64,000 nt of DNA from the NCBI GenBank assembly GCA_947495975.1, contig CANMBE010000007.1, positions 1-64,000 of the forward strand. Direction: 5' to 3'. The notes under the pieces were generated by a model. The model worked only from the letters and a program-made list of their open reading frames with translations. It was not told the DNA's origin and searched no databases. Each line of letters opens with the position of its first letter. Within the stretch, counting starts at the first letter, position 1. Made by a program: the position numbers and the translations under genes. The DNA is from Ignavibacteria bacterium (lineage in GTDB: Bacteria > Bacteroidota > Ignavibacteria > Kapaibacteriales > Kapaibacteriaceae). Shown here piece by piece: positions 1-64,000 of this stretch.

Positions 1-2
1 AT

Positions 3-1103
3 GCATTTTTTTATGAAAAAGGTTTGAACATCTTAAGACAAAATGGTTTTGTAAGTTTCATTGTGCCTCGAACATTTATTGATAATGTTTATTACGCAAA
101 ATTGAGACAACACTTCACAGACGTTTCCACTATTGTTGAAATATTAAAACTTAGTTATGAAGTATTTGAAGAAGCCACAACAGGAGGTACTAGCATTTGC
201 TTAATAAAGAGAAATAAGAATAATTCTGAAAATGTTGTAGTGACTAAAGAGATTAAGAGCATTAATAACTTTAATTCTTCCTCTGTAGTTAAAATTAGAC
301 AGTCAGACATTTTAGTGGGCGGCAATAAATCGTTTTCGTTCTTGAACAAAACTCAACTGCAATTGATAGATAAAATATCAAGCCATGGTAGAGTCGATAT
401 CTATTGCTCAGTAAACAATGGAGTAAATACCGGTAACTGTGCTGAAATATTACTTTCAGATAAGAGAAGGAATAAGAATTACAGAAAAATACTGGAGGGA
501 AAAAATGTAAATAGGTATGTAACTAAATGGAAAGGGCTATGGATAAACTACGACCCAAGCCTAAAACAGAGAATTGACATCAAGGATTTAAAGACAAAGC
601 AAAACAAAATTGATTTTGCTTTGAGAGATGAAAAAATATTCGATTCACCTAAGATAATAGTTAGACAGACTGGCGATAGAATTATCGCAAACATAGATTA
701 TGACAAATATGTTACAAGGCATTCTACCCACTGTTTAGTTAATGAGCATAAAGAAATCAACATGTTGTTTCTATTAGGGATTCTTAATTCAAAAGTTACT
801 GACTTTTACTACAATTATCTAATCCCAGAAAAAGGGAAAGCATTCGCAGAAGTTAAGGGGATCAATATCAAACAGTTACCCGTCCCTAACATTAGTGGAA
901 CCAATAGAAAGAATGAAAATAAGATTGTCGGCCACGTAGAACAGCTTTTACAACTCAATAAAGAGCTCCAAATCCTAACTCTTGAAACTAAAAAGAAACA
1001 AGTCAAACAAAGAATTGAATACAATCAAGACAAAATAGACGAATTGGTCTATGAGCTTTACGACTTGACAAAGGAGGAAACAGAGATAATTAAAGGTAGT
1101 TAA
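3..1103 (+). CDS. Type IIG restriction-modification enzyme, Eco57I-like, C-terminal part (5' end outside window)
   Basis: The frame is open to the left window edge: codons at 3-23 read AFFYEKG and run on into LNILRQNG, so the TTG at 24 is not the start. FVSFIVPRTF is the family pattern that follows the methylase core. Next comes a TaqI-like target-recognition region: SPKIIVRQTGDRII (near residue 215 from the TTG), LLGILNSKVTDFYYNYL, then IKQLPVPNI. A coiled stretch ends in KIDELVYELYDLTKEE, the usual tail of Eco57I-family fused methylase/endonucleases. The methylase motifs (NPPY) and nuclease would lie upstream, so activity cannot be judged. Base composition is clearly more AT-rich than in the following genes, with many AAA, ATA and TTA codons, which suggests horizontal acquisition. 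Family call is firm; DNA specificity is unknown. Confidence 0.8.
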   Translation, partial: AFFYEKGLNILRQNGFVSFIVPRTFIDNVYYAKLRQHFTDVSTIVEILKLSYEVFEEATTGGTSICLIKRNKNNSENVVVTKEIKSINNFNSSSVVKIRQSDILVGGNKSFSFLNKTQLQLIDKISSHGRVDIYCSVNNGVNTGNCAEILLSDKRRNKNYRKILEGKNVNRYVTKWKGLWINYDPSLKQRIDIKDLKTKQNKIDFALRDEKIFDSPKIIVRQTGDRIIANIDYDKYVTRHSTHCLVNEHKEINMLFLLGILNSKVTDFYYNYLIPEKGKAFAEVKGINIKQLPVPNISGTNRKNENKIVGHVEQLLQLNKELQILTLETKKKQVKQRIEYNQDKIDELVYELYDLTKEETEIIKGS

Positions 1104-1256
1104 AAAGACAAGAAGGATGGTGAAACCAAGACCGATATAGAAAAACGAAGGCATAACAACACCTACCCAATTGGCGGGGAATAGTGTTCCTGATTCACCA
1201 TTGTGGTTAATCAAGCGCTAGTTATTCAAATCATTTATTGTGGTCAAGTCACCAAC

Positions 1257-2576
1257 ATGATCCATATCGCGTGCGCTTGCTTCGCGCTAATTGTAGCACT
1301 GACCTTACCTGCAATGGGACAAGAGGTCCCTATGTACAACGACACTCTTTGGAATGTCAATGCCAACGAACAGCCTTATCCATTCAATGGTGGCTCGAAC
1401 GGTCTAGGATACTCACCGGTCACCAACACACTGTACTCAGGGACAGAAGTTGGCCTGATTGCTTTGTATGACGCAGAGACAGGAGTGCTCAAGGATACCA
1501 TCTTGCTTACGCACAGGCGCATCCTTGGATTGGATGTAAGCGCCGACGGAACGAGGATATATGTCTACGTGCAGGACAGTGCGGCGAAAGGTCCGGTTGA
1601 CCGAGCAAAGGGGCAAGTAGTAGAGTATCCGAGCAAACGCATTCTCGTTGACTCAGTGCCATCCGGATACGTTTGGACAAAGATTTCTCCTGATGGTCGC
1701 TACATTGCTGCCGGTACTAATGCAGTTTATGATATACAAACGCGTGTGGTGTTGAATCAAGAAGGCACTTCATTTGGAAATGGACTAGCCACGTTCGCAC
1801 TTTTAGGAAGTAGGGTGGCAGGTTGTGAGGGCATTGCCAATGATCAATTCCGATTCCGCCTCTTTGATTACAAGAACCAGAGGATGGAGGTTGACACCAA
1901 TCTTGGTAAAGCAGGTTTTGGACTCGAAGCTCGTACCCACGGCAATAAAGTAGCCATCCTAACACATACCTACATGTGGATTCTTACGGTCTACAGTCTT
2001 CCGTCAATGGAGAAGATTTGGGCCACGGGATTCACCGAATCGGACGGTTTCGGCTTCTTTGATTTCTTGGACGATGAACACGTTATATGTAGAACAGAAG
2101 ATCAGAAGCATGGAATGGGAACGTGGATCTATAAGATCGGCACCACGGTCGTAGGATCTACAAGGCCTATTGGACAAACTATATCAGCAGGAGCGACTCC
2201 AAGCATCACATCGAGAGACGGCAGGTTCCTGTTCTCGGCAGGAGGTGTGATTCTTAGAGCCGTTGACCTCCGCGGGCTAACATCGAGTGTCAACAATGAA
2301 CAGAAAGACAACCAAGTAACGTTGATCTACCCCAATCCAACCAATAGTTCGTTCACCGTAAAACTTGCTGGTTGCAATTCTTGCGAAGTCACGTGGGAGA
2401 TGATCAACCTCTCTGGTGAGCGAAGTGCCAATGGTAGTGGCATCACGGACGTGAGCGGTAGCATGACTTCTCAGGTGCCAATCGGCAGCAATAGCTCAGC
2501 TCTCGCTCCGGGCAGGTATACACTGCGCTTGAGGTCTGGCGCAAAGGCATGGTCGTTTATTCTTGTTGTATTATAA
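1257..2576 (+). CDS. Secreted beta-propeller-like protein with type IX secretion sorting domain
   Basis: I start at the ATG at 1257 rather than the GTG at 1203, because it gives a clean signal peptide (MIHIACACFALIVALTLPAMGQ, cut after AMGQ) and a 439-residue protein. The middle looks like a WD40/YVTN propeller: repeated blades such as LGLDVSADGTRIYVYV, WTKISPDGRYIAAGT and SITSRDGRFLFSAGG. The last 80 residues begin with LIYPNPTNSSFTVKL and end in APGRYTLRLRSGAKAWSFILVV, the layout of a type A T9SS C-terminal domain. Inferred role: a cargo protein carried across the outer membrane by T9SS and anchored or released there. No enzyme motif is visible. It stands alone after the restriction gene; composition is typical of the rest of the window. 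Confidence 0.72.
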   Translation: MIHIACACFALIVALTLPAMGQEVPMYNDTLWNVNANEQPYPFNGGSNGLGYSPVTNTLYSGTEVGLIALYDAETGVLKDTILLTHRRILGLDVSADGTRIYVYVQDSAAKGPVDRAKGQVVEYPSKRILVDSVPSGYVWTKISPDGRYIAAGTNAVYDIQTRVVLNQEGTSFGNGLATFALLGSRVAGCEGIANDQFRFRLFDYKNQRMEVDTNLGKAGFGLEARTHGNKVAILTHTYMWILTVYSLPSMEKIWATGFTESDGFGFFDFLDDEHVICRTEDQKHGMGTWIYKIGTTVVGSTRPIGQTISAGATPSITSRDGRFLFSAGGVILRAVDLRGLTSSVNNEQKDNQVTLIYPNPTNSSFTVKLAGCNSCEVTWEMINLSGERSANGSGITDVSGSMTSQVPIGSNSSALAPGRYTLRLRSGAKAWSFILVVL

Positions 2577-2587
2577 GGTGGAAATTA

Positions 2588-2604
2588 CGCGCAAAGTGAC
2601 CACC
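2588..2604. repeat. 17-bp repeat, copy 1 (possible IS21-type end remnant)
   Basis: CGCGCAAAGTGACCACC lies 11 bp after the stop of the propeller gene and matches 16 of 17 bases with the copy at 20622-20638. Bases upstream also agree in part (AAG, AAA and T positions). The AAAGTGACCACC core resembles the ends of IS21-family elements as I remember them; no transposase gene is nearby, so this would be a solo relic. Confidence 0.4.
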
Positions 2605-2648
2605 TGATTACACGGCATATCTGCCACCCCCCCCCTCCCTAAAACCGA

Positions 2649-2682
2649 AAAACCCTTGCAACTCTATGAGCAGCAAGGGTTT
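2649..2682 (-). terminator. Rho-independent terminator of tRNA-fMet
   Basis: Read on the minus strand, AAACCCTTGC pairs with GCAAGGGTTT across a 13-nt loop, followed by more T residues. It lies 14 bp beyond the 3' end of the minus-strand tRNA. Confidence 0.7.
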
Positions 2683-2696
2683 ACGTATTTCTGGAG

Positions 2697-2769
<73 letters not shown>

Positions 2770-2778
2770 ATAGGGTCA

Positions 2779-2786
2779 CAAAGATA
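2779..2786 (-). promoter_or_regulatory. -7 element TATCTTTG for tRNA-fMet
   Basis: A perfect TAnnTTTG box (Bacteroidota primary sigma -7 consensus) on the minus strand, 9 bp upstream of tRNA base 1, so transcription would begin at or just before the mature 5' end. No clear -33 TTG at the usual distance. Confidence 0.5.
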
Positions 2787-2900
2787 CGAAAAGAATAGAG
2801 AATAGGGCGCAATACCTTTCAACGTTTGTGTCTTTGCCGCGTATGTCCGTATCTCATTCATTGTGCATAACTACATATGCGCGTAGCTCGTTGGCGCTAC

Positions 2901-2908
2901 TATCTTTG
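2901..2908 (+). promoter_or_regulatory. -7 element TATCTTTG upstream of pheT
   Basis: Perfect TAnnTTTG box; the predicted transcript start near 2915 leaves about a 20-nt leader before the ATG at 2936, containing the purine-rich stretch AGGTGAG at 2930-2936. No convincing -33 partner. Confidence 0.45.
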
Positions 2909-2935
2909 CTAGCATGATAGGAGAATCTAGGTGAG

Positions 2936-5395
2936 ATGAAAGTATCGCAGCTCTGGCTTAATGATCATGTAACGATGGATCCGGAAATCTGGACCCCTAC
3001 AAAGGTGTCTCAGGTTTTGACTGACCTTGGCCTAGAGGTTGAACATATAACCGATATGTCTGCTGCGTTGCGTGGCTTTGTTGTAGGCCGCGTGTTTAAG
3101 AAAGAACCTCACCCCAAAGCGGATAAGCTTTCTGTGTGTACTGTGGATGTGGGCGATGGCCGGCCACGTACGATTGTGTGCGGCGCACCAAATGTTGAGG
3201 CCGGTCAGCTGGTTGCCGTGGCTCTCGTTGGCGCGGTTGTTCCTTCTGCAAACTTCATGATTGAATCTCGAGCTCTGCGTGGCATTACATCAGAAGGCAT
3301 GATTTGCTCTCAAAGCGAACTTGGTCTTGGCGATGAACATGATGGCATATGGGTTCTTACCACATCGGCTGCCGTTGGTACGCCCCTTGCCACTGCTCTT
3401 GGGATAGATGATGTTGTCTACGATGTTGCAATCACACCAAACCGCGCTGATTGCCTATCGCACAGTGGTATTGCACGCGAATTGCGTGCATATATGTATG
3501 TGCATAACAATGGCGAGCTAGCACAAGATCTCAGTTCTGCGCTACAAAAGAGCGTCATCCCTGGCGCAAGTCAGGGTCCTCTTCATGTCTCCGTTCAAGA
3601 CCCCCACCTCTGCCCACACTACATCGGTCATGTTGTTACAAATGTGCGCGCCGTTGAAAGTCCGCAATGGCTAAAAGACCGGCTTACATCCATCGGTCTG
3701 CGACCTCGCAATGTGATTGTTGATGTTACCAACTACATCAACATGGAAATGGGTCAGCCCCTTCATGCATTTGATGCGTCAAAACTTGCCGACAACACAA
3801 TCGTTGTGCGCCGCGCACGCGCTGATGAAAAAACATGTGTTACGCTTGACGGAAAAGAACGCGCTCTAACAACAGACATGCTGATGATTTGCGATGCATC
3901 ACATCCAATTGCAATTGCAGGGGTGATGGGTGGACAAAACTCAGAAGTTGATGAGCACACGTCTACGGTAGTTATTGAATCTGCATTCTTTGCGCCATCG
4001 TCCATCCGCCGCACCGCAAAGACACACGGCCTGAGCACTGATGCTTCGTATAGATTTGAGCGTGGTGTTGACCCCGGTGCAGTGCGCAACGCAGCAAACC
4101 GCGCAGTGCAGATGTTGTGTGATTTGGCAGGGGGCTCTGCAGGCCAACGCATTGAAGTTGGCGCACCTCCGGCAGATCGTAAACCAATTTCTGTATCGTA
4201 TGATCGCATTTGCGCGCTTGTTGGCATTTCTGTACCTGGTGCAACAATAACAAAGATGCTTACAGGTGTTGGCTGTGCGGTTGAAGAGGCAGAGGCAGGG
4301 TTGCAGCTCTACAATGTTGTGCCTCCGTCTTGGCGTGCAGACATTACCATTGAAGCTGACCTTGCAGAAGAAGTGATGCGCCTGTATGGCATCGATAATA
4401 TCCCTTCGAGCACAATGGTGAGTACCTCACTTGATGCAGCAAGACTGCCCGATCATTTGCGCGCAGGTGGCGCATTAGGATTGCGGTTGCGTAATCACGT
4501 GCGTAACATGCTTGTTGCACGGGGCTACTATGACTGTGTGACGCATGTGCTCACAAGTCCAGAAGAAATCGGTGCAACTGTTCTGTTAAAGAATGCACTT
4601 GGCAGAGATTTCTCAGCCATGCGTGCATCAGGAATTCCTGCACTCCTTCGTGTGGCATCGCGTAACCTCCGCCATGGCCAACAGACAATTCGTCTCATGG
4701 AAATAGGTTCGCAGTTCTCACACAACACATCAACAGAACTTGGTATTCAACAGCAAGAAGCTCTCACTCTTCTTGTAACGGGGCTCAATGATCCTCATTG
4801 GAGTGGTAAGCCCCGCAGCCTTGATCTCTATGATCTGTTGGGTGAGCTTACCGTGATAGCACCGAACATCGAAGCAGTGACAGTGAAAATCGACGATGGG
4901 TTCTTCACACAAAATGTTGTTGAGTTACGAATTGGTGGAGTTACAATTGGCCAGGCGGGCGAGGTACAGCCGGAGATTGCTGCACAGTGTGATATTGATG
5001 GCGTAGTGCTTGCGGCAGTGGTGTACCTGCGTGCAATACCTGCTGCACAGCCGATGTATACGCCGGTTGGACAGTTTCCGAGCGTTCGCCGCGATCTTGC
5101 ATTGATCGTAAAAGAAGAAGTAACCGCAGGTAGAATCATAGAAGTTATACGTATGGCAAGCCCCGTGTTACTGAGGGAAGTTGGAGTGTTTGATGTTTAT
5201 AGAGATACGAACATTGGGGCGGGGATGAAAAGCGTTGGCATTGGGATGACGTTTAGGTCTGAAGAGCGTACGTTGGTGGATATCGAGGTTGACTCTGCGG
5301 TGGAGTCCATTATAACGGCTGCTTCACAGACATTAGGTGCTCGTGTACGCGGGTCTGTGGTTGATCATCAGGTTGAATCTTACGAGGCGCATTGA
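2936..5395 (+). CDS. pheT: Phenylalanyl-tRNA synthetase beta subunit
   Basis: Charges tRNA-Phe as part of the cytoplasmic alpha2-beta2 enzyme. The 819-residue length and the order of domains fit bacterial PheT: N-terminal OB-fold tRNA-binding domain (about 40-155, with PHPKADKLSVCTVDVG), B3/B4 editing region (about 220-390, with VTNYINMEMGQPLHAFDASK), B5 domain (about 410-480), catalytic-like core, and a C-terminal anticodon-binding FDX-ACB domain (about 725-818, starting at QFPSVRRDLALIVKEE). The start MKVSQLWL is the family's usual first strand. pheS is not next to it; a minus-strand tRNA gene lies upstream. Three bases separate its stop from the coiled-coil gene downstream, so pheT, that gene and zapA probably share a transcript. 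Confidence 0.96.
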   Translation: MKVSQLWLNDHVTMDPEIWTPTKVSQVLTDLGLEVEHITDMSAALRGFVVGRVFKKEPHPKADKLSVCTVDVGDGRPRTIVCGAPNVEAGQLVAVALVGAVVPSANFMIESRALRGITSEGMICSQSELGLGDEHDGIWVLTTSAAVGTPLATALGIDDVVYDVAITPNRADCLSHSGIARELRAYMYVHNNGELAQDLSSALQKSVIPGASQGPLHVSVQDPHLCPHYIGHVVTNVRAVESPQWLKDRLTSIGLRPRNVIVDVTNYINMEMGQPLHAFDASKLADNTIVVRRARADEKTCVTLDGKERALTTDMLMICDASHPIAIAGVMGGQNSEVDEHTSTVVIESAFFAPSSIRRTAKTHGLSTDASYRFERGVDPGAVRNAANRAVQMLCDLAGGSAGQRIEVGAPPADRKPISVSYDRICALVGISVPGATITKMLTGVGCAVEEAEAGLQLYNVVPPSWRADITIEADLAEEVMRLYGIDNIPSSTMVSTSLDAARLPDHLRAGGALGLRLRNHVRNMLVARGYYDCVTHVLTSPEEIGATVLLKNALGRDFSAMRASGIPALLRVASRNLRHGQQTIRLMEIGSQFSHNTSTELGIQQQEALTLLVTGLNDPHWSGKPRSLDLYDLLGELTVIAPNIEAVTVKIDDGFFTQNVVELRIGGVTIGQAGEVQPEIAAQCDIDGVVLAAVVYLRAIPAAQPMYTPVGQFPSVRRDLALIVKEEVTAGRIIEVIRMASPVLLREVGVFDVYRDTNIGAGMKSVGIGMTFRSEERTLVDIEVDSAVESIITAASQTLGARVRGSVVDHQVESYEAH

Positions 5396-5398
5396 ACT

Positions 5399-6055
5399 AT
5401 GAATACACTCCCACTATCTGAGCAACACTCAGAGCAATTGCCAGATCCACTGTTTGAGCAGGACGCACAGATTGCTGCGACTCCTGATTCTAAGGCAGAT
5501 ATAGAAGCGGCTGTAGGTAGGTTCTGGGACACAGTGCGCAAGAGTGCAGATGTTATCGTTACACTGCGCCAAGAGAATATGATGGTTAATGCCCAAAATC
5601 AGGCATTGCGCGAGTCTGAGCAGGAACTCCAAAACCGTATTGATGAACTGCAGACGAGGATTGCCTCGCTTGATACGGGGAAGGCTAAAACTGGCAAAGT
5701 GAGCATTGACCCCACGGCAGGTCAACTGCAGGCGATGCAGAAGTCGATGACCCTGCAAGCAGAAGAGCTTACTCGCCTGCAGGCGATTTTGGTTGTGACA
5801 GAAGCAAAACTTTGCGAAGCACACGAGCATCGTGCAGATAATTCGCGCATTCTTGAGCAGCTGGCTGAGGCTCAGGAGTCACTTGAGAGAGCTCAGAACG
5901 AAAACCAAATGAATTTGTTTAGTCCACAGGTTGCTGCAGGAAAGCTGCAGGAACCTGTGGTGAAACAGTTGATGACAGAGCAAGAGATTGCGGACTTGGC
6001 GGCTCGTCTGGACAATGTGGCAGACAGCGTGGCGCAATTGCTTGGGATTTCCTAA
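5399..6055 (+). CDS. Coiled-coil protein between pheT and zapA (ZapB-like position)
   Basis: 218 residues with no enzyme motif. An acidic N-terminal 35 residues is followed by heptad-rich segments: about 45-90 (VIVTLRQENMMVNAQNQALR and on), 105-145 and 150-185, then a short helical tail ending DSVAQLLGIS. Such a protein directly before zapA suggests a filament-forming or divisome adaptor role, as ZapB has in proteobacteria, but that is inference from position and coiled-coil character; I do not recognise a named family. It starts 3 bp after the pheT stop and ends 38 bp before zapA. Confidence 0.6.
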   Translation: MNTLPLSEQHSEQLPDPLFEQDAQIAATPDSKADIEAAVGRFWDTVRKSADVIVTLRQENMMVNAQNQALRESEQELQNRIDELQTRIASLDTGKAKTGKVSIDPTAGQLQAMQKSMTLQAEELTRLQAILVVTEAKLCEAHEHRADNSRILEQLAEAQESLERAQNENQMNLFSPQVAAGKLQEPVVKQLMTEQEIADLAARLDNVADSVAQLLGIS

Positions 6056-6093
6056 CTTACACCTCGAAAACGATTCACTAATCCCGACGCAAC

Positions 6094-6384
6094 ATGACGA
6101 AAGCGATCAGAGTTACGATTGGCGGAAAAGACCTTACTCTTCGCGGTAACGATGAAGAGAAGATCAAGAAATCAGTACGCGAAGTCAATTTACAAGTACA
6201 GCACCTACAGCAAACATTGCGGGAGCAATCCACTCCAACATTAACCGTCCTGGCCGCCCTGAATATTGCGGAGAAATACCTCGATGTACAGGAGCAGAGT
6301 TCAAAGGACGTAGTGTTTGTGACGGATGAACTTGAAAAGATGACGCGGTACTTAGAGCGCGCGTGGCGCCAGCCCCTTTCGTAA
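6094..6384 (+). CDS. zapA: Cell division protein ZapA
   Basis: 96 residues, the normal size. ZapA binds FtsZ and cross-links protofilaments in the cytokinetic ring. The N-terminal part MTKAIRVTIGGKDLTLRGND is the typical ZapA beta-hairpin, followed by EEKIKKSVREVNLQV and a long helix (LTVLAALNIAEKYLDVQEQ) that forms the antiparallel tetramer. The gene order zapA, small RNA region, rny matches the common zapA-ssrS linkage, supporting both calls. Confidence 0.88.
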   Translation: MTKAIRVTIGGKDLTLRGNDEEKIKKSVREVNLQVQHLQQTLREQSTPTLTVLAALNIAEKYLDVQEQSSKDVVFVTDELEKMTRYLERAWRQPLS

Positions 6385-6444
6385 CTCCCACTTTCATGTG
6401 CAGCGTAGGGTGGAACGCCTAGCCGCATTCCGCTACCATTGTCG

Positions 6445-6645
6445 CACGCTTGAAAAAGAACCATACAAGTTTTTTCAACCAGGGAATCAGGCTCTGACCG
6501 CCCATGGCAGGCCTCACTCGTCGTAACTGACGAGAGTGGTGTTGTAACCATTCAGTGGACGTCAGCGGTGATCAGGATGATACCCACTGTGCGGTACGAT
6601 TGGTTCTTTTCCCAACCGAAAACAAGCCGGGCTTGCCCGGGGTAG
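6445..6645 (+). ncRNA. ssrS: Probable 6S RNA (ssrS)
   Basis: The 342-bp gap between zapA and the real rny start has no coding potential but strong RNA structure. AAAAGAACCA (6454-6463) is exactly complementary to TGGTTCTTTT (6601-6610), a 10-bp closing stem spanning about 137 nt. Inside, ACCGC (6497-6501) can pair with GCGGT near the 3' side, and a stable apical hairpin forms at 6515-6538 (CTCGTC/GACGAG). The long closing stem, open middle and apical stem match 6S RNA, which sequesters RNA polymerase holoenzyme; zapA-ssrS is a widespread linkage. A G/C hairpin, CCGGG-CTTG-CCCGG at 6627-6640, may close the 3' end. Upstream, 6408-6440 forms another hairpin that may belong to the leader. Boundaries are approximate; no covariance search was possible. 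Confidence 0.58.
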
Positions 6646-6726
6646 TTGAATGCGGCTCTTTTGTTTACTGAACACTCGCGAGACAGCGCGCGCGTGCACC
6701 GTCCGAATGACGGAGAAGGAGTTTGC

Positions 6727-8292
6727 ATGGACTCTACGATCATGGGGATCGTGGTTGGGGCAATTATAGCCCTAGTCGGATTCTTTATTACATACCTCAG
6801 CGGAAAAAAAATGGCTGCCGCAGCCATTGCTGAAGCCGAATCTCGCTCAAAAATCATCATTGATGAAGCAGAGAAAAAGGGTGAAGGGATAAAGCGGACA
6901 AAGATTGATGAAGCGGACGACAAGTTCCGCGACCTCAAGCGCAAGTTTGAATCTGAGCGCGATGCGAAAGAAGCCAAACTGCGTAACGTAGAAAAAGAGA
7001 CCCTAAAGCGCGAAGAAGGAATCGACCAAAAGCTTGAGATTATCTCTAAAAAGGAGAAGCAAGTAGCTTCCCTGGAATCAGAAGTTGTCCGCAAGGGTCA
7101 ACAAATTGATTCAAAGGCAAAAGAAATCGATGTCCTCATCGATGAGCAGAACGTACGCCTTGAACGTATCACGGGCATGAACCGCGAGGACGCCAAGAAG
7201 TTTCTTGTAGACAACATGGTGAACGAGGCCAAGGCAGACGGCGCGCAGCTTGTAAAAGACGTGCGAGACGAAGCAAAGCTCAATGCCCGCAAAGAAGCAC
7301 AGCGCATCGTGCTTATGGCTATCCAGCGCACAGCATCCGATCACTGCGTAGAGTCAACGGTATCCGTTGTGAACCTGCAGTCAGAGGAAATGAAGGGCCG
7401 CATCATCGGTAGGGAAGGTCGCAACATTCGCGCCTTTGAAGCAGCAACAGGGGTTGACCTTATCATAGACGATACACCAGAGGCCGTAGTAATCTCTGGC
7501 TTTGATCCATTCCGCCGCGAGGTTGCCCGTACAGCGCTTGAGCGCCTCATGGGTGACGGCCGCATTCACCCGGCTCGTATCGAAGAAGTTGTAGACAAGG
7601 TTCGGAAAGAACTGGAAGAAGAGATGGTCCGCGTTGGTGAAAACGCACTTATGGAATTGGGCATCCATAACATCCACCCTGAAATGATTCGCTACATCGG
7701 GAAGATGAAGTACCGCTCATCGTATGGTCAGAATCTTTTGGCGCACTCAATTGAAGTGGGCTTCTTGACGGCCATCATGGCCAATGAGCTTGGTTTGGAT
7801 GTAAATCTTGCGAAGCGTGCCGGACTACTGCACGATATCGGCAAGTGTATTGACCGCGAGATTGAAGGTCCGCACGCCATGCTGGGCATGGAGCTGGTGA
7901 AGAAGTACAAGGAGCATCCGCTTGTTGTGAACGCCGTTGGTGCTCACCACGATGATATTGAGATGGAATCTCCAATTGCTGTGCTTGTTCAATCGGCTGA
8001 CTCCATCAGCGGTGCGCGTCCGGGTGCCCGTCGCGAGTCGCTCGAGAACTACGTAAAGCGCCTGCAACAACTCGAAGAGATTGCCACCTCCTATGACGGC
8101 GTCTTAAAGACATACGCAATTCAAGCAGGTAGGGAAGTGCGCGTGATGATTGAGCCAGACCGGATTGATGACTTGCGTGCAGATCAACTCGCGAATGATA
8201 TTGCCGCCCGCATTGAATCTGAAATGGAGTACCCAGGACAGATTCGCGTTACGGTTATCCGCGAGCGTAGATCTGTTTCAATCGCAAAGTAA
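6727..8292 (+). CDS. rny: Ribonuclease Y
   Basis: Membrane-anchored endoribonuclease that starts mRNA decay. I place the start at ATG 6727 because AAGGAG sits 6 bp before it and because MDSTIMGIVVGAIIALVGFF then forms the usual N-terminal membrane anchor; the longer frame from 6646 would run through the hairpin region. 521 residues: anchor (5-25), long charged coiled coil (about 30-190), KH domain (about 215-275, motif IIGREGRNIRAFE), HD domain with HDIGK near residue 368, and the C-terminal RNase Y domain ending in IRVTVIRERRSVSIAK. All catalytic HD residues are visible. A strong terminator follows. Confidence 0.95.
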   Translation: MDSTIMGIVVGAIIALVGFFITYLSGKKMAAAAIAEAESRSKIIIDEAEKKGEGIKRTKIDEADDKFRDLKRKFESERDAKEAKLRNVEKETLKREEGIDQKLEIISKKEKQVASLESEVVRKGQQIDSKAKEIDVLIDEQNVRLERITGMNREDAKKFLVDNMVNEAKADGAQLVKDVRDEAKLNARKEAQRIVLMAIQRTASDHCVESTVSVVNLQSEEMKGRIIGREGRNIRAFEAATGVDLIIDDTPEAVVISGFDPFRREVARTALERLMGDGRIHPARIEEVVDKVRKELEEEMVRVGENALMELGIHNIHPEMIRYIGKMKYRSSYGQNLLAHSIEVGFLTAIMANELGLDVNLAKRAGLLHDIGKCIDREIEGPHAMLGMELVKKYKEHPLVVNAVGAHHDDIEMESPIAVLVQSADSISGARPGARRESLENYVKRLQQLEEIATSYDGVLKTYAIQAGREVRVMIEPDRIDDLRADQLANDIAARIESEMEYPGQIRVTVIRERRSVSIAK

Positions 8293-8335
8293 TCCTACAC
8301 CGTTGCGATCATTCGCAATAACATACTGAAAACAC

Positions 8336-8371
8336 AAAACCCGATCTGCTGTAAGCAGATCGGGTTTTTTT
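8336..8371. terminator. Bidirectional terminator between rny and the minus-strand SUKH-like gene
   Basis: AAAACCCGATCTGCT pairs perfectly with AGCAGATCGGGTTTT around a GTA loop and is followed by TTTTTTT on the plus strand; the A-run on the left serves the minus-strand gene that ends at 8386. Confidence 0.9.
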
Positions 8372-8385
8372 ATTTCTATTCTGAT

Positions 8386-9177
8386 TTACGCTTCGTCTTC
8401 TTCGTCTGAATCATCAAGTGCATCTAAGCAATCGGACCAGAAAGCCCCTTCGGTAAGTGCTGCTGGATCAATTCGTTCAATGGAACGCTCAAAGGTTTCA
8501 ATGATCGTGTCAACGTCATCACCAGCATCTACTTCCATAACCCGCCATGCTTCTAGGCACAACAAGAAATGGCCAACAGAGCTGTTTACAAATTGTTGCG
8601 CGTAGTAACCCCATTCTTTATCGAGCATAACCACGATGCCATCGGCGCGCTCGTCAATACAAATGGCGTCTTCGTATGAGTTAAATGCAATGCGCCAGAA
8701 GGAGCTAAAGAATTCATCGCTTGTGTCTTCATCATCGCCAGAGGGCAGATCCATGAGCGACAACAAACGAACAGGGTGTTCATCAAACGTTAGCTCTGGT
8801 TCAGCAACTGCAGGAAGTCCGGCGTTGTTGAGCACGTCTAGCGTAGCAGTTGGAACCACCATCTCTGCCGTATGCTCTTTGGACGCTATGCGAAGGGGAG
8901 AACCATTCCATGAGCGCAACAGTACAGAACCAGGTGGCAACGCTTGTGCTTGTACATCGGCTGTAAGCGCACGCAAGAACAATGCAGATGTAAGCGTCAT
9001 GTGCGATAGATACACCGCATCGATATTCTCTTCATTGTCTGGCTCAAGATCTAAAGCATCTGCCGCTTCATCGCGCACATTTGCTAAGAGATCAAGTTGC
9101 TCGTCTGTGAGTTTGCTAAGTGATTCCGGATCTTCTAAAAGATCAGGTAGGCCGAGGGAAGTAAGGAGTGGGTGCAT
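8386..9177 (-). CDS. SUKH-like (SMI1/KNR4-type) acidic protein
   Basis: I use the Met at 9177 (MHPLLTSLGLPD) because the longer frame to 9240 would run 47 bp into the upstream transporter gene on the same strand. The 263-residue product is very acidic, ending in DDSDEEDEA. The segment around 190-225 (IVVMLDKEWGYYAQQFVNSS then FLLCLEAWRVMEV) resembles the conserved core of SUKH-4-type domains, which serve as immunity proteins against contact-dependent toxins or as regulators. No toxin gene is adjacent, so an immunity role is only a suggestion. It follows the EamA gene by 16 bp and may be co-transcribed. Confidence 0.55.
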   Translation of the reverse strand: MHPLLTSLGLPDLLEDPESLSKLTDEQLDLLANVRDEAADALDLEPDNEENIDAVYLSHMTLTSALFLRALTADVQAQALPPGSVLLRSWNGSPLRIASKEHTAEMVVPTATLDVLNNAGLPAVAEPELTFDEHPVRLLSLMDLPSGDDEDTSDEFFSSFWRIAFNSYEDAICIDERADGIVVMLDKEWGYYAQQFVNSSVGHFLLCLEAWRVMEVDAGDDVDTIIETFERSIERIDPAALTEGAFWSDCLDALDDSDEEDEA

Positions 9178-9193
9178 GTGGCAAGTTACGGTC

Positions 9194-10111
9194 TTATCCC
9201 AATAACAACACAATACCCGCAACGGCAACGGCAGCCCCAACTACAGATCTCCAATGCAGGGGCTCTTTGTGTACAATCGTTGCAATACCCATTACAACAA
9301 AGGGAATGAGTGAGAAGATTGTTTGAGCAACGGCAACGTTGAGGCGCGAGGCAGCAACAAGTGAAAGTGTAACGCCGATGATGGGGCCAGCGATTGTGCC
9401 GAGGTACATTGATCGAGCGGCCGTTTTGTCTACAAATGCTTCTCGTAGGGGGCGGTGTGGTGCCCGGCGAATAATATCGAGAAGGTAGGTGGCGGCAAAT
9501 CCAACGCTCATGCGCATGAAGGTGGCAAGAAAAGGTGCTATGTTTCCACCATCCGATTGCAAGCCAATTTTGGCCAGGACAAGTCCGGAGCCTTGGCAAA
9601 TGGAACCGCCGATTGCAAGAAGCACACCTGTTGCGAATGATCCGTAACCGTCATGTTGTACTTCGGTTTTCTCCTCCACGGAACTCATGGCGTACATCAC
9701 GCCGGCAATGGATAGCCCCATACCAATCATACTCCGAACGGAAAGCTCTTCGCCCAGCATAACGTAGGCGGTAATTGCTGCTGCAGCGGGCGCAATGGTG
9801 CTGAGTACACTTTGGCGGCGAGCGCCAAGAATACGCAGAGAGGTAAACCCGAAGAGGTCTCCAAGGGCAAGGCCAACAACTCCACTGATGCCAAGCCACA
9901 TCCACTGATTGATTCCAGTATTGGAGAATAGTTGCCAAGGCCACACCTGCATCGTGATAGAGGCAAGAACAAATGTGGCAACAACGGCAAGAAGCAATCG
10001 AGCACGGTTCAGGAGTCCAGGATCCATACGCCGCGAAGCATTGAGAAACGCAAGCGTTCCAAAGGACCATGAAAACAATGTGCCGCATGCAGCGAGAAAG
10101 CCTATCAGCAT
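9194..10111 (-). CDS. EamA/DMT-family membrane transporter
   Basis: 305 residues with ten predicted hydrophobic helices arranged as two EamA repeats of five, the layout of drug/metabolite exporters. The first repeat starts at MLIGFLAACGTLFSWSFGTL, the second near GSFATGVLLAIGGSICQGSG; each ends with the family's glycine-rich helix (MIGMGLSIAGVMYAM and VVGAAVAVAGIVLLLG). Substrate cannot be told from sequence. It is the first gene of a two-gene minus-strand unit with the SUKH-like gene. Confidence 0.85.
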   Translation of the reverse strand: MLIGFLAACGTLFSWSFGTLAFLNASRRMDPGLLNRARLLLAVVATFVLASITMQVWPWQLFSNTGINQWMWLGISGVVGLALGDLFGFTSLRILGARRQSVLSTIAPAAAAITAYVMLGEELSVRSMIGMGLSIAGVMYAMSSVEEKTEVQHDGYGSFATGVLLAIGGSICQGSGLVLAKIGLQSDGGNIAPFLATFMRMSVGFAATYLLDIIRRAPHRPLREAFVDKTAARSMYLGTIAGPIIGVTLSLVAASRLNVAVAQTIFSLIPFVVMGIATIVHKEPLHWRSVVGAAVAVAGIVLLLG

Positions 10112-10133
10112 AATCTCTCGTTTTTTAGATACG

Positions 10134-10160
10134 AAAAAGGGCGCCCGAGGGCGCCCTTTA
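10134..10160 (-). terminator. Terminator after the COX24-like gene
   Basis: GGGCGCCC-GA-GGGCGCCC at 10139-10156, flanked by AAAAA on the left, which reads TTTTT on the minus strand, directly downstream of the 31-residue gene. It also separates that gene from the EamA transporter. Confidence 0.85.
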
Positions 10161-10164
10161 TTAT

Positions 10165-10260
10165 TTACCTGCTTTTCTTCTTATGGCGATTCTTACGAAG
10201 GCGCTTCTTACGCTTGTGTGTGGCCATCTTATGGCGCTTGCGTTTCTTTCCGCATGGCAT
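10165..10260 (-). CDS. AURKAIP1/COX24-domain small basic protein
   Basis: A 31-residue gene too short for usual ORF cutoffs. The product starts MPCGKKRKRHKMATHKRK and continues with more Lys/Arg to KKKSR; 20 of 31 residues are Lys, Arg or His. This is the pattern of the small COX24/mS38-like proteins found throughout Bacteroidota and relatives, thought to associate with the ribosome (mS38 is a mitoribosomal small-subunit protein). GAGG at 10265-10268, five bases before the ATG, can serve as ribosome binding site. A perfect terminator follows 9 bp after the stop. It stands as its own transcription unit. Confidence 0.85.
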   Translation of the reverse strand: MPCGKKRKRHKMATHKRKKRLRKNRHKKKSR

Positions 10261-10299
10261 GTGAACCTCGTCTTTTACTGTGAAAAATGATGTTTCTTT

Positions 10300-10899
10300 T
10301 TATGTGTTTGATTGTAGTTGTGCGATAGCCATTGCTGCTCTTTTACCCAGGTCCGACGCAGGATCTGTATCCCTGCATCGTGTGAACCATTTCAGTGCTT
10401 CGTCAAACTGCCGGTCCTGTGCGAACATGACTGCCAGATTCAGAAGCGCCGCCTGATTGCGTGGATCTCGTTGAATGATTCCCTCAAGAACCGATTTGCC
10501 TGCGGCTTGTTTGCCTGTCTTGTACAACGAATACGCATAGTCAATACGTATGGCTGCATTTGATGGGTCAATCTCTTTCAGGAACATTTCATAATACCGA
10601 GCTGCTTTGTCAAACTGTTCAAGATCATAGCTGATGTTAGCAGCCGAGATCAACAACATGCTATCGAGTGGCCGTGTTTGAAGGGAGTCTTCTAACGAGG
10701 TCAGCAAACGTGTAAGAGTGGTATTGCGGGATGTGGCGCCTTGCTGACGGCTCCTCTCCGCTGCTCGCTGCTCTGCAAGCCCCTTACCTTTTTCACTATT
10801 GCCCGAGATCATATAACGAGAGATTGCATACGAACCGCCACCTACGAGCAAGACAATTAAAAGGGCAAGAACAATAATGGTTGTTGGACTCTTGCTCAT
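10300..10899 (-). CDS. Membrane-anchored TPR protein
   Basis: 199 residues. An N-terminal membrane helix (about 8-28, TTIIVLALLIVLLVGGGSYA) is followed by a charged linker rich in Arg and Gln, then three or four tetratricopeptide repeats (about 75-195), with signatures such as FDKAARYYEMFLKEIDPSNA, LLNLAVMFAQDRQFDEALKW and the closing DPASDLGKRAAMAIAQL. Likely a cytoplasmic or periplasmic scaffold fixed to the inner membrane; the partner is unknown. The start overlaps the stop of the HU/IHF gene by 4 bp (ATGA), so the two are translationally coupled. Confidence 0.75.
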   Translation of the reverse strand: MSKSPTTIIVLALLIVLLVGGGSYAISRYMISGNSEKGKGLAEQRAAERSRQQGATSRNTTLTRLLTSLEDSLQTRPLDSMLLISAANISYDLEQFDKAARYYEMFLKEIDPSNAAIRIDYAYSLYKTGKQAAGKSVLEGIIQRDPRNQAALLNLAVMFAQDRQFDEALKWFTRCRDTDPASDLGKRAAMAIAQLQSNT

Positions 10900-11216
10900 C
10901 CTTCATCTGTCTTAGCACTCGAGGCTGCTCGAATCTTACCGTGCACCTTCTCTTGAAACTCTGAGCTTACCTTGAAAGCAGGAATAAATCTTTCCTCAAG
11001 GGGCACAGGGTCACCAGTTCTAGGATTACGAGCCATGCGTGGTTTGCGGCTTTTCACACTAAAAACGCCGAATCCTCGAAGTTCAATCCGATTGCCCGAT
11101 GCCAAAGCATCAATGATGCTTAGAAGAAACCCATCTACAACCGCCTTCGTCTCAAGCTTTGTGAGCCCGGTTTCGCTGGCGATCTTATCGACGATGTCTG
11201 CTTTGGTGACGTTCAA
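10896..11216 (-). CDS. HU/IHF-family DNA-binding protein
   Basis: Nucleoid protein that bends DNA. I choose the TTG at 11216 (protein MNVTKADIVDKIASETGL) because AGAGG lies 5 bp upstream and it gives 106 residues, close to the family's 90-105; the longer frame to 11330 adds an unrelated 38-residue leader that runs through the promoter region. The core has the HU signature: TKAVVDGFL-type helix, then IELRGFGVFSVKSRKPRMAR, the DNA-clamping arm with NPRTGDPV, and IPAFKVSSEFQEKV. RGFGVF with NPRTG places it in the HU/IHF group, but alpha, beta or IHF status cannot be assigned. Confidence 0.88.
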   Translation of the reverse strand: MNVTKADIVDKIASETGLTKLETKAVVDGFLLSIIDALASGNRIELRGFGVFSVKSRKPRMARNPRTGDPVPLEERFIPAFKVSSEFQEKVHGKIRAASSAKTDEG

Positions 11217-11359
11217 CACAGCCTCTTGATCAGCGATACAATACTCGGGACGAATTTGCGTACTCAGAAAGATGGAATGCACCTCGTACGCATGGAGGGC
11301 AAACATACGAAAGCCCCTTATTCTGCACAAACTTAGCCACGAGCAACGCCATCAATTCC

Positions 11360-11367
11360 TATCTTTG
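11360..11367 (+). promoter_or_regulatory. -7 element TATCTTTG of the uppS-bamA-lpx operon
   Basis: Perfect TAnnTTTG box. It overlaps the first possible GTG codon of the uppS frame (11367), so that codon would be untranscribed; transcription from about 11374 leaves AGGAG at 11384-11388 and GTG at 11394 as the true start. Confidence 0.6.
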
Positions 11368-11393
11368 TGGCTTCGAAAACTACAGGAGCAAGA

Positions 11394-12230
11394 GTGACTT
11401 GGTCTGAAGAGCTGGCCTCCTCGGAAAATCGTCATATACAGCAGATGCTGCGCAACACGGGTAAAATGCCGCGCCATGTGGCCATCATAATGGATGGCAA
11501 TGGCAGGTGGGCCCAGGAGCGGGGCCGATTGCGTATTGATGGTCATAAGGAGGGCATGGAAAGCGTCCGGGCGGCGGTGAAAACTTCATCGCAGCTGGGG
11601 ATCAAGTACCTTACCCTCTATGCTTTTTCTATCGAAAACTGGAAAAGACCCGTCCCTGAAGTGCGGTTTCTGATGTCGTTGTTGGAATCGTATCTGCGCA
11701 AAGAAGTGGATGAGCTGCATGATAATGGCGTACGTATTAAAACAATCGGCAAGACAAACGCGCTTCCAAAAGCTGTGCAACGCGTGCTTCAGGAAGCAAT
11801 CAACCGCACGTCAATGAATGAAGGTCTTACGCTGACTCTTGCGCTGAGCTATGGATCTCGGTGGGACATCCTTCGGGCTATGCAGGTCCTGGCGATGGAC
11901 ATTCGCCGCGGTACGCTTTCGCCAGAGGACCTCACAGAAGAGATGGTTTCTTCCTATTTGCAAACGTCATTCATGCCAGATCCGGATCTCATCATTCGCA
12001 CAAGTGGTGAAGTGCGCCTGAGCAATTTTCTTTTGTGGGAAGCTGCATATTCAGAACTCTATATTACCGAAGGCCTCTGGCCCGACTTTAGGAGTGCAGA
12101 GCTTTATCGTGCACTTACTGACTACGTTATGCGCGAGCGTCGCTTCGGGAAAATCTCAGCACAAGTACGCTCAGATTCTTCCGCTACCACCACCTCTACC
12201 CTCGAACGGATATTGAATGCGCTCAAGTAG
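11394..12230 (+). CDS. uppS: Isoprenyl transferase (undecaprenyl diphosphate synthase)
   Basis: Condenses isopentenyl diphosphate onto farnesyl diphosphate to make the C55 carrier for peptidoglycan and LPS. Start set at GTG 11394: it has AGGAG 5 bp upstream and lies just downstream of the -7 box, while the earlier GTG at 11367 falls inside that box. 278 residues. The signature HVAIIMDGNGRWAQERG near residue 30 carries the catalytic Asp and phosphate-binding residues; YLTLYAFSIENWKRP and the C-terminal DLIIRTSGEVRLSNFLLW are conserved too (family usually has SNFLLWQ; here it is followed by EAAYSEL). First gene of the envelope operon; its end overlaps bamA by 14 bp. Confidence 0.93.
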   Translation: MTWSEELASSENRHIQQMLRNTGKMPRHVAIIMDGNGRWAQERGRLRIDGHKEGMESVRAAVKTSSQLGIKYLTLYAFSIENWKRPVPEVRFLMSLLESYLRKEVDELHDNGVRIKTIGKTNALPKAVQRVLQEAINRTSMNEGLTLTLALSYGSRWDILRAMQVLAMDIRRGTLSPEDLTEEMVSSYLQTSFMPDPDLIIRTSGEVRLSNFLLWEAAYSELYITEGLWPDFRSAELYRALTDYVMRERRFGKISAQVRSDSSATTTSTLERILNALK

Positions 12231-14580
12231 GGGGCTAATTGTGCTCTTCGCACTGCTGGTTTTGGTTGCGCCCTTGGCTGCTCAGCAACAACCAGCACCA
12301 CGGTATCCAATTATTGCCGGTATCACGGTGGAGGGTCTCACTGAAGGTGCAGACATGCAGACCGTGATATCATATTCGGGACTGCGCGTTGGTGCCGAAG
12401 CTCGTCCAGATGAACTGGTTATGGCAGTGCGGAACCTGTGGAATCGCCGCACATTTAAAGACGTTCGCATCGTGCGCGAGCGAGAAACGGCGCTCGGAGT
12501 TTTTCTTGTGATACGCGTAACGCAGATGCCACGCCTTCGCAACATCACTGTTGTTGGCAATGACCAACTTTCAGTGGATGAGATCTTAAAAGGTGCAGAC
12601 CGGCGGTCCGGTGATATTATCTCGGCCTACGATGAATACCTGGTGCGCCAGTCAATAAAGAAGCTGTACACAAAGGAAGGTCTGCTCTTTGCAAAGCTGC
12701 AGACAAAGCTCATATCAGCCGACTCGTTAAACTTCTTTGACTTGGAAATCACGGTTATTGAAGGGGCTGAGTTCTACGTTGATTCTATTACTGTGGAAGG
12801 CAATGTCCTTTTCACTGATGAAGAGATCGTTGATGCTTTTGAGGACACACAAACGAAACGATGGTTTGAAGTGTGGAAGTCATCCAAGTTTGATGTTGAT
12901 AAATACGAAGAAGACAAAAAGAAACTTAAAGAATGGTTCCTCGATCATGGCCTCTTAGATGCTGAACTTCTGAGTGATTCTGTCATCTATAACGAAGAAA
13001 AAAATACAGTTTCGATTGTTCTGAAAATCGTGGAAGGTAAGCCAGTTTTTGTGCGAACTGTACAATTCGCAGGCAATACGATCTACCCCGAAAAAATGCT
13101 CCTTGGACGCTTGCGAGTTGAACAAGGCGAAATCTATAATCAGAAGAAATTCTCTGACAATCTTTATGTAAACCAAGAACAAACAGACGTTACATCGCTC
13201 TATGCAGACAATGGTTATTTAGGTGCACGCATTGAGCCTGAGTTTGTTCGCATTGGCGCAGATAGTGTAGACATTATGATCCGCATTGTTGAAGGCCAAC
13301 AATACACGATTCGTCGTGTAGAGATTGTTGGTAATACAAAAACCAGAGACCGAGTCATTCGTCGCGAACTCTTTTTTAGACCAGGAGATTATTTTAATCG
13401 CTCTGCGATTATCAGAAGCATCAGAGGTCTTGGTGTATTGAACTTCTTTAATCCTGAGACGCTAAAGCCAGAAATAATACCGGTTGACAAAACAAAGGTT
13501 GATGTGCAGATGAAGGTAGAAGAGAGATCTACTGACACCTTTAATGCATCTGTTGGATTTGCAGGGGCCTTTGGTCTTACGGGGTCAGTTGGTGTAACGC
13601 TTAACAACTTTGATATCAGCGAACCGTTTCGTGGTGGAGCCGGGCAAGTGCTTTCGTTTCAATGGGAGTTCGGTCAAGCATCTCGCCTTCAGACATTCCA
13701 GATATCGTTCACGGAACCGTGGCTGTTTGGTGAACCAACGTCAGTTGGTTTTAATCTCTACGATACAAGACAGAACTTCAACATCTCTGTGCGGCGTACT
13801 GGTGGACAGATGAACGTTGGCCGCAGATTCCGATTCCCAGACGATTTCTTTCGTGGTGACTGGAGCTTGGCCTTTGAGCGCATCGAGTCTAATACGGCAT
13901 CTTTCTTTTCGCGTGCCGGGATTAACACCGCAATGACGTTATCTCAAACGATCTCTCGCACCAGTTACGATAATATTGTCTTTCCTACCTCGGGCTCGCG
14001 TTTTGCGCTTTCACTGCGTACCGCTCTTGGGGCCCTTGGGCTTGGCAGCACTGACTTTGGTAAGGTTGGTTTTACCTTCGACATGGTGAATCCTCTGTTT
14101 TCGATTAACGGCTACCCCCGCCTTGTGATGTTCCTTGGCACCGAGCTTGGCTTTGTAGATGGGTTTAAGCAGGATACCACGATGCCCCCTCAAGAGTTGT
14201 TTTACATGGGCGGTAACGGATTAGGGGGCTTTGCAATTACGCCTCTGCGTGGATACCGCGATAACTCCATTGGTCTGCTTTCTTCCACCGGACAAAATCT
14301 GGGTGGGCGCGTTCAAGCACGATTTGTTGCCGAGCTTCGTTTCGCACTTGCGCTCAGCCCCTTCCCAATCTATTTGCTTAGTTTTGCAGAAGCAGGAAAC
14401 GTTTGGGCCAACCTCGCTACGGCAGACCCATTTGGGCTCAATCGTGCGGCTGGATTTGGTATGCGTCTCCTTCTGCAGCCAATTGGTTTGTTGGGATTTG
14501 ACGTTGGCTATGGTTTTGATCCAGATCCGGCAACGGGTCAAACATCTGGCTGGAAATTCCACTTTCAATTTGGTAGATGA
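12217..14580 (+). CDS. bamA: Outer membrane protein assembly factor BamA
   Basis: Central component of the beta-barrel assembly machine in the outer membrane. 787 residues, within the family's usual range. Signal peptide MRSSRGLIVLFALLVLVAPLAA is cut before QQQP. Five POTRA domains span about 30-440; recurring starts are visible (ITVVGNDQLSVDEIL, ITVEGNVLFTDEEIV, VQFAGNTIYPEKMLL, VEIVGNTKTRDRVIR). The barrel (about 450-787) begins near STDTFNASVGFAG and includes GGNGLGGFAITPLRGYRD, corresponding to the L6 region (canonical VRGF replaced by LRGY). It overlaps uppS and is followed at 22 bp by an OmpH chaperone gene, the classical bamA-skp-lpxD order. Confidence 0.94.
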   Translation: MRSSRGLIVLFALLVLVAPLAAQQQPAPRYPIIAGITVEGLTEGADMQTVISYSGLRVGAEARPDELVMAVRNLWNRRTFKDVRIVRERETALGVFLVIRVTQMPRLRNITVVGNDQLSVDEILKGADRRSGDIISAYDEYLVRQSIKKLYTKEGLLFAKLQTKLISADSLNFFDLEITVIEGAEFYVDSITVEGNVLFTDEEIVDAFEDTQTKRWFEVWKSSKFDVDKYEEDKKKLKEWFLDHGLLDAELLSDSVIYNEEKNTVSIVLKIVEGKPVFVRTVQFAGNTIYPEKMLLGRLRVEQGEIYNQKKFSDNLYVNQEQTDVTSLYADNGYLGARIEPEFVRIGADSVDIMIRIVEGQQYTIRRVEIVGNTKTRDRVIRRELFFRPGDYFNRSAIIRSIRGLGVLNFFNPETLKPEIIPVDKTKVDVQMKVEERSTDTFNASVGFAGAFGLTGSVGVTLNNFDISEPFRGGAGQVLSFQWEFGQASRLQTFQISFTEPWLFGEPTSVGFNLYDTRQNFNISVRRTGGQMNVGRRFRFPDDFFRGDWSLAFERIESNTASFFSRAGINTAMTLSQTISRTSYDNIVFPTSGSRFALSLRTALGALGLGSTDFGKVGFTFDMVNPLFSINGYPRLVMFLGTELGFVDGFKQDTTMPPQELFYMGGNGLGGFAITPLRGYRDNSIGLLSSTGQNLGGRVQARFVAELRFALALSPFPIYLLSFAEAGNVWANLATADPFGLNRAAGFGMRLLLQPIGLLGFDVGYGFDPDPATGQTSGWKFHFQFGR

Positions 14581-14601
14581 ACCAACTTTTTCACATCAGA
14601 C

Positions 14602-15162
14602 ATGAACTCAATGCTGTTATCACGAATGGATTTATCTATGCTGCAACGCCTTAGTGCAATTATCGTAGTGACCTTTATCGCGTGTACGTTCGCAAGCGCG
14701 CAGACGCTTAAGGTTGGAGTAGTCAATGCCGAAGTCATTCTGAAGGAACTTCCGGAAGCACTTGCTGCAAGCAAGACGATTGAAGAAGCCGGTCTAAAAA
14801 TTCGAGACACGCTCCAATTGATGCAGAAGGACTTTGAAGGAAGAATCGAAGCCTATCGCAAGCAAGAAGCCATGATGACGGCTGAAGGCAAACGCAAGGA
14901 AGAAGAATCGCTCAATGCACTGCGTACGCGATTCCTGCAGTATCAAGAAGAAAAACTTGGCAACACGGGTGAAATCGCTCGAATGCGAGAAGGACTCCTT
15001 CAGCCAATTCGTCTCAAGGTTAATGATGCTATTGCTGCGGTAGCGAAGGAAGAAAAAATCAATCTCGTACTTGATAAGGTTGCTGGACTCGTTTTGTATA
15101 ACGAGGAAAAGGCAGACATCACGTACAAGGTGCTCGATCGCATGAAGCGTGGTAGTAATTGA
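14602..15162 (+). CDS. Periplasmic chaperone OmpH/Skp-like (first copy)
   Basis: 186 residues from the first ATG; the ATG at 14638 (MLQRLSAIIVVTFIACTF) is an equally good start because it gives a standard signal peptide without a 12-residue leader. Mature protein begins QTLKVGVVNAEVIL, the beta strand of the Skp/OmpH body, followed by two long charged helices (about 60-140: LQLMQKDFEGRIEAYRKQEA onward) that form the grasping tentacles, and a return strand at INLVLDKVAGLVLYNEE. Skp-type chaperones hold unfolded outer membrane proteins for BamA, which is encoded just upstream. Confidence 0.85.
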   Translation: MNSMLLSRMDLSMLQRLSAIIVVTFIACTFASAQTLKVGVVNAEVILKELPEALAASKTIEEAGLKIRDTLQLMQKDFEGRIEAYRKQEAMMTAEGKRKEEESLNALRTRFLQYQEEKLGNTGEIARMREGLLQPIRLKVNDAIAAVAKEEKINLVLDKVAGLVLYNEEKADITYKVLDRMKRGSN

Positions 15163-15212
15163 TCAACTGGCCTCTGTGAATTGATCCGCTCTTTTACACT
15201 GGGATTACATCA

Positions 15213-16022
15213 ATGTTGAAGTGGATCATTTTGTCCATCGTACTCAGTCTGCTCACTTTCGCGCAGACTGCATCCGCACAAAAAATCGGATACGTGTCTA
15301 CTGATGCGATTCGAGCGCAATACGAATCAAACAAACAGGCTGTTGAAAGACTCAATGCATATGTTGACGAGTGGAAGGCAGAACTTGCTCAACGGCAATT
15401 GGATATTGATGAACTCGAAATTGAGATCAAAAAAAATCGACTTGTTTGGACTGATCAAGAGCGTCAAACAAAAGAAAAAGATGTAGAAGAAAAGCGCAGA
15501 GATCGTGATCAATTTGCCCGGATGAAGTTTGAGCCAGGGGGCGAGCACGACCAAAATGCCGAGTCGCTTTTTAAAGCGGTGTGGAGTAAAATATACCTTG
15601 CTGTGCAAAAGGTGAGTGCTGCTGAAGGGTATGATATTGTGTGGGATAAGAGTGTTCAGCCCCTTGTCTATGTGAATGCCAAGTATGACGTTACGGCCAA
15701 GGTGATGAAGGAACTAGGCATTGATGCTGATGAACTCGAGCGCAAGCAGAAAGAAGTTGTAGATTCAGACCCTCGCAACAAGCGTGTGGATGAACCGCGC
15801 AAGCGCAAATCTCGTAGTAAGGTAGCCGATACTACAGTGGCTCAACCGCCGATTACAACCGATACGAATGACACACGTAGTCCAGTAATCATGCCTGATG
15901 GTCTCATGCCAAATGGCCTTCCACCGAATGGCGAAATGCCGGGTGGCGGACCTGGGAGAAACATGCCACCGTCACTACCTTTACCATCGGACACCACCAA
16001 GAAGGAAGACGTCCCACGATGA
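15213..16022 (+). CDS. OmpH/Skp-like chaperone with Pro/Gly/Asn-rich tail (second copy)
   Basis: 269 residues. Signal peptide MLKWIILSIVLSLLTFAQTASA, then QKIGYVSTDAIRAQYE, the Skp core strand, helical tentacles (about 45-110) and closing strand YDIVWDKSVQPLVYVN. After residue 180 comes a tail absent from the first copy: a basic patch (KRVDEPRKRKSRSK) then a low-complexity run of MPDGLMPNGLPPNGEMPGG type to the C terminus. The tail may be a flexible tether or interaction arm; this is inference. It overlaps lpxD by 4 bp (ATGA). Tandem ompH copies next to bamA are common in Bacteroidota; the tail is the unusual part. Confidence 0.82.
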   Translation: MLKWIILSIVLSLLTFAQTASAQKIGYVSTDAIRAQYESNKQAVERLNAYVDEWKAELAQRQLDIDELEIEIKKNRLVWTDQERQTKEKDVEEKRRDRDQFARMKFEPGGEHDQNAESLFKAVWSKIYLAVQKVSAAEGYDIVWDKSVQPLVYVNAKYDVTAKVMKELGIDADELERKQKEVVDSDPRNKRVDEPRKRKSRSKVADTTVAQPPITTDTNDTRSPVIMPDGLMPNGLPPNGEMPGGGPGRNMPPSLPLPSDTTKKEDVPR

Positions 16023-17074
16023 GCACTGCGTTATCGTACACGGTTGAAGAACTTGCGCATCGCGTTGGTGGTGTGGCAAGGGGAGACGTGTCTTGCATCG
16101 TAGGTGGTGTTCATCGCATAGAAGATGCAGCCAGCGGAGATATAACGTTTGTTGCCAGTGATGCCTACCAAAAATTTCTTGCCATCACTCATGCATCGTG
16201 TGTACTGGTTCGTGAGATTCATTCTGCCGCTGTATCATCGGCGTCACATATCGTGGTTGACGATCCACACCGGGCATTTGTACAGGTGATGCAGGCCTTC
16301 TTTCCGTCGCAACACATGCCACAGGGTGTGCGCGCAGCAACGGCAACGATAGATTCATCGGCTTCTATCCATGCAACGGCATCCATCGGACCTGGATGCG
16401 TTATTGGTGCGTCATGTGAAATTGGCCCAAACGTGCAGTTAGTTGCAAATGTTGTGTTGTACCCAGATACGCGCATTGGCGCAGACACTATCATCCATGC
16501 TAACGTAGTGTGCTACGCATCCACGTCCATAGGGCAGCGCTGCATCATCCATGCTGGTGCCGTGATAGGTGCAGATGGATATGGATTCCTTGAAGATCCC
16601 GATAAGTCTTTTGTGAAAATCCCTCAAGTGGGATGTGTAAGAATTGGTCATGACGTAGAGATCGGTGCAAACACAACGATTGACCGTGCAGCAGTAGGGG
16701 AGACAGTGATTGAGGATGGCGTAAAGCTCGATAACCTTGTCCACATCGCACATGGAGTGCATGTAGGAGCTCATACGGCAATCGCTGCCCAAACTGGTGT
16801 TTCTGGCAGTACCATTCTTGGAAAACGTAATAGATTAGCGGGTCAGGTTGGAATTGTTGGGCATATTCAGACTACAGATGATGTAGTTATCTATGCTCAA
16901 TCAGGCGTGGGTAAGAATGTAACTCAGCCCGGAATTTATTTTGGGTCACCAATCAAAGAACATCTCACAGCATTACGCATTGAAGCCGCTGTTCGGCAGT
17001 TGCCAACAGCATTGCAAGAGTTGCGCGACCTCAAGCGTGAAGTAGAAGAACTGATCAACGCTCAAGACTCATGA
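16019..17074 (+). CDS. lpxD: UDP-3-O-acyl-glucosamine N-acyltransferase
   Basis: Third step of lipid A synthesis: transfers a 3-hydroxyacyl chain from ACP to the free amine of UDP-3-O-acyl-glucosamine. 351 residues. N-terminal uridine-binding domain (about 1-105, with ASGDITFVASDAYQKFL), then a left-handed beta helix made of hexapeptide repeats (about 110-300; e.g. IGPGCVIGASCEIGPNV) and a C-terminal helix. HGVHVGAHTAIAAQTGVSGS includes the region of the catalytic His and the conserved IAAQTGVSGS loop. ATGA overlaps link it to the ompH gene upstream and lpxC-fabZ downstream. Confidence 0.95.
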   Translation: MSTALSYTVEELAHRVGGVARGDVSCIVGGVHRIEDAASGDITFVASDAYQKFLAITHASCVLVREIHSAAVSSASHIVVDDPHRAFVQVMQAFFPSQHMPQGVRAATATIDSSASIHATASIGPGCVIGASCEIGPNVQLVANVVLYPDTRIGADTIIHANVVCYASTSIGQRCIIHAGAVIGADGYGFLEDPDKSFVKIPQVGCVRIGHDVEIGANTTIDRAAVGETVIEDGVKLDNLVHIAHGVHVGAHTAIAAQTGVSGSTILGKRNRLAGQVGIVGHIQTTDDVVIYAQSGVGKNVTQPGIYFGSPIKEHLTALRIEAAVRQLPTALQELRDLKREVEELINAQDS

Positions 17075-18483
17075 CAAGCAAACAACAAACGATTGCCGAA
17101 GCAGTAACAATGGACGGAGTGGGATTGCACACTGGCAATTCAACGTCTATGACGTTTCGTCCTGCTAGCGAAAACACAGGCTATAGATTCATTCGTACGG
17201 ATTTGCCTGGGTCGCCAGAAATCCCTGCGTTGGTAGACAACGTAGTAGATGTGTCTCGTGGTACAACTATTGCTATAGGCGATGCGCGTGTCTACACGGT
17301 TGAACACGTCTTAGCAGCTATGGTTGGTATGGGCGTAGACAACTGCCTCATCGAGCTATCAAACAATGAGCCCCCTGTAGGAGATGGATCATCATTGCCA
17401 TATGTAGAAATGATTCAGCGCAGTGGTGCTCTTGTTGAACAGTTGCAGGACAGACACGAGCTTGTTGTTGATGCGCCGATTCGATATCTCGATGAAGCGC
17501 GCGGCACAGAGATTGTAGCATTGCCGAACGATGCGTACCGCGTAACGGTGATGGTAGACTATAAGAACCCAGCTCTTGGAAGTCAGCATACTGGACTCTT
17601 TGACCTTAAGACAGAATTTGTAAGTGAGTTTGCACCAGCGCGCACGTTTTGTTTCTTGCACGAAGTAGAAGAACTGTACTCGCAAGGACTCATTCAAGGG
17701 GGCAACCTTAACAACGCAATTGTGATCGTTGATAAGGAGATGACTGATGAAGAGCTAAGAGAGACGCTTCGGAGAATTGGCGTTGAAGGCAATGCTGTTA
17801 TGGGCACAACCGGTATTGTCAATAACAATCAATTGCGATTCAAGAATGAACCGGCACGGCATAAACTGCTGGATATGATTGGAGACCTGGCATTGATCGG
17901 TGCGCCACTGAGAGCACAAGTGCTGGCAGCTAGACCTGGGCACTCATCAAACATTGAGTTTGCTCGTAAGGTACGGCGTCTTTACGAAAAGCAACAAAGT
18001 GTGAGACGCTATCAGAAATCGCCAACGGAAGGTGTAGTGTTCGACGTTAACGCTGTGATGAAGATGCTGCCACACCGCTATCCGTTCTTGATGGTTGATA
18101 GAATTACAGACTACGATCCAGAAGCGGATCGTATCGTGGGCATTAAGAACATTACTTTCAATGAGCCCCAATTTATGGGTCACTTCCCGGGACGTCCAAT
18201 ATTCCCAGGCGTGCTCATCATGGAGGCAATGGCACAGACAGGCTGCCTGTTGTTGCTATCAAAAGGTGTTGATCCTGAAAAGAAACTCGTGCTCTTTACA
18301 GGCATGAACAATGTGAAGTTTCGAAAAGAAGTAACGCCAGGCGATCAGCTCGTAATGGAGCTTACAATGACGAATTTCAGATTTAATATTTGCCGCCTTG
18401 TTGGCAAGGCGTTTGTTGGCGGGCAACTTGTTGCAGAGGCCGAATTATCGGCCGCTGTGGTCAACAGAGAGATAGCCCCATGA
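17071..18483 (+). CDS. lpxC-fabZ: Bifunctional UDP-3-O-acyl-N-acetylglucosamine deacetylase / 3-hydroxyacyl-ACP dehydratase
   Basis: A fusion of two enzymes in one 470-residue protein. Residues 1-310 are LpxC, the zinc deacetylase that commits the cell to lipid A: HTG in GVGLHTGNSTSM, VEHVLAAM with a zinc His, and ARHKLLDMIGDLAL with the second zinc His and Asp. Residues about 325-470 are FabZ, the dehydratase of fatty acid elongation: MKMLPHRYPFLMVDRI and HFPGRPIFPGVLIMEAMAQ with the catalytic His and Glu. The fusion is characteristic of Bacteroidota/Chlorobiota and ties the flow of 3-hydroxyacyl-ACP to both pathways. ATGA overlap with lpxA. Confidence 0.96.
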   Translation: MTSKQQTIAEAVTMDGVGLHTGNSTSMTFRPASENTGYRFIRTDLPGSPEIPALVDNVVDVSRGTTIAIGDARVYTVEHVLAAMVGMGVDNCLIELSNNEPPVGDGSSLPYVEMIQRSGALVEQLQDRHELVVDAPIRYLDEARGTEIVALPNDAYRVTVMVDYKNPALGSQHTGLFDLKTEFVSEFAPARTFCFLHEVEELYSQGLIQGGNLNNAIVIVDKEMTDEELRETLRRIGVEGNAVMGTTGIVNNNQLRFKNEPARHKLLDMIGDLALIGAPLRAQVLAARPGHSSNIEFARKVRRLYEKQQSVRRYQKSPTEGVVFDVNAVMKMLPHRYPFLMVDRITDYDPEADRIVGIKNITFNEPQFMGHFPGRPIFPGVLIMEAMAQTGCLLLLSKGVDPEKKLVLFTGMNNVKFRKEVTPGDQLVMELTMTNFRFNICRLVGKAFVGGQLVAEAELSAAVVNREIAP

Positions 18484-19268
18484 TCCATGCTACTGCAAGT
18501 GTATCGCCAAAGGCACAGATAGCCGAAAACGTTTCTATTGGAGCTTTTTGCATTGTAGAAGACGATGTAGAGATTGGTGCTGGCACAGTCCTCATGGGTC
18601 ATTCCTATGTTGGTAACGGGGCTCGTATTGGCGCTGACGTGCGCATACACCCCAATGCAGTGATCTCTACTGCACCTCAAGATCTAAAGTATCGTAATGA
18701 GCCAACGGTAGCTATCATTGGGGACCGTACGGTTATTCGCGAGAGTGTTACTGTAAACCGCGGAACGGTTTCTAGTGGCAAAACACAAGTAGGATCTGAT
18801 TGCCTCATCATGGCATACGTGCATGTTGCGCATGACTGTGTTGTTGGTTCAAATGTGATTATGGCCAACTCAGTTCAGCTTGGTGGCCATGTTGAAGTAG
18901 GAGATTGGGCAATTGTTGGTGGACTTACTGGGGTGCATCAATTCTGCCGCATTGGTATTCACACAATGATTGGTGCCAATTCGCGAGTTGTGAAAGATGT
19001 GCCTCCCTACACGTTATGCGGAAGAGACCCGCTCGTGGTTGAAGGTGTCAATTCTGTTGGCTTGCGCAGAAGGGGCTTTGACCTCAATTCAATTACTGCG
19101 ATTGACGACTTCTATACAGACCTTTTGCGCAAGGGGCTCAACACCTCAGATGGCATTCAGCGATATGTTGATACACATAACGAGCTTGATTCAGCCGTTG
19201 CGTATTGTATTGAATTCATTAGAACGTCCAAGCGTGGAATCTATAGAGGTTCTCAACTACGGTCGTGA
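18480..19268 (+). CDS. lpxA: UDP-N-acetylglucosamine acyltransferase
   Basis: First step of lipid A synthesis. The start is the ATG at 18480, which overlaps the lpxC-fabZ stop as ATGA and gives 262 residues, exactly the family's size; the longer frame from 18390 lies inside fabZ. Hexapeptide-repeat beta helix (about 1-185, e.g. IHATASVSPKAQIAENVSIG), with VHVAHDCVVGSNVIMAN carrying the catalytic His and the GGHVEVGDWAIVGGLTGVHQ loop typical of LpxA. The C-terminal helical domain has GLNTSDGIQRYV. Last gene of the uppS-to-lpxA operon; no hairpin terminator is obvious in the 185 bp that follow. Confidence 0.95.
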   Translation: MIHATASVSPKAQIAENVSIGAFCIVEDDVEIGAGTVLMGHSYVGNGARIGADVRIHPNAVISTAPQDLKYRNEPTVAIIGDRTVIRESVTVNRGTVSSGKTQVGSDCLIMAYVHVAHDCVVGSNVIMANSVQLGGHVEVGDWAIVGGLTGVHQFCRIGIHTMIGANSRVVKDVPPYTLCGRDPLVVEGVNSVGLRRRGFDLNSITAIDDFYTDLLRKGLNTSDGIQRYVDTHNELDSAVAYCIEFIRTSKRGIYRGSQLRS

Positions 19269-19453
19269 CAAGCCCCAAGGCAGGTTACCACGAGTTTGCC
19301 CCAAACCGCTGATCGTAAAAACAGATTATTCTCCTACACTCATTTGTGAGCAGATGCTGACGATTGCACGGTGAACATAAGCCCCGTAGCCAAAATCTGC
19401 CGTATTCTTGTCTCTTGTCCTAAATCGTCCGCTATTTCTATCTCGAAAGAATC

Positions 19454-20548
19454 ATGGGTATTGCATGTGGTATTGTTGGCCTGCCAAATGTTGGTAAGTC
19501 TACGCTGTTCAACGCGCTTACTTCTAATGAAGCCGAAGCAGCCAATTATCCATTCTGTACAATCGATCCAAATATTGGAATTGTCAGAGTGCCAGACCCG
19601 CGGTTGACGAAACTTGTTGAGGTGTATCAAACAGATAGTGAAGTTCCAACGATGGTTGAGTTTGTTGACATTGCCGGTCTCGTAAAAGGGGCTTCAAAGG
19701 GCGAAGGACTTGGTAATCAGTTCTTAGCAAACATCCGTCAATGTGATGCCATTGCACACGTAGTACGCTGCTTCGAAGATGAAAATGTAGTGCACGTCCA
19801 TGGTGGCGTTGATCCTATTCATGACATCGAGATCATTGAAACAGAGCTGATATTCAAAGATGTTGAGTCGGTTGCAAAGCGTATGCAGACCTTACATAAA
19901 ATGGTGCGCGCAAATGATAAGGATGCAATTGAAGAACACACACTTTTTGGTCAACTCGAGGCTCACCTAGACAGCGGTAAGCCATCTCGCAGTTTTCAAT
20001 GTGATGATAAGGGGCGTGCGGCGATCAAGGCTCTGCAACTCCTAACGGACAAGCCGGTGATGTACGTAGCCAACACCAATGAAGAAGGTGTGCAAAATGG
20101 CAATCGCTTTGTGGACGCTGTTCGTGCTCGTGCTGCAGAAGAGGGTGCTGTGGTGATTCCGATATGCGCAAAGATTGAGGCCGAGATATCGCAGCTTGAA
20201 GCTTCCGATAGGGAGCTTTTCTTAGCAGACCTCGGTATGGAGGAAGCTGGTCTGGACAGGGCTATTCGCCAAGCATATCAGTTGTTGGGTCTCATAACGT
20301 ATTTCACGGCAGGTAAGAAAGAATGCCGCGCATGGACGGTACGCAAGGGCAGTACGGCACCACAGGCAGCTGGTGTTATTCATACGGACTTTGAAAAGGG
20401 ATTCATTCGAGCTGAGGTAATGTCTTACGGGGATTGGGACAGATTGGGTTCTGAACAATCAGTGAAAGATGCAGGTTTATACCGGGTTGAGGGCAAAGAG
20501 TATATCGTGAAAGATGGCGACATCATGTATTTCAGATTTAATGTCTGA
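19454..20548 (+). CDS. ychF: Redox-regulated ATPase YchF (Obg-like)
   Basis: 364 residues, the usual length. G1 loop GLPNVGKST at 8-16, switch II DIAGLVKGASKGEGLGNQFL near 70, and a coiled insertion at about 130-200. The nucleotide specificity motif N-T-N-E (VANTNEEG) replaces NKxD, the reason YchF prefers ATP over GTP. C-terminal TGS domain (about 280-364) starts GLITYFTAGKKECRAWTVRKG and ends EYIVKDGDIMYFRFNV. YchF binds ribosomes and affects stress responses and translation. It appears to be transcribed alone; TATTCTTG about 45 bp upstream is a one-mismatch -7 box. Confidence 0.95.
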   Translation: MGIACGIVGLPNVGKSTLFNALTSNEAEAANYPFCTIDPNIGIVRVPDPRLTKLVEVYQTDSEVPTMVEFVDIAGLVKGASKGEGLGNQFLANIRQCDAIAHVVRCFEDENVVHVHGGVDPIHDIEIIETELIFKDVESVAKRMQTLHKMVRANDKDAIEEHTLFGQLEAHLDSGKPSRSFQCDDKGRAAIKALQLLTDKPVMYVANTNEEGVQNGNRFVDAVRARAAEEGAVVIPICAKIEAEISQLEASDRELFLADLGMEEAGLDRAIRQAYQLLGLITYFTAGKKECRAWTVRKGSTAPQAAGVIHTDFEKGFIRAEVMSYGDWDRLGSEQSVKDAGLYRVEGKEYIVKDGDIMYFRFNV

Positions 20549-20621
20549 ACAACGTGAAGGCCTAACTCTACGATCCTACGCCTTGGCGGATGAATCATGC
20601 GATCAGAAGTACTAAAATGAC

Positions 20622-20638
20622 CGCGTAAAGTGACCACC
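20622..20638. repeat. 17-bp repeat, copy 2 (possible IS21-type end remnant)
   Basis: CGCGTAAAGTGACCACC, one base different from the copy at 2588-2604, again a short distance after a gene stop (ychF, 74 bp). ACTAAAATGAC just before it extends the resemblance to IS21-type ends. No transposase in the 188-bp gap. Confidence 0.42.
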
Positions 20639-20736
20639 AAAAGTTGATGCGATTCCGTAAGGAACATAATATCTAGCGTATCTTTCTACGCCCTAACGGT
20701 ATACTCTGGTGGGGCAATCTTTCATTCCGGACTCTC

Positions 20737-21432
20737 ATGGCCCTCCTCGGACACGCATCTCGTTTTATTCTCTCGTCATTAGACCCACAAACATCACGCG
20801 TCTCGTGGGAGGCTCTTGGATTTGTGGACAAGGGAAGCGATGATTCTGTTGTGCGCCTTACAGACGGTCAGATTCTCATCTCTATTCTACCGCAAGACCC
20901 TGCGCCTCTAGCAGTGGCGTATTTCGCCCCTTCTCTACAAAGTGTTGGAGATAAACTCCTTGCTTCTCAATTTGAGATGAGCGGTTCAAATATGACGGGC
21001 TGGCATGTAGTTGGGCCTGGAATGATGGAGTGGTGGATTCATCCTGCAACTCCCACTACTATTGAACAACGCAGTGGTGAGGGAAGTCCCATTCTCGGCT
21101 ATTTCGATGCAGTGGTGATCCCCGTCTCGGATGCCAAGGATGCAGCCGAGTGGGCACAATTGTGTGGCTATTTTATTGCTGACCAATGGGAAAGCCCCAT
21201 GCCACAAGTTGACCTAACGGATGGCTTGGTGAATATCTCCTTTCGGCAGCAACAGAAGAGCGTTCCATTTTTGCATTACACAGCCGATTTAGACGAAGGA
21301 TGGATTGAAGAGGCAACTGAAGCTTTGGGTGACAGACTTACTTTACGTCATGATGAAAATGGCAGGGCGTCCTTAGCGATCTTTGCAATGCCAGATGGCT
21401 ACACGATTATGGTTACGCCAGATGAGTTTTAA
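20737..21432 (+). CDS. Conserved hypothetical protein, VOC (glyoxalase-like) fold suspected
   Basis: 231 residues, not a family I can name. Two halves look like paired VOC modules. The first has VSWEALGFVDKG followed by VVRLTDGQILISILP, and the second has DAAEWAQLCGYFIADQW followed by VDLTDGLVNISFRQQQ: in each, an ALGF/LCGY helix-turn then a TDG strand, as in glyoxalase/bleomycin-resistance proteins. Metal ligands are not obvious, so this may be a binding or degenerate member. A one-mismatch -7 box (TATCTTTC) lies about 55 bp upstream. It is followed at 42 bp by the HAD phosphatase gene. Confidence 0.5.
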   Translation: MALLGHASRFILSSLDPQTSRVSWEALGFVDKGSDDSVVRLTDGQILISILPQDPAPLAVAYFAPSLQSVGDKLLASQFEMSGSNMTGWHVVGPGMMEWWIHPATPTTIEQRSGEGSPILGYFDAVVIPVSDAKDAAEWAQLCGYFIADQWESPMPQVDLTDGLVNISFRQQQKSVPFLHYTADLDEGWIEEATEALGDRLTLRHDENGRASLAIFAMPDGYTIMVTPDEF

Positions 21433-21474
21433 CGTGATTGTTCACGAGTTCTAATAAAGCGTTTAGGAAATTAC

Positions 21475-22137
21475 ATGACTCCAGCTCTTGTACTGTTCGA
21501 TCTTGACGGAACACTCGTAGACTCTCGTCCGGGCATAGTTCACTCGCTTCGCTTAGCACTCAGTGAAGTTGGCGTAGTTGTAGAAGAGGGCCATGACTTT
21601 ACGTGGTGCATTGGAGCATCATTGTGGAAGATATTTGAGCATTACCTCGGCACAACAGAGCGTCCGCGTATTGATGCGGCAATTGCTCGGTACCGTCATA
21701 TATATCGTGATGGACCAATGTTTGAATATGATGTTTACGATGGTGTGATATCTACATTAGAAACGTTAAAGTCTGCAAACATCCGTATTGCCATAGCTAC
21801 AGCTAAAGTGCATGAATATGCGCGTGAGATTATTGCTGTGTCTCGCTTTGCCCCCTATATCGATCACGTCTACGGTTCCGAACTCGACGGTAGGAACGTA
21901 GAGAAGCGCGATCTTCTCCATTCAATCCTTCGTGAAGAACGTTTGCAGCCAGACACGGTTGTTATGGTTGGTGATCGTCATCATGACATCGATGGTGCAT
22001 TGGCCAATGGTGTTTCTTCAATCGGTGTGCTCTATGGTTATGGTACTGAAGATGAATTGTCACACGCAGATATTATGGTGCCACATGCATCTTTCCTCGT
22101 ATCCGCAATTGCATCTCTCACACCCGCCTCTCGGTGA
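21475..22137 (+). CDS. HAD-superfamily phosphatase, phosphoglycolate phosphatase-like
   Basis: 220 residues. Motif I FDLDGTLVDSRPG (catalytic Asp at 9 and 11), an alpha-helical cap (about 18-85), motif II IAIATAK, motif III Lys in the VEKRDLLHSIL region, and motif IV VMVGDRHHDIDGALANG. This set fits the Gph/PpaX/YjjG-type group of subfamily I HADs; the actual substrate could be 2-phosphoglycolate, pyrophosphate or a nucleotide. Stop and next start overlap (TGATG), so it is coupled to the glycosyltransferase. Confidence 0.87.
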   Translation: MTPALVLFDLDGTLVDSRPGIVHSLRLALSEVGVVVEEGHDFTWCIGASLWKIFEHYLGTTERPRIDAAIARYRHIYRDGPMFEYDVYDGVISTLETLKSANIRIAIATAKVHEYAREIIAVSRFAPYIDHVYGSELDGRNVEKRDLLHSILREERLQPDTVVMVGDRHHDIDGALANGVSSIGVLYGYGTEDELSHADIMVPHASFLVSAIASLTPASR

Positions 22138-23282
22138 TGCGCGCGATTCACGTTAACACATCCACAGCGTGGGGCGGTCTAGAGCAATACACACTCTACT
22201 TGGCGCAAGTGTTTCGGGAGGCCGGGGTTAGAGTCACCATCATGGCAGTTGAGGGGTCTCAGCTCTATATTTCGGCACAGGCGCAAGGGTTTGCGATGAT
22301 CCGTGCCAGTAGTGGCAATCATCTAAACCCGACAAACATTTGGAGACTTCGGCGTGCGCTTGATCGGAATACGATTGTGCACTCACACACTCGCATTGAC
22401 GTATGGGTATCATCGCTTGCATGTTTTGGCACGAATGCGCCACATGTACATTCTGTTCACATGGTTCCATCAAACAAGCGCGATCCTCTGCATGCCTTCA
22501 TTTATGGACGTGTTGATGCAATCGTGAACACAAGCGAAACACATGTACATTCAATTGTTCGTTTGTTTCCAGTAGAGAGATCGGCGGTGCATCTTATTCG
22601 GCACATGCGCGATCCTAAAACTTTCACTTTCAATCCTACTGCGCGTGCTTCATATCGTGCAAGTTGGAAGGTTGCAGACAACGATATCGTGGTGGGGTAC
22701 CTGGCACGTATCGACCCGCTGAAGGGCACCAAGGAATTTGCCCAAGCCGCACATCTGCTACCTCAAAGCGAATACAAGAACATCACCTTTGTTGTTGTTG
22801 GTGATCCAACGATTTCCAGGAATGGCACGAATGGTCTCCCTCTGTATGAGCACTCCTCCCAGTCTCTTCATGAAGAGCTTCTCAGCATGGCAAATGATGA
22901 GGAGAGCCAACTCATAGTTTGCCCATTCACAACGGACGTGGCAGGCGTAATGTCGGCCTTTGACATCTTTGTTCTTAGCAGCTACGGGGAAATGTACGCG
23001 CTCACAGTGATTGAAGCCATGATGATTGGACTGCCGGTGATTGGAACAAACCTTGATGGCACACAAGACCAGCTAGCTGATGGTAGGGGGCTTCTTATTG
23101 ACTCACGATCCTCTCAAGCTATTGCCGATGCTGTGAATGACCTGGCGCATGACCCCCAAAATCGTACTACCTTGGGCAAACGCGGCAGGGAATGGGCAGT
23201 GAATGAATGTGATCCTGTGCATGTTGCGCCTCAATGGCTATCACTGTATAGTAGTGTCCTACAAAAGAGACAATCTCAATGA
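22137..23282 (+). CDS. Glycosyltransferase family 4
   Basis: 381 residues from the ATG at 22137 (a GTG lies one codon earlier). GT-B fold: N-terminal donor-independent half starts AIHVNTSTAWGGLEQYTLYL, whose glycine-rich GG loop is typical; the C-terminal half has VGYLARIDPLKGTKEFAQAA and the E-x7-E element around SSYGEMYALTVIEAMMIGLP, which holds the nucleotide-sugar. Likely builds a cell-surface polysaccharide or glycolipid, but acceptor and sugar are unknown. Overlaps its neighbours at both ends (HAD phosphatase, hydrolase). Confidence 0.86.
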   Translation: MRAIHVNTSTAWGGLEQYTLYLAQVFREAGVRVTIMAVEGSQLYISAQAQGFAMIRASSGNHLNPTNIWRLRRALDRNTIVHSHTRIDVWVSSLACFGTNAPHVHSVHMVPSNKRDPLHAFIYGRVDAIVNTSETHVHSIVRLFPVERSAVHLIRHMRDPKTFTFNPTARASYRASWKVADNDIVVGYLARIDPLKGTKEFAQAAHLLPQSEYKNITFVVVGDPTISRNGTNGLPLYEHSSQSLHEELLSMANDEESQLIVCPFTTDVAGVMSAFDIFVLSSYGEMYALTVIEAMMIGLPVIGTNLDGTQDQLADGRGLLIDSRSSQAIADAVNDLAHDPQNRTTLGKRGREWAVNECDPVHVAPQWLSLYSSVLQKRQSQ

Positions 23283-23959
23283 TTACGATACTTCATGGTG
23301 CGCTTGGTAGTGCACATCAGTTTGCTCCACTACAGAATGCAATTGGCGGCCCGTCTCGTGTGATGACGTTTATTGGACATGGCAATGAAGCAGACATTTC
23401 AGAACCATGGAGTATTGAGCTTTTTTCTCGTCAGCTCGAACAAGCTCTTGAGTTAGATCACCCTAAGACTCCGGCTCAGATATTCGGTTATTCAATGGGT
23501 GGATACGTTGCTCTCGATTGTGCCATCCGCCGGCCAGATCTCGTTGCTAAGATTGTAACCCTAGGTACAAAGCTCTTGTGGACGAGTAAAGGAGCTCTAG
23601 ATGAAATCAAAAAGCTCGACGCCGATATCATTAAAGCAAAGGTGCCTGCATTTGCGGCTGACCTTGCTCTACGTCATGGCGAAAATCGGTGGCGCACAGT
23701 ACTTGCAAAGACTGCTGATCTCATGATTGCACTAGGCTCTCACCCACTGCTCACTGCAGATCGTTGTTCGGAAATTACAGTACCCGTGCGATATGGTTTG
23801 GGCGACAGAGATGAAATGGTTTCGCTTCAAGAGACTGTAGAATGGTACAAAGCCACGCCTCATGCAGAACTATCAGTACTGCCGTTAACTCGGCACCCAA
23901 TTGAGCGTGTTGATACGAATCAACTTGTGCGTCACATTACATCGTTTCTTGCGCCATGA
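23279..23959 (+). CDS. Alpha/beta hydrolase
   Basis: 226 residues. Oxyanion motif LHGALGS at 5-11, nucleophile elbow GYSMGG with Ser72, and near the C terminus the general base His within LTRHPIERV; the acid is probably the Asp in YGLGDRDEMV. This is a small MenH/YbfF-like hydrolase without lid expansion. Substrate unknown. ATGA overlaps both sides suggest one transcript running from the HAD gene to queG. Confidence 0.8.
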   Translation: MITILHGALGSAHQFAPLQNAIGGPSRVMTFIGHGNEADISEPWSIELFSRQLEQALELDHPKTPAQIFGYSMGGYVALDCAIRRPDLVAKIVTLGTKLLWTSKGALDEIKKLDADIIKAKVPAFAADLALRHGENRWRTVLAKTADLMIALGSHPLLTADRCSEITVPVRYGLGDRDEMVSLQETVEWYKATPHAELSVLPLTRHPIERVDTNQLVRHITSFLAP

Positions 23960-24897
23960 CCGAGCGTGCTGATCTTACGCGTCGGATAAAAGAATCAGCA
24001 CTACGTCTGGGATTCGATGCTGTAGGTGTAGCCCGCGCAGAGCCCCTTACCCAAGCCTATGCTCACTATGAAGAGTGGATTGGTAAAGGCTATCATGGTA
24101 CGATGGGATACATGGAACGAAACGGAGAGTCGCGTTATGATGTGTCTACTATCGTGCCAGATGCTCGCAGCGTCATTGTTGTGGCTCGTAACTATTACAC
24201 GCCACACTCACATTCAGCCAATGCTGATGGAAAAATTGCTCGGTATGCGTGGGGAGACGACTATCACATTGTACTACCACCTATGCTCGACGCATTGTGC
24301 GAAGACGTGCGCAGTATTGTACCCGATTCTCTTACACAGCGCTATACCGATACAGGACCTGTATTAGAAAAGGAATGGGCTGTGCGGGCTGGAATTGGTT
24401 GGATGGGCAAGAATGGAAACATCTTGCGCAGAGACATCGGTAGTTGGTTCTTTCTAGGTGTGATCATCACCACTGCGGATTTGGAGCCAGATGTACCGAT
24501 GGAAGACTTTTGCGGCAGCTGCACCGCCTGTCTTGACGCCTGCCCAACAAAGGCAATCATAGAAGCAAAGGTTGTAGATGCCACAAAATGTATCTCATAT
24601 TGGACCATTGAGTCAAAACCTGATGTGGATATCCCACTCCACATTGTGGAAAACCTCAATGGTTGGGTGTTCGGCTGCGATGTTTGCCAGGATGTTTGCC
24701 CATGGAACCGTTTTCAGCAGCCAACAACCGAATCACGATTCGAACCTCGTAACGGAATGACAGAAATTGCACCATTAGAACTTGTTGAACTGCAAGCGGC
24801 ACGATTCATTGAGCGGTTTCGTCATAGCCCCTTAAAGAGACCCAAACTTGCTGGACTCCAACGCAACGCTCGAGCTCTTTTGCGCGGCAATCGGTAA
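23956..24897 (+). CDS. queG: Epoxyqueuosine reductase
   Basis: Last step of queuosine synthesis: cobalamin-dependent reduction of epoxyqueuosine to queuosine on tRNA. 313 residues, short but within the range (E. coli form is longer). N-terminal domain starts IKESALRLGFDAVGVARAEPL; KEWAVRAGIGWMGKNGNIL is the cobalamin-binding core; two 4Fe-4S sites follow: CGSCTACLDACP (from about residue 186) and GCDVCQDVCPWNRF (from about 240), typical of QueG. No other que gene is nearby; cobalamin supply is therefore implied but not shown here. Confidence 0.94.
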   Translation: MTERADLTRRIKESALRLGFDAVGVARAEPLTQAYAHYEEWIGKGYHGTMGYMERNGESRYDVSTIVPDARSVIVVARNYYTPHSHSANADGKIARYAWGDDYHIVLPPMLDALCEDVRSIVPDSLTQRYTDTGPVLEKEWAVRAGIGWMGKNGNILRRDIGSWFFLGVIITTADLEPDVPMEDFCGSCTACLDACPTKAIIEAKVVDATKCISYWTIESKPDVDIPLHIVENLNGWVFGCDVCQDVCPWNRFQQPTTESRFEPRNGMTEIAPLELVELQAARFIERFRHSPLKRPKLAGLQRNARALLRGNR

Positions 24898-24927
24898 GCC
24901 TAAACTTTAACACTTCATCCCTTCTTT

Positions 24928-25863
24928 ATGCATTCAATCGCAATCATCGGCTCTGGCCCTGCCGGATTCACGGCAGCTCTCTATGCAAGCAGAGCAAGCA
25001 TCAACGTTGTCATTTTTGAGGGCACTCAACCTGGCGGCCAACTAACGATTACAACCGAAGTTGAAAATTATCCTGGCTTTGAGCACGGAATAATGGGCCC
25101 AGAACTGATGGATGTACTCAGAAAACAGGCGCATCGGTTCGGCGCAACGTCTAGATACGAAACCATCGTAAAGGTGGACGCCTCCAGGCGCCCCTTTCTA
25201 CTGACGAATGAGCGAGGAGAAGAATCCACGGCGGACGCTGTGATCATTGCAACGGGAGCCACAGCAAAATTACTAGGCGTACCAGGTGAGTCAGAGTATA
25301 TGGGCTTCGGTGTAAGTGCCTGCGCAACATGCGATGGATTTTTCTTTAAAGGACTTAACGTTTTTGTGGTAGGGGGCGGAGACACTGCTATGGAAGAAGC
25401 GAATTACTTAACGCGATTTGCAGAGTCGGTTACGGTGGTACATCGCCGTGAAGAATTTCGCGCGTCAAAGATTATGCTTGAGCGTGCAAAGGCAAACCCC
25501 AAAATCAAATTTCAATTGAATACGACTGTAGATGAATACCTGGGCACCACAAATGAAAATGGAGTAAAGAAACTCACTCATGTGCGCCTTCGTACTACAG
25601 CGTCTCATGACGCGATCGATGTTGCCGCAGATGGTGTATTTGTTGCGATCGGACATCAGCCCAATACGTCACTCTTTGCCGGTATGATTGATATGGACGA
25701 TGTTGGATACATCGTTACCAAGGGTAAGAGCACGGCAACAAATATCGAGGGTGTATTTGCGTGTGGAGACGCTCAAGACAGCGTATATCGTCAGGCCGTT
25801 ACCGCAGCCGGCACTGGCTGTATGGCCGCAATTGATGCTGAGCGTTGGTTGGAAACATCGTAA
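24928..25863 (+). CDS. trxB: Thioredoxin-disulfide reductase
   Basis: NADPH-dependent flavoenzyme that keeps thioredoxin reduced. 311 residues. FAD-binding [16 protein letters not shown] at 7-22, [14 protein letters not shown], redox pair CATC at about 132-135 ([11 protein letters not shown]), NADPH loop [19 protein letters not shown], and the closing [23 protein letters not shown]. All catalytic residues present. It is 30 bp after queG and may share its transcript; the convergent VWA gene ends directly against it (stop codons adjacent). Confidence 0.95.
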
Positions 25864-27480
25864 TCATTCAATGATCGAAGTTTTTGGCTTGTACTTTTTG
25901 AGCGCGAGAATATCTTTCTGTGCTTCTGCTTTGCTCCGATAGCCCCATAACTTGATGCGATATACGGGTGATCTATCTTCCACTACGGGCTCAAAATATG
26001 CCTTGAAGCCTCGCTGCTCCCATACATCGGCAACTTTACCAGCTTGCTCTTCGCTTGCTACTTGATCAATGGTAATAGTGTAGGGCTCATCGTCAGCAAT
26101 CAGAAAACGTGCCTCAACACGATTGTTTAGCAATCGCTGCGCACCATCGAGTTGCATGAAATACAGTGGTCTTCTGCTTCCATCCGATCGAAGTATCACC
26201 TGTTTCTTGTTGACGCCGTACGCAGCCAAAAAGCCTTGCACAAACTGCGCTCTCTCTAACGCTCTATCATCGGCATTGCCTTTAACATCTCCGCTTACAT
26301 TTCCAATGAGCTCAACACGCAGAGAAGAATCAGATAACATCTGTTCTGCTACAGACGCAAGTATCGGATAGAAACTTTGTAGACCAACTTCGTTTGTGTC
26401 ACTGAACGTGGCTACAACTGCTGGCGATGTGCGATATGCTCTCTCCTTAATCGGCAGGAGTAATGAGTCATGCAGGAAGGGGCTCATCGTGTCGGCTTCA
26501 AACCTGACCTTTAGCCACACATCATCGCACGATGCAGCGGAGATATCAGCTGGAATGGTAATCTCAAGCGCGTGCTTGCTTGCGTACATAATTTCGCGAA
26601 CGATTGATCCTACATTCTCAGACTCTTCCTCAGGAATAGAGTAGAGACGTCCGCCAGTTGCAGCCGATAGGTAGCGATATGGATATGCACGCGATGACTG
26701 ACCAACACGAACAACATAAATCGTTGCCTGTAGTTCTGTGGCACGCCGAACGATATCTGCTGTTGAAACAGAAACCGATGCATTGTCGTCGCTTGATGTA
26801 ACAACAATCAAAACTCTGCCATGCTTTTGATCTGTCAACATTGCCAAGCCAGACATACAAGCGCTGTAGACCGCAGATAGTCCATCTGCCGCTGGGATAC
26901 TATTTGGATCACATTTATCCGAAGCAAAGGCAAGGGGCGATAGCGGACATATTTCTAGCAGATCGTGATCAAAGAGTACCACGCCAATACTGTCTCTACC
27001 AGACACATTTGGAAGCACATTGCGCAATGAACGAATAACTGCGCGAGCCATCGTGCCAGACATCATGGAATTGTCACAGAGTACCACGGCAGAGGTGCTA
27101 GGAGTATTGGCCGTCCACAATCGCTCCTCAACCTTTGATGCCAGAGCGCGGACTGGTGCAACTGACCTACATCCAACGTCAGCGGAAAATGTCCCGGTTG
27201 TGGACTTCCACCGAAGTTCGTTTCCTTCGGAGTCAAGCAACAGTGCCCGCAAGAGTAAAGAGCCGTCAGACTGTCCACGAGCGCTGATTAATCGTAACGT
27301 GGAGGCCCGCGTGCGGGCATCAGAGGTTACCCCTCGCATATACGGGCTCTTTACGTCAGACCGAAGCAGAGCGTCGGGACCCGTAGATACGTCTTCCTGC
27401 GCCCACGCCTCTGAGGTAAAGGTCATGGACCACAATACGATCAAAATACTGGCAAGAGCACGGCTATGGAATGTTGTCAT
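25864..27480 (-). CDS. Secreted VWA - OmpA - SPOR three-domain envelope protein
   Basis: 538 residues with a signal peptide ending SEAWAQ. Domains in order: a beta-rich N-terminal region (about 30-125); a von Willebrand A-like domain (about 128-310), with VVLCDNSMMSGTMARAV where a MIDAS DxSxS would be (here DNSMM, so the metal site is altered); an OmpA-like peptidoglycan-binding domain (about 360-455, VELIGNVSGDVKG and ALERAQFVQGFLAAYGV); and a C-terminal SPOR domain (about 462-538, YTITIDQVASEEQAGKVADV and YRIKLWGYRSKAEAQKD). Both last domains bind peptidoglycan in other proteins, SPOR preferring denuded septal glycan. A cell-wall tether with a protein-binding head is the likely role (inference). 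Transcribed alone. Confidence 0.75.
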   Translation of the reverse strand: MTTFHSRALASILIVLWSMTFTSEAWAQEDVSTGPDALLRSDVKSPYMRGVTSDARTRASTLRLISARGQSDGSLLLRALLLDSEGNELRWKSTTGTFSADVGCRSVAPVRALASKVEERLWTANTPSTSAVVLCDNSMMSGTMARAVIRSLRNVLPNVSGRDSIGVVLFDHDLLEICPLSPLAFASDKCDPNSIPAADGLSAVYSACMSGLAMLTDQKHGRVLIVVTSSDDNASVSVSTADIVRRATELQATIYVVRVGQSSRAYPYRYLSAATGGRLYSIPEEESENVGSIVREIMYASKHALEITIPADISAASCDDVWLKVRFEADTMSPFLHDSLLLPIKERAYRTSPAVVATFSDTNEVGLQSFYPILASVAEQMLSDSSLRVELIGNVSGDVKGNADDRALERAQFVQGFLAAYGVNKKQVILRSDGSRRPLYFMQLDGAQRLLNNRVEARFLIADDEPYTITIDQVASEEQAGKVADVWEQRGFKAYFEPVVEDRSPVYRIKLWGYRSKAEAQKDILALKKYKPKTSIIE

Positions 27481-27552
27481 ACACGAACTTCCGCATGATC
27501 ATGCTTTAATGCAAGGATGTTGCCCAGTTATCGTCAAATGAAGGTAACTCCG

Positions 27553-27560
27553 TAGATTTG
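27553..27560 (+). promoter_or_regulatory. -7 element TAGATTTG of plsY-gpsA
   Basis: Perfect TAnnTTTG box 32 bp before the plsY ATG, in the 112-bp divergent gap with the VWA gene. Confidence 0.5.
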
Positions 27561-27592
27561 GAGTAATCAGTTTCACGTGAATAGGCAGATGC

Positions 27593-28276
27593 ATGGATCC
27601 GGTTCTTCGGCTCATCATCATCATCGTTCAGAGTTATCTCATCGGCTCCATCCCGAACGCGCTCATTATTGGTAAGCGCTTTTTTGGGATTGACGTGCGC
27701 ACGGTAGGCAGTGGTAATATGGGAAGCACGAATGTTTCCCGCACGCTAGGCTGGAAAGCCGGACTTGCAGTGCAGTTGCTTGATATTGCCAAGGGGCTTC
27801 TTGCGGTATTACTTGTGGCCTATTTCTTTGACTCCGAGATGCCGTTTGTAAACTACACGCCATTTGAAGACGAAACCGTTGTTGGGCTCATTGCGGGTAT
27901 TTCGGCTGTCCTTGGGCACATGTGGAGCGTATTTGCAGGCTTCAAGGGTGGCAAGGGCATGAACACATCGCTTGGCATGCTCCTGGCCGTTGCTCCCGTT
28001 GAAGTTGCCGTTGGTCTGGGAATATTTCTTGTGATACTTTTTGCCTCGGGATATGTATCGCTGGGATCTATCGCTGCAGCCGTTATCATCCCGAGTACGA
28101 TGGCTTTTCGGTATAACGTACTTGGTATCTCGATTCAAGGTTATCACACGCTGGTGTTCTTCCTTATCGCGTTGTCTACCATCGTGATCTATGCTCACCG
28201 TTCCAACGTGAAGCGGTTGTTGGCTGGCACGGAAAACCGGTTTTCGAAATTGATGATCTTCAAGCGAGACGCGTAA
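27593..28276 (+). CDS. plsY: Acyl phosphate:glycerol-3-phosphate acyltransferase
   Basis: Inner-membrane enzyme that makes lysophosphatidic acid from acyl phosphate and glycerol-3-phosphate, the first step of phospholipid synthesis. 227 residues with five or more membrane helices. The three PlsY motifs are present: YLIGSIPNALIIGK, VGSGNMGSTNVSR and HMWSVFAGFKGGKGMNTSLG (acyl phosphate and glycerol-phosphate binding). Paired with gpsA 8 bp downstream, which makes its substrate; this pairing is seen in many bacteria. Confidence 0.95.
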   Translation: MDPVLRLIIIIVQSYLIGSIPNALIIGKRFFGIDVRTVGSGNMGSTNVSRTLGWKAGLAVQLLDIAKGLLAVLLVAYFFDSEMPFVNYTPFEDETVVGLIAGISAVLGHMWSVFAGFKGGKGMNTSLGMLLAVAPVEVAVGLGIFLVILFASGYVSLGSIAAAVIIPSTMAFRYNVLGISIQGYHTLVFFLIALSTIVIYAHRSNVKRLLAGTENRFSKLMIFKRDA

Positions 28277-28284
28277 GGTTTGCC

Positions 28285-29265
28285 ATGCGCATAGGAATTA
28301 TCGGCGCTGGTGCGTGGGGAACAGCACTCGCAACAATTGCCGCAGAGAATGGTCACACGATTCAACTTTGGGCACATGACCCACTCGTTGCTGAGACTAT
28401 CAATACAACCCGACGTAACGAAACATTTCTGCAAGGAAGTGTGCTGGGCCCCCTCATTGTAGCAACGAATCGCATTCATGATTTGATTGGCTGTGATATC
28501 ATTCTCATTGCAACGCCCACACAATACGTGCGATCAACGGTTGTTGATGAAGTTGTGCGTGGTGCCATTGTGATCAACGTTGCAAAGGGCATTGAAATAG
28601 GAACACATCTACGTGTGTCAGAAATACTGCATCAAGCCGCTCCTTCCATGACGCAGTATGCAGTGTTATCCGGACCCAGTCATGCCGAAGAAGTTATCCT
28701 GCGAATGCCTACCACTGTTGTGTGTGCCGCTACAGATATTGAGGTTGCACGTACTGTTCAGTTGGCACTTTCTACGCCTGCATTTAGAGTGTATGCAAGC
28801 GACGATGTGATTGGTGTTGAGGTGTGTGGTGCTCTAAAAAATGTGATTGCTATTGCTGCAGGCATTGTAGATGGAATTGGACTTGGCGATAACACGAAGG
28901 CCGCGCTTATCACTCGTGGACTTGCAGAAATGGCGCGTCTGGGAGTGGCACTTGGTGCCGACCATATGACCTTTTTTGGTTTAGCTGGTCTTGGTGATTT
29001 ATACGTTACATGTGCTTCGCGCCATAGCCGCAACAGAAGCGTTGGCGAGCGCATTGGAAAGGGTACGCCCCTTGATGACATCCTTGGCTCCATGAATGCT
29101 GTGGCCGAAGGAGTTTCAACAACGCGTGCAGCGCTTGAATTGGCCGCTACTGTGGGCATAGAGCTGCCAATTACTCAGAAGGTAGCGGAGATCCTCTTTG
29201 ACAGAGTTGATCCTCGCGTGGCCATTCAAGAGCTCATGCTCCGGCCATCCAAGTTAGAGGGCTAG
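28285..29265 (+). CDS. gpsA: Glycerol-3-phosphate dehydrogenase [NAD(P)+]
   Basis: Reduces dihydroxyacetone phosphate to sn-glycerol-3-phosphate for phospholipid synthesis. 326 residues. Rossmann loop IGAGAWGTALATIAAENGH at 5-23; PTQYVRSTV; NVAKGIEIGTHLRVSEI; LSGPSHAEEV; catalytic Lys in CGALKNVIAIAAGIVDG; and FGLAGLGDLYVTCASRHSRN, the usual substrate site. Its end overlaps by 4 bp the end of the convergent xseB gene. Confidence 0.96.
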   Translation: MRIGIIGAGAWGTALATIAAENGHTIQLWAHDPLVAETINTTRRNETFLQGSVLGPLIVATNRIHDLIGCDIILIATPTQYVRSTVVDEVVRGAIVINVAKGIEIGTHLRVSEILHQAAPSMTQYAVLSGPSHAEEVILRMPTTVVCAATDIEVARTVQLALSTPAFRVYASDDVIGVEVCGALKNVIAIAAGIVDGIGLGDNTKAALITRGLAEMARLGVALGADHMTFFGLAGLGDLYVTCASRHSRNRSVGERIGKGTPLDDILGSMNAVAEGVSTTRAALELAATVGIELPITQKVAEILFDRVDPRVAIQELMLRPSKLEG

Positions 29266-29492
29266 AGCAACGTTTCGTCCTCGCCACTAAGTTGGCGCAC
29301 TTTGAGTTCTGCTTGTTCTAAGTACTCTTTGCATTGTTGCGCTAACATCATACCTTCTTCGTAGATCTTCAATTGATCATCAATTGATAGCTCGCCTCTA
29401 TCGAGTAGCGTCTCAATTTCTTGAAGCCGCTTCAGACGTACCTCAAGAGACGGCTGATCTGTCTGTGACGATTGTTCGGTTTTTTTAGCCAT
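29262..29492 (-). CDS. xseB: Exodeoxyribonuclease VII small subunit
   Basis: 76 residues starting at the ATG at 29492 (MAKKTEQSSQTDQPSLE), which overlaps the xseA stop by 8 bp; two Met codons further upstream are less likely. The body is the family's two-helix hairpin: LEVRLKRLQEIETLLDRGEL then LSIDDQLKIYEEGMMLAQQC. XseB binds several-fold to each XseA and together they degrade single-stranded DNA from both ends. Convergent with gpsA, with a 4-bp overlap at the 3' end. Confidence 0.9.
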   Translation of the reverse strand: MAKKTEQSSQTDQPSLEVRLKRLQEIETLLDRGELSIDDQLKIYEEGMMLAQQCKEYLEQAELKVRQLSGEDETLL

Positions 29493-30708
29493 GAGAATCA
29501 TGATCGCGTGTAGGTGTAACAATCGGTTGAATGTCTTCGATCAATATGCTGCTTGTTTCTGTTTGTCTGCGAAGTGTAACACGATCTCCTGCGGCAAGCA
29601 CATCTTTTCCGGTTAGCACATGCCCATTGCGCTCAACAACTGCATAGCCCCTTTTTAAGGGGCTGAGAGGGTGGAGTGATGCGAAAAGTGTCTGTGTATG
29701 GTCAATCTGTTGACGGCACAGTGAAATGCGGCTTGTAATGCTGCGCCCATATCGAGTGGTGAGCTCGTCTATGAACTGCTGACGCATGTGAAGTCTCTCG
29801 GTGATGCGCCGAGCTGCGCGCCCATCATAAAAACTCTCAGCCATTTCTCGCAGATCAAGAACCGAGTTTATCATGTTGCGCGCAATGATCGTTCGCAGGT
29901 TCTCAATGGCCAATAGTACATCGGCTGCTGTAACGGGCGTTACCATGACGGCTGCGGCCGTAGGAGTTTCGGCGCGTCTGTCGGCAACAAAGTCTGAGAT
30001 GGTAAAATCGGTTTCGTGTCCAACAGCAGAAATGATTGGCGTTGAAGCATGGAATATTGCGTCGGCAACAACCTCAGTGTTGAAACACCAGAGATCCTCC
30101 ATAGAGCCACCGCCTCGTCCAATAATTATCACGTCAAGACCGGCTCTGTCCAATTCACGTATTGCTTGTGCAATATCAGTGGCGGCAGCACCTCCTTGTA
30201 CGATTGTTGGCCTAAAGAGAACGTCCAGCAGTGGGAAGCGCGTATTTATGGTAGAAAGCATGTCTTGCAATGCAGCTCCGGTTGCTGACGTTGCAATTCC
30301 TACTGAGCCAGGGCGATGAGGAATAGGGCGCTTTCTGCCTTCGTCAAAGTACCCCTTTGTTCTCAGGGCCACCTTTAGCTTTTCAAACGCCATGTGGAGG
30401 TCGCCAAGGCCCTCAGGGCGCATCGCAGAGCAATCGATCTGATACTTCCCCTGCGCTGGATAGACGGAGAGCTTGCCCCGAACGATAACCCTCATGCCAT
30501 CTTCTGGCCGGAAGGTAAGCGTCCTACTGCGCCACATAACGCCACCAATCTGTGCGTCGGCATCTTTTAGCGTAAAATACCGGTGCCCTGATGAGTGGTT
30601 CTTGAAGTTTGATAGCTCACCGGAGACCATTACATCGCCAATGCCTTCTTCAAGGAGCCCCTTGATGGCATAGGTCAATTCCGATACACTAACTGGCTGT
30701 TCCATCAT
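29485..30708 (-). CDS. xseA: Exodeoxyribonuclease VII large subunit
   Basis: 407 residues from the Met pair at 30708/30705 (MMEQPVSVSELTYAIKGLL); the longer frame to 30777 would enter the divergent ispF gene. N-terminal OB-fold (about 5-100: VMVSGELSNFKNHSSGHRYF, VIVRGKLSVYPAQGKYQ) binds single-stranded DNA; the catalytic domain (about 115-300) has RPGSVGIATSATGAALQD, IIIGRGGGSMEDLWCFN and ISAVGHETDFTISDFVADRR, with the invariant residues; the rest is coiled coil, ending in the small beta element LKRGYAVVERNGHVLTGKDV. Subunit genes overlap, which suits the fixed stoichiometry. Confidence 0.94.
   Translation of the reverse strand: MMEQPVSVSELTYAIKGLLEEGIGDVMVSGELSNFKNHSSGHRYFTLKDADAQIGGVMWRSRTLTFRPEDGMRVIVRGKLSVYPAQGKYQIDCSAMRPEGLGDLHMAFEKLKVALRTKGYFDEGRKRPIPHRPGSVGIATSATGAALQDMLSTINTRFPLLDVLFRPTIVQGGAAATDIAQAIRELDRAGLDVIIIGRGGGSMEDLWCFNTEVVADAIFHASTPIISAVGHETDFTISDFVADRRAETPTAAAVMVTPVTAADVLLAIENLRTIIARNMINSVLDLREMAESFYDGRAARRITERLHMRQQFIDELTTRYGRSITSRISLCRQQIDHTQTLFASLHPLSPLKRGYAVVERNGHVLTGKDVLAAGDRVTLRRQTETSSILIEDIQPIVTPTRDHDSHG
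29646..29664. repeat. Perfect inverted repeat of the iterated octamer (AGCCCCTT-TTT-AAGGGGCT)
   Basis: Two copies of the octamer seen throughout the window face each other across three T residues inside the 3' part of xseA. At RNA level this is an 8-bp hairpin with a 3-nt loop within the coding sequence. See the finding on the octamer. Confidence 0.7.
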
Positions 30709-30738
30709 GACACAAATATCGACATTCGTAGCATCACG

Positions 30739-30746
30739 TAGATTTG
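30739..30746 (+). promoter_or_regulatory. -7 element TAGATTTG directly before ispF
   Basis: Perfect TAnnTTTG box ending 5 bp before the ispF ATG at 30751. If used, transcription starts at or within a base or two of the ATG, giving a leaderless mRNA; no Shine-Dalgarno is seen between. Confidence 0.45.
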
Positions 30747-30750
30747 CAAT

Positions 30751-31221
30751 ATGATAGGATTTGGTTTTGACGTGCACCGCCTTGCTGAAGGTGAGTCGCT
30801 CGTCCTCGGAGGGGTAACCATCCCCTCACCCTTGGGCACTGTTGCGCATAGCGATGGTGATGTGATATTTCATGCGCTGGTTGATGCGCTATTGGGTGCC
30901 CTTGCACTGGGGGATATCGGGGAGCATTTCCCCGATAGTGATCCACGATGGAAGGGCGCTCCAAGTTCTGTGTTTGTAGAACATGCAGTGAGTCTCATTG
31001 CTCAGCACAATTGCACCATCGTTAACATAGACTGTACGCTGGTTTTAGAATCCCCAAAGATTTTGGCTGTTAAGTTTGAAATGCGTCAGAACATTGCGCG
31101 GCTCTGCTCAATTCCTGTTGAACGCGTTGCAGTAAAAGCAACAACAAGTGAACGTGTTGGATTTGTAGGTCGCAGTGAAGGCGTGCAAGCATATGTGATC
31201 TGCGAGGTGCAGCCTCGATGA
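30751..31221 (+). CDS. ispF: 2-C-methyl-D-erythritol 2,4-cyclodiphosphate synthase
   Basis: Fifth enzyme of the MEP isoprenoid pathway. 156 residues, normal size. Zinc ligands in GFGFDVHRL (Asp8, His10) and His42 in the region THSDGDV-like (here VAHSDGDVIFHALVDALLGA); FPDSDPRWKGA; and the C-terminal ATTSERVGFVGRSEGVQAYV that binds the cytidine part. The pathway's product feeds UppS and the carotenoids encoded elsewhere in this window. Its stop overlaps the sensor kinase start (ATGA). Confidence 0.95.
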   Translation: MIGFGFDVHRLAEGESLVLGGVTIPSPLGTVAHSDGDVIFHALVDALLGALALGDIGEHFPDSDPRWKGAPSSVFVEHAVSLIAQHNCTIVNIDCTLVLESPKILAVKFEMRQNIARLCSIPVERVAVKATTSERVGFVGRSEGVQAYVICEVQPR

Positions 31222-33497
31222 TTATAGCTCGCCTCATTCTAGGTTTGCTCGTAGCCTCTGGTACGCTGTGGGCTGACGCTACGGAGCCCGTTGCCTATGA
31301 GGTGCGGACAACCTGGAAAGGCAGAGTGGTGTTCGATCGAACAAATCCAGATAGGTTGCTCATCGTTACGCCAAGACCCGCATGGTCTTCCTCCACACCA
31401 GCCTTAACGGTCATCCAGCAAAATTCGAATGCTCGCAATGACGGTTATCTGGGTCAAGACGTGCGCGATGCAATGCCGTGGTTAGGGGGCTATCTCGTTG
31501 CACGTGTAGAGTACCGACGTGTGGTGTTGAGCATTCTTGATACACAATTGCATGTTGGTAAAACATCAGAAGTTGTTCTTGATGCCGAAGTTGATGTTGA
31601 TGCCTCCACAGTTGTGCAGGTGCTTGGAGACCCACTGGACGGCACGGCAGTTGTCCGGGTAGGTGATGCTGTTGTTGCCGTGCAAGTCTCGGATGGCCGC
31701 ATTCGCCAAACCGTCCTAGAGCGAAACGTCTTTTCTGTTGCATACCTACGAGGCCAAGGTCGGTCTCGAATTGCCATTGCTTACACAATTGGTGCATCTG
31801 CGTTCCTCACCGTCATCGATAGCTCACTGCAAGCAATGGCCTCCGCCTCTGTTCCTGCTTCTGACGGTGCCCGCATTGAAGATGTGGGACCATACGTTAT
31901 AATGCTCTCTGCGTTAGAAGGGGCAAGTGGTACTGTGTTTTCTCTGTTGGACCCTACAACATCCTCTGAGGGTACGCGCGCTATCCCGATTGATCAGGCT
32001 TTGATTCGGCCTGTTTGGTTGCCCACGGGAATGATTTTGGCAATGCTGACTACACGAAGTGGCCGCCCTGAGCTCATCATTACATCGGCAAACGATGTGC
32101 CTGAGGTGTTGCCAGTTGGCACGATGATACCTGGTGACTATGGATCGCCGCAAGCAGTTGTCTCACACGGCGACACAATTGTGATTGTTTTTAGTGGCGG
32201 ATTGGTAACAATGTTGCTTGACGGCACAATCCTTTCGCGCGATGCGATACCACTACAGATTGGAAAACAAACGGCCGCGTTTTCAACAGCTCATGGTCTC
32301 ATTGTTTCTTCGCGTACGTCGTCATTTCAGTTGCAAGAATCAGCTCATCCGTTTTGGTTTATTACTCGTGCATTTGATGCGTTGATTCGGTACGTATTCC
32401 CATTGTTATTGATTGTGTTGCTTATTAGTGTGTGGTTCCTGTACACAAGGCAAAGAAGATTTTTTGATGCTATGATTGATATCCCAGGTGCCGGACTTGT
32501 CTTTGTACTCGATGGAAACGGTAGACTCATCCGCACAAATGACAGCGCCGCAAAACTTTTGAAGATTACAAAAAACGTTCCCATGCGCAGGCTCTTCAGG
32601 TCATACACACAAAGAGTTGGCCTGGAGCCACTTACTCAGTTCCTTTCGCAAGTGCAGAGCTCAAGAGCCGCGCTTTCAGAGAAGATCACTGTTTCCGAAT
32701 CACACGAGCAACGAGAATATGTTTTTACGTCTGTTCCGTTAATGGGGCTCATTGGCCGGTCAGTGGGTTCAATCATTACGGGAGTAGACATTACCGAGGC
32801 ATTGGAAAGACGTAGACTTGTGAACTGGGCCCAGCTTGCTCATGATATGCAGACGAATCTTTCTACTATCAGATTGAACGCAGAGCAACTCGGTGATTTT
32901 GCAGATCCACATAACACGGAGCGTCGGCGCCGCATCTTGTTTCAGTCTGGTGTGCTTATCCAGCGTGTACGAGACCTCGTGAGCGTAGGACGTTCCGAAG
33001 ACATTGCTCGAATACCCGCACATAGCGCAGAGCTGTGCACAGAAGTGCGACACGAGTTTGATGCAGCGATGTTCCCTCACGTGACGTTTGCAATGAAGCT
33101 CCGCGGTACAATGATGAACGTGGACAGATTAAAGGTGTCGCGCGCTGTTCGTAATGCGGTTGAAAATGCAATCAAGTCGCTTCGTGGTAAGTCAGGGACG
33201 GTAGAAATTGCAACATGGTTTGACAGAGTGAATGTGTATGTCCGGATTAGTGACACAGGCGTGGGCATGGATGCAGAAACAATGGCAAACATGATGAAGC
33301 CATACTTCACGTCCGCAAAGGACGGAACTGGTACAGGTATAGGCACTATGATTATGCAACACGTAATGAATCTGCATGGTGGGTCTCTTCGAGTAACCAG
33401 CGAGCCGGGTGTTGGCACGCAGGTGATCTTTCGCATTCCGCATGAAATGGAAATACGGCAACGTGCAGGGCGTGGAATGGAAGAGGTTGAAGCATGA
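31218..33497 (+). CDS. Orphan sensor histidine kinase with large extracytoplasmic sensor and PAS domain
   Basis: 759 residues. Signal/anchor at 1-19; a roughly 360-residue beta-rich periplasmic region resembling a degenerate propeller; a membrane helix at about 388-410 (VFPLLLIVLLISVWFLYTRQ); PAS domain (about 413-525, beginning FFDAMIDIPGAGLVFVLDGN); HisKA with LAHDMQTNLSTIRLNAEQL, where the His is the likely phosphorylation site; and HATPase with N-box NAVENAIKSL, G1 ISDTGVGMDAETM and G2 GTGTGIGTMIMQHVMNLHGG. Complete and probably active. No response regulator gene is next to it, so the partner lies elsewhere. The 4-bp overlaps with ispF and ruvX place it in a housekeeping operon. Confidence 0.85.
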   Translation: MIIARLILGLLVASGTLWADATEPVAYEVRTTWKGRVVFDRTNPDRLLIVTPRPAWSSSTPALTVIQQNSNARNDGYLGQDVRDAMPWLGGYLVARVEYRRVVLSILDTQLHVGKTSEVVLDAEVDVDASTVVQVLGDPLDGTAVVRVGDAVVAVQVSDGRIRQTVLERNVFSVAYLRGQGRSRIAIAYTIGASAFLTVIDSSLQAMASASVPASDGARIEDVGPYVIMLSALEGASGTVFSLLDPTTSSEGTRAIPIDQALIRPVWLPTGMILAMLTTRSGRPELIITSANDVPEVLPVGTMIPGDYGSPQAVVSHGDTIVIVFSGGLVTMLLDGTILSRDAIPLQIGKQTAAFSTAHGLIVSSRTSSFQLQESAHPFWFITRAFDALIRYVFPLLLIVLLISVWFLYTRQRRFFDAMIDIPGAGLVFVLDGNGRLIRTNDSAAKLLKITKNVPMRRLFRSYTQRVGLEPLTQFLSQVQSSRAALSEKITVSESHEQREYVFTSVPLMGLIGRSVGSIITGVDITEALERRRLVNWAQLAHDMQTNLSTIRLNAEQLGDFADPHNTERRRRILFQSGVLIQRVRDLVSVGRSEDIARIPAHSAELCTEVRHEFDAAMFPHVTFAMKLRGTMMNVDRLKVSRAVRNAVENAIKSLRGKSGTVEIATWFDRVNVYVRISDTGVGMDAETMANMMKPYFTSAKDGTGTGIGTMIMQHVMNLHGGSLRVTSEPGVGTQVIFRIPHEMEIRQRAGRGMEEVEA

Positions 33498-33958
33498 CGC
33501 GAGATGAGCTAATGTCTTTGAGAAGTAAGCGACTATGTGCTCTCGACTACGGTATGCGCAGAATAGGTATGGCTGTGTGTGATGAGATGCATATTGTAGT
33601 GTCTACGCGTGCAGTTGTTGAGAATACTCCAGACGTCATAGACAGGCTTTTGCAGCAGTTTGCATCTGACCGAACAGAGGTTGTTATTGTTGGTGTACCG
33701 AGGCACCATGATGGACGTATTACACCAATTATTGAAACCATTGAGCGATTTGTCACAGAACTTCGAATTCACACGTCTCTACCAGTGTTTGAGGCAGACG
33801 AAGCATTCTCTACGAAAGAGGCGCGTTCAATAATGGTTGCAACTGGTGTTAAAAAGAAGAAGCGTCAAACGAAAGGGGTTAAGGACCAAGTTGCCGCTGC
33901 CGTTATTCTGCGCGATGTGATTGAAGAGGTTCGCTCCATAAGCCCTCGTAGTCTATGA
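33494..33958 (+). CDS. ruvX: Putative Holliday junction resolvase / pre-16S rRNA nuclease (YqgF/RuvX)
   Basis: 154 residues of RNase H fold. LCALDYGMRRIGMAVCDEM carries the first catalytic Asp; TEVVIVGVPRHHDGR the central strand (most members have GxPx-N/DG); VFEADEAFSTKEARSIM corresponds to the D-E-R/S-T-A motif; and GVKDQVAAAVILRDVIEE contains the last Asp. YqgF processes the 5' end of 16S rRNA in E. coli; a resolvase role is also proposed. Overlaps the kinase and the GWxTD gene by 4 bp each. Confidence 0.88.
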   Translation: MTRDELMSLRSKRLCALDYGMRRIGMAVCDEMHIVVSTRAVVENTPDVIDRLLQQFASDRTEVVIVGVPRHHDGRITPIIETIERFVTELRIHTSLPVFEADEAFSTKEARSIMVATGVKKKKRQTKGVKDQVAAAVILRDVIEEVRSISPRSL

Positions 33959-35319
33959 GATACCTAAACCTTTCATTGCTCCTTTTCTTGACTATTGTTC
34001 CTCACCTGGTGTATGGTCAGGGACAGCAGACAATTAAGAACCGAACCATGCTCATAGATTATGGCGATAGGTTTTATGCAGACGCATACGTAGTTCCGAC
34101 TGACTCAAAAGACTCTGCAACGATTGCTGTATTTTTTAGAATGGCCAATGACTTTTTGAGTTTTACAAAAGTTACAGACGCAGATGAACTTGAAGGAAAT
34201 TATTCGGCGCCGATGTCTGTAAGTATTGAACTACGCGATAGTCTGGGAGTTATCCGTCAGCGTGTTTCATGGAAAGATGAGGCCTTCACCAACACGTTCG
34301 ATGAGACCAATTCAAAAACACATTTCCACTATGGATGGCAGACGTTAGCAATTGGCCCGGGCACGTACATCGTATCTCTAGAGATTCTGTCTCAAAAGGA
34401 AAGCAATAAAAAAAGGCTCAAGCTGCCTCCGGTTTCATATACGCCGAAACGTCCTACGAGACAGTTAGCACCACCGGTATTTGGACAGCCCGTTGATGTA
34501 GATGGCCGGGAACACATTCGCTTGTTTGTCTTTAGCAACAATTTGCCATTCGGTTCCAACGAGGCCAGAGCGATTGTGCTCGTTGCTGATTCTGTTGAAA
34601 CGATGTATGACTTTCGCATTACACAGATGCCTTGGGATCCGCGCGACATTCGCTGGTGGAAAGTCAGTGAAGTTGTTGGTGAGGTACAATCCAAACGTAA
34701 TCGATTCCCGCGTATCTCTTCGGTATCCTCGAGTGACGGAGCTTATCTTGAGATGACGTCGCACTCAATACCAGCGAGACCAATCGCTACCGTAGAGGTG
34801 GATATTCCACTGACAACATTAGTACCCGGGAAATATGTACTTCAGTTGATTCGAAAGAACACAACTGACACTAGTGCAATGAAGTTTCAGATTGTTTGGG
34901 AGATGATGCCGTTCTCGCTGCGCACTGTTGATTATGCAATTGAATCTATGCGGTACATCTGTAATGATGATCAAATCGATTCGTTGTCAGCCGGAAACTC
35001 ATCCGAAAACCGAGAGGCAGTAATGAGCTGGTGGCGCCGTCAGGATCCAACGGCTGCAACTACGTACAATGAGCGAATGGCAGAATATTTCCGACGTGTA
35101 GACAACGCATTCTTTGCGTTCAGCTCAATTTCTGAGCCAGATGGTGCGCAATCAGATCGAGGAAAGATCTATATCCTCTACGGTCAACCAGCAGATATCA
35201 AAAAAGATCTCACTGCTAACACGTCAAAAGAGATTTGGCGATACGAGTCTGGTGTGAAACAAACGTTTACGTTTGAGATTACGGATCGTGGATGGTATAA
35301 GTTGATCGATGTAAAATGA
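33955..35319 (+). CDS. GWxTD domain-containing secreted protein
   Basis: 454 residues with signal peptide MRYLNLSLLLFLTIVPHLVYG. The C-terminal 120 residues form a GWxTD-type domain: MRYICNDDQIDSL, SWWRRQDPTAATTYNERMAE, YFRRVDNAFFAF and RGKIYILYGQPADI, ending EIWRYESGVKQTFTFEITD. The upstream 300 residues are beta-sandwich-like. GWxTD proteins are frequent in Chlorobiota, Bacteroidota and Acidobacteria; function is unknown. Here the family's GW-x-TD tripeptide is represented by SWWRRQDP, a mild variant. Last gene of the ispF operon. Confidence 0.75.
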   Translation: MRYLNLSLLLFLTIVPHLVYGQGQQTIKNRTMLIDYGDRFYADAYVVPTDSKDSATIAVFFRMANDFLSFTKVTDADELEGNYSAPMSVSIELRDSLGVIRQRVSWKDEAFTNTFDETNSKTHFHYGWQTLAIGPGTYIVSLEILSQKESNKKRLKLPPVSYTPKRPTRQLAPPVFGQPVDVDGREHIRLFVFSNNLPFGSNEARAIVLVADSVETMYDFRITQMPWDPRDIRWWKVSEVVGEVQSKRNRFPRISSVSSSDGAYLEMTSHSIPARPIATVEVDIPLTTLVPGKYVLQLIRKNTTDTSAMKFQIVWEMMPFSLRTVDYAIESMRYICNDDQIDSLSAGNSSENREAVMSWWRRQDPTAATTYNERMAEYFRRVDNAFFAFSSISEPDGAQSDRGKIYILYGQPADIKKDLTANTSKEIWRYESGVKQTFTFEITDRGWYKLIDVK

Positions 35320-35346
35320 ATTGCTGATGCACTGTAAGCATGCTGG

Positions 35347-35748
35347 CTATCGTGGCTCCCACGCCTCTGCTTCACATGGGGGATGCTCAGACGTTACATG
35401 CTCATCGAGGACCATACAGAGCTGATTGGTTGGGTTAAAATGCTTACATGCACCACACAGCGTACCAGCTATCATCTTCTCCACTTTCTCATGAAATCGT
35501 TGATATTGCAGCCAGGCCGGAAGCACTCCAATACCCCACAACGTTAGCATCGCAAACCACCATACGGTGTTGGCACTCACGAACTGCGTTAGAATCATGC
35601 TTGTGCCACCTAGGATTGCTACTCGTATAAGCGCGGCGGCCACAATGGAACCAGTGGTGTAATAGGGCATGTCTACTGCATAGTCTGGTTCCTTGGTGCG
35701 CAAGAGAAATAGATCGAGGAGCTTATCGCCTTCATTTGGCTCACGCAT
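35347..35748 (-). CDS. Small membrane protein with Cys-rich C-terminal tail
   Basis: 133 residues, family not recognised. Two membrane helices (about 33-55, GSIVAAALIRVAILGGTSMI, and 62-82) are followed by an amphipathic helix and a cytoplasmic or periplasmic tail with four Cys: CGACKHFNPTNQLC then PPCEAEAWEPR. The C-x2-C ... C ... C spacing suggests a small zinc or iron-sulfur knuckle. It starts 8 bp inside the end of the cruC-like glycosyltransferase gene and so is translationally coupled to it. Confidence 0.6.
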   Translation of the reverse strand: MREPNEGDKLLDLFLLRTKEPDYAVDMPYYTTGSIVAAALIRVAILGGTSMILTQFVSANTVWWFAMLTLWGIGVLPAWLQYQRFHEKVEKMIAGTLCGACKHFNPTNQLCMVLDEHVTSEHPPCEAEAWEPR

Positions 35749-36889
35749 ATGGTTTTCCTTGCATAGAATACGTGCGCCCCTTCCATCGAGCGCCTTTCGA
35801 AGAATATGCCCATCGGATAGAATTTACACCAATGAGAACAGACCATAGTCCTGTTATGGGCTGCAAGAAAACGTGCCACCATGGCATGTGAAACTGCAGA
35901 CTGATGAGAAATCGAATAGTACAACCCATGATGAGTTGCGTGGCAGCCAATCCAATGATTATTGGTTCATCCAAAACGAATCCAAGAAAAAGCATTGGCA
36001 ATGGAAGAACGTACGTTACAAGTAGGTGAAGGAGAAAGAGGACGGTCGTCAGAAGATTGTAGTTGGTTGCAGCAAAAAAATTCTTTGAAAATCCTTGTGT
36101 AACCTCTAACGCTGAGGTATACATTCTGCATGAAACAACATCTGTGCCATCTACAAGTGCCATGCGGAATCCAGCGCGTTTGATTTCTTTTGCCAGGAAC
36201 ACATCTTCAACAAGCGAATTCTGAACGCTCTTGTGTCCGCCAACTGCATCATATGCCGCACGAGTGAAACACATGAACTGACCGTTGGCAGCAGAAACAG
36301 ACACTCGCTTATTGTGGAGAATGAGATCGTTTGGCAAGTATGCGAAATACAAAACATGAATCATGGGGATCACGATGTGCTCGCCCGCGGTTCCAAATTC
36401 CTGAAATGGCACAAGCGAAAAGAAATGGACGTTGTTCTTTGTTAGATAGGAAACAGATCGGTGTACCATGTTGGGCGCATGCACAGTATCGGCATCAGTA
36501 AATATCAACACCTCGCCCCGTGCCTCATTCGATAACTGATCACACGCCCAGGACTTTCCTACCCAGCCGATTGGTAGCGGTTTCCCATTAATGACCTTTA
36601 GTTGTGAATATTCGCGCTGAAGCTTTTCTAAGATTGTAGCTGTAGCATCTGTTGAACCATCGTTGAGCACAAGCACCTCAACGTGCTCGTACTCCTGTGT
36701 ACACAAGGACCGAACACATGCCTCAAGGCAGCGCTCTTCATTTCGGGCTGGAACAAGCACGGAGACGAGGCTGCCGCCGGCATTATTGACCTTGGGCAAG
36801 CGGGCAAAGTGCCTGAGGTTGTATACGCTTATGCCAGCAAGAACTGCGGTAATGAAGGTAACAACCAGGTTATAGACAAGCAGGATCAT
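35741..36889 (-). CDS. Family 2 glycosyltransferase, CruC/HpnB-like membrane enzyme
   Basis: 382 residues. N-terminal membrane helix (1-22), GT2 catalytic domain (about 42-255: VSVLVPARNEERCLEACVRS, VLVLNDGSTDAT, IFTDADTVH as the DxD metal site, and the acceptor-site EDVFLAKEIKRAG), then four C-terminal membrane helices. GKSWACDQLS and this membrane topology are shared with chlorobactene glucosyltransferase CruC of green sulfur bacteria and with HpnB. The neighbouring divergent gene is a carotenoid 1,2-hydratase, which makes the hydroxyl group such an enzyme would glycosylate. Carotenoid as acceptor is inference from context. Confidence 0.72.
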   Translation of the reverse strand: MILLVYNLVVTFITAVLAGISVYNLRHFARLPKVNNAGGSLVSVLVPARNEERCLEACVRSLCTQEYEHVEVLVLNDGSTDATATILEKLQREYSQLKVINGKPLPIGWVGKSWACDQLSNEARGEVLIFTDADTVHAPNMVHRSVSYLTKNNVHFFSLVPFQEFGTAGEHIVIPMIHVLYFAYLPNDLILHNKRVSVSAANGQFMCFTRAAYDAVGGHKSVQNSLVEDVFLAKEIKRAGFRMALVDGTDVVSCRMYTSALEVTQGFSKNFFAATNYNLLTTVLFLLHLLVTYVLPLPMLFLGFVLDEPIIIGLAATQLIMGCTIRFLISLQFHMPWWHVFLQPITGLWSVLIGVNSIRWAYSSKGARWKGRTYSMQGKPYA

Positions 36890-36940
36890 TTTTGTTGATT
36901 GTAGTGTGAGGAGGGCAAGCTACGAACGACGCGGTTTCGG

Positions 36941-36948
36941 TACCTTTG
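36941..36948 (+). promoter_or_regulatory. -7 element TACCTTTG of crtC-mutL
   Basis: Perfect TAnnTTTG box 25 bp before the crtC ATG in the 84-bp divergent gap. Confidence 0.45.
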
Positions 36949-36973
36949 AAGGCTTTGTAACACTGAATACTTT

Positions 36974-37984
36974 ATGCAAGTTCTCACCGGCTACCATCAC
37001 GATCACTCTCACAACCTCAACAAGGAAGGGGCCTATGAGTGGTGGTACGTAGATGCTCTCTCAGAGGATGCAGAGTGGGGCGTTGTGATGATCATCTTCA
37101 GAGGCATGCCCATGTCTCCGGATTATCTTGACCAACCACATGATGTAGCAGCAGGGTACTCACTGAGCGTCTACCATCGCGGTGTCCGAGTTGCCTTTGC
37201 CTTTGCTGGTGCGCCCCTTGCCGCATCTCGATTCTCCGATGCATATGCCGGCGCTACTGTTGGATTGGCATCGTTCACTCGGCAACAAGATGGAAGCATG
37301 ACATTTGTTATCAACGCTCCCTGCAAGGGAATAGGTCGGTCAGCCTTTGTATCCGTAACACTTGATGGCAAGGGGGCTCAACCGTCACCTGAGAGTTTCA
37401 CTGATGACCATGCATGGATACTTGCTGCACCCCGAAGCGCAGCAGAGGTAGAAATTCGATTGAGTGAGGGTAGGAAGCTCATGGCAAACGTTTCGTTTGC
37501 TACTCTGGCATATCACGATCACAACATGGGTAGGCGTGCGATGTCGGCCGACTTTCATGACTGGTACTGGGGCCGGATTCACACGAGAGACCGCACCTTC
37601 ATTTATCTTGCAACTCCTAACGTACCTAAGCCATTTTCATGGGTTGGCGAAGTTGATCGTCATGGGCTTGTTGTTCCGTGGACAGATGTTACTATCGCTT
37701 ATGAAAGACCATGGATGAGCTACATGGGGCTGCGTTTCCACAAACGTGTTGTAATGAAAGGCATAGATGCTGGTGGTCTTCGATCAGTGGTTGTGTGCCA
37801 AAATGCACGAGCGAGTGAGAACGGACCTTTCTATCAGCGATATGTTTCGCGCTGGAAATTTAACGGCATGCCAATCGGATCAGGAACATCGGAATACATG
37901 GATTTGCAACGATTGAATGAAACATGGATTCGTCCATTCCTACGTTTACCGTGGAAGACGATCACCACCGGCGATAGCCAATGA
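36974..37984 (+). CDS. crtC: Carotenoid 1,2-hydratase (CrtC family)
   Basis: 336 residues. CrtC adds water to the terminal double bond of acyclic or monocyclic carotenoid ends. Family marks: AYEWWYVDALSED at about 20-32, a lipocalin-like beta-barrel pair, YHDHNMG at about 179-185, and DWYWGRIHTRDRTFIYL following it. In Chlorobium, CrtC converts chlorobactene to its 1',2'-hydrated form, which CruC then glycosylates; the CruC-like gene is divergent 84 bp away. No carotenoid desaturase or phytoene synthase is in the window, so the pathway must be completed elsewhere. The end overlaps mutL by 4 bp. Confidence 0.85.
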   Translation: MQVLTGYHHDHSHNLNKEGAYEWWYVDALSEDAEWGVVMIIFRGMPMSPDYLDQPHDVAAGYSLSVYHRGVRVAFAFAGAPLAASRFSDAYAGATVGLASFTRQQDGSMTFVINAPCKGIGRSAFVSVTLDGKGAQPSPESFTDDHAWILAAPRSAAEVEIRLSEGRKLMANVSFATLAYHDHNMGRRAMSADFHDWYWGRIHTRDRTFIYLATPNVPKPFSWVGEVDRHGLVVPWTDVTIAYERPWMSYMGLRFHKRVVMKGIDAGGLRSVVVCQNARASENGPFYQRYVSRWKFNGMPIGSGTSEYMDLQRLNETWIRPFLRLPWKTITTGDSQ

Positions 37985-39759
37985 CAGAACACACGATACA
38001 TATACTCACCGAACATCTCGCAAATCAGATTGCGGCAGGTGAAGTTGTGCAGAGACCAGAGTCTGCTGTAAAAGAGCTTGTTGAAAATGCAATTGATGCT
38101 GGTGCAACATCGGTGACGGTTATTGTGCGCGAAGCAGGAAAACAACTCATCCATGTGATTGACAATGGTGTTGGGATGTCGAAGTCAGATCTTGAGTTAA
38201 GCATTGTTCGGCATGCCACGAGTAAAATTTCTACAGAGGATGATTTACAATCAATTCAAACGCTCGGCTTCCGCGGCGAAGCCATGGCATCGATTGCAGC
38301 CATTGCAGATGTTGAGATTCGTACACGGCGAGCACACGATGAAACGGGTTGGACATTGCAATCGCGCCCAGGCGTTGCACCTGACACGCGCGCCGCTGCG
38401 CTCAACGTGGGTACGCAGGTGATTGTTCGAAGTTTATTCTACAACGTCCCTGCACGCCGCAAATTTCTGAAGGCCGATCTTACAGAATTCCGTCATGTAA
38501 GCGAAACAATGCAGCGACTAGCGCTCTCCCGGCCAGACATACGCTTTGTTTTTTATGACAACCAAGCGCTCGTGTTTGACCTCAAGCCAGCAGATCTGCG
38601 ACGTAGAATCTCTGACGTGCTGTCACTTGATGCAACGCGCTCATTCGTGCCGCTTGAATCCGTTGAAGGGGGTATTTCTATCACAGGCTTTGTAGGACTC
38701 CCTCACGCGGCTCGGCAAAGCCGCAGCGGACAATTCCTATTCTTGAATAACCGTCCAATTGTAAGCAGGCCACTTGCTCATGCTGTAGCGTCGGCCTATG
38801 AACACCTTCTCGATACAGGACAGCATCCTGTGTTTGTGCTGCATCTCACCGTTGATCCACGGCGTATTGACGTAAACGTACATCCACAAAAACAAGAAGT
38901 GAAGTTTGATGATGAACGGTACGTGTATGTTCTTGTTCAGCAGGCAGTAGCGAAAGTGCTTACGCATGCAAACGTCATTCCGAGCTTCTTGGGTGATGTT
39001 CCATTGTCTAGCAGACCTCTGCAGTCGCTCCCTCAGCAGGCTGATGGCACGAGCATTGTTGTCAACCGTTTTACAGGCGAGATATTAACGCCGCCTGCTG
39101 ATCGAATGGGGAGCCCCTTCCCGTCTCAGCGAGAGCCCGTTTTCACAACTGCGATGCAACAAGCGTATGGTCAGCTTTTCGTTCGTCGTGAAGAGCAGGA
39201 AACAAATGGAGTGTTGCAGGCTGGTGGACAGTTCATCATTACTACGAGTGCAGAAGGTCTCGTTGTTGTTGATCAACGTTCTGCACATGAACGTGTGATC
39301 TACGAACGAGTGCTAAAGCGCACAGAGCAAGAAATCACAGGTCAGTCTCTCCTCTTTGCCGTTACGGTGAGACTTGGTCCTACACGAGGCGCGTTATTGC
39401 GCGAGTATGCTTCGGAGTTTGCTGATTTAGGGTTTAGGCTAGACATGGAGAACGATGGCTCTGTGCATGTGCACGCGGTACCTTCTGATGTGCGTCCAGG
39501 CAGCGAAGACACCGTGCTTGATGAGATACTTCAGGCGCTTGAAGAAACGGGTTCATTGCCAAAGGAGAGACGCAAAGAAGGCATTGCATCCGTATATGCT
39601 ACTCGGCAGGCAATACGGCGGGGTGATAAGCTTAATGCAACGGAGGCAGCTGCACTCATACGCGATTTGTTTGCGTGTAGCGTCCCCCACGTAACGCCGA
39701 AAGGTGATCCTACATATGTCATCCTCACATACGAAGAGCTTGCACAACGATGTTCATAA
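37981..39759 (+). CDS. mutL: DNA mismatch repair protein MutL
   Basis: 592 residues. N-terminal GHKL ATPase is intact: ILTEHLANQIAAGEVVQRPES, VKELVENAIDAGATSV, IDNGVGMSKSDLEL, RHATSKI, LGFRGEAMASIAAIADV; transducer domain with RRIDVNVHPQKQEVKF. The C-terminal dimerisation domain begins about residue 400. Its nuclease motif reads DQRSAHERVIYE where nicking MutL proteins have DQHAxxE(x4)E, and the usual CPHGRP is VPHVTPKGDP, so the metal-binding His is missing and the endonuclease may be inactive or altered. Preceded by crtC (ATGA overlap) and followed by the CpcT-like gene (10-bp overlap). Confidence 0.94.
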   Translation: MTEHTIHILTEHLANQIAAGEVVQRPESAVKELVENAIDAGATSVTVIVREAGKQLIHVIDNGVGMSKSDLELSIVRHATSKISTEDDLQSIQTLGFRGEAMASIAAIADVEIRTRRAHDETGWTLQSRPGVAPDTRAAALNVGTQVIVRSLFYNVPARRKFLKADLTEFRHVSETMQRLALSRPDIRFVFYDNQALVFDLKPADLRRRISDVLSLDATRSFVPLESVEGGISITGFVGLPHAARQSRSGQFLFLNNRPIVSRPLAHAVASAYEHLLDTGQHPVFVLHLTVDPRRIDVNVHPQKQEVKFDDERYVYVLVQQAVAKVLTHANVIPSFLGDVPLSSRPLQSLPQQADGTSIVVNRFTGEILTPPADRMGSPFPSQREPVFTTAMQQAYGQLFVRREEQETNGVLQAGGQFIITTSAEGLVVVDQRSAHERVIYERVLKRTEQEITGQSLLFAVTVRLGPTRGALLREYASEFADLGFRLDMENDGSVHVHAVPSDVRPGSEDTVLDEILQALEETGSLPKERRKEGIASVYATRQAIRRGDKLNATEAAALIRDLFACSVPHVTPKGDPTYVILTYEELAQRCS

Positions 39760-40373
39760 GATTTCTTCTCGTTTTTGTTGTTGTACAGCTATTCACAGCT
39801 CATGCGCACTCGCAAACTCTGAAACCGGATGAGGACCTAGAAGTGCTTGCAAGGTGGATGGACGGTTCATTCTCCAGCGAACTGCAGTCAAAAGCCGATA
39901 CCACGTACTTTGACGTGCGACTGCACATGAAGCGAATCTGGCGCGATCGCACCGATGGTTATTGGTTTCTTGTTGAGCAGGCAATGTCCACGTCAATGGA
40001 CAAGCCGTACCGTCAGCGAGTGTATCATGTGCATCGTGTAGAGGAAAATATGATAGAATCACGAACCTTTACATGGAAGAACCCTAGTGGCGTTGTAGGC
40101 GCATGGAGAGATTCTACATTGATAGATGGGCTCAGTGTTGATGACCTTACAGTCCGTAGAGGATGCGAATTGTATCTGCAGATGGATGGTCTCATGTTCT
40201 TTGGTTCAACCCATGGTACTGCATGTTCCAGTGAAATTCGCGGGGCATCATATGCAACGTCTGAAGTGAAGATCTTATATAATCGGATCATCAGTTGGGA
40301 CCGCGGCTTTTCATCTGATGCGATCCAAGTGTGGGGAGCTAAAATGGGTGGTTACGTTTTCATGAAAGACTAA
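39750..40373 (+). CDS. Secreted CpcT/CpeT-family protein
   Basis: 207 residues. Signal peptide MFIRFLLVFVVVQLFTAHAHS, then the CpcT/CpeT pattern: LEVLARWMDGSFSSELQSKA, VRLHMKRIW, GYWFLVEQAMSTS, DKPYRQRVYHVHRV and a long beta barrel to the C terminus. In cyanobacteria this family attaches bilins to phycobiliproteins; outside them it is a lipocalin-like protein of unknown function, which is the safer reading here since no phycobilisome genes are present. The signal peptide points to the periplasm. Translationally coupled to mutL. Confidence 0.75.
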   Translation: MFIRFLLVFVVVQLFTAHAHSQTLKPDEDLEVLARWMDGSFSSELQSKADTTYFDVRLHMKRIWRDRTDGYWFLVEQAMSTSMDKPYRQRVYHVHRVEENMIESRTFTWKNPSGVVGAWRDSTLIDGLSVDDLTVRRGCELYLQMDGLMFFGSTHGTACSSEIRGASYATSEVKILYNRIISWDRGFSSDAIQVWGAKMGGYVFMKD

Positions 40374-40375
40374 GG

Positions 40376-40406
40376 TTGCCCACCCAGCTCCCACTTCCTA
40401 GCTTTG
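40376..40406 (+). promoter_or_regulatory. Promoter: TTG (40376-40378) - 20 bp - TAGCTTTG (40399-40406)
   Basis: The best complete Bacteroidota-type promoter seen in the window: a -33 TTG, 20-bp spacer and perfect TAnnTTTG. Transcription from about 40413 leaves the ATG at 40420 only about 7 nt of leader and the ATG at 40444 about 30 nt. Confidence 0.6.
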
Positions 40407-40443
40407 CAGGTATACGTTCATGCTAGACCCACTAAAGAAACCT

Positions 40444-41256
40444 ATGGCCTCAAATCAATACGCTCTCATTCTTGGCGCTTCCAGCGGCTTTGGCCGCGCT
40501 TCTGCTCTTGCCCTAGCTCAGGATGGCTACCATATCATTGGTGTTCATCTAGACCGCGCAGCAGGCCTGCAACAGGTAGAGGAGCTAAAGGCCGAGCTTT
40601 CTGCCTTTGGAGTTCGCGTCCATTTCTATAATGTAAACGCTGCCGATCCGGAGCGGAGATCTGATATTATTGCTTCCATCAAGGAAGAATTCGCTGCGCA
40701 TCCTGGTTCCACTATTCGATTAATGCTGCATTCGCTGGCTTTTGGAACACTGAAGCCGTTCATTGCGGACGCTCCAGGAGATGCGATTAATCAGAAGAAT
40801 CTCGATATGACGCTGGATGTAATGGCAAACTCCCTGATCTATTACACGCAAGACGTGGTCAGGAACGGCCTCATGACGCACGGCGGCCGCATTGTTGGTC
40901 TTACAAGCGCTGGCGCCACTCGCGTATTGCCGATGTATGGTGCTGTATCGGCAGCCAAGGCTGCCATGGAATCGTATTGCAGACAACTAGCCCTTGAACT
41001 TGCCCCGTATGGTATTACGGCAAATTCCATTCGCGCAGGTGTTACACACACTCCTGCACTGGCAAAGATTCCGGGAAGTGATGTTATCATGAACAACGCT
41101 CTTATGCGCAACCCTCATCACCGGCTTACTACACCACTGGATATTGCCAACGTGCTTCGTCTCCTTGTGAAAGACGAAGCAGCATGGATTAATGGCGAGG
41201 TTCTCGGCGTAGATGGAGGCGAAGACGCAATAGACCTTACGTGGTGGAAGCCATAA
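40444..41256 (+). CDS. Short-chain dehydrogenase/reductase, enoyl-ACP-reductase-like
   Basis: 270 residues from the ATG at 40444; the ATG at 40420 adds eight residues and is nearly on the predicted transcript start. NAD(P)-binding ALILGASSGFGRASALALA replaces the usual TGxxxGxG with GASSGFG; LMLHSLAFGTL stands where classical SDRs have NNAG and is close to the HSxA of enoyl-ACP reductases; catalytic Ser in VGLTSAGATRVLP and YGAVSAAKAAME with Tyr and Lys; C-terminal INGEVLGVDGGEDAI. Likely FabL/FabI-type enoyl reductase or a related SDR; the true substrate is not settled. Confidence 0.75.
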   Translation: MASNQYALILGASSGFGRASALALAQDGYHIIGVHLDRAAGLQQVEELKAELSAFGVRVHFYNVNAADPERRSDIIASIKEEFAAHPGSTIRLMLHSLAFGTLKPFIADAPGDAINQKNLDMTLDVMANSLIYYTQDVVRNGLMTHGGRIVGLTSAGATRVLPMYGAVSAAKAAMESYCRQLALELAPYGITANSIRAGVTHTPALAKIPGSDVIMNNALMRNPHHRLTTPLDIANVLRLLVKDEAAWINGEVLGVDGGEDAIDLTWWKP

Positions 41257-41266
41257 GGCCACGTAA
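41237..41266. terminator. Hairpin between convergent SDR and cbs genes
   Basis: TTACGTGG pairs with CCACGTAA across 14 nt in the 12-bp convergent gap and the end of the SDR gene. There is no T-run, so termination would be weak or factor-aided. Confidence 0.3.
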
Positions 41267-41268
41267 CC

Positions 41269-42630
41269 TTAGAGGTATTCAAGCACATCGTGCCGAGTTA
41301 CTACTCCGCTTAGCCGACCAAACTCACTCACCACAATCATCGGTGTGTTTCGGAGCATGTTGATTCCGGTCTGCACGTCTTGGTGAGCATCAACAACGGG
41401 TGCTGGCGATTCCATGTAGCGAGAAACGGGACGTTCTAGAACAAGCCTGTCTTCTATAACGGCAGACATGAGCTTGTTCTCTCGTATTGTCCCTACAAGT
41501 TGATCACCATCTATCACGGGAAGGTCGCTCACCTCATATGAGCTCATGAGTGAGAGGGCTTCTTGAACCGTAGCATCGGAGGGCAGGGAGATAAGAGCAG
41601 GCAAGACTCCGCGCGTCCGCTTCGCCGAGACAACGTCTCTGAGCATCAACCGGTCCTTCTCAAGCAAGTCTTTTTCCGTGAGCCATTCATCGCTGTGATG
41701 CTTCGATAGGTAGCGCTCTCCAGTATCGCAAACAATGGCAACAACCACTGCCTCTTTTGGAAGGAGCCTTGCCACTCTTAAGGCAGCTGCAACGTTCATA
41801 CCCGATGAACCACCACAGAAAATTCCTTCTTGACGTGCCATTGCACGAGCTGTCATGAACGCTTCTTTATCGGTGATATTTATGATCTCATCTATAACAT
41901 TGAGATCGAGATTGCCAGGAATACGCTCTTGTCCAACTCCTTCAATGAGGTAGGGGAGTGCTTCAACTAGTCTACCTGTCTCTTTGAATGTTTTGATGGA
42001 CGACCCAACAGGATCGGCAGCGATAACCGTGATTGACGGATTCTTATTCTTCAGGAATCGGGCCGTGCCACTTATCGTGCCACCAGTGCCGATGCTCGCG
42101 ATAAAGTGTGTGATGGTGCCATCTGTATCGGACCAGATCTCTGGTCCCGTTGTGAGCTCGTGAGTTGCCGGATTGGCAGGATTGTCATACTGATTCAACA
42201 TAATGGCGTTTGGCAATTCTTCGCTCAATCGCTTTGCAGTGTTCCAGTAGTACTCCGGCGAATTCATCTTAGCGGCACTTGAAACAATCAGCACATCAGC
42301 GCCAAGCGCTTTGAGATATCGAACGCGCTCCTGCGATGCTTTGTCTGTCATGATAAAAAGGCAATTGTATCCCTTAAGCCGTGCCGCTAACGCCAGTCCA
42401 ATGCCTGTATTGCCGCTGGTAGGCTCGATGATGAGCGCCCCAGGTGTAATGAGCCCATCGCGCTCAGCCGCCTCAAGCATGGCAACTCCAATTCGGTCCT
42501 TAACAGAACCACCTGGGTTAAGGCTCTCGAGCTTAACAAACACCTGTGCTTGGATACCCTCGGTGATGTGATTGAGGCGTACAAGTGGAGTATGGCCGAT
42601 GAGCTGAAGCACGTTGTCGTATGTTTTCAT
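41269..42630 (-). CDS. Cystathionine beta-synthase / cysteine synthase with C-terminal CBS pair
   Basis: 453 residues. PLP-dependent fold type II domain (1-310): HTPLVRLNHI, NPGGSVKDRIG with PLP Lys44, EPTSGNTGIGLAL for the phosphate/substrate loop, ASIGTGGTISGTARFL, FCGGSSGMNVAAALRVA. The last 120 residues form two CBS domains (from about 330; VQEALSLMSSYEVSDLPVI and YMESPAPVVDAHQDVQTGIN), which in eukaryotic enzymes bind S-adenosylmethionine. There is no heme-binding N-terminal extension. Whether it makes cystathionine or cysteine cannot be told; no gamma-lyase gene is adjacent. It overlaps the ABC transporter stop by 4 bp. Confidence 0.88.
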   Translation of the reverse strand: MKTYDNVLQLIGHTPLVRLNHITEGIQAQVFVKLESLNPGGSVKDRIGVAMLEAAERDGLITPGALIIEPTSGNTGIGLALAARLKGYNCLFIMTDKASQERVRYLKALGADVLIVSSAAKMNSPEYYWNTAKRLSEELPNAIMLNQYDNPANPATHELTTGPEIWSDTDGTITHFIASIGTGGTISGTARFLKNKNPSITVIAADPVGSSIKTFKETGRLVEALPYLIEGVGQERIPGNLDLNVIDEIINITDKEAFMTARAMARQEGIFCGGSSGMNVAAALRVARLLPKEAVVVAIVCDTGERYLSKHHSDEWLTEKDLLEKDRLMLRDVVSAKRTRGVLPALISLPSDATVQEALSLMSSYEVSDLPVIDGDQLVGTIRENKLMSAVIEDRLVLERPVSRYMESPAPVVDAHQDVQTGINMLRNTPMIVVSEFGRLSGVVTRHDVLEYL

Positions 42631-44393
42631 ATTGTTAGCTGTTGCTCGAGTTGTTGACGTTCATACATTTCGGCATAGATACCGCCGAGATTCAAGAGTT
42701 CTTTGTGAGAGCCCTTTTCAATAATCTGACCATCCTGTAGCACAATAATATTGTCACAGCGCTTTACGGTAGAAATCCGATGCGATATGAGAAACGTGGT
42801 GCGACCGTTCATTACTTCGTTGAGTCCATGGAGAATGCGATCTTCGGTGGCAGCATCGATTGCAGAAAGTGAATCATCTAAAATGAGAATCGTAGGGTTA
42901 CTCGCAATTGCACGTGCAAGTGAGGTGCGTTGCTTCTGTCCGCCCGACAACGTTACGCCACGTTCACCGACTATAGTGTCATAGCCCTCGGGAAAGCTGC
43001 GCACGTCTGCATCAAGCTGAGCAATGTGAGCGGCGGCAACAACTTCTTCATCAGACGCGGTTGGACGTCCAAAGCGAATGTTCTCAAAAATGGTCTCTGA
43101 GAATAGAAACGACTCTTGCGGGACAACTGCAATGGAGCTGCGAAGTGTGAGAAGCGACATCTCACGCACGTCTACACCATCTATTCGAACAGCCCCGTGC
43201 GAAACGTCGTAAAGCCGAGGCAATAATCCAATGAGTGAAGATTTTCCACTACCAACTGCTCCAACAATTCCTAGACTTGAACCCTTGGGTACAACGAGTG
43301 AGATTCCCTGTAACACATGAACATCATCGTTGTAGCTCAGAGATACGTTATCGAATTCAACGGTGCCTATAATCTCTACATCGGTGGGTGTAGCTGGGTC
43401 TGATACATCACAAGGAGCTTCGATGACTGCACCAAGCCGCGCCATGGAGGCGGCACCGCGCTGTATCATACTTGTAACCCAACCGATGGCGGCGATGGGC
43501 CACAGAAGTTGATTGAGATAGATGAAAAATTGCGTCAAGTCTCCAACACTCATCATGTTCTGCATCACATAATAGCCACCCACAGAAATGACGATCACAT
43601 AACTTAGATTAAAAAGCACGGTCATGCTCGGCATCATCAATGATTGCACTCGAGCAAGGGTCATGCTTTTGCGATAGTAGTCTATGCTCAAAGCATCAAA
43701 CCGTCCTGCTTCGTGTTCGCCACGCTCATATGCACGCACAACGCGAATACCTGAGGCCGTTTCTTGAGCATGTGTTGTGATGTGCTCGTATTGCTCTTGT
43801 GTGCGCTTATACGCTTCATGAATGCGCTTGCCAAGGCGGTAGGTTAACGTTGCTACAAGGGGTACGGGAATGAGAATGGCGAATGTCAACGGTACATTAA
43901 TGCTCGTCATCCATGCCAGTGCAAATGCAAATGTTGTGATCGTATTGGCAGTATACATGATTGCTGGACCAATGAATTCTCGCACTGCACCTATGTCATT
44001 TGAAAAGTGTGCAAGAAGGGATCCCGTTGAGCGGTAATGAAAGAATCGTTGTGACTGATCCTTGATCGCTGCAACAAAGTCATTGCGGAGGTCCTCTTCT
44101 ATAAAGCGCGACATAAGAATGATCGTGCGCCGAGTAGCGAACATGAAAAATCCACTACCGATTGTAAGCAGTAGGATCTGCGCAATAAGCCAAGCTATAT
44201 CTGCCGATGCGGCTGCTGAAATCTTCAGAGCATCAATCGTTTGTCCCACAACATGAGGAATAGCTGTAGAGCAAACGTTAGACAGAGTAATGGATACCAA
44301 TCCCCAACCAACGAGTTTAGGGTAGCGCCGGACATACGGAACGAGTCGTCGTAGCTCTTTCAATGAGCCACTTTTCTTTGATGAAGCAGACAT
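42627..44393 (-). CDS. ABC exporter, fused membrane and ATPase domains (MsbA/MDR type)
   Basis: 588 residues. Six-helix membrane domain (about 20-325), then ATPase: Walker A GIVGAVGSGKSSLIG, Q-loop VPQESFLF, signature VTLSGGQKQRTSLARAIA, Walker B TILILDDSLSAID (canonical final Glu replaced by Ser, so DDS rather than DE), H-loop ISHRIST. A half-size exporter of the lipid/drug type that works as dimer; the Glu-to-Ser change at the catalytic carboxylate suggests it may pair with another subunit or have low turnover. Start overlaps the aldolase stop (TAATG) and its end the cbs gene. Confidence 0.87.
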   Translation of the reverse strand: MSASSKKSGSLKELRRLVPYVRRYPKLVGWGLVSITLSNVCSTAIPHVVGQTIDALKISAAASADIAWLIAQILLLTIGSGFFMFATRRTIILMSRFIEEDLRNDFVAAIKDQSQRFFHYRSTGSLLAHFSNDIGAVREFIGPAIMYTANTITTFAFALAWMTSINVPLTFAILIPVPLVATLTYRLGKRIHEAYKRTQEQYEHITTHAQETASGIRVVRAYERGEHEAGRFDALSIDYYRKSMTLARVQSLMMPSMTVLFNLSYVIVISVGGYYVMQNMMSVGDLTQFFIYLNQLLWPIAAIGWVTSMIQRGAASMARLGAVIEAPCDVSDPATPTDVEIIGTVEFDNVSLSYNDDVHVLQGISLVVPKGSSLGIVGAVGSGKSSLIGLLPRLYDVSHGAVRIDGVDVREMSLLTLRSSIAVVPQESFLFSETIFENIRFGRPTASDEEVVAAAHIAQLDADVRSFPEGYDTIVGERGVTLSGGQKQRTSLARAIASNPTILILDDSLSAIDAATEDRILHGLNEVMNGRTTFLISHRISTVKRCDNIIVLQDGQIIEKGSHKELLNLGGIYAEMYERQQLEQQLTI

Positions 44394-45457
44394 TAGGCGA
44401 TTGTTACGCCGTCACACAAGTAGACATCTTGAATGGCATGAAGAAGCGCAACACCTTCATGCATAGGCCGTTGGAACGCCTTACGGCCACTGATAAGCCC
44501 CATACCACCTGCGCGTTTGTTGATGACGGCAGTTGTTATGGCTTCAGCCATATCATTGGAGCCGGAAGCACCTCCAGAGTTGATAAGGCCAATACGACCC
44601 ATATAGCAATTGGCCACTTGATATCTGCACAAGTCAATGGGATGTGGAGAGGCAAGCTCTGTGTACATGCGCTTATCGAGCTTCCCATAGCTCGAATCAC
44701 CAATGTTGAGCGCCTCATATCCGCCATTGTTCTCTGGCAGCTTCTGTTTGATAATGTCGGCACCAATCGTCACTCCAAGATGGTTGGCCTGACCAGTGAG
44801 ATCGGCAGATACATGATAATCTTTATCCGACGTAAACGCAGTGTTCCTGAGATAGCACCACAGAATGGTTGCCATTCCCAATTCATGCGCATGAGCAAAG
44901 GCTGTGGCGATTTCAGTGATTTGTCTTGTGCTCTCAGGTGAGCCAAAATAGATTGTAGCGCCTATCGCTGCGGCGCCCATGTCTGCTGCTTGTTTGACAG
45001 TGCCAAACAATACTTGATCAGACTTGTTGGGGTACGTAAGCAACTCGTTGTGATTGATTTTCACAATGAATGGGATCTTGTGAGCGTATGTCCTTGCAAC
45101 GTTTCCCAATACTCCAAATGTTGACGCTACAGCGTTGCATCCACCTTCAATGGCAAGCTCAACGATCATTGCAGGATCAAAATAGATCGGGTTCTTTGCA
45201 AACGACGCGCCCGCACTATGCTCTATGCCTTGATCAACAGGAAGAATGGAAACGTAGCCAGTATCTGACAGCCTTCCAGTATTATGCAACCATTGAAGGT
45301 TTCGAAGGACGTTGTTGTTGCGATTAGAGCCACTAAAACACCGATCAACTGAATCGGAGGAAGGCAAATGAATTGTTGCTTTAGGGATTGCCGTTGAGGT
45401 ATGGTTGAGATAGTCCTCAGCTTTTGTGCCCAAGGCAGATACGATGCGTTCAATCAT
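44393..45457 (-). CDS. fbaB: Class I fructose-bisphosphate aldolase (FbaB/DhnA type)
   Basis: 354 residues from the Met at 45457 ([17 protein letters not shown]); the longer frame crosses the promoter. This is the archaeal-type class I aldolase: [19 protein letters not shown] near the start of the barrel, [29 protein letters not shown], and the Schiff-base Lys in ADIIKQKLP; the C-terminal phosphate site is in [13 protein letters not shown]. It cleaves or forms fructose-1,6-bisphosphate without metal. First gene of the aldolase - ABC exporter - cbs operon. Confidence 0.92.
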
Positions 45458-45484
45458 TATGTGCTCTAGTGTATTGTTATAGCA

Positions 45485-45492
45485 CAAAAATA
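45485..45492 (-). promoter_or_regulatory. -7 element TATTTTTG of fbaB operon
   Basis: Perfect TAnnTTTG box on the minus strand, 27 bp before the fbaB ATG. Confidence 0.5.
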
Positions 45493-45514
45493 GCACGAGT
45501 ATTCGTGGCGGAGC

Positions 45515-45880
45515 CTACCGAACAACGATGATCTGAGTTTTAGCGGTAAAAGAACCACTATTCATACACAAAAAGTCTACAAGGAGCCTGCGGGTGAGGC
45601 AGGCAGCGCAATGGATCGTATCGTGCGCCACGTTGCCTCAACAACTGTGAATTGGGCAGAACCAGGTATATCCGCTGTAAAGGAAACGGTGCTCAGTGTA
45701 GAAGCAGGTCAAGATTTTGATTTCGCCTATCAAGCGTGTACTCTACGACACGAAAATCGCGAGCCGCTAAATCGTCAATGACTGAACCTCCGTCATCTGA
45801 CACATTGCTGGTTGTACTGCGAGGAAAGACAACGATGCTGAGAATACTGCAAAGAATGTGAGAAAGAATTGTAAGAGTGA
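45515..45880 (-). pseudogene. Decayed T9SS cargo gene, C-terminal sorting domain with frameshifts
   Basis: The 390-bp gap before the giant VWA gene is the ruin of a coding gene. On the minus strand, one frame reads SIVVFPRSTTSNVSDDGG and on to a TGA near 45693; another then reads VSFTADIPGSAQFTVVEATW and LPASPAGSL up to a TAG; a third finishes LVDFLCMNSGSFTAKTQIIVVR with a stop at 45515-45517. The last two pieces match a type IX sorting domain: a GSAQFTVVxA strand, an LPASPAG turn, and an NSGSFTAKTQIIVVR final strand. At least two frameshifts are needed, and the usual GxYFYR strand seems deleted. It lies in tandem with the 1581-residue cargo gene on the same strand. Confidence 0.72.
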
Positions 45881-45886
45881 TTCACA

Positions 45887-48800
45887 TCATCGCACGATAA
45901 CAAATTGTGTGGTTGCAATGAATGGCCCACTAATCATGCGAAGGAAATATGCGCCACTCGCCAGATCATCAGTGTTCATTTCAAACAAATAAACGCCAGA
46001 TGGTACAATCGGACTTGTTGTCTCACGAACAATACTTCCAAATGCATCAACAACGTGGAACACAGTTGAAAGCGTTATCCCTGTAGAATATTCAACAACG
46101 AGTCGGTCCTGAACTGGATTATTCTTAGGATTTTTTAAGCTAGCTGACTGCGCGCCAATTGTCACCAAACGTGCTGCAGTGAAGCAGAACTGACTCATAA
46201 CGATCGCACTTTGATCGCCCGTTGGAACGAGGCAAGGGAGCGGAGTTGTCACATCCAATGTTATGGGAAGGCTGGAATCAGCATTCAGATAGATATTGAA
46301 TGAAGGCGTCACAAAATTGCCTACAGTAATCGGTGCGGCAACAGTTTGCGCAAGCACGATCAAGCGCCCAGGCGATGGCGTTGCCGTAAACCTCCATCCA
46401 GCCATGGAAGGGGCTACAAACGAATTGAATTGAACATAGTCTGGGTCATGAGTGAACGTCAGAGTAAACTCAGTTGGAAGAGCACCAGTTAAAACGGTAG
46501 GATCAAAGCTCACTGCTACGGGTGTAGATATAGCCTGGCCAATCTGACCTGGTGCAATGTTGTTAATGCGGAAATCAATTCCGGTAGTAACTCCTTCGCC
46601 ACTCAGGGTAATGTTGAGTCTGAGAGACTGATCGTTGCTAAACGAATACGTTGCTGAATAGAGCCCAATAGTTGTGGGCTGAAATGTGACGGTTATTTTC
46701 TTTGTACCGCCAGGTGGGATAACGAAGTCCACGTTCTGATCAATCAAGAACTGAGCAGCATCACCAGTGACCCGTGGTGCAAGCACGTTGAGTGGAAACT
46801 TGCTACTTGGATTTGTGATTGTGAATGACTGTGTTCGTGATGCACAGATGAGAGTTTTTGCAAATGTAATCGGCGGAATGTCTGATTGATCCAGCCCAAC
46901 GCCAGTTACAACAACACAGGTGTCAAAATATGGAGGCACTGGTCCGGGCCCGGGCTTTGCGTCGCTTGAAACACAAACGCGAACTGTGTTGACGCCTATC
47001 GCCTGTGGTGTAAAGGAAACGGACAGTTCTAGCGGCGCCGATCCTGGCAATAGAGACAATGGAAAGGTGGGAACGGCCCCTACCCATGCAAATGATCCTG
47101 ATGCTGTTTCAAAATCAATATTATTGATGAACAGCGTGCTCGTTGGATCAGTGTTCTTGAATGTAACCTTACCAGTCTCAGGAGACAGAGCTCCGCGAGT
47201 CCACGCATTAAATGAATAACCCGTAGCCGCTATTGCTGGGAGGAATCCTGTTCCACTTGCTTGGCCAATAAGAGGAGCAACCTGACCTTTTACATTGCCA
47301 ATCAATTCGATCGAATGTGCACCACGCGTTTGTGGGGTATACACAACGGGAACTGCGACCGAAGCTCCAGGAGCAAGCGTCTGTGGAGCGGGCACGGTGA
47401 TTGCAAAATTTACATCGGCTGCATTAGACAATGTAAAGCCTGTGAGTATAGCAGGGTCATTGTTCAGATTCGTGATTGTAATTGTGTCTGTGACTGGTGT
47501 GAGCAAACGAACTCTGCCAAAGTCTACACTGTCAATTGCAACACGTGGTTCAACGATCTCAACGGTAATGATTGTGCTTGGAGCTCCACACTCGGCCGGC
47601 AAGCCAAAGGCAAGGGTCGCACTCTTTACACCAGCAGAAGCTGCGGCAATACTCAGTGTGATATCGAGGCATCCGCCGTTTGCCGGTATGCTAAATGGAC
47701 CAGGGTTTACGAGAGTGAGGTCTGGGTCAATTGCTACTGTGCTCAGTGTGCCAGCGAGATTCAATGGCCCCATGTTTTTAAGGATACATGTTGTTAACCG
47801 AGAAGGTTGACCCTGACCAATGGGCACCTTGCCAAGATCTACATTTGATTGATTTTCCCAAGCACACGGTGCCAAGCCATTGCCTTCAAGAAGAAGCTGA
47901 GCAGTTGCATTACAGTTTCCGATTATTTCAAGGAGGGCAGTGCGACGGCCAGTTCCTGTTGGTGCAAAAACCATCTCTAATGACGTTGACATGCCTGGAT
48001 CGAGGGGCACCCCAACTTTTTGACTCGTAACACTGAAGTCACTACTATTTGCACCAGCAATGTTCACCGTTTGAATAAAGACGCGGAAAGAGCCTGTGTT
48101 CTTCAATACTCCAACCAATGATTGGGTAGTAATTGATGTTGTCTGACCTTGCGGCGTTGCAGCAAATGTAGCGCTCGTAATCATAAATGATAACTGAGGC
48201 GCCTGCGCAGAAAATGCCGCAGAACTGCTATCTCGCGATGACGGTGTAGCGCCATTCTTTGTAACAAAGACGTCCGTTAGTCCAAGATTCGGAAGGGTAA
48301 TAAGTGGGGGTGTGAAGCTCCTTGGACCTGAATACGAATCAGTGTCATAATTATAACCAAAGCCATCTGCTACACTTTTCGATTTATAGGTCACTCCTGC
48401 AACAGGCGCCGCAGCATTCGCCGTTAGACGGGGATATCCAGCTACATCATACACAACGTAATACGGACGAGGCGTTGCGTTTGTATATGGCCCAGCAGTT
48501 TCAAACGTGCCGCCGCGGCTTATTCCAACCTCGATGAATCGTTGGAACGTACCAACAACAATAACTTCGGGATTGCCAGACGCATCGTAGCGAAGGCCTA
48601 GATCAGTGGCATCGGCACTGCTACTCTGCGTAGATGATCCCTTGCTAATGTTTGACCACAACATCGAGCCGTTCGGTGCAAACTTGTACACGAACATGTT
48701 GCGCGCATCAAGCGGCCCTCGTGATGGAATTGAATAAGGTCCAAATGTTACAACTGGACTTGAGAAATATCCAGCGACATACATGTTGCCCAGCGTGTCC

Positions 48801-50632
48801 ACAACCGTTCCAATTACACGATCATCATTCGATGCCGTGCCTGTTAAAAGACTGACACTCACAATGTTACCGTCTGAATCCATTTCAGCCAGGTAGCCGT
48901 CTGTATTGCCAGCCATATTGGAAGAAGTGGTGCTACCAATCTTTGTTGGCCCGTCAAAATATCCAGAAGCGTAGACCTTGAGGCCACTCTTTAATACGGC
49001 AACAGATGTTGCTGTTTCTGACCCAGCGCCGCCTAATTGTTTTGCCCATACAAATTGCTTGGCAGAGGAAACGCCAACCTTCACTCGATACGCTACGCCA
49101 GCGCGAGGTGGGAGCCACTTGTAAACGAGTCCTGTTGCATTTGCGGAGATCACATTTGGAAACGTTACACCATTATCCTCAGAGTACCAGATTGTTACTG
49201 GCTGTGTTGGCAGAACGCCAGCCCATTTAATCGTAACTGTGTCACAGGTAGAGAATACTTCGCCACCATCTGGTGATTGAAGAATGATTACACCAGTGCC
49301 TCCAACTAAGATTGCACTTGGCGGACATGGCGACCCAACAAATGATAGTTGGGCTTGTCTAAATGATTGCGACGCACCCTGCGTGAATTGAACGCGAATG
49401 ATGCGCTTGCCTGTTGGCGGCAAATTGAAGGGTGCAAACGTTGATTGATTCGTAGGATAGTTCCAGTCAACTACTGTGAAATACGTGGACGGGACGATGC
49501 TAAATGCGTTTGCAGTAAATGTCGCATTCTCAGCAGTGATTGTTACGTTCGCAAATGACGAATTGTTAGGGGGCGGATCACCACAAAACAGAACCGGGTC
49601 GCTCACAACAACTCGTGCCACGCTCTTTGGAGGAGCAAGATATTGAGCGTTCGAAATTGGGTTGCCACCGCGCAGCAGTGTGATTGCAACAGAACGATTC
49701 TGGCCCTGCTCATTACATGTGGAAGGGGATATCCAACTAATCCTGCAAAGCTTCTTAATCTGTGTTTCTAGAGCAAGGTACGTTAGTAGATCAATGATGC
49801 CGTTTTCATCGGTTACGATAGACTTTCCACCGGTTGCTCGTGAAAGCTGCTCAAGAACCCAGTGGGTATATGTTTCCTTAATCGTAACACTATAAAATCG
49901 AATGCCTTGCGCACCCAGCTTTTGTGTGTTTTCATTTACAAATTTTATCTCATCATTAATCGCTGGGTTTGGGTGACCATCCGTAAGAAAGAAAACATAC
50001 TTCGGCACGTCAGCCGGCCGTTTCTTGAACAACTCGTAAATATTGTTGCCTGGTGCTTCAAATGGAAGTACATAATTGGTTGTGGTCTGCCATTTGAGAA
50101 GTGTTAACGAGTCTAGCACAGGTTGTTTGTTATCGACCCACTCATTGATGACAACGTAATTCCCAGCAAACGACACGAGCGACACTCGTGTTCTGCCAGT
50201 AAACTTCAAACGGCTTACAAATGCCTTAACGGCATCCTTAGCTGTGATCCAACGTTGCGTTCCGCCTACAACTTCACTCATCGACTGGGAGCGGTCGAGA
50301 ATGATAATAATGCTTGCCTCGGGATCTTCTTGCTGGTCAATACACTCCTGTTTTAGCGTCGCCGTCAGATCTACACTATTGCCACCTTGAGGTGTCTCAA
50401 CGATGCGAAAGTCAGATTTCGTAAGATCTGTGATAGGCACGCCAGCAGCGTCGATTGCCACATAGTCAGCGGTTATCTTTGGAAATGCCGATGCATTCAC
50501 ACCGTACACGTTAAACGTCTGGGCCTGAGTTGCGATTGATGCAAGGAGTAAAACTGCTGTCAGGAGAAGGCTCGTGTGCAAACGAAGCATGATCGACCTT
50601 TGTTGAGAGAGTATGCGACTGTTCATATTCAT
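45887..50632 (-). CDS. Giant secreted VWA / propeller / anchor-repeat protein with T9SS sorting domain
   Basis: 1581 residues. Signal peptide after a 14-residue lead (MLRLHTSLLLTAVLLLASIA, cut near TQAQ). VWA domain at about 100-290 with an intact MIDAS: IIIILDRSQSMSE (DxSxS) and FLTDGHPNP. Several ASH-like beta-sandwich repeats (choice-of-anchor D type; PTGTGRRTALLEIIGNC, TPQTRGAHSIELIGNV, PTTIGLYSATYSFSN). An SBBP-like propeller part at about 528-690 (VWAKQLGGAGSETATSVAVL, NMYVAGYFSSP). The final 75 residues are a T9SS C-terminal domain (NPVQDRLVVEYS to FIATTQFVIVR). Probably a surface adhesion or structural protein. Start overlaps the LD-carboxypeptidase stop (ATGA). Confidence 0.82.
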   Translation of the reverse strand: MNMNSRILSQQRSIMLRLHTSLLLTAVLLLASIATQAQTFNVYGVNASAFPKITADYVAIDAAGVPITDLTKSDFRIVETPQGGNSVDLTATLKQECIDQQEDPEASIIIILDRSQSMSEVVGGTQRWITAKDAVKAFVSRLKFTGRTRVSLVSFAGNYVVINEWVDNKQPVLDSLTLLKWQTTTNYVLPFEAPGNNIYELFKKRPADVPKYVFFLTDGHPNPAINDEIKFVNENTQKLGAQGIRFYSVTIKETYTHWVLEQLSRATGGKSIVTDENGIIDLLTYLALETQIKKLCRISWISPSTCNEQGQNRSVAITLLRGGNPISNAQYLAPPKSVARVVVSDPVLFCGDPPPNNSSFANVTITAENATFTANAFSIVPSTYFTVVDWNYPTNQSTFAPFNLPPTGKRIIRVQFTQGASQSFRQAQLSFVGSPCPPSAILVGGTGVIILQSPDGGEVFSTCDTVTIKWAGVLPTQPVTIWYSEDNGVTFPNVISANATGLVYKWLPPRAGVAYRVKVGVSSAKQFVWAKQLGGAGSETATSVAVLKSGLKVYASGYFDGPTKIGSTTSSNMAGNTDGYLAEMDSDGNIVSVSLLTGTASNDDRVIGTVVDTLGNMYVAGYFSSPVVTFGPYSIPSRGPLDARNMFVYKFAPNGSMLWSNISKGSSTQSSSADATDLGLRYDASGNPEVIVVGTFQRFIEVGISRGGTFETAGPYTNATPRPYYVVYDVAGYPRLTANAAAPVAGVTYKSKSVADGFGYNYDTDSYSGPRSFTPPLITLPNLGLTDVFVTKNGATPSSRDSSSAAFSAQAPQLSFMITSATFAATPQGQTTSITTQSLVGVLKNTGSFRVFIQTVNIAGANSSDFSVTSQKVGVPLDPGMSTSLEMVFAPTGTGRRTALLEIIGNCNATAQLLLEGNGLAPCAWENQSNVDLGKVPIGQGQPSRLTTCILKNMGPLNLAGTLSTVAIDPDLTLVNPGPFSIPANGGCLDITLSIAAASAGVKSATLAFGLPAECGAPSTIITVEIVEPRVAIDSVDFGRVRLLTPVTDTITITNLNNDPAILTGFTLSNAADVNFAITVPAPQTLAPGASVAVPVVYTPQTRGAHSIELIGNVKGQVAPLIGQASGTGFLPAIAATGYSFNAWTRGALSPETGKVTFKNTDPTSTLFINNIDFETASGSFAWVGAVPTFPLSLLPGSAPLELSVSFTPQAIGVNTVRVCVSSDAKPGPGPVPPYFDTCVVVTGVGLDQSDIPPITFAKTLICASRTQSFTITNPSSKFPLNVLAPRVTGDAAQFLIDQNVDFVIPPGGTKKITVTFQPTTIGLYSATYSFSNDQSLRLNITLSGEGVTTGIDFRINNIAPGQIGQAISTPVAVSFDPTVLTGALPTEFTLTFTHDPDYVQFNSFVAPSMAGWRFTATPSPGRLIVLAQTVAAPITVGNFVTPSFNIYLNADSSLPITLDVTTPLPCLVPTGDQSAIVMSQFCFTAARLVTIGAQSASLKNPKNNPVQDRLVVEYSTGITLSTVFHVVDAFGSIVRETTSPIVPSGVYLFEMNTDDLASGAYFLRMISGPFIATTQFVIVR

Positions 50633-51669
50633 GATGGTTGTACCACGGCTGGTTCGAGAAAACGCAACTGCTTGTTCGTTGCGTCTAATTCGGCACGTAC
50701 GCCAAGTGGAATAGTGAGTTTGCTTTTTACATGCCCAACAGGCAGGCCGTAGATAGCCGGAATGCCGATTGATGTAATCCGCTGTTCAAATACCTGGTCT
50801 AGTGAGAAAGATGGACCCGAGATTGACACACCCTTGGCTTCGCAATCTCTAAAATTGCCAAGAGCTATACCCCTGCACGATTGTAGTTTTCCCGCAAGCC
50901 ACAGCTGAGTCAACATGCGATCCACACGAAAAGGTTCTTCATGCACTTCTTCGAGAAAAAGTATGGCATCAGTAGTATCAATCTCATATTTCGTGCCAAG
51001 CGTGCTCACGATCATCGATAGGTTCCCGCCGGTAAGTCTTCCTTGTGCAATACCTGTCCGAAGTGTCGTTAGGCGATCGTCCGAAAAGCTCAGGGGCTGT
51101 GCACCTGAGCCACCAACAACGGTTTTGAAGGACTGAATCGTGAACGGGTCAAATGTTGATGAAGCAACAGGGCCGTGAAACGTAACAACGCCGCTGAGCT
51201 GCTGCACGGCAATGAGAAGTGCGGTGATATCGCTAAACCCCATTATGATCTTCCCAGCCTGACGGATAGAAACAAAGTCGAGCATCGGCAAGATTCTCAT
51301 TACGCCATAACCACCCCGGGCACACACAACGGCGTCTACGGAAGGGTCTTCTATAAACCCCATGAATTCTGCAGCACGATCTGCATCAGGTGCCGAGAGG
51401 TAGCCGTTCCGCTTGGATAGGTTTCGCCCAAGCTTTACGTTGATGCCCCACAGCGTGCACAGGTCTCTGAAGTCCTTAATGTCTGACGCTGTTGCCGCAC
51501 TTGCTGGACAGACGATGCCCACAGTTGAGCCCGGACCGAGTCCCTGTGGAAGCACACTTCTACGCAGAGCCATAGAGCCCCCTACGGAATCCGTACGGGT
51601 AGCAGCACTGAGGGAGCTCGCCGCCAGAGGCAGGGCTGTCAGACTATGTAAAAATTGTCTTCGCTTCAT
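50629..51669 (-). CDS. LD-carboxypeptidase (S66 family, MccF/LdcA type)
   Basis: 346 residues from the Met at 51669, which gives an RR-containing signal, MKRRQFLHSLTALPLAASSL, of Tat type; the frame further upstream includes the promoter. S66 serine peptidases trim the terminal D-Ala from murein tetrapeptides. Visible motifs: GSTVGIVCPASAATASDI, AVVCARGGYGVMRILPMLDF, IMGFSDITALLIA with the likely nucleophile Ser, FLEEVHEEPFRVDRML with Glu, and YGLPVGHVKSKLTIPLG with the His. The Tat-like signal suggests a periplasmic site, unlike cytoplasmic E. coli LdcA. Coupled by ATGA to the giant surface protein. Confidence 0.85.
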   Translation of the reverse strand: MKRRQFLHSLTALPLAASSLSAATRTDSVGGSMALRRSVLPQGLGPGSTVGIVCPASAATASDIKDFRDLCTLWGINVKLGRNLSKRNGYLSAPDADRAAEFMGFIEDPSVDAVVCARGGYGVMRILPMLDFVSIRQAGKIIMGFSDITALLIAVQQLSGVVTFHGPVASSTFDPFTIQSFKTVVGGSGAQPLSFSDDRLTTLRTGIAQGRLTGGNLSMIVSTLGTKYEIDTTDAILFLEEVHEEPFRVDRMLTQLWLAGKLQSCRGIALGNFRDCEAKGVSISGPSFSLDQVFEQRITSIGIPAIYGLPVGHVKSKLTIPLGVRAELDATNKQLRFLEPAVVQPS

Positions 51670-51710
51670 ATGATAGGGCGCATCTTTTCCATCCCATCTG
51701 TGATGGTAAG

Positions 51711-51718
51711 CAAAGGTA
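51711..51718 (-). promoter_or_regulatory. -7 element TACCTTTG of LD-carboxypeptidase gene
   Basis: Perfect TAnnTTTG box on the minus strand, about 41 bp before the ATG at 51669; supports the shorter start. Confidence 0.5.
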
Positions 51719-51822
51719 CGAATCTGCTGGCCCGTTTTCATGGTCAAAACCTTATGCTCAATACCTGTAATAACCTAAAACATCAGAGAGAGTTACGCCT
51801 CGTAGCCGTATATTGTGGGGAC

Positions 51823-51909
51823 GGAAAGGTGCAAGAGTGGTTGAATTGGCACGCCTGGAAAGCGTGTGTACTGGAAACGGTACCGCGGGTTCGAATCCCG
51901 CCCTTTCCG
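51823..51909 (+). tRNA. tRNA-Ser (GGA)
   Basis: Acceptor GGAAAGG pairs with CCTTTCC, discriminator G. The anticodon stem GCACGC/GCGTGT surrounds loop CTGGAAA with anticodon GGA at 51857-51859. A long variable arm (TGTACTGGAAACGGTACCG) and T-arm GCGGG/CCCGC around TTCGAAT confirm a class II serine tRNA. CCA is not encoded. TATATTGT 15 bp upstream is a near-match -7 box. Confidence 0.95.
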
Positions 51910-52012
51910 CACTACGGAAGGAGAAGTTTCGCGTTCGCATAGGAGTGATACATGAGCGACACTCCGCAGCAGGCGGCGGATTCGTCCGGCGAGGACGAAG
52001 CGGGCATCCGCG

Positions 52013-52159
52013 ATGAAGGAGGAGATGAACGATCTTCTGCAGGATGCCTTGGTAGAGTCATTTCAGGCATTGCCGAGCTTCCGGTTCGAGTACCCATTTT
52101 CGCGCTGGCTGTTCACGTTTGTCTTTATGCGTTTCAAGCATAGATCACATTTTGAATAG
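52013..52159 (+). pseudogene. Remnant of an ECF sigma factor, region 2 only
   Basis: A 48-residue frame reads MKEEMNDLLQDALVESFQAL then PSFRFEYPFSRWLFTFVFMR and FKHRSHFE before a TAG. This aligns with sigma70 region 2 of ECF factors: D-L-L-Q-D/E, the aromatic-rich L-P-S-F-R turn, F-S-x-W-L and an R-F-K helix for -10 recognition. Region 2.1 before it and all of region 4 are missing, so it cannot be a working sigma factor. Upstream, an ATG at 51952 opens a different frame with SGEDEAGIRDEGG that could be its shifted N-terminal end. Located between tRNA-Ser and the LytR_C gene. Confidence 0.65.
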
Positions 52160-52185
52160 TACCTAGACCAAGGTGAGGTTGAGAG

Positions 52186-52626
52186 ATGACGCTCAAAAGA
52201 CAGAAACAGATATGGCCATGGGTCCTGATCTCGGTTCTAGCAACTGTGGTTGTTGCCTTTCTTGTCTCGTTTGTGCTTCGTCTTGTTAGTCCTCCAGTGT
52301 CAGCTTTGGCGAACGATGATGACCCACGTAGTGTTATCCAAGTTGAAGTTGTTAATAGTTCGGGTGTAAAGGGGGCTGGTCGTTTTACGCTAGAATACTT
52401 GCGAAAACGAGGATTTGATGTGGTGGAGATCTCTACTACGTCCGAGCTCTCACGTAGATCTATCGTGGTTGACCGCCTGGGAGACAAGCTATCGGCTCGT
52501 AAGGTGGCTTTAACCATGGGCATTGCAGACTCACTTGTATCAACAGATATCGATTCAATGCGGTTTGTACGAGCCACTGTTTTGCTCGGAACTGACATTG
52601 ACAAACTAGAACCTTTTCACGACTGA
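52186..52626 (+). CDS. Membrane-anchored LytR_C domain protein
   Basis: 146 residues. One N-terminal membrane helix (about 10-35, PWVLISVLATVVVAFLVSFV) and a C-terminal LytR_C domain (about 50-140), beginning IQVEVVNSSGVKGAGRFTLE, followed by FTLEYLRKRGFDVVEIS and ending ATVLLGTDIDKLEPF. LytR_C occurs at the ends of LCP wall-polymer transferases and alone in many Bacteroidota/Chlorobiota; ligand unknown, probably envelope. It begins the operon with rsfS (17 bp) and argS. Confidence 0.8.
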   Translation: MTLKRQKQIWPWVLISVLATVVVAFLVSFVLRLVSPPVSALANDDDPRSVIQVEVVNSSGVKGAGRFTLEYLRKRGFDVVEISTTSELSRRSIVVDRLGDKLSARKVALTMGIADSLVSTDIDSMRFVRATVLLGTDIDKLEPFHD

Positions 52627-52643
52627 TCTCGAAAGACCACAAA

Positions 52644-53054
52644 GTGGCAATTCCAAAACCTCGATCTGTAAAAGGGCGCGCAGTTCTTTGCGCTCGCCTG
52701 GCTCAACAGAAACAAGCACACGAACTTCTATTGCTCGATCTTACAACCGTTGAGTCGGCCCCGGCCGACTTCTTTGTTATCGCATCGGTAGATTCTGAAG
52801 CTCAGCTAAAGGCGGTCTCAGATGTCATCGAAAGCACACTCAAGGAAATGGGCTTTGGAGCCCCACGTTCGGAAGGACGCGGCACATCTACCTGGGTGAT
52901 TCTTGACTACTTCGACATTCTTGTGCACATCATGGTGAAGGCAACGAGAGATTTCTATAAGCTGGAGCGTTTATGGGGCGATGCTAAGGCATATACGCTC
53001 ACTGAAGCGGGTGCAGCAAAAGCCACAACTGTCTCGACCAAAAGGGCTATTTGA
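52644..53054 (+). CDS. rsfS: Ribosomal silencing factor RsfS
   Basis: Binds uL14 on the 50S subunit and blocks joining to 30S when nutrients run out. 136 residues from a GTG start. Signature region: HELLLLDLTTVESAPADFFVIASVDSEAQ, then MGFGAPRSEGRGTSTWVILDYFDILVHIM and FYKLERLWGDAKAY, all typical of RsfS. The C-terminal Ala/Thr-rich tail is not conserved. Its stop overlaps the argS start by 4 bp. Confidence 0.93.
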   Translation: MAIPKPRSVKGRAVLCARLAQQKQAHELLLLDLTTVESAPADFFVIASVDSEAQLKAVSDVIESTLKEMGFGAPRSEGRGTSTWVILDYFDILVHIMVKATRDFYKLERLWGDAKAYTLTEAGAAKATTVSTKRAI

Positions 53055-54703
53055 CGATGATGATGCAACGGTATATCGAACCTCATGTGCGTGTGGCTCT
53101 GCTATCTCTTGGTGTTACACCGCCAGAATCTATTGCCTTTAGTGTCCCACGTCAAGATGGCCATGGCCACTTATCGGCAAACATTGCAATGGTTTATGCT
53201 AAGGGGCTCAACAAAACCCCCAAAGCATTTGCCCAGGAAATTGTAGATGCGTTAGGCACGGTAGCTCTCATTGACAATATTGAAATAGCTGGTCCAGGCT
53301 TTATAAACTTTACATTTTCAGATGACGTGTATCATGCCATGCTTCGCGATCTAGAAGCCATGAGTGATAACATCGGTAGGTCTACCGTTGGTACTGGCAA
53401 ATCTGTAAACGTAGAGTACGTAAGCGCAAACCCCACTGGTCCTCTTCACGCTGGCCATGGTCGCAATTGTGCCGTAGGTGATACGATCGCTAATCTATTT
53501 GCATGGTGTGGATATTCGGTAACACGCGAGTATTATTTCAATAATGCCGGCAACCAGATGAATAAACTGGGCCAGAGCATTTATGCTCGCGTCCAGAATC
53601 AGATTGGCAATGTTGACTATCCTTTTCCAGAGGATGGGTATCACGGCGAGTACATTCACACGGTGGCACAAAACATTGTGCGTGACCATAGAGCTGAATT
53701 CGAAGCGTTGAATGAAACAGATGCGCATGCCTTCTGCCGCAAACAAGGGGAGACGTGGTGTTTTGCCTCGATTCAAAAAACCCTTGAGTTGATGAACATT
53801 CGTCACAATGAATATTTTAACGAAGACTCTCTCTATAGCGACGGTAAGGTAGCAGCCACCATCGAGGCACTGCGAGAGCTTGGCTTAGTCTATGAAAAAG
53901 ACGGGGCTCAGTGGTTCGCACTAACGGAGCTAGGAGCACAACAAGACAAGGTGATTGTAAAGTCTACAGGCGAGCCAACGTACCGCCTTCCAGACATTGC
54001 CTATCACCGAGATAAACTGCAGCGCGGGTTTGATGTAATCGTAGACATCTTTGGTGCCGATCACATTGCCACAATTCCAGACGTCCTCGCTGGTGTCCGT
54101 GCGCTAGGGTTCAACACGGATCAGGTAAAGGTTGTCATCCACCAGATGGTAACATTTGTTGAGAACGGTGAAATAGTAAAGTTCTCAAAGAGAAGCGGTA
54201 CGTCATTTACACTCGATGAGCTTATTGCCGAGGTAGGTGCAGACGTTGTTCGTTTCTTTTTTGTGATGCGTGCAGTTGGAACACATCTCGAGTTTGATCT
54301 TGGTCTAGCAAAAGAGGAGGGTGAAAAGAACCCCGTTTTCTATCTGCAATATGCACACGCCCGCATTTGCTCGATTCTGCGTAAGGCATCTGAAAAGGGT
54401 CTCGTCCCACAGCCAACGTCAGACATTTCTATTCTTACGCACGCACGAGAGATTGAACTCATTGGTCTGCTCTCTCGCATGCAGGTTGCAATTGAGCGCG
54501 CATGCGAAAACTTGGAGCCTCATACCATCGCGGAATATTTGCGAGATGTGGCGGCAGCATACCACAACTTCTATCATGACTGTAGAATTCTTAACGCAGA
54601 ACCAAACATTGAAGCAGCGCGATTGCTGCTTGCTGAGGTTACGCGCCGCGCAATGCGCAACGGTCTGTTGCTTTTGGGTGTTGGTACGCCTGAACGTATG
54701 TAA
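53051..54703 (+). CDS. argS: Arginyl-tRNA synthetase
   Basis: 550 residues, class I synthetase. N-terminal additional domain (about 1-90), Rossmann core with the HIGH-type motif NPTGPLHAGHGR near residue 126, insertion VEYVSANPTGP just before it, later YRLPDIAYHRDKLQRGFD and IVKFSKRSGTSFTLDELIAEVG. This last segment stands where MSKR would be (FSKRSG), with the class-typical Lys. The C-terminal DALR anticodon domain ends MRNGLLLLGVGTPERM, the standard end of ArgS. Coupled to rsfS. Confidence 0.96.
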   Translation: MTMMMQRYIEPHVRVALLSLGVTPPESIAFSVPRQDGHGHLSANIAMVYAKGLNKTPKAFAQEIVDALGTVALIDNIEIAGPGFINFTFSDDVYHAMLRDLEAMSDNIGRSTVGTGKSVNVEYVSANPTGPLHAGHGRNCAVGDTIANLFAWCGYSVTREYYFNNAGNQMNKLGQSIYARVQNQIGNVDYPFPEDGYHGEYIHTVAQNIVRDHRAEFEALNETDAHAFCRKQGETWCFASIQKTLELMNIRHNEYFNEDSLYSDGKVAATIEALRELGLVYEKDGAQWFALTELGAQQDKVIVKSTGEPTYRLPDIAYHRDKLQRGFDVIVDIFGADHIATIPDVLAGVRALGFNTDQVKVVIHQMVTFVENGEIVKFSKRSGTSFTLDELIAEVGADVVRFFFVMRAVGTHLEFDLGLAKEEGEKNPVFYLQYAHARICSILRKASEKGLVPQPTSDISILTHAREIELIGLLSRMQVAIERACENLEPHTIAEYLRDVAAAYHNFYHDCRILNAEPNIEAARLLLAEVTRRAMRNGLLLLGVGTPERM

Positions 54704-54728
54704 CATGACACGATAACCACTGACTCCC

Positions 54729-55610
54729 ATGATGCGCGACTACTACTATGAACTCAATGATCGCGGTGTCCTCACACTTGATGGATATGTGCAGGATGAT
54801 CCGTGGTTTGTTGATTTCTTTTTTCGTCGTCTCGCTGCAACTGCAAATCCGGAGTATCCAGAATATCCATATGTATGCAGATGTGGAGATGAAATGAATT
54901 ATCTGCGCCCAGCAGATACACCAATTGTCTATACTGGTTTTGATGGGTCTCGGTTATTCTATGGCCATTCGCTCTCAACGCCGTTCTACCCTGAGCGACT
55001 CTCGTATTCTTCCGATGGCGTGCTCTATCATTGGGCGCCAGTAGGCGGCCGCGCAAGAATCGCTCCATCTGTTGCAATTGAACTATCACGGCATATTGAA
55101 CCGTGGGGATCAATGTTTGCATACCTCGGTGATAGCGGGCGCGAATATGTTCCGCTGATGCCACTGCAAATGGAAGACACGATTGAGATTCTTAGACCGA
55201 AGCGTGACAACAATTGTGTGGGCTGCGGAATGGCGAATCCATTCTCATTGCGCCTCTCATTTGTACGCAATCGTAAGGACGGTGTAATTCACACGTGGCT
55301 TCGTCCAGACGAACGCATGCATGGCTCAATGGGGACCACACACGGTGGATTTGTTTCTCTGTTGCTCGACGAAACAATGGGGAAAGCGCTCAGCGCACGC
55401 GGTATAAGAGCGCCAACTGCGCGCATTGCTGTGAACTTTAGACGTCCAATGTTGTTAGGCGAGGAATACGAAGTTCGATCGTGGTTAGGAGCGCAACAAG
55501 GTCGCAAGAATTACGTCTATGGAGAGATACGAGCGTTGAGTAACTACGATCTTGTGGTTGCCGATGCTGAAGCACTTTTCATTGAGGTAAAGCCGCCGGC
55601 TCTTGGATGA
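54729..55610 (+). CDS. UPF0598 (DUF4505) - hotdog thioesterase fusion protein
   Basis: 293 residues made of two parts. Residues 1-155 match UPF0598, the family of human C8orf82: FFFRRLAATANPEYPEYPYV, CGDEMNYLRPADTPIVYTGF, LSTPFYPERLSYSSDGVLYH and SVAIELSRHIEPWGSM. Residues 158-293 are a PaaI-type hotdog thioesterase: NNCVGCGMANPFSLRLSF (binding loop), MHGSMGTTHGGFVSLLLDE with the His-Gly-Gly and catalytic acid position, and the sheet to the end. UPF0598 function is unknown; fused to an acyl-CoA thioesterase, it may act in acyl-CoA handling. The separate families are recognised by eye; the fusion is plain in one frame without breaks. Confidence 0.78.
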   Translation: MMRDYYYELNDRGVLTLDGYVQDDPWFVDFFFRRLAATANPEYPEYPYVCRCGDEMNYLRPADTPIVYTGFDGSRLFYGHSLSTPFYPERLSYSSDGVLYHWAPVGGRARIAPSVAIELSRHIEPWGSMFAYLGDSGREYVPLMPLQMEDTIEILRPKRDNNCVGCGMANPFSLRLSFVRNRKDGVIHTWLRPDERMHGSMGTTHGGFVSLLLDETMGKALSARGIRAPTARIAVNFRRPMLLGEEYEVRSWLGAQQGRKNYVYGEIRALSNYDLVVADAEALFIEVKPPALG

Positions 55611-56863
55611 ATCAACAACCGAACATACTTCTCTTCAGCGTCATTCTCGGCGCTGTTTTTTTACTCCTTGACTTGTACGTCCTCGGTCATTGGACGCAGT
55701 ACGTGCGCCGTAAGGAAATGAACCCATGGTGGCATCGCTCATTGTGGATTGTTGGTACTGTAATGGCAGTGTTTTATTGGGTGGTTGTGTGTCGCCGTCA
55801 TTTCTTCCGAATGGATGGGCTAGACGTTACGTTCTTCGGATTTGTCACATTATGGTATTTGCCAAAGCTGGCAATCATGACGGTGCTCGCGTTTCGCGAT
55901 GTGATACGGGGCTTCAAGGCCCTTGTGCGTGCCCTTCGCCAGAAAACAACACCAATTCACCCACCCAGTAAACCTGGTGTACTTGCGGACTCTAGCAGGC
56001 GGACATTCCTCACCAACACAGCATGGTCTCTCTCTACCGTTCCATATGTGATTGTTGGCAATGGGATGTGGCGAACGTTGTATGATTTTCAGACGATCAA
56101 TGTAGATCTCAACATTCATCGGCTGCCAAAAGCATTTGATGGAATGCGCATTGCCCAAATCTCCGACATTCATGCGGGATCGTTTCCTGACCATCGTCCG
56201 TTTCAAGAAGTGCGAAGAATTCTTGATGCGCTGAAGCCCGACATGATTGTTATCACTGGCGACTTCGTAAATGCGAGGCCTGGCGAAATGTCTTTGATTG
56301 CAAAGGATCTTGCGAAGCTCAACGCTCCGCATGGCGTTTTTGCTACGCTTGGAAATCACGATCACTACCACACAATTGCAGAGCATAAAGAGCTAATCGC
56401 TGGGATTCGCAGCCTTAGTGTTGACCTTATTATTAATGAGCACCGCCGCATTATTGAAGGGGGTTCAACACTCATAATTGCCGGTACCGATAATACTGGT
56501 TTCAAACAGTCTTATGGCAAGCTCGGAAAAGCACTCCACGGCGTTCTGGAAGACGAAACAACGATTCTCCTTGCTCATGATCCAACGCTGTGGGACAAGG
56601 AAGTTATTGGCGCAACCAACATTGATGTTATGATGGCCGGCCACACACACGGCGGACAACTAGGCGTACAACTTCTTGGTTTTGAATGGAGCCCTGCTCA
56701 ATACGTCTACAAACAATGGGCTGGCCTTTATGCTGCGGGCGACCAAAAGCTCTACGTAAACCGTGGTATTGGAACTGTAGGCCCACCACTTCGCATTGGT
56801 ATCCCACCTGAGATCACTTTATTTACTCTACGTGCATCGGCTACTTCTGACCATCTTGCATGA
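55607..56863 (+). CDS. Membrane-bound metallophosphoesterase (YkuE-like)
   Basis: 418 residues. Four N-terminal membrane helices (first 125 residues) precede a calcineurin-like domain with all metal motifs: IAQISDIHAGSF (D, H), VITGDFVNARPG (G-D), ATLGNHDHYHTI (GNHD), LLAHDPTLWD (H) and MAGHTHGGQLGV (GHTH). Relatives such as YkuE hydrolyse UDP-2,3-diacylglucosamine-like or other phosphoesters at the membrane; substrate here is open. TGATGAAAAA at its stop forms a small hairpin with TTCATCA downstream (56861-56879) that may act as a weak terminator. Overlaps the fusion gene by 4 bp. Confidence 0.88.
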   Translation: MNQQPNILLFSVILGAVFLLLDLYVLGHWTQYVRRKEMNPWWHRSLWIVGTVMAVFYWVVVCRRHFFRMDGLDVTFFGFVTLWYLPKLAIMTVLAFRDVIRGFKALVRALRQKTTPIHPPSKPGVLADSSRRTFLTNTAWSLSTVPYVIVGNGMWRTLYDFQTINVDLNIHRLPKAFDGMRIAQISDIHAGSFPDHRPFQEVRRILDALKPDMIVITGDFVNARPGEMSLIAKDLAKLNAPHGVFATLGNHDHYHTIAEHKELIAGIRSLSVDLIINEHRRIIEGGSTLIIAGTDNTGFKQSYGKLGKALHGVLEDETTILLAHDPTLWDKEVIGATNIDVMMAGHTHGGQLGVQLLGFEWSPAQYVYKQWAGLYAAGDQKLYVNRGIGTVGPPLRIGIPPEITLFTLRASATSDHLA

Positions 56864-56890
56864 TGAAAAAACTTCATCACATGGCTAGGT

Positions 56891-56917
56891 TCAACCTTTT
56901 CAACCTTTTCAACCTCG
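56891..56917. repeat. Three 9-bp tandem units (TCAACCTTT) between convergent genes
   Basis: TCAACCTTT, TCAACCTTT, TCAACCTCG. The third unit covers the stop of the minus-strand M20 gene. Confidence 0.6.
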
Positions 56918-58075
56918 CAGATATTGCTTGGCTGTCTCCACTAAAAGTGCCGCACCTGTAATCATTGCTTTCTCTTCTGGAGCAAACTTCGCATTGTGAA
57001 GTCCAGGCATTGTTCCCATGGTACTTGGTCTACCGCCAAGCATCCAGAAGCACGCAGGCATGTGCTGTGTGTAGAAGGAGAAATCTTCGGCCCACATCTT
57101 TGGCTCAAAGTCTGAAACCATTGAAGAATCTAAAACAGATAGTGCTACACCCCGGGCAAATTCTACCGCTGTAGCATCGTTCACAAGTGGAGGATATCCC
57201 TTTAGGATCTCAATTGAGCCTTCACAGCCGTGCAAAGCACAATACAGCTTTGTATGCTCTTCCAAAAATGCCCACGCTTCTTTGCGCCACTGTTCATCAA
57301 ATGAGCGCAGTGTACCCTTCATTTCTACAAAGTCAGGAATAATATTTGTGGCAGAGCCGCCATGAATACTCGTTATGGTCATCACTCCAGGCAAGAGGGG
57401 ATTTCTGTGCTTCGTAACGAGTGACTGCAAGTGATGAACAAGTCCGGCGGCGGCATAGAGTGGATCCTTGCCCTTATGTGGCTGTGCCGCATGGGCTCCA
57501 AATCCCTTGATCGTCCAATACAACTCATCGGCAGATGCCATCATTGGTCCAGCAACAAATGATACTTCGCCAAAGGGGGCGTCAGGATTTATGTGCTGCC
57601 CAAAAATGATTTCGGGTTTAGGATTCTGGAGAGCTCCGGCCGCAATCATAAGACTTGCTCCACCGGGTGTTTTTTCTTCTCCTGGTTGGAAGATCAACTT
57701 CACAACACCGCCTAGAGTGCTCTCCTGTTGCTTCAAGATCTGCGCTGCCGAAAGTAGCATTGTTGTGTGCGTGTCATGACCGCATGCATGCATCACTCCG
57801 TGGTTGTTTGAAGCATACTCGAGACCCGTTTCTTCAACGATTGGCAGCGCATCAATGTCTGCACGTAAGGCAACACAGCGGTCACCATTGCCTATGTGAG
57901 CAACAACGCCGGTTGTAGCCATCACTTTGAATTCGATGCCAAGTTCAGTGAGTTTCTTCTGAATGAATGCAGACGTTTCAAACTCTTGAAATGAAAGTTC
58001 AGGGTTGCGATGCAGATATCTGCGTGTTTCAACCATCTGGGGAAAAATCGAACGTAGGTTTTCAAGCGTCGTCAT
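56909..58075 (-). CDS. M20 family amidohydrolase / peptidase
   Basis: 388 residues. Metal site motifs: HACGHDTHTTMLL at about 100-112, FQPGEEKTPGGA (Glu general base and ligand), IIFGQHINPDAPFGEV, HAAQPHKGKDPLY; lid domain between. This set is characteristic of the aminoacylase/IAA-amino acid hydrolase/N-acetyldiaminopimelate deacetylase group. Since dapF lies directly upstream (14-bp overlap), N-acetyl- or N-succinyl-diaminopimelate deacetylation is plausible, but a general N-acyl-amino-acid amidohydrolase is as likely. Last gene of the hflX operon. Confidence 0.87.
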   Translation of the reverse strand: MTTLENLRSIFPQMVETRRYLHRNPELSFQEFETSAFIQKKLTELGIEFKVMATTGVVAHIGNGDRCVALRADIDALPIVEETGLEYASNNHGVMHACGHDTHTTMLLSAAQILKQQESTLGGVVKLIFQPGEEKTPGGASLMIAAGALQNPKPEIIFGQHINPDAPFGEVSFVAGPMMASADELYWTIKGFGAHAAQPHKGKDPLYAAAGLVHHLQSLVTKHRNPLLPGVMTITSIHGGSATNIIPDFVEMKGTLRSFDEQWRKEAWAFLEEHTKLYCALHGCEGSIEILKGYPPLVNDATAVEFARGVALSVLDSSMVSDFEPKMWAEDFSFYTQHMPACFWMLGGRPSTMGTMPGLHNAKFAPEEKAMITGAALLVETAKQYLRG

Positions 58076-58856
58076 ATCTGGCGTCTCCTTGCAATATCAA
58101 ATTTGTAATCGTTGCACCATCATGCGAGATGTGCACGCTCAAAGGACGGTCACTTGGCGGCATGAACTTCACATTGTCACCCACGAGCCCTTTTCGCCAT
58201 AATACTACCGCTGAGCTAAGGGCGCCCGTTCCACAAGCCCCAGTGACAGCCTCCACACCTCTTTCGTACGTTGCTATCGTAACAACTCCGTCTGCTCCAA
58301 TGTCAACCATGTTAACATTCACACCTCGTGGGAACAACGAATGATGACGAAGCGTATGAACAATTGGACGAATTTCTGTTCCTGCTCCCATACCCATAAT
58401 CACAACGTGGTCTGAGTGCACGTTGATGTACTCTACGGGCTGGCTCACGCCGTCAAGCTCGCCGGCCTCATACGTTTTCTCTTCTTCGGGCGGAGGAAAT
58501 ATGATGCTGATGAGATCATCTTCATTGACAACTGCGCTGTATGGAGCTCCATTGAGCCTAAAAGGAATCTCCTTTGATGCTTCAAGGCCATGATCAACAG
58601 CAAATCGTACGATACACCGCGAGCCATTACCACACATCATTCCATACGATCCATCTGGATTGCAGTAGTCTGCCTCAAATGTGTTCGCCACCAGTGAACG
58701 TAGTACCAACACACCTTCAACGGCAGCACCATCGATGCGCGGATGATCAACAACGATATCTTGAATCTGCATCGCATGAAGCTGAGCATCTCCTGCGCTT
58801 CTACCATCAGCAACGAGGAATGTGTTGCCTGCACCACTCATGTGTATAAACGTCAT
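58062..58856 (-). CDS. dapF: Diaminopimelate epimerase
   Basis: Converts LL- to meso-diaminopimelate for peptidoglycan and lysine. 264 residues. The two catalytic Cys motifs are present: MMCGNGSRCIVRF (proton donor) and AVTGACGTGALSSAV (base); NPDGSYGMMCGNG precedes the first. The start IHMSGAGNTFLVAD has the family's K/M-x-x-G-x-G-N-D/T-F form. Placed between suhB (ATGA overlap) and the M20 gene. Confidence 0.95.
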   Translation of the reverse strand: MTFIHMSGAGNTFLVADGRSAGDAQLHAMQIQDIVVDHPRIDGAAVEGVLVLRSLVANTFEADYCNPDGSYGMMCGNGSRCIVRFAVDHGLEASKEIPFRLNGAPYSAVVNEDDLISIIFPPPEEEKTYEAGELDGVSQPVEYINVHSDHVVIMGMGAGTEIRPIVHTLRHHSLFPRGVNVNMVDIGADGVVTIATYERGVEAVTGACGTGALSSAVVLWRKGLVGDNVKFMPPSDRPLSVHISHDGATITNLILQGDARYDDA

Positions 58857-59641
58857 GCGTCAACAATCAGAAGTGTGTCAACAAGCTCATTGTGGATGAG
58901 CCCGTTCGTGGCAACTATGCTATCATAGCCAATGTGATATTCTCTACCTCCATAATGTGAAACCATGCCACCGGCTTCTTGCACAAGTAGCGCTCCGGCG
59001 GCCATGTCCCACGCATGAAGCGATGCCTCCCAATACCCGTCAAAACGGCCAGCAGCAATGTAGGCAAGGTCTAATGCGGCACTGCCTAGTCTACGAATAG
59101 GAAGCCCCATAGAAATCATTTTATTGAATTGATCAATACAGTTCAGAGGGTTTTCATTGACGTTGTAAGGGAAGCCAGTAACGAGGATTGACTCTTTTAA
59201 TTGAGATGTCTTTGATACGTGAAGTGAAATGCCATTGAGTGTTGCGCCTTCACCTGAGATGGCAGTAAATGTCTCATTCAATAGTGGTTGATGGACAACG
59301 CCACAGATTGGAACACCTCCAATAGCTGCGGCAATGGAGACGCAAAATATCGGTATGCCATGGGCAAAGTTTACAGTGCCATCGAGCGGGTCAATGATCC
59401 ATGTAAGCTCATTGTCCGAAGATGAAAGACCACTTTCTTCTGCGAGAAAGGACGCATTGGGCGTTGCCTCACGAAGGAATGAGATGATCGTATCTTCACA
59501 ACGCAGGTCATATTCCGTAACGAGATTGTGAATGCCTTCTTTGGAAGTATGAGTTATCACAGAGCCAAATCCGGATCGAAGTATATCACCAGCTCGGCGC
59601 GCAGCTACTTCTGCAGCGTGAAGGAGTTCATTCTTGTTCAT
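58853..59641 (-). CDS. suhB: Inositol monophosphatase family protein
   Basis: 262 residues starting at the Met at 59641 (MNKNELLHAAEVAARRAG); the frame further upstream runs into the previous gene. Mg-dependent phosphatase motifs: FLAEESGL (metal Glu), TWIIDPLDGTVNFAHGIP (DPxDGT), and HAWDMAAGALLVQEAGGMVSHYGG (WD and final metal Asp). SuhB-type enzymes act on inositol-1-phosphate and aid ribosomal transcription; CysQ-type substrates are also possible. Confidence 0.9.
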   Translation of the reverse strand: MNKNELLHAAEVAARRAGDILRSGFGSVITHTSKEGIHNLVTEYDLRCEDTIISFLREATPNASFLAEESGLSSSDNELTWIIDPLDGTVNFAHGIPIFCVSIAAAIGGVPICGVVHQPLLNETFTAISGEGATLNGISLHVSKTSQLKESILVTGFPYNVNENPLNCIDQFNKMISMGLPIRRLGSAALDLAYIAAGRFDGYWEASLHAWDMAAGALLVQEAGGMVSHYGGREYHIGYDSIVATNGLIHNELVDTLLIVDA

Positions 59642-59652
59642 GCGAATCGTCA

Positions 59653-60282
59653 CTAACCGAGAAAGGTATTGGCTTCTGACCGAATTGCAGAGGCAAGAAG
59701 GTGGAGGCGTGCATTTGCAGTTGATTCGGCAATTGGCAAATACCGCTCCAACGTATTCGTAATGTAAATGAGCGGATTGCGTTTGAGATGAAAGGACAGG
59801 CATCGAATATTATCTAATCGTGCAGCGAGTTTTATCACAAGGCAGTCTTCACTTGCAAGACGAAGGCGCTCAGCATGTGCAATGTCTACACCATCAGGAT
59901 CGATTCTTGCCTTTGGTAGGTCCTTGGTCAACATATCAACAACGTATGCTACGTACGATCCAAAATTATATTCGAGAACACCCTTAGTTATGGTGTCTGA
60001 ATCCTCAAGCACATCGTGTAAAAATGCAGCAATCAGAAGATCTGTGTCAAACGCATGGAGCTCGTCCATGAAGATGCGAGCCGTTCTGGCGCTATGGTAG
60101 AAATGGGGTGTTCCATCATTTCGCACCTGATGTGCGTGCACGCTTTGTGCCATCTCATAGGCATCAAGCACTTTGGGCATCATGATGGGATCGCCACGCC
60201 TGTGCAGCCGCTCCTCTAGCTCCTCTATTGTGAGAAACCGTTGGTTGTACTGAGGATGTGATTTATCGCGGAAGTTCTCCAT
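59653..60282 (-). CDS. SpoT-like HD-domain small alarmone hydrolase
   Basis: 209 residues from the Met at 60282 (MENFRDKSHPQYNQRFL); the longer frame enters recN. A stand-alone HD domain of the (p)ppGpp-hydrolase type: DAYEMAQSVHAHQVRNDGTP HFYH near residue 45 (the H-x3-R-x-G-P pattern), LLIAAFLHDVLEDSDTI with the metal His-Asp, and CLVIKLAARLDNIRCLSFHL for the SpoT K-L-A-D-R-L-x-N-x-R motif (here AARLDN). No synthetase domain follows, so it resembles a small alarmone hydrolase (MESH1/SAH class). Located between recN and suhB. Confidence 0.75.
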   Translation of the reverse strand: MENFRDKSHPQYNQRFLTIEELEERLHRRGDPIMMPKVLDAYEMAQSVHAHQVRNDGTPHFYHSARTARIFMDELHAFDTDLLIAAFLHDVLEDSDTITKGVLEYNFGSYVAYVVDMLTKDLPKARIDPDGVDIAHAERLRLASEDCLVIKLAARLDNIRCLSFHLKRNPLIYITNTLERYLPIAESTANARLHLLASAIRSEANTFLG

Positions 60283-60298
60283 GAGGCACCAAGATACG

Positions 60299-61981
60299 TC
60301 AACGTCTGCTGCGAGAACGAGTGTTGCTAGCTTCCTGCATGAGCTCCCGTGCTCCTGAGAGGGAAACATCGGTAATCTCCGAGCCACTCAAGAGTTTGGC
60401 AATCTCTACAAGCGCCAATGATTGATCGATGGATTCAGCTGCTACCGTGGTAGTGCCGGCAGTTTCCAACTTTATAACGCGAACGTAGTTATCGGCAAGT
60501 GACGCAATCTGCGCCAGGTGTGTAATGCAGAGTATTTGTTGTTGTTCGGCAAGCCCCTTCATCACCTCACCAACAGTGCGGGCAATGCGTCCTGAGATCC
60601 CAGTATCGATTTCATCAAAAACCATTGTCCCCTTATTACCGTTCGAAGCAAGAGTACGCTTAATGGCCAGCATTACCCGAGAGAGTTCGCCACCAGATGC
60701 AACCTTTGAAAGGGGGCGAAGTGGCTCACCCACGTTACTGGAAAACGTAAACTCAATGCGATCCGAGCCATGAGGGCTGAGTTCTCCTTGGTCAATCTGG
60801 ACATGAAACGATGCTGATGGCATTCCCATCTCGGCAAGGGCAAGGCGTATAGATTCTGAAAGTATTGGCTCCGACTTTCGGCGAAGCTTGCCAATACGCT
60901 TTGCCACAGACAATGCCTGGTTGCCCGCTTCTGCAACACGAGACTCTGCTTCACTAACAACGTGGTCTAGGTCTTCGAGTAATGCACGCTCCTCTGAGAC
61001 GCGCTTCTGCTCACCAATTGCCCCTTCCAATGAACCATACTTGCGAATAAGTCTTTGTAGCAATACCTGACGCTGACGAAGTTCTTCCAATCGCTCAGGT
61101 GAGAAATCTTCCGGTTCTGCTAAATGTCCGACGGAGGCAGCGGTTTCTTTGCACGAAATAAGTGCCCCTTCCAAATCATCGATTGCGGCTTTAAGATCAG
61201 CATGAAAAGGAAGAAGCTGTTGTAACGCCTCGCGTGCATGTTGTAATTGATCATACGCGGAGTTTTCTCCGGCGTAAAGCGCATCGCGCACTGTTGATGC
61301 AAGGACGATGACCTGTTCGCTAGACTCGGCACGGAGAAGATCAGACGCAATTTGAATTTCTTCGCCAAGCTCTGGATCAATCGACGAGATCTCTTTTAAA
61401 ATGAATTCTAGTCGGGCGCGATCAGCGTCAGCCGTTCTAACTTTGTTGAGTACGTCTGAAAGATGCCGTTGTGCCTCACTAAAATGAGACCATGATATTG
61501 ACATTGTGTGCAGATCCGCAGCCGAGAGTGCAAATGAATCGAGTACGTCGCGGTGCCGTGTGTTCTGCAACAACCCATGAGTGTCATGCTGACCATGGAA
61601 GTCAATCAAATGAGCTGCCAATTCTCGAACGGTAGAAACCTGAGCCGGAGTGTCGTTGACGAAACAGCGAGAACTACCCGATGCCGACAGTTCGCGGCGT
61701 AGAACAAGTTCGTGAGAGTCCCATGTTAGATCGTTGTCGGTTAAGAGTTGATGTACCGCAGGGAGGCTACGAACATCAAACGTTGCTTCTAAAACCGCCT
61801 TTTTTGCACCGGACCGTAACGAATCAGAGGGTATTCGTTCGCCCAACGCTGCTGCAAGTGCATCTATGATGATCGACTTACCAGCACCAGTCTCACCAAG
61901 GAGCACGGTCATGCCCTCGTCGATCTCGAGATCGATGGCGTCAATAAGTGCAAATGAGCGAATTGATAATCGGCGAAGCAT
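60299..61981 (-). CDS. recN: DNA repair protein RecN
   Basis: 560 residues, SMC-like ATPase for double-strand-break repair. Walker A VLLGETGAGKSIIIDALAA at about 27-45, with the N-terminal IRSFALIDAIDLEI; two coiled-coil arms (about 150-400) around a short hinge; signature LRPLSKVASGGELSRVMLAIKRTLA and Walker B GTMVFDEIDTGISGRIARTV; ILCITHLAQIASLADNYV. Complete. It lies 17 bp before the HD gene and 18 bp after the 55-residue membrane gene. Confidence 0.95.
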   Translation of the reverse strand: MLRRLSIRSFALIDAIDLEIDEGMTVLLGETGAGKSIIIDALAAALGERIPSDSLRSGAKKAVLEATFDVRSLPAVHQLLTDNDLTWDSHELVLRRELSASGSSRCFVNDTPAQVSTVRELAAHLIDFHGQHDTHGLLQNTRHRDVLDSFALSAADLHTMSISWSHFSEAQRHLSDVLNKVRTADADRARLEFILKEISSIDPELGEEIQIASDLLRAESSEQVIVLASTVRDALYAGENSAYDQLQHAREALQQLLPFHADLKAAIDDLEGALISCKETAASVGHLAEPEDFSPERLEELRQRQVLLQRLIRKYGSLEGAIGEQKRVSEERALLEDLDHVVSEAESRVAEAGNQALSVAKRIGKLRRKSEPILSESIRLALAEMGMPSASFHVQIDQGELSPHGSDRIEFTFSSNVGEPLRPLSKVASGGELSRVMLAIKRTLASNGNKGTMVFDEIDTGISGRIARTVGEVMKGLAEQQQILCITHLAQIASLADNYVRVIKLETAGTTTVAAESIDQSLALVEIAKLLSGSEITDVSLSGARELMQEASNTRSRSRR

Positions 61982-61999
61982 GTCTTGAGAAAGAAAAGG

Positions 62000-62167
62000 T
62001 TAGGACAAACGAGTCAATCGTGCTTGAAACAGCTTGTATGCACCATATACCGTAATAGCGAGAACCGCTACTGCTAGCAGGGGATGCACTTCTTGACCTA
62101 CTACCACAATGCTGATTGTGGCGAGGTACGTGAAGGAAACGAGTAGAATTATCCAGAAGACAGCCAT
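62000..62167 (-). CDS. Small 55-residue membrane protein between hflX and recN
   Basis: Too short for usual ORF cutoffs. ATG at 62167 lies 6 bp after the hflX stop, giving tight coupling, and the stop at 62000 is 18 bp from the recN start. The product has two hydrophobic helices: about 3-24 (VFWIILLVSFTYLATISIVV) and 29-47 (PLLAVAVLAITVYGAYKL), joined by VGQEVH, with a basic end (QARLTRLS). It resembles a small two-helix inner-membrane hairpin; no family is recognised. Position within a conserved operon and clean coding character support reality. Confidence 0.7.
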   Translation of the reverse strand: MAVFWIILLVSFTYLATISIVVVGQEVHPLLAVAVLAITVYGAYKLFQARLTRLS

Positions 62168-62173
62168 GAGTTT

Positions 62174-63475
62174 TTACGCGGGAGTGGAAAGAGGTGGACC
62201 GTCGGCTGCTACATAATTATCGTAACGGGCCATGAAGAGAGCCAATTTATCTGAAGGGATGCGCACAGACAAGCGGATATCTGAATCCGTGTCTTGACGA
62301 ACGAGCACTTCAACGTCATCGTAGATGCGAGCAACAATTTTCATCTCTGAATACGGAATGCACAATGTTCTAATAATAGCAGACTCTTCGAATGTTGCTT
62401 GCATTCTCTGAAGGAGTCGCGAAATGTTTAAACCGCGCTCTGCAGACACAAAGACACAGTTCGGAAACTCTATTTCGGCATCGTTTAGAACAAGTGTGTC
62501 CTCAAGAAGATCAATCTTGTTGAAAACTATTATCTGTGGCGTTTCTGAGGCACCTAATTTCTTGATTGTCTCATCCACTACGGCCATTTGATCGCGGTGC
62601 TGGGGAGTGGCAATATCAACAACATGCAACAGGACATCTGCCTCGAGGGTTTCGGCTAACGTCGATTGGAAAGAAGCAACAAGTTGCGGGGGAAGTTTGC
62701 GAATAAATCCAACTGTGTCTGACACAAGAGCTTTCTGGCCCGATGGCAAGTCAAGACTTCGCACCGTGGTATCAAGCGTGGCAAAGAGTCGGTCCTCTAT
62801 GAACACATCTGCCAAGGTTAACTGGCGCATTAAGGAAGACTTTCCAGCATTGGTATAACCTACAAGGGCAAAACGTGGAATACCCTCTCGCCCCTTACGC
62901 TGAATATCTCTTTGTGCTTCAATCTCTTTGAGCTTTTCACGCAGACGTTGCATGCGTGTACGATACATGCGGCGGTCAGTCTCGATTTGTGTTTCGCCCG
63001 GCCCCTTGCTTCCTACGCCACCAAATTGTTTTGAAAGGTGTGTCCACATGCCAGTGAGTCTGGGCAAGAGATACTCTAACTGAGCAAGTTCTACTTGCGT
63101 GCGAGACTCTGCTGACTTTGCATGAGCAGCGAAAATGTCGAGGATCACTCCGCTGCGGTCAAGGACCTTAATATTGAGTTCCTTCTCTAGATTTCGTACC
63201 TGAGCAGGGGAGAGCTCATCATCAAACACCACCATATCGGCTCGTAACTCCACAACGAGTTCCTTGAGCTCTTGTACTTTGCCCTTGCCAAGAGCCGTAG
63301 ATAAATCTGGTCGCTCACGTTCTTGAGTAAGCCTACCAATAACATCCGCACCTGCAGTATCGAGCAACAGGGTTAGTTCATCAAGATGCTCGCGCACCAC
63401 ATCAGGGTTGACGCCTTTTTTTGTGACCGCAACAATAAATGCTTGCTCTCGCGGACGTAGACCTACATCGTGCAC
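62174..63475 (-). CDS. hflX: GTPase HflX
   Basis: 433 residues from a GTG start (MHDVGLRPREQAFIVAV). Ribosome-associated GTPase that splits stalled 70S ribosomes. N-terminal HflX domain with RPDLSTALGKGKVQELKEL and DDELSPAQVRNLEKEL; linker SKQFGGVGSKGPGETQIETD; G domain with G1 ALVGYTNAGKSSLMR, G2 region ATLDTTVRSLDLP, G3 VSDTVGFIRKLP, G4 FNKID and G5 VSAERG. The C-terminal extension is short. First gene of the seven-gene minus-strand operon. Confidence 0.94.
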   Translation of the reverse strand: MHDVGLRPREQAFIVAVTKKGVNPDVVREHLDELTLLLDTAGADVIGRLTQERERPDLSTALGKGKVQELKELVVELRADMVVFDDELSPAQVRNLEKELNIKVLDRSGVILDIFAAHAKSAESRTQVELAQLEYLLPRLTGMWTHLSKQFGGVGSKGPGETQIETDRRMYRTRMQRLREKLKEIEAQRDIQRKGREGIPRFALVGYTNAGKSSLMRQLTLADVFIEDRLFATLDTTVRSLDLPSGQKALVSDTVGFIRKLPPQLVASFQSTLAETLEADVLLHVVDIATPQHRDQMAVVDETIKKLGASETPQIIVFNKIDLLEDTLVLNDAEIEFPNCVFVSAERGLNISRLLQRMQATFEESAIIRTLCIPYSEMKIVARIYDDVEVLVRQDTDSDIRLSVRIPSDKLALFMARYDNYVAADGPPLSTPA

Positions 63476-63540
63476 ATTGCCTCGTGGGAAGTTCTAAGAA
63501 CGAATTTACGGCGTGAAGACATGCTTGACAGCGAAGAACG

Positions 63541-63548
63541 TAGATTTG
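63541..63548 (+). promoter_or_regulatory. -7 element TAGATTTG just before the OstA-like gene
   Basis: Perfect TAnnTTTG box, identical to the one before ispF, ending 6 bp upstream of the ATG at 63555; again implies a near-leaderless mRNA. Confidence 0.45.
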
Positions 63549-63554
63549 GAGCTC

Positions 63555-64000
63555 ATGTACACACTCTTTCTTCTCTTGTTGGTGATTTCAGCGCTCGTTC
63601 TGCCTGCTCAGGAGCAGGATGGACCTCAGCTACCCATTATACTTGAACACGCCGACTCGATGGTAGGCATTGGTCCCACAGAGACGGGAATTCGCGAATT
63701 CTTAGGCAACGTGCGTTTTGTGCAGGGAAACGTGACTGTTACATGCGACCGAGCAGTTCATAGCGTGTCAACAAACCAGGCAGACTTTTATGGTCGCGTT
63801 GCTGTCCGCCAGGGCAACGTCATCATAAACGCGCCCTACCTCAGCTACAATGGAGCCACACACCTCGGCATTGCTCCACGAGGTATAAAGGTGTTGGAGG
63901 GGGCTAGTGCAATAACGGCACGGCATGGTACCTATTCTACCACATCTCACATTGCCACTTTTGCGGACAGTGTGGTTGCAGTTGATGACTCGGTACAGAT
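63555..64000 (+). CDS. OstA/LptA-like LPS transport protein (5' part, runs off window)
   Basis: 148 residues visible. Signal peptide MYTLFLLLLVISALVLPAQ, then LPIILEHADSMVGIGPTETG, the OstA-type opening strand. Repeating motifs of the beta-jellyroll follow: IREFLGNVRFVQGNVTVTCD, HSVSTNQADFYGRVAVRQGN and ITARHGTYSTTSH. In this family, LptA/OstA bridges carry lipopolysaccharide through the periplasm. Bacteroidota versions are longer than E. coli LptA and fused to further repeats; the length here is unknown. Divergent from hflX. Confidence 0.8.
   Translation, partial: MYTLFLLLLVISALVLPAQEQDGPQLPIILEHADSMVGIGPTETGIREFLGNVRFVQGNVTVTCDRAVHSVSTNQADFYGRVAVRQGNVIINAPYLSYNGATHLGIAPRGIKVLEGASAITARHGTYSTTSHIATFADSVVAVDDSVQ

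Follow-up and report, generated by a model that had tools for sequence, protein, structure and literature searches.

A single-frame fusion of a DUF4505/UPF0598 domain to a hotdog thioesterase-type domain in Kapaibacteriales suggests a link to coenzyme A

The window analysed here is a 64,000-nucleotide stretch of Ignavibacteria bacterium DNA (contig CANMBE010000007.1, positions 1 to 64,000). One of its genes was taken, in a sequence-only reading, to join a UPF0598 domain and a PaaI-type hotdog domain in one frame, which raises the questions of whether the fusion is real and whether it ties DUF4505/UPF0598 to acyl-CoA or acyl-thioester chemistry. UPF0598 has been placed in Metazoa (PMC2954204), and its human representative, C8orf82, is located in the mitochondrial matrix (PMC7066081), where it counts among the uncharacterised ('dark') proteins. 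The fusion provides the first testable hint that DUF4505/UPF0598 works with coenzyme A compounds.

The gene runs from an ATG to a TGA codon as a single frame encoding 293 aa. PF14956 (DUF4505) matches residues 2-124 across profile positions 9-151 of 177 (E 1.3e-17, 64.6 bits, Pfam cut-off 27.3), and PF03061 (4HBT) matches residues 201-269 (33.4 bits, Pfam cut-off 20.6). The first 155 residues alone score 67.2 bits with PF14956, which removes one of the two objections that could have overturned the sequence-only reading. The boundary between the domains, expected near residue 155, was right to within ten residues, as fold comparison gives a DUF4505-type fold at about 1-145 and a hotdog at about 151-289. 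The features of the gene are as follows:

54729-55610, + strand: whole fusion gene, 293 aa (open reading frame and sequence, family matches, 41 distinct relatives)
54729-55163, + strand: DUF4505/UPF0598 domain, residues 1-145, with a predicted DUF1285-superfamily fold (PF14956; fold comparison with 2ra9 and 2re3)
54885-54923, + strand: G-D-E-x7-D-T-P motif, residues 53-65 (G53, E55, D63, P65), near-invariant in 41 proteins
55017-55058, + strand: G-V-L-Y-H-x-A-P-V-G-x3-R motif, residues 97-110, conserved in 41/41; candidate ligand site
55164-55181, + strand: short junction, about residues 146-151 (the first aligned residue of the hotdog is 151)
55179-55595, + strand: hotdog thioesterase domain, residues 151-289, THEM4/PaaI type (PF03061; folds of 2ov9 and THEM4 4gah)
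55215-55229, + strand: C163-x2-C166-G167 motif at the start of the hotdog, invariant in 41/41
55341-55373, + strand: predicted catalytic segment H205-G206-G207 ... D214-E215, invariant in 41/41 and aligned to human THEM4

Related genomes supply 41 distinct fusions, essentially full-length, that can be aligned with this frame over its whole extent, which rules out a chance open reading frame or an assembly artefact. With both Pfam models scoring over cut-off, the gene is confirmed as a real DUF4505-hotdog fusion, as the sequence-only reading had it. The structure prediction proposed alongside that reading gave a whole-chain AlphaFold model with pLDDT 94.7 and pTM 0.86; because this model is confident and leaves only about six residues between the domains, it suggests that the two have a defined arrangement.

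The closest relatives found are MAG contigs, mostly labelled Kapaibacterium or Ignavibacteria; NCBI places Kapaibacterium in Bacteroidota. The genome of the window (2.18 Mb) has exactly one DUF4505. The domain was found in 19 of the 197 genomes of a class sample and in 18 of the 395 genomes of a phylum sample, all of them from the window's order, and the phylum sample yielded none outside it. Searches of plasmids found no DUF4505, and in IMG/VR none was confirmed. Within the order, 49 of 119 genomes have a match to the DUF4505 part of the alignment, and 46 of the 119 match its hotdog part with at least 118 bits. Each of these 46 hotdogs immediately follows a DUF4505 match on its contig, and in the translated representatives both halves share one frame. 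The sequence-only reading would have been undermined by a hotdog equally common without DUF4505, but a survey across the order thus returned 46 intact fusions in 49 DUF4505 genomes and no close hotdog relative lacking the partner. The remaining three comprise two genomes in which the gene is cut by contig ends (G104 and G527) and one with a decayed hotdog (G517). Unfused hotdogs of the order score at most 61 bits and occur without DUF4505; neither a free DUF4505 nor a close free hotdog was seen in the 119 genomes. An 82-bit piece in G522, consisting of the second half of the hotdog domain alone in a 77-aa frame, probably represents the remaining part of a fusion gene that is broken in that genome.

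The fusion has been kept unsplit across at least seven family-level groups (f1, f2, f3, f7, f8, f64 and f65) at very high divergence. Among the 41 fusions, the halves are equally conserved, with a mean column entropy of 1.67 bits for DUF4505 and 1.62 bits for the hotdog. Compared with its nearest relatives, the window protein has in each half a dN of 0.12-0.25 and a dS that exceeds 2.5 or is saturated; both halves are under purifying selection. Trees built half by half have 10 well-supported groupings in common and one conflict. The distances of the two halves show a correlation of 0.71, whereas 200 permutations gave no value above 0.23. A single ancient fusion event, passed on mostly by vertical descent, is the simplest account of these data. 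In the G517 relative (L108, G517:C210, 5391-6341) the frame is intact and DUF4505 well conserved, and the hotdog lacks the HGG and catalytic Asp that are kept in G509 (L107), a sister genome of G517's genus. Retention of DUF4505 therefore does not require that its chain carry an active thioesterase.

Modelled alone, the DUF4505 domain has a pLDDT of 92.8, and its only matches among solved proteins are two DUF1285 structures, 2ra9 (Z 10.8 over 119 residues, model residues 2-142) and 2re3 (Z 10.2 over 135 residues, model residues 1-145). The next structural match has a Z of 3.3, and Foldseek relates the model to DUF1285 at E 2.7e-6. An hhalign comparison brings DUF4505 and DUF1285 into one register, with an E-x7-D-x-P motif common to both, but the match is weak (E 0.0037, probability 9%). 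The G-D-E-x7-D-T-P of DUF4505 has the same spacing as T-P-V-E-x7-D-A-P, invariant columns in DUF1285, for which the comparison sequences were the chains of 2re3 and 2ra9. All 25 members of alignment A2 match PF14956 (best E 3.1e-27), whereas none matched the DUF1285 models PF06938 and PF21028 at E up to 5. A PDB profile search with the DUF4505 alignment gave no sequence-level match, and the relation appears only by fold. The models thus support DUF4505 as a two-lobed DUF1285-superfamily fold that, at 13-18% identity and in a separate Pfam family, is not a member of DUF1285 itself. Earlier, this relation was on record only through personal communications from Aravind and Grishin in 2010 (PMC2954204). 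Two other candidates were rejected: NUDT7 as a structural relative, at a noise-level Z of 2.6, and a zinc ribbon around C50/C52, for which Pfam matches were sub-threshold only and the first cysteine varies in alignment A1.

Across the 41 fusions, G97, Y100 and R110 of the DUF4505 half are invariant and E55, N57, D63 and H101 near-invariant, making these seven residues a candidate ligand site; none of the computational tools applied identified a ligand. Like UPF0598 and human C8orf82, the N-terminal half matches PF14956 over cut-off, so its family membership by sequence stands. Its setting differs, however: UPF0598 is usually mitochondrial, in a eukaryotic host, whereas the DUF4505 described here is bacterial and always shares a chain with a thioesterase-type domain. 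DUF1285 and UPF0598 both occur free of any hotdog (PMC2954204, PMC2954208).

The nearest solved structures to the hotdog half are 2ov9 (RHA08564, Z 20.1), human THEM2 (17.1) and human THEM4 (4gah, 16.9); for this group the hotdog half spans Z 16.7-20.1, with HGG and Asp aligned. Against acyl-CoA thioesterases, several of which were crystallised with CoA ligands, Z is 15-20. Together with the PF03061 match, fold scores of up to 20.1 place this half in the 4HBT superfamily. In hotdog proteins, HGG with a following acidic residue forms the acyl-CoA thioesterase active site. H205, G206, G207, D214 and T230 are invariant in 41/41 fusions, and the HGG and Asp align with those of human THEM4. This pair, required in THEM4/PaaI-type enzymes, is lost in the G517 protein only. 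Thioesterase activity of the hotdog half is likely. THEM4 differs in having a short N-terminal extension where the fusion has DUF4505. The earlier label 'PaaI-type' holds at superfamily level, through these nearest folds, but not for PaaI itself: the hydroxyphenylacetyl-CoA thioesterase is ruled out by an equivalog score of 17.7 bits against a TIGR02286 cut-off of 118.9, and no phenylacetate operon was seen among the neighbouring genes examined. Four other 4HBT genes (open frames of 143-180 aa) are present in the genome, so the fusion is not its only thioesterase.

What the DUF4505 half might bind is suggested by its fold relative. Nudix hydrolases stand beside most DUF1285 genes, and a nucleotide ligand with a role in oxidative-stress signalling was proposed; the conserved cleft resembled nucleotide-ligand sites, with matches that include 1dqa and 1dm3, has no strictly conserved residues and was judged non-catalytic by its authors (PMC2954208). 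Of 12 plasmid or chromid records, 8, covering seven genera, have a CoA pyrophosphatase gene directly after DUF1285 and then a gene for the CCA-adding enzyme:

L030, L031, L032, L034, L035, L116, L117 and L118: gene order DUF1285, CoA pyrophosphatase, CCA-adding enzyme (alphaproteobacterial plasmids/chromids)

In Rhizobium and Sphingomonas the annotated DUF1285 and CoA pyrophosphatase frames overlap by four bases. Five DUF1285-linked Nudix genes that were scanned score 125-179 bits to NF007980, far above other Nudix models; the cut-off is 134, and one of the five, scanned as a partial frame, falls just under it. The structures 1dqa and 1dm3 we take to be HMG-CoA reductase and an acetyl-CoA thiolase complex, respectively. 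The alphaproteobacterial cases share ancestry, and DUF1285 does not adjoin the CoA pyrophosphatase in Paracoccus and Acinetobacter. Fusion to a thioesterase and this gene order, occurring in unrelated bacteria, thus provide two independent contexts that point to CoA. The earlier hint of acyl-CoA or acyl-thioester chemistry is strengthened by the placement of DUF1285 upstream of CoA pyrophosphatase; it still argues from association, and the non-CoA neighbours of the fusion and the hotdog decay in G517 weigh against it.

Some further observations concern these genes. The alphaproteobacterial trio often lies behind a divergent MoxR-DUF58 pair. In Acinetobacter (L033, 2979-5489), DUF1285 is divergent to the electron-transfer-flavoprotein:ubiquinone oxidoreductase, a partner of fatty-acid oxidation, which is a further, weak lipid/CoA hint. 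A CoA-pyrophosphatase-like Nudix gene in the genome of the window (G000:C12:63926-64405, L121) lies at a great distance from the fusion; its score of 102 bits is under cut-off.

The neighbours of the fusion in the window are:

52644-53054, + strand: rsfS, preceding the argS-like gene (RsfS by Pfam)
53051-54703, + strand: argS-like gene (arginyl-tRNA synthetase) upstream of the fusion (read from its translation)
55607-56863, + strand: metallophosphoesterase, YaeI/LpxG-like, with a hydrophobic N-terminus (PF00149, 61.2 bits)

The argS-like gene ends 25 bases before the fusion, and its cluster (c2) is upstream in 15 of the 28 loci compared. The start of the metallophosphoesterase overlaps the stop of the fusion by four bases (ATGA), and this gene lies directly downstream in 19 of the 28, making it a possible functional partner. 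A thioredoxin-fold (ResA/DsbE-like) gene (c23) adjoins some fusions and nicotinate phosphoribosyltransferase adjoins those of one genus. The neighbours in the 28 loci are housekeeping genes, with no CoA genes among them. In other families of the order (L104, L105, L106 and L113) the fusion adjoins a D-aminoacyl-tRNA deacylase (TIGR00256, 179 bits in the one copy scanned).

Computation shows a conserved fusion with two recognisable folds and intact catalytic residues. On this rests our preferred reading, which we give a probability of roughly 0.45: an acyl-CoA thioesterase with a rigidly attached, CoA-metabolite-binding and probably regulatory DUF4505 domain. The C-terminal hotdog would hydrolyse acyl-CoA or a related acyl thioester as THEM4/PaaI enzymes usually do: the HGG segment would hold the carbonyl of the thioester while Asp214 would activate a water molecule. 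The two-lobed DUF4505 cleft may bind a CoA-type metabolite (CoA, acyl-CoA or its nucleotide part) and either deliver it to the thioesterase or use it to tune the enzyme; here we infer the activity, the CoA ligand and the regulation alike. Mitochondrial UPF0598 (C8orf82) and proteobacterial DUF1285, as homologues, would be expected to bind this ligand class too, each as a separate protein acting with CoA-handling enzymes. Among the strongest contrary facts are the decay of the hotdog in G517 and the non-CoA neighbours of the fusion. A further point against the reading is that hotdog domains readily fuse with many kinds of partner.

A somewhat unlikely alternative is that DUF4505 binds no small molecule and serves as a structural or docking module, fixing the hotdog oligomer or tethering a partner, with all chemistry left to the hotdog. 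The short junction and confident joint model are in keeping with this, as are the alignments of THEM4 and THEM5, which cover model residues 122-291 with their N-terminal extensions overlying the last DUF4505 strands, and those of plasmid PaaI-family thioesterases, which begin at residue 136. However, the conserved E55, N57, D63, Y100, H101 and R110 resemble a site more than packing, DUF1285 and UPF0598 exist without a hotdog (PMC2954204, PMC2954208), and DUF4505 is still conserved in G517 despite the loss of its partner's active site.

It is less probable again that DUF4505 and DUF1285 sense a non-CoA nucleotide, with the thioesterase as the output of redox or stress signalling or acting on acyl-ACP. 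This would accord with what was first proposed for DUF1285, a nucleotide ligand and a part in oxidative-stress signalling (PMC2954208), and with the ResA/DsbE-like gene and nicotinate phosphoribosyltransferase beside some fusions, but the DUF1285-linked Nudix proteins belong specifically to the CoA pyrophosphatase family rather than a general nucleotide type, and the hotdog is of acyl-CoA type. An enzymatic role for DUF4505, catalysing a step that precedes or follows the thioesterase reaction on the same metabolite, seems improbable. E55, D63, Y100 and R110 are invariant or near-invariant, and bifunctional fusions usually join consecutive steps; against this, the domain has no enzyme-like fold match beyond DUF1285, whose cleft has no strictly conserved residues and was judged non-catalytic (PMC2954208). 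A neutral accident joining two neighbouring genes of no shared function would suit the housekeeping neighbourhood and the G517 decay, but is very improbable given a fusion unsplit across at least seven highly divergent family-level groups and purifying selection on both halves.

If the preferred reading of a thioesterase with a CoA-metabolite-binding DUF4505 domain is extended, the DUF4505/UPF0598-DUF1285 superfamily might be an unrecognised class of CoA/acyl-CoA-binding regulatory domains common to bacteria and mitochondria, with C8orf82 a CoA/acyl-CoA sensor of the matrix; we consider this possible but doubtful. The kapaibacterial fusion and the proteobacterial pairing with CoA pyrophosphatase would then be two independent readouts of one domain class, and human C8orf82 would work with separate thioesterases or CoA diphosphatases. 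Both domain families were already known and the DUF1285 relation already proposed, while the papers searched contained no report of a DUF4505-thioesterase fusion, a DUF1285-CoA pyrophosphatase link or a CoA role. Crystal structures of DUF1285 have existed since 2007 and, to our knowledge, no function has been assigned to it. A fixed fusion to a predicted thioesterase in one lineage and a CoA pyrophosphatase linkage, by translational coupling, in another converge on one small, assayable ligand class, and the function of both families is therefore directly testable with soluble bacterial protein. The interest of the finding is moderate and lies mainly in making a dark mitochondrial family testable.

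Two minor observations concern lipid A genes. The metallophosphoesterase behind the fusion scores 106 bits to YaeI and 97 bits to LpxG, both under cut-off, and was rejected as a missing LpxG; the genome also has an LpxH-like gene, itself below cut-off. Elsewhere in the window, 16019-19268 holds three consecutive genes: one LpxD-like, one that joins an LpxC-like part to a FabZ-like C-terminal part in a single frame, and LpxA, the only one scored with a model. LpxC-FabZ fusions are known from Bacteroidota.
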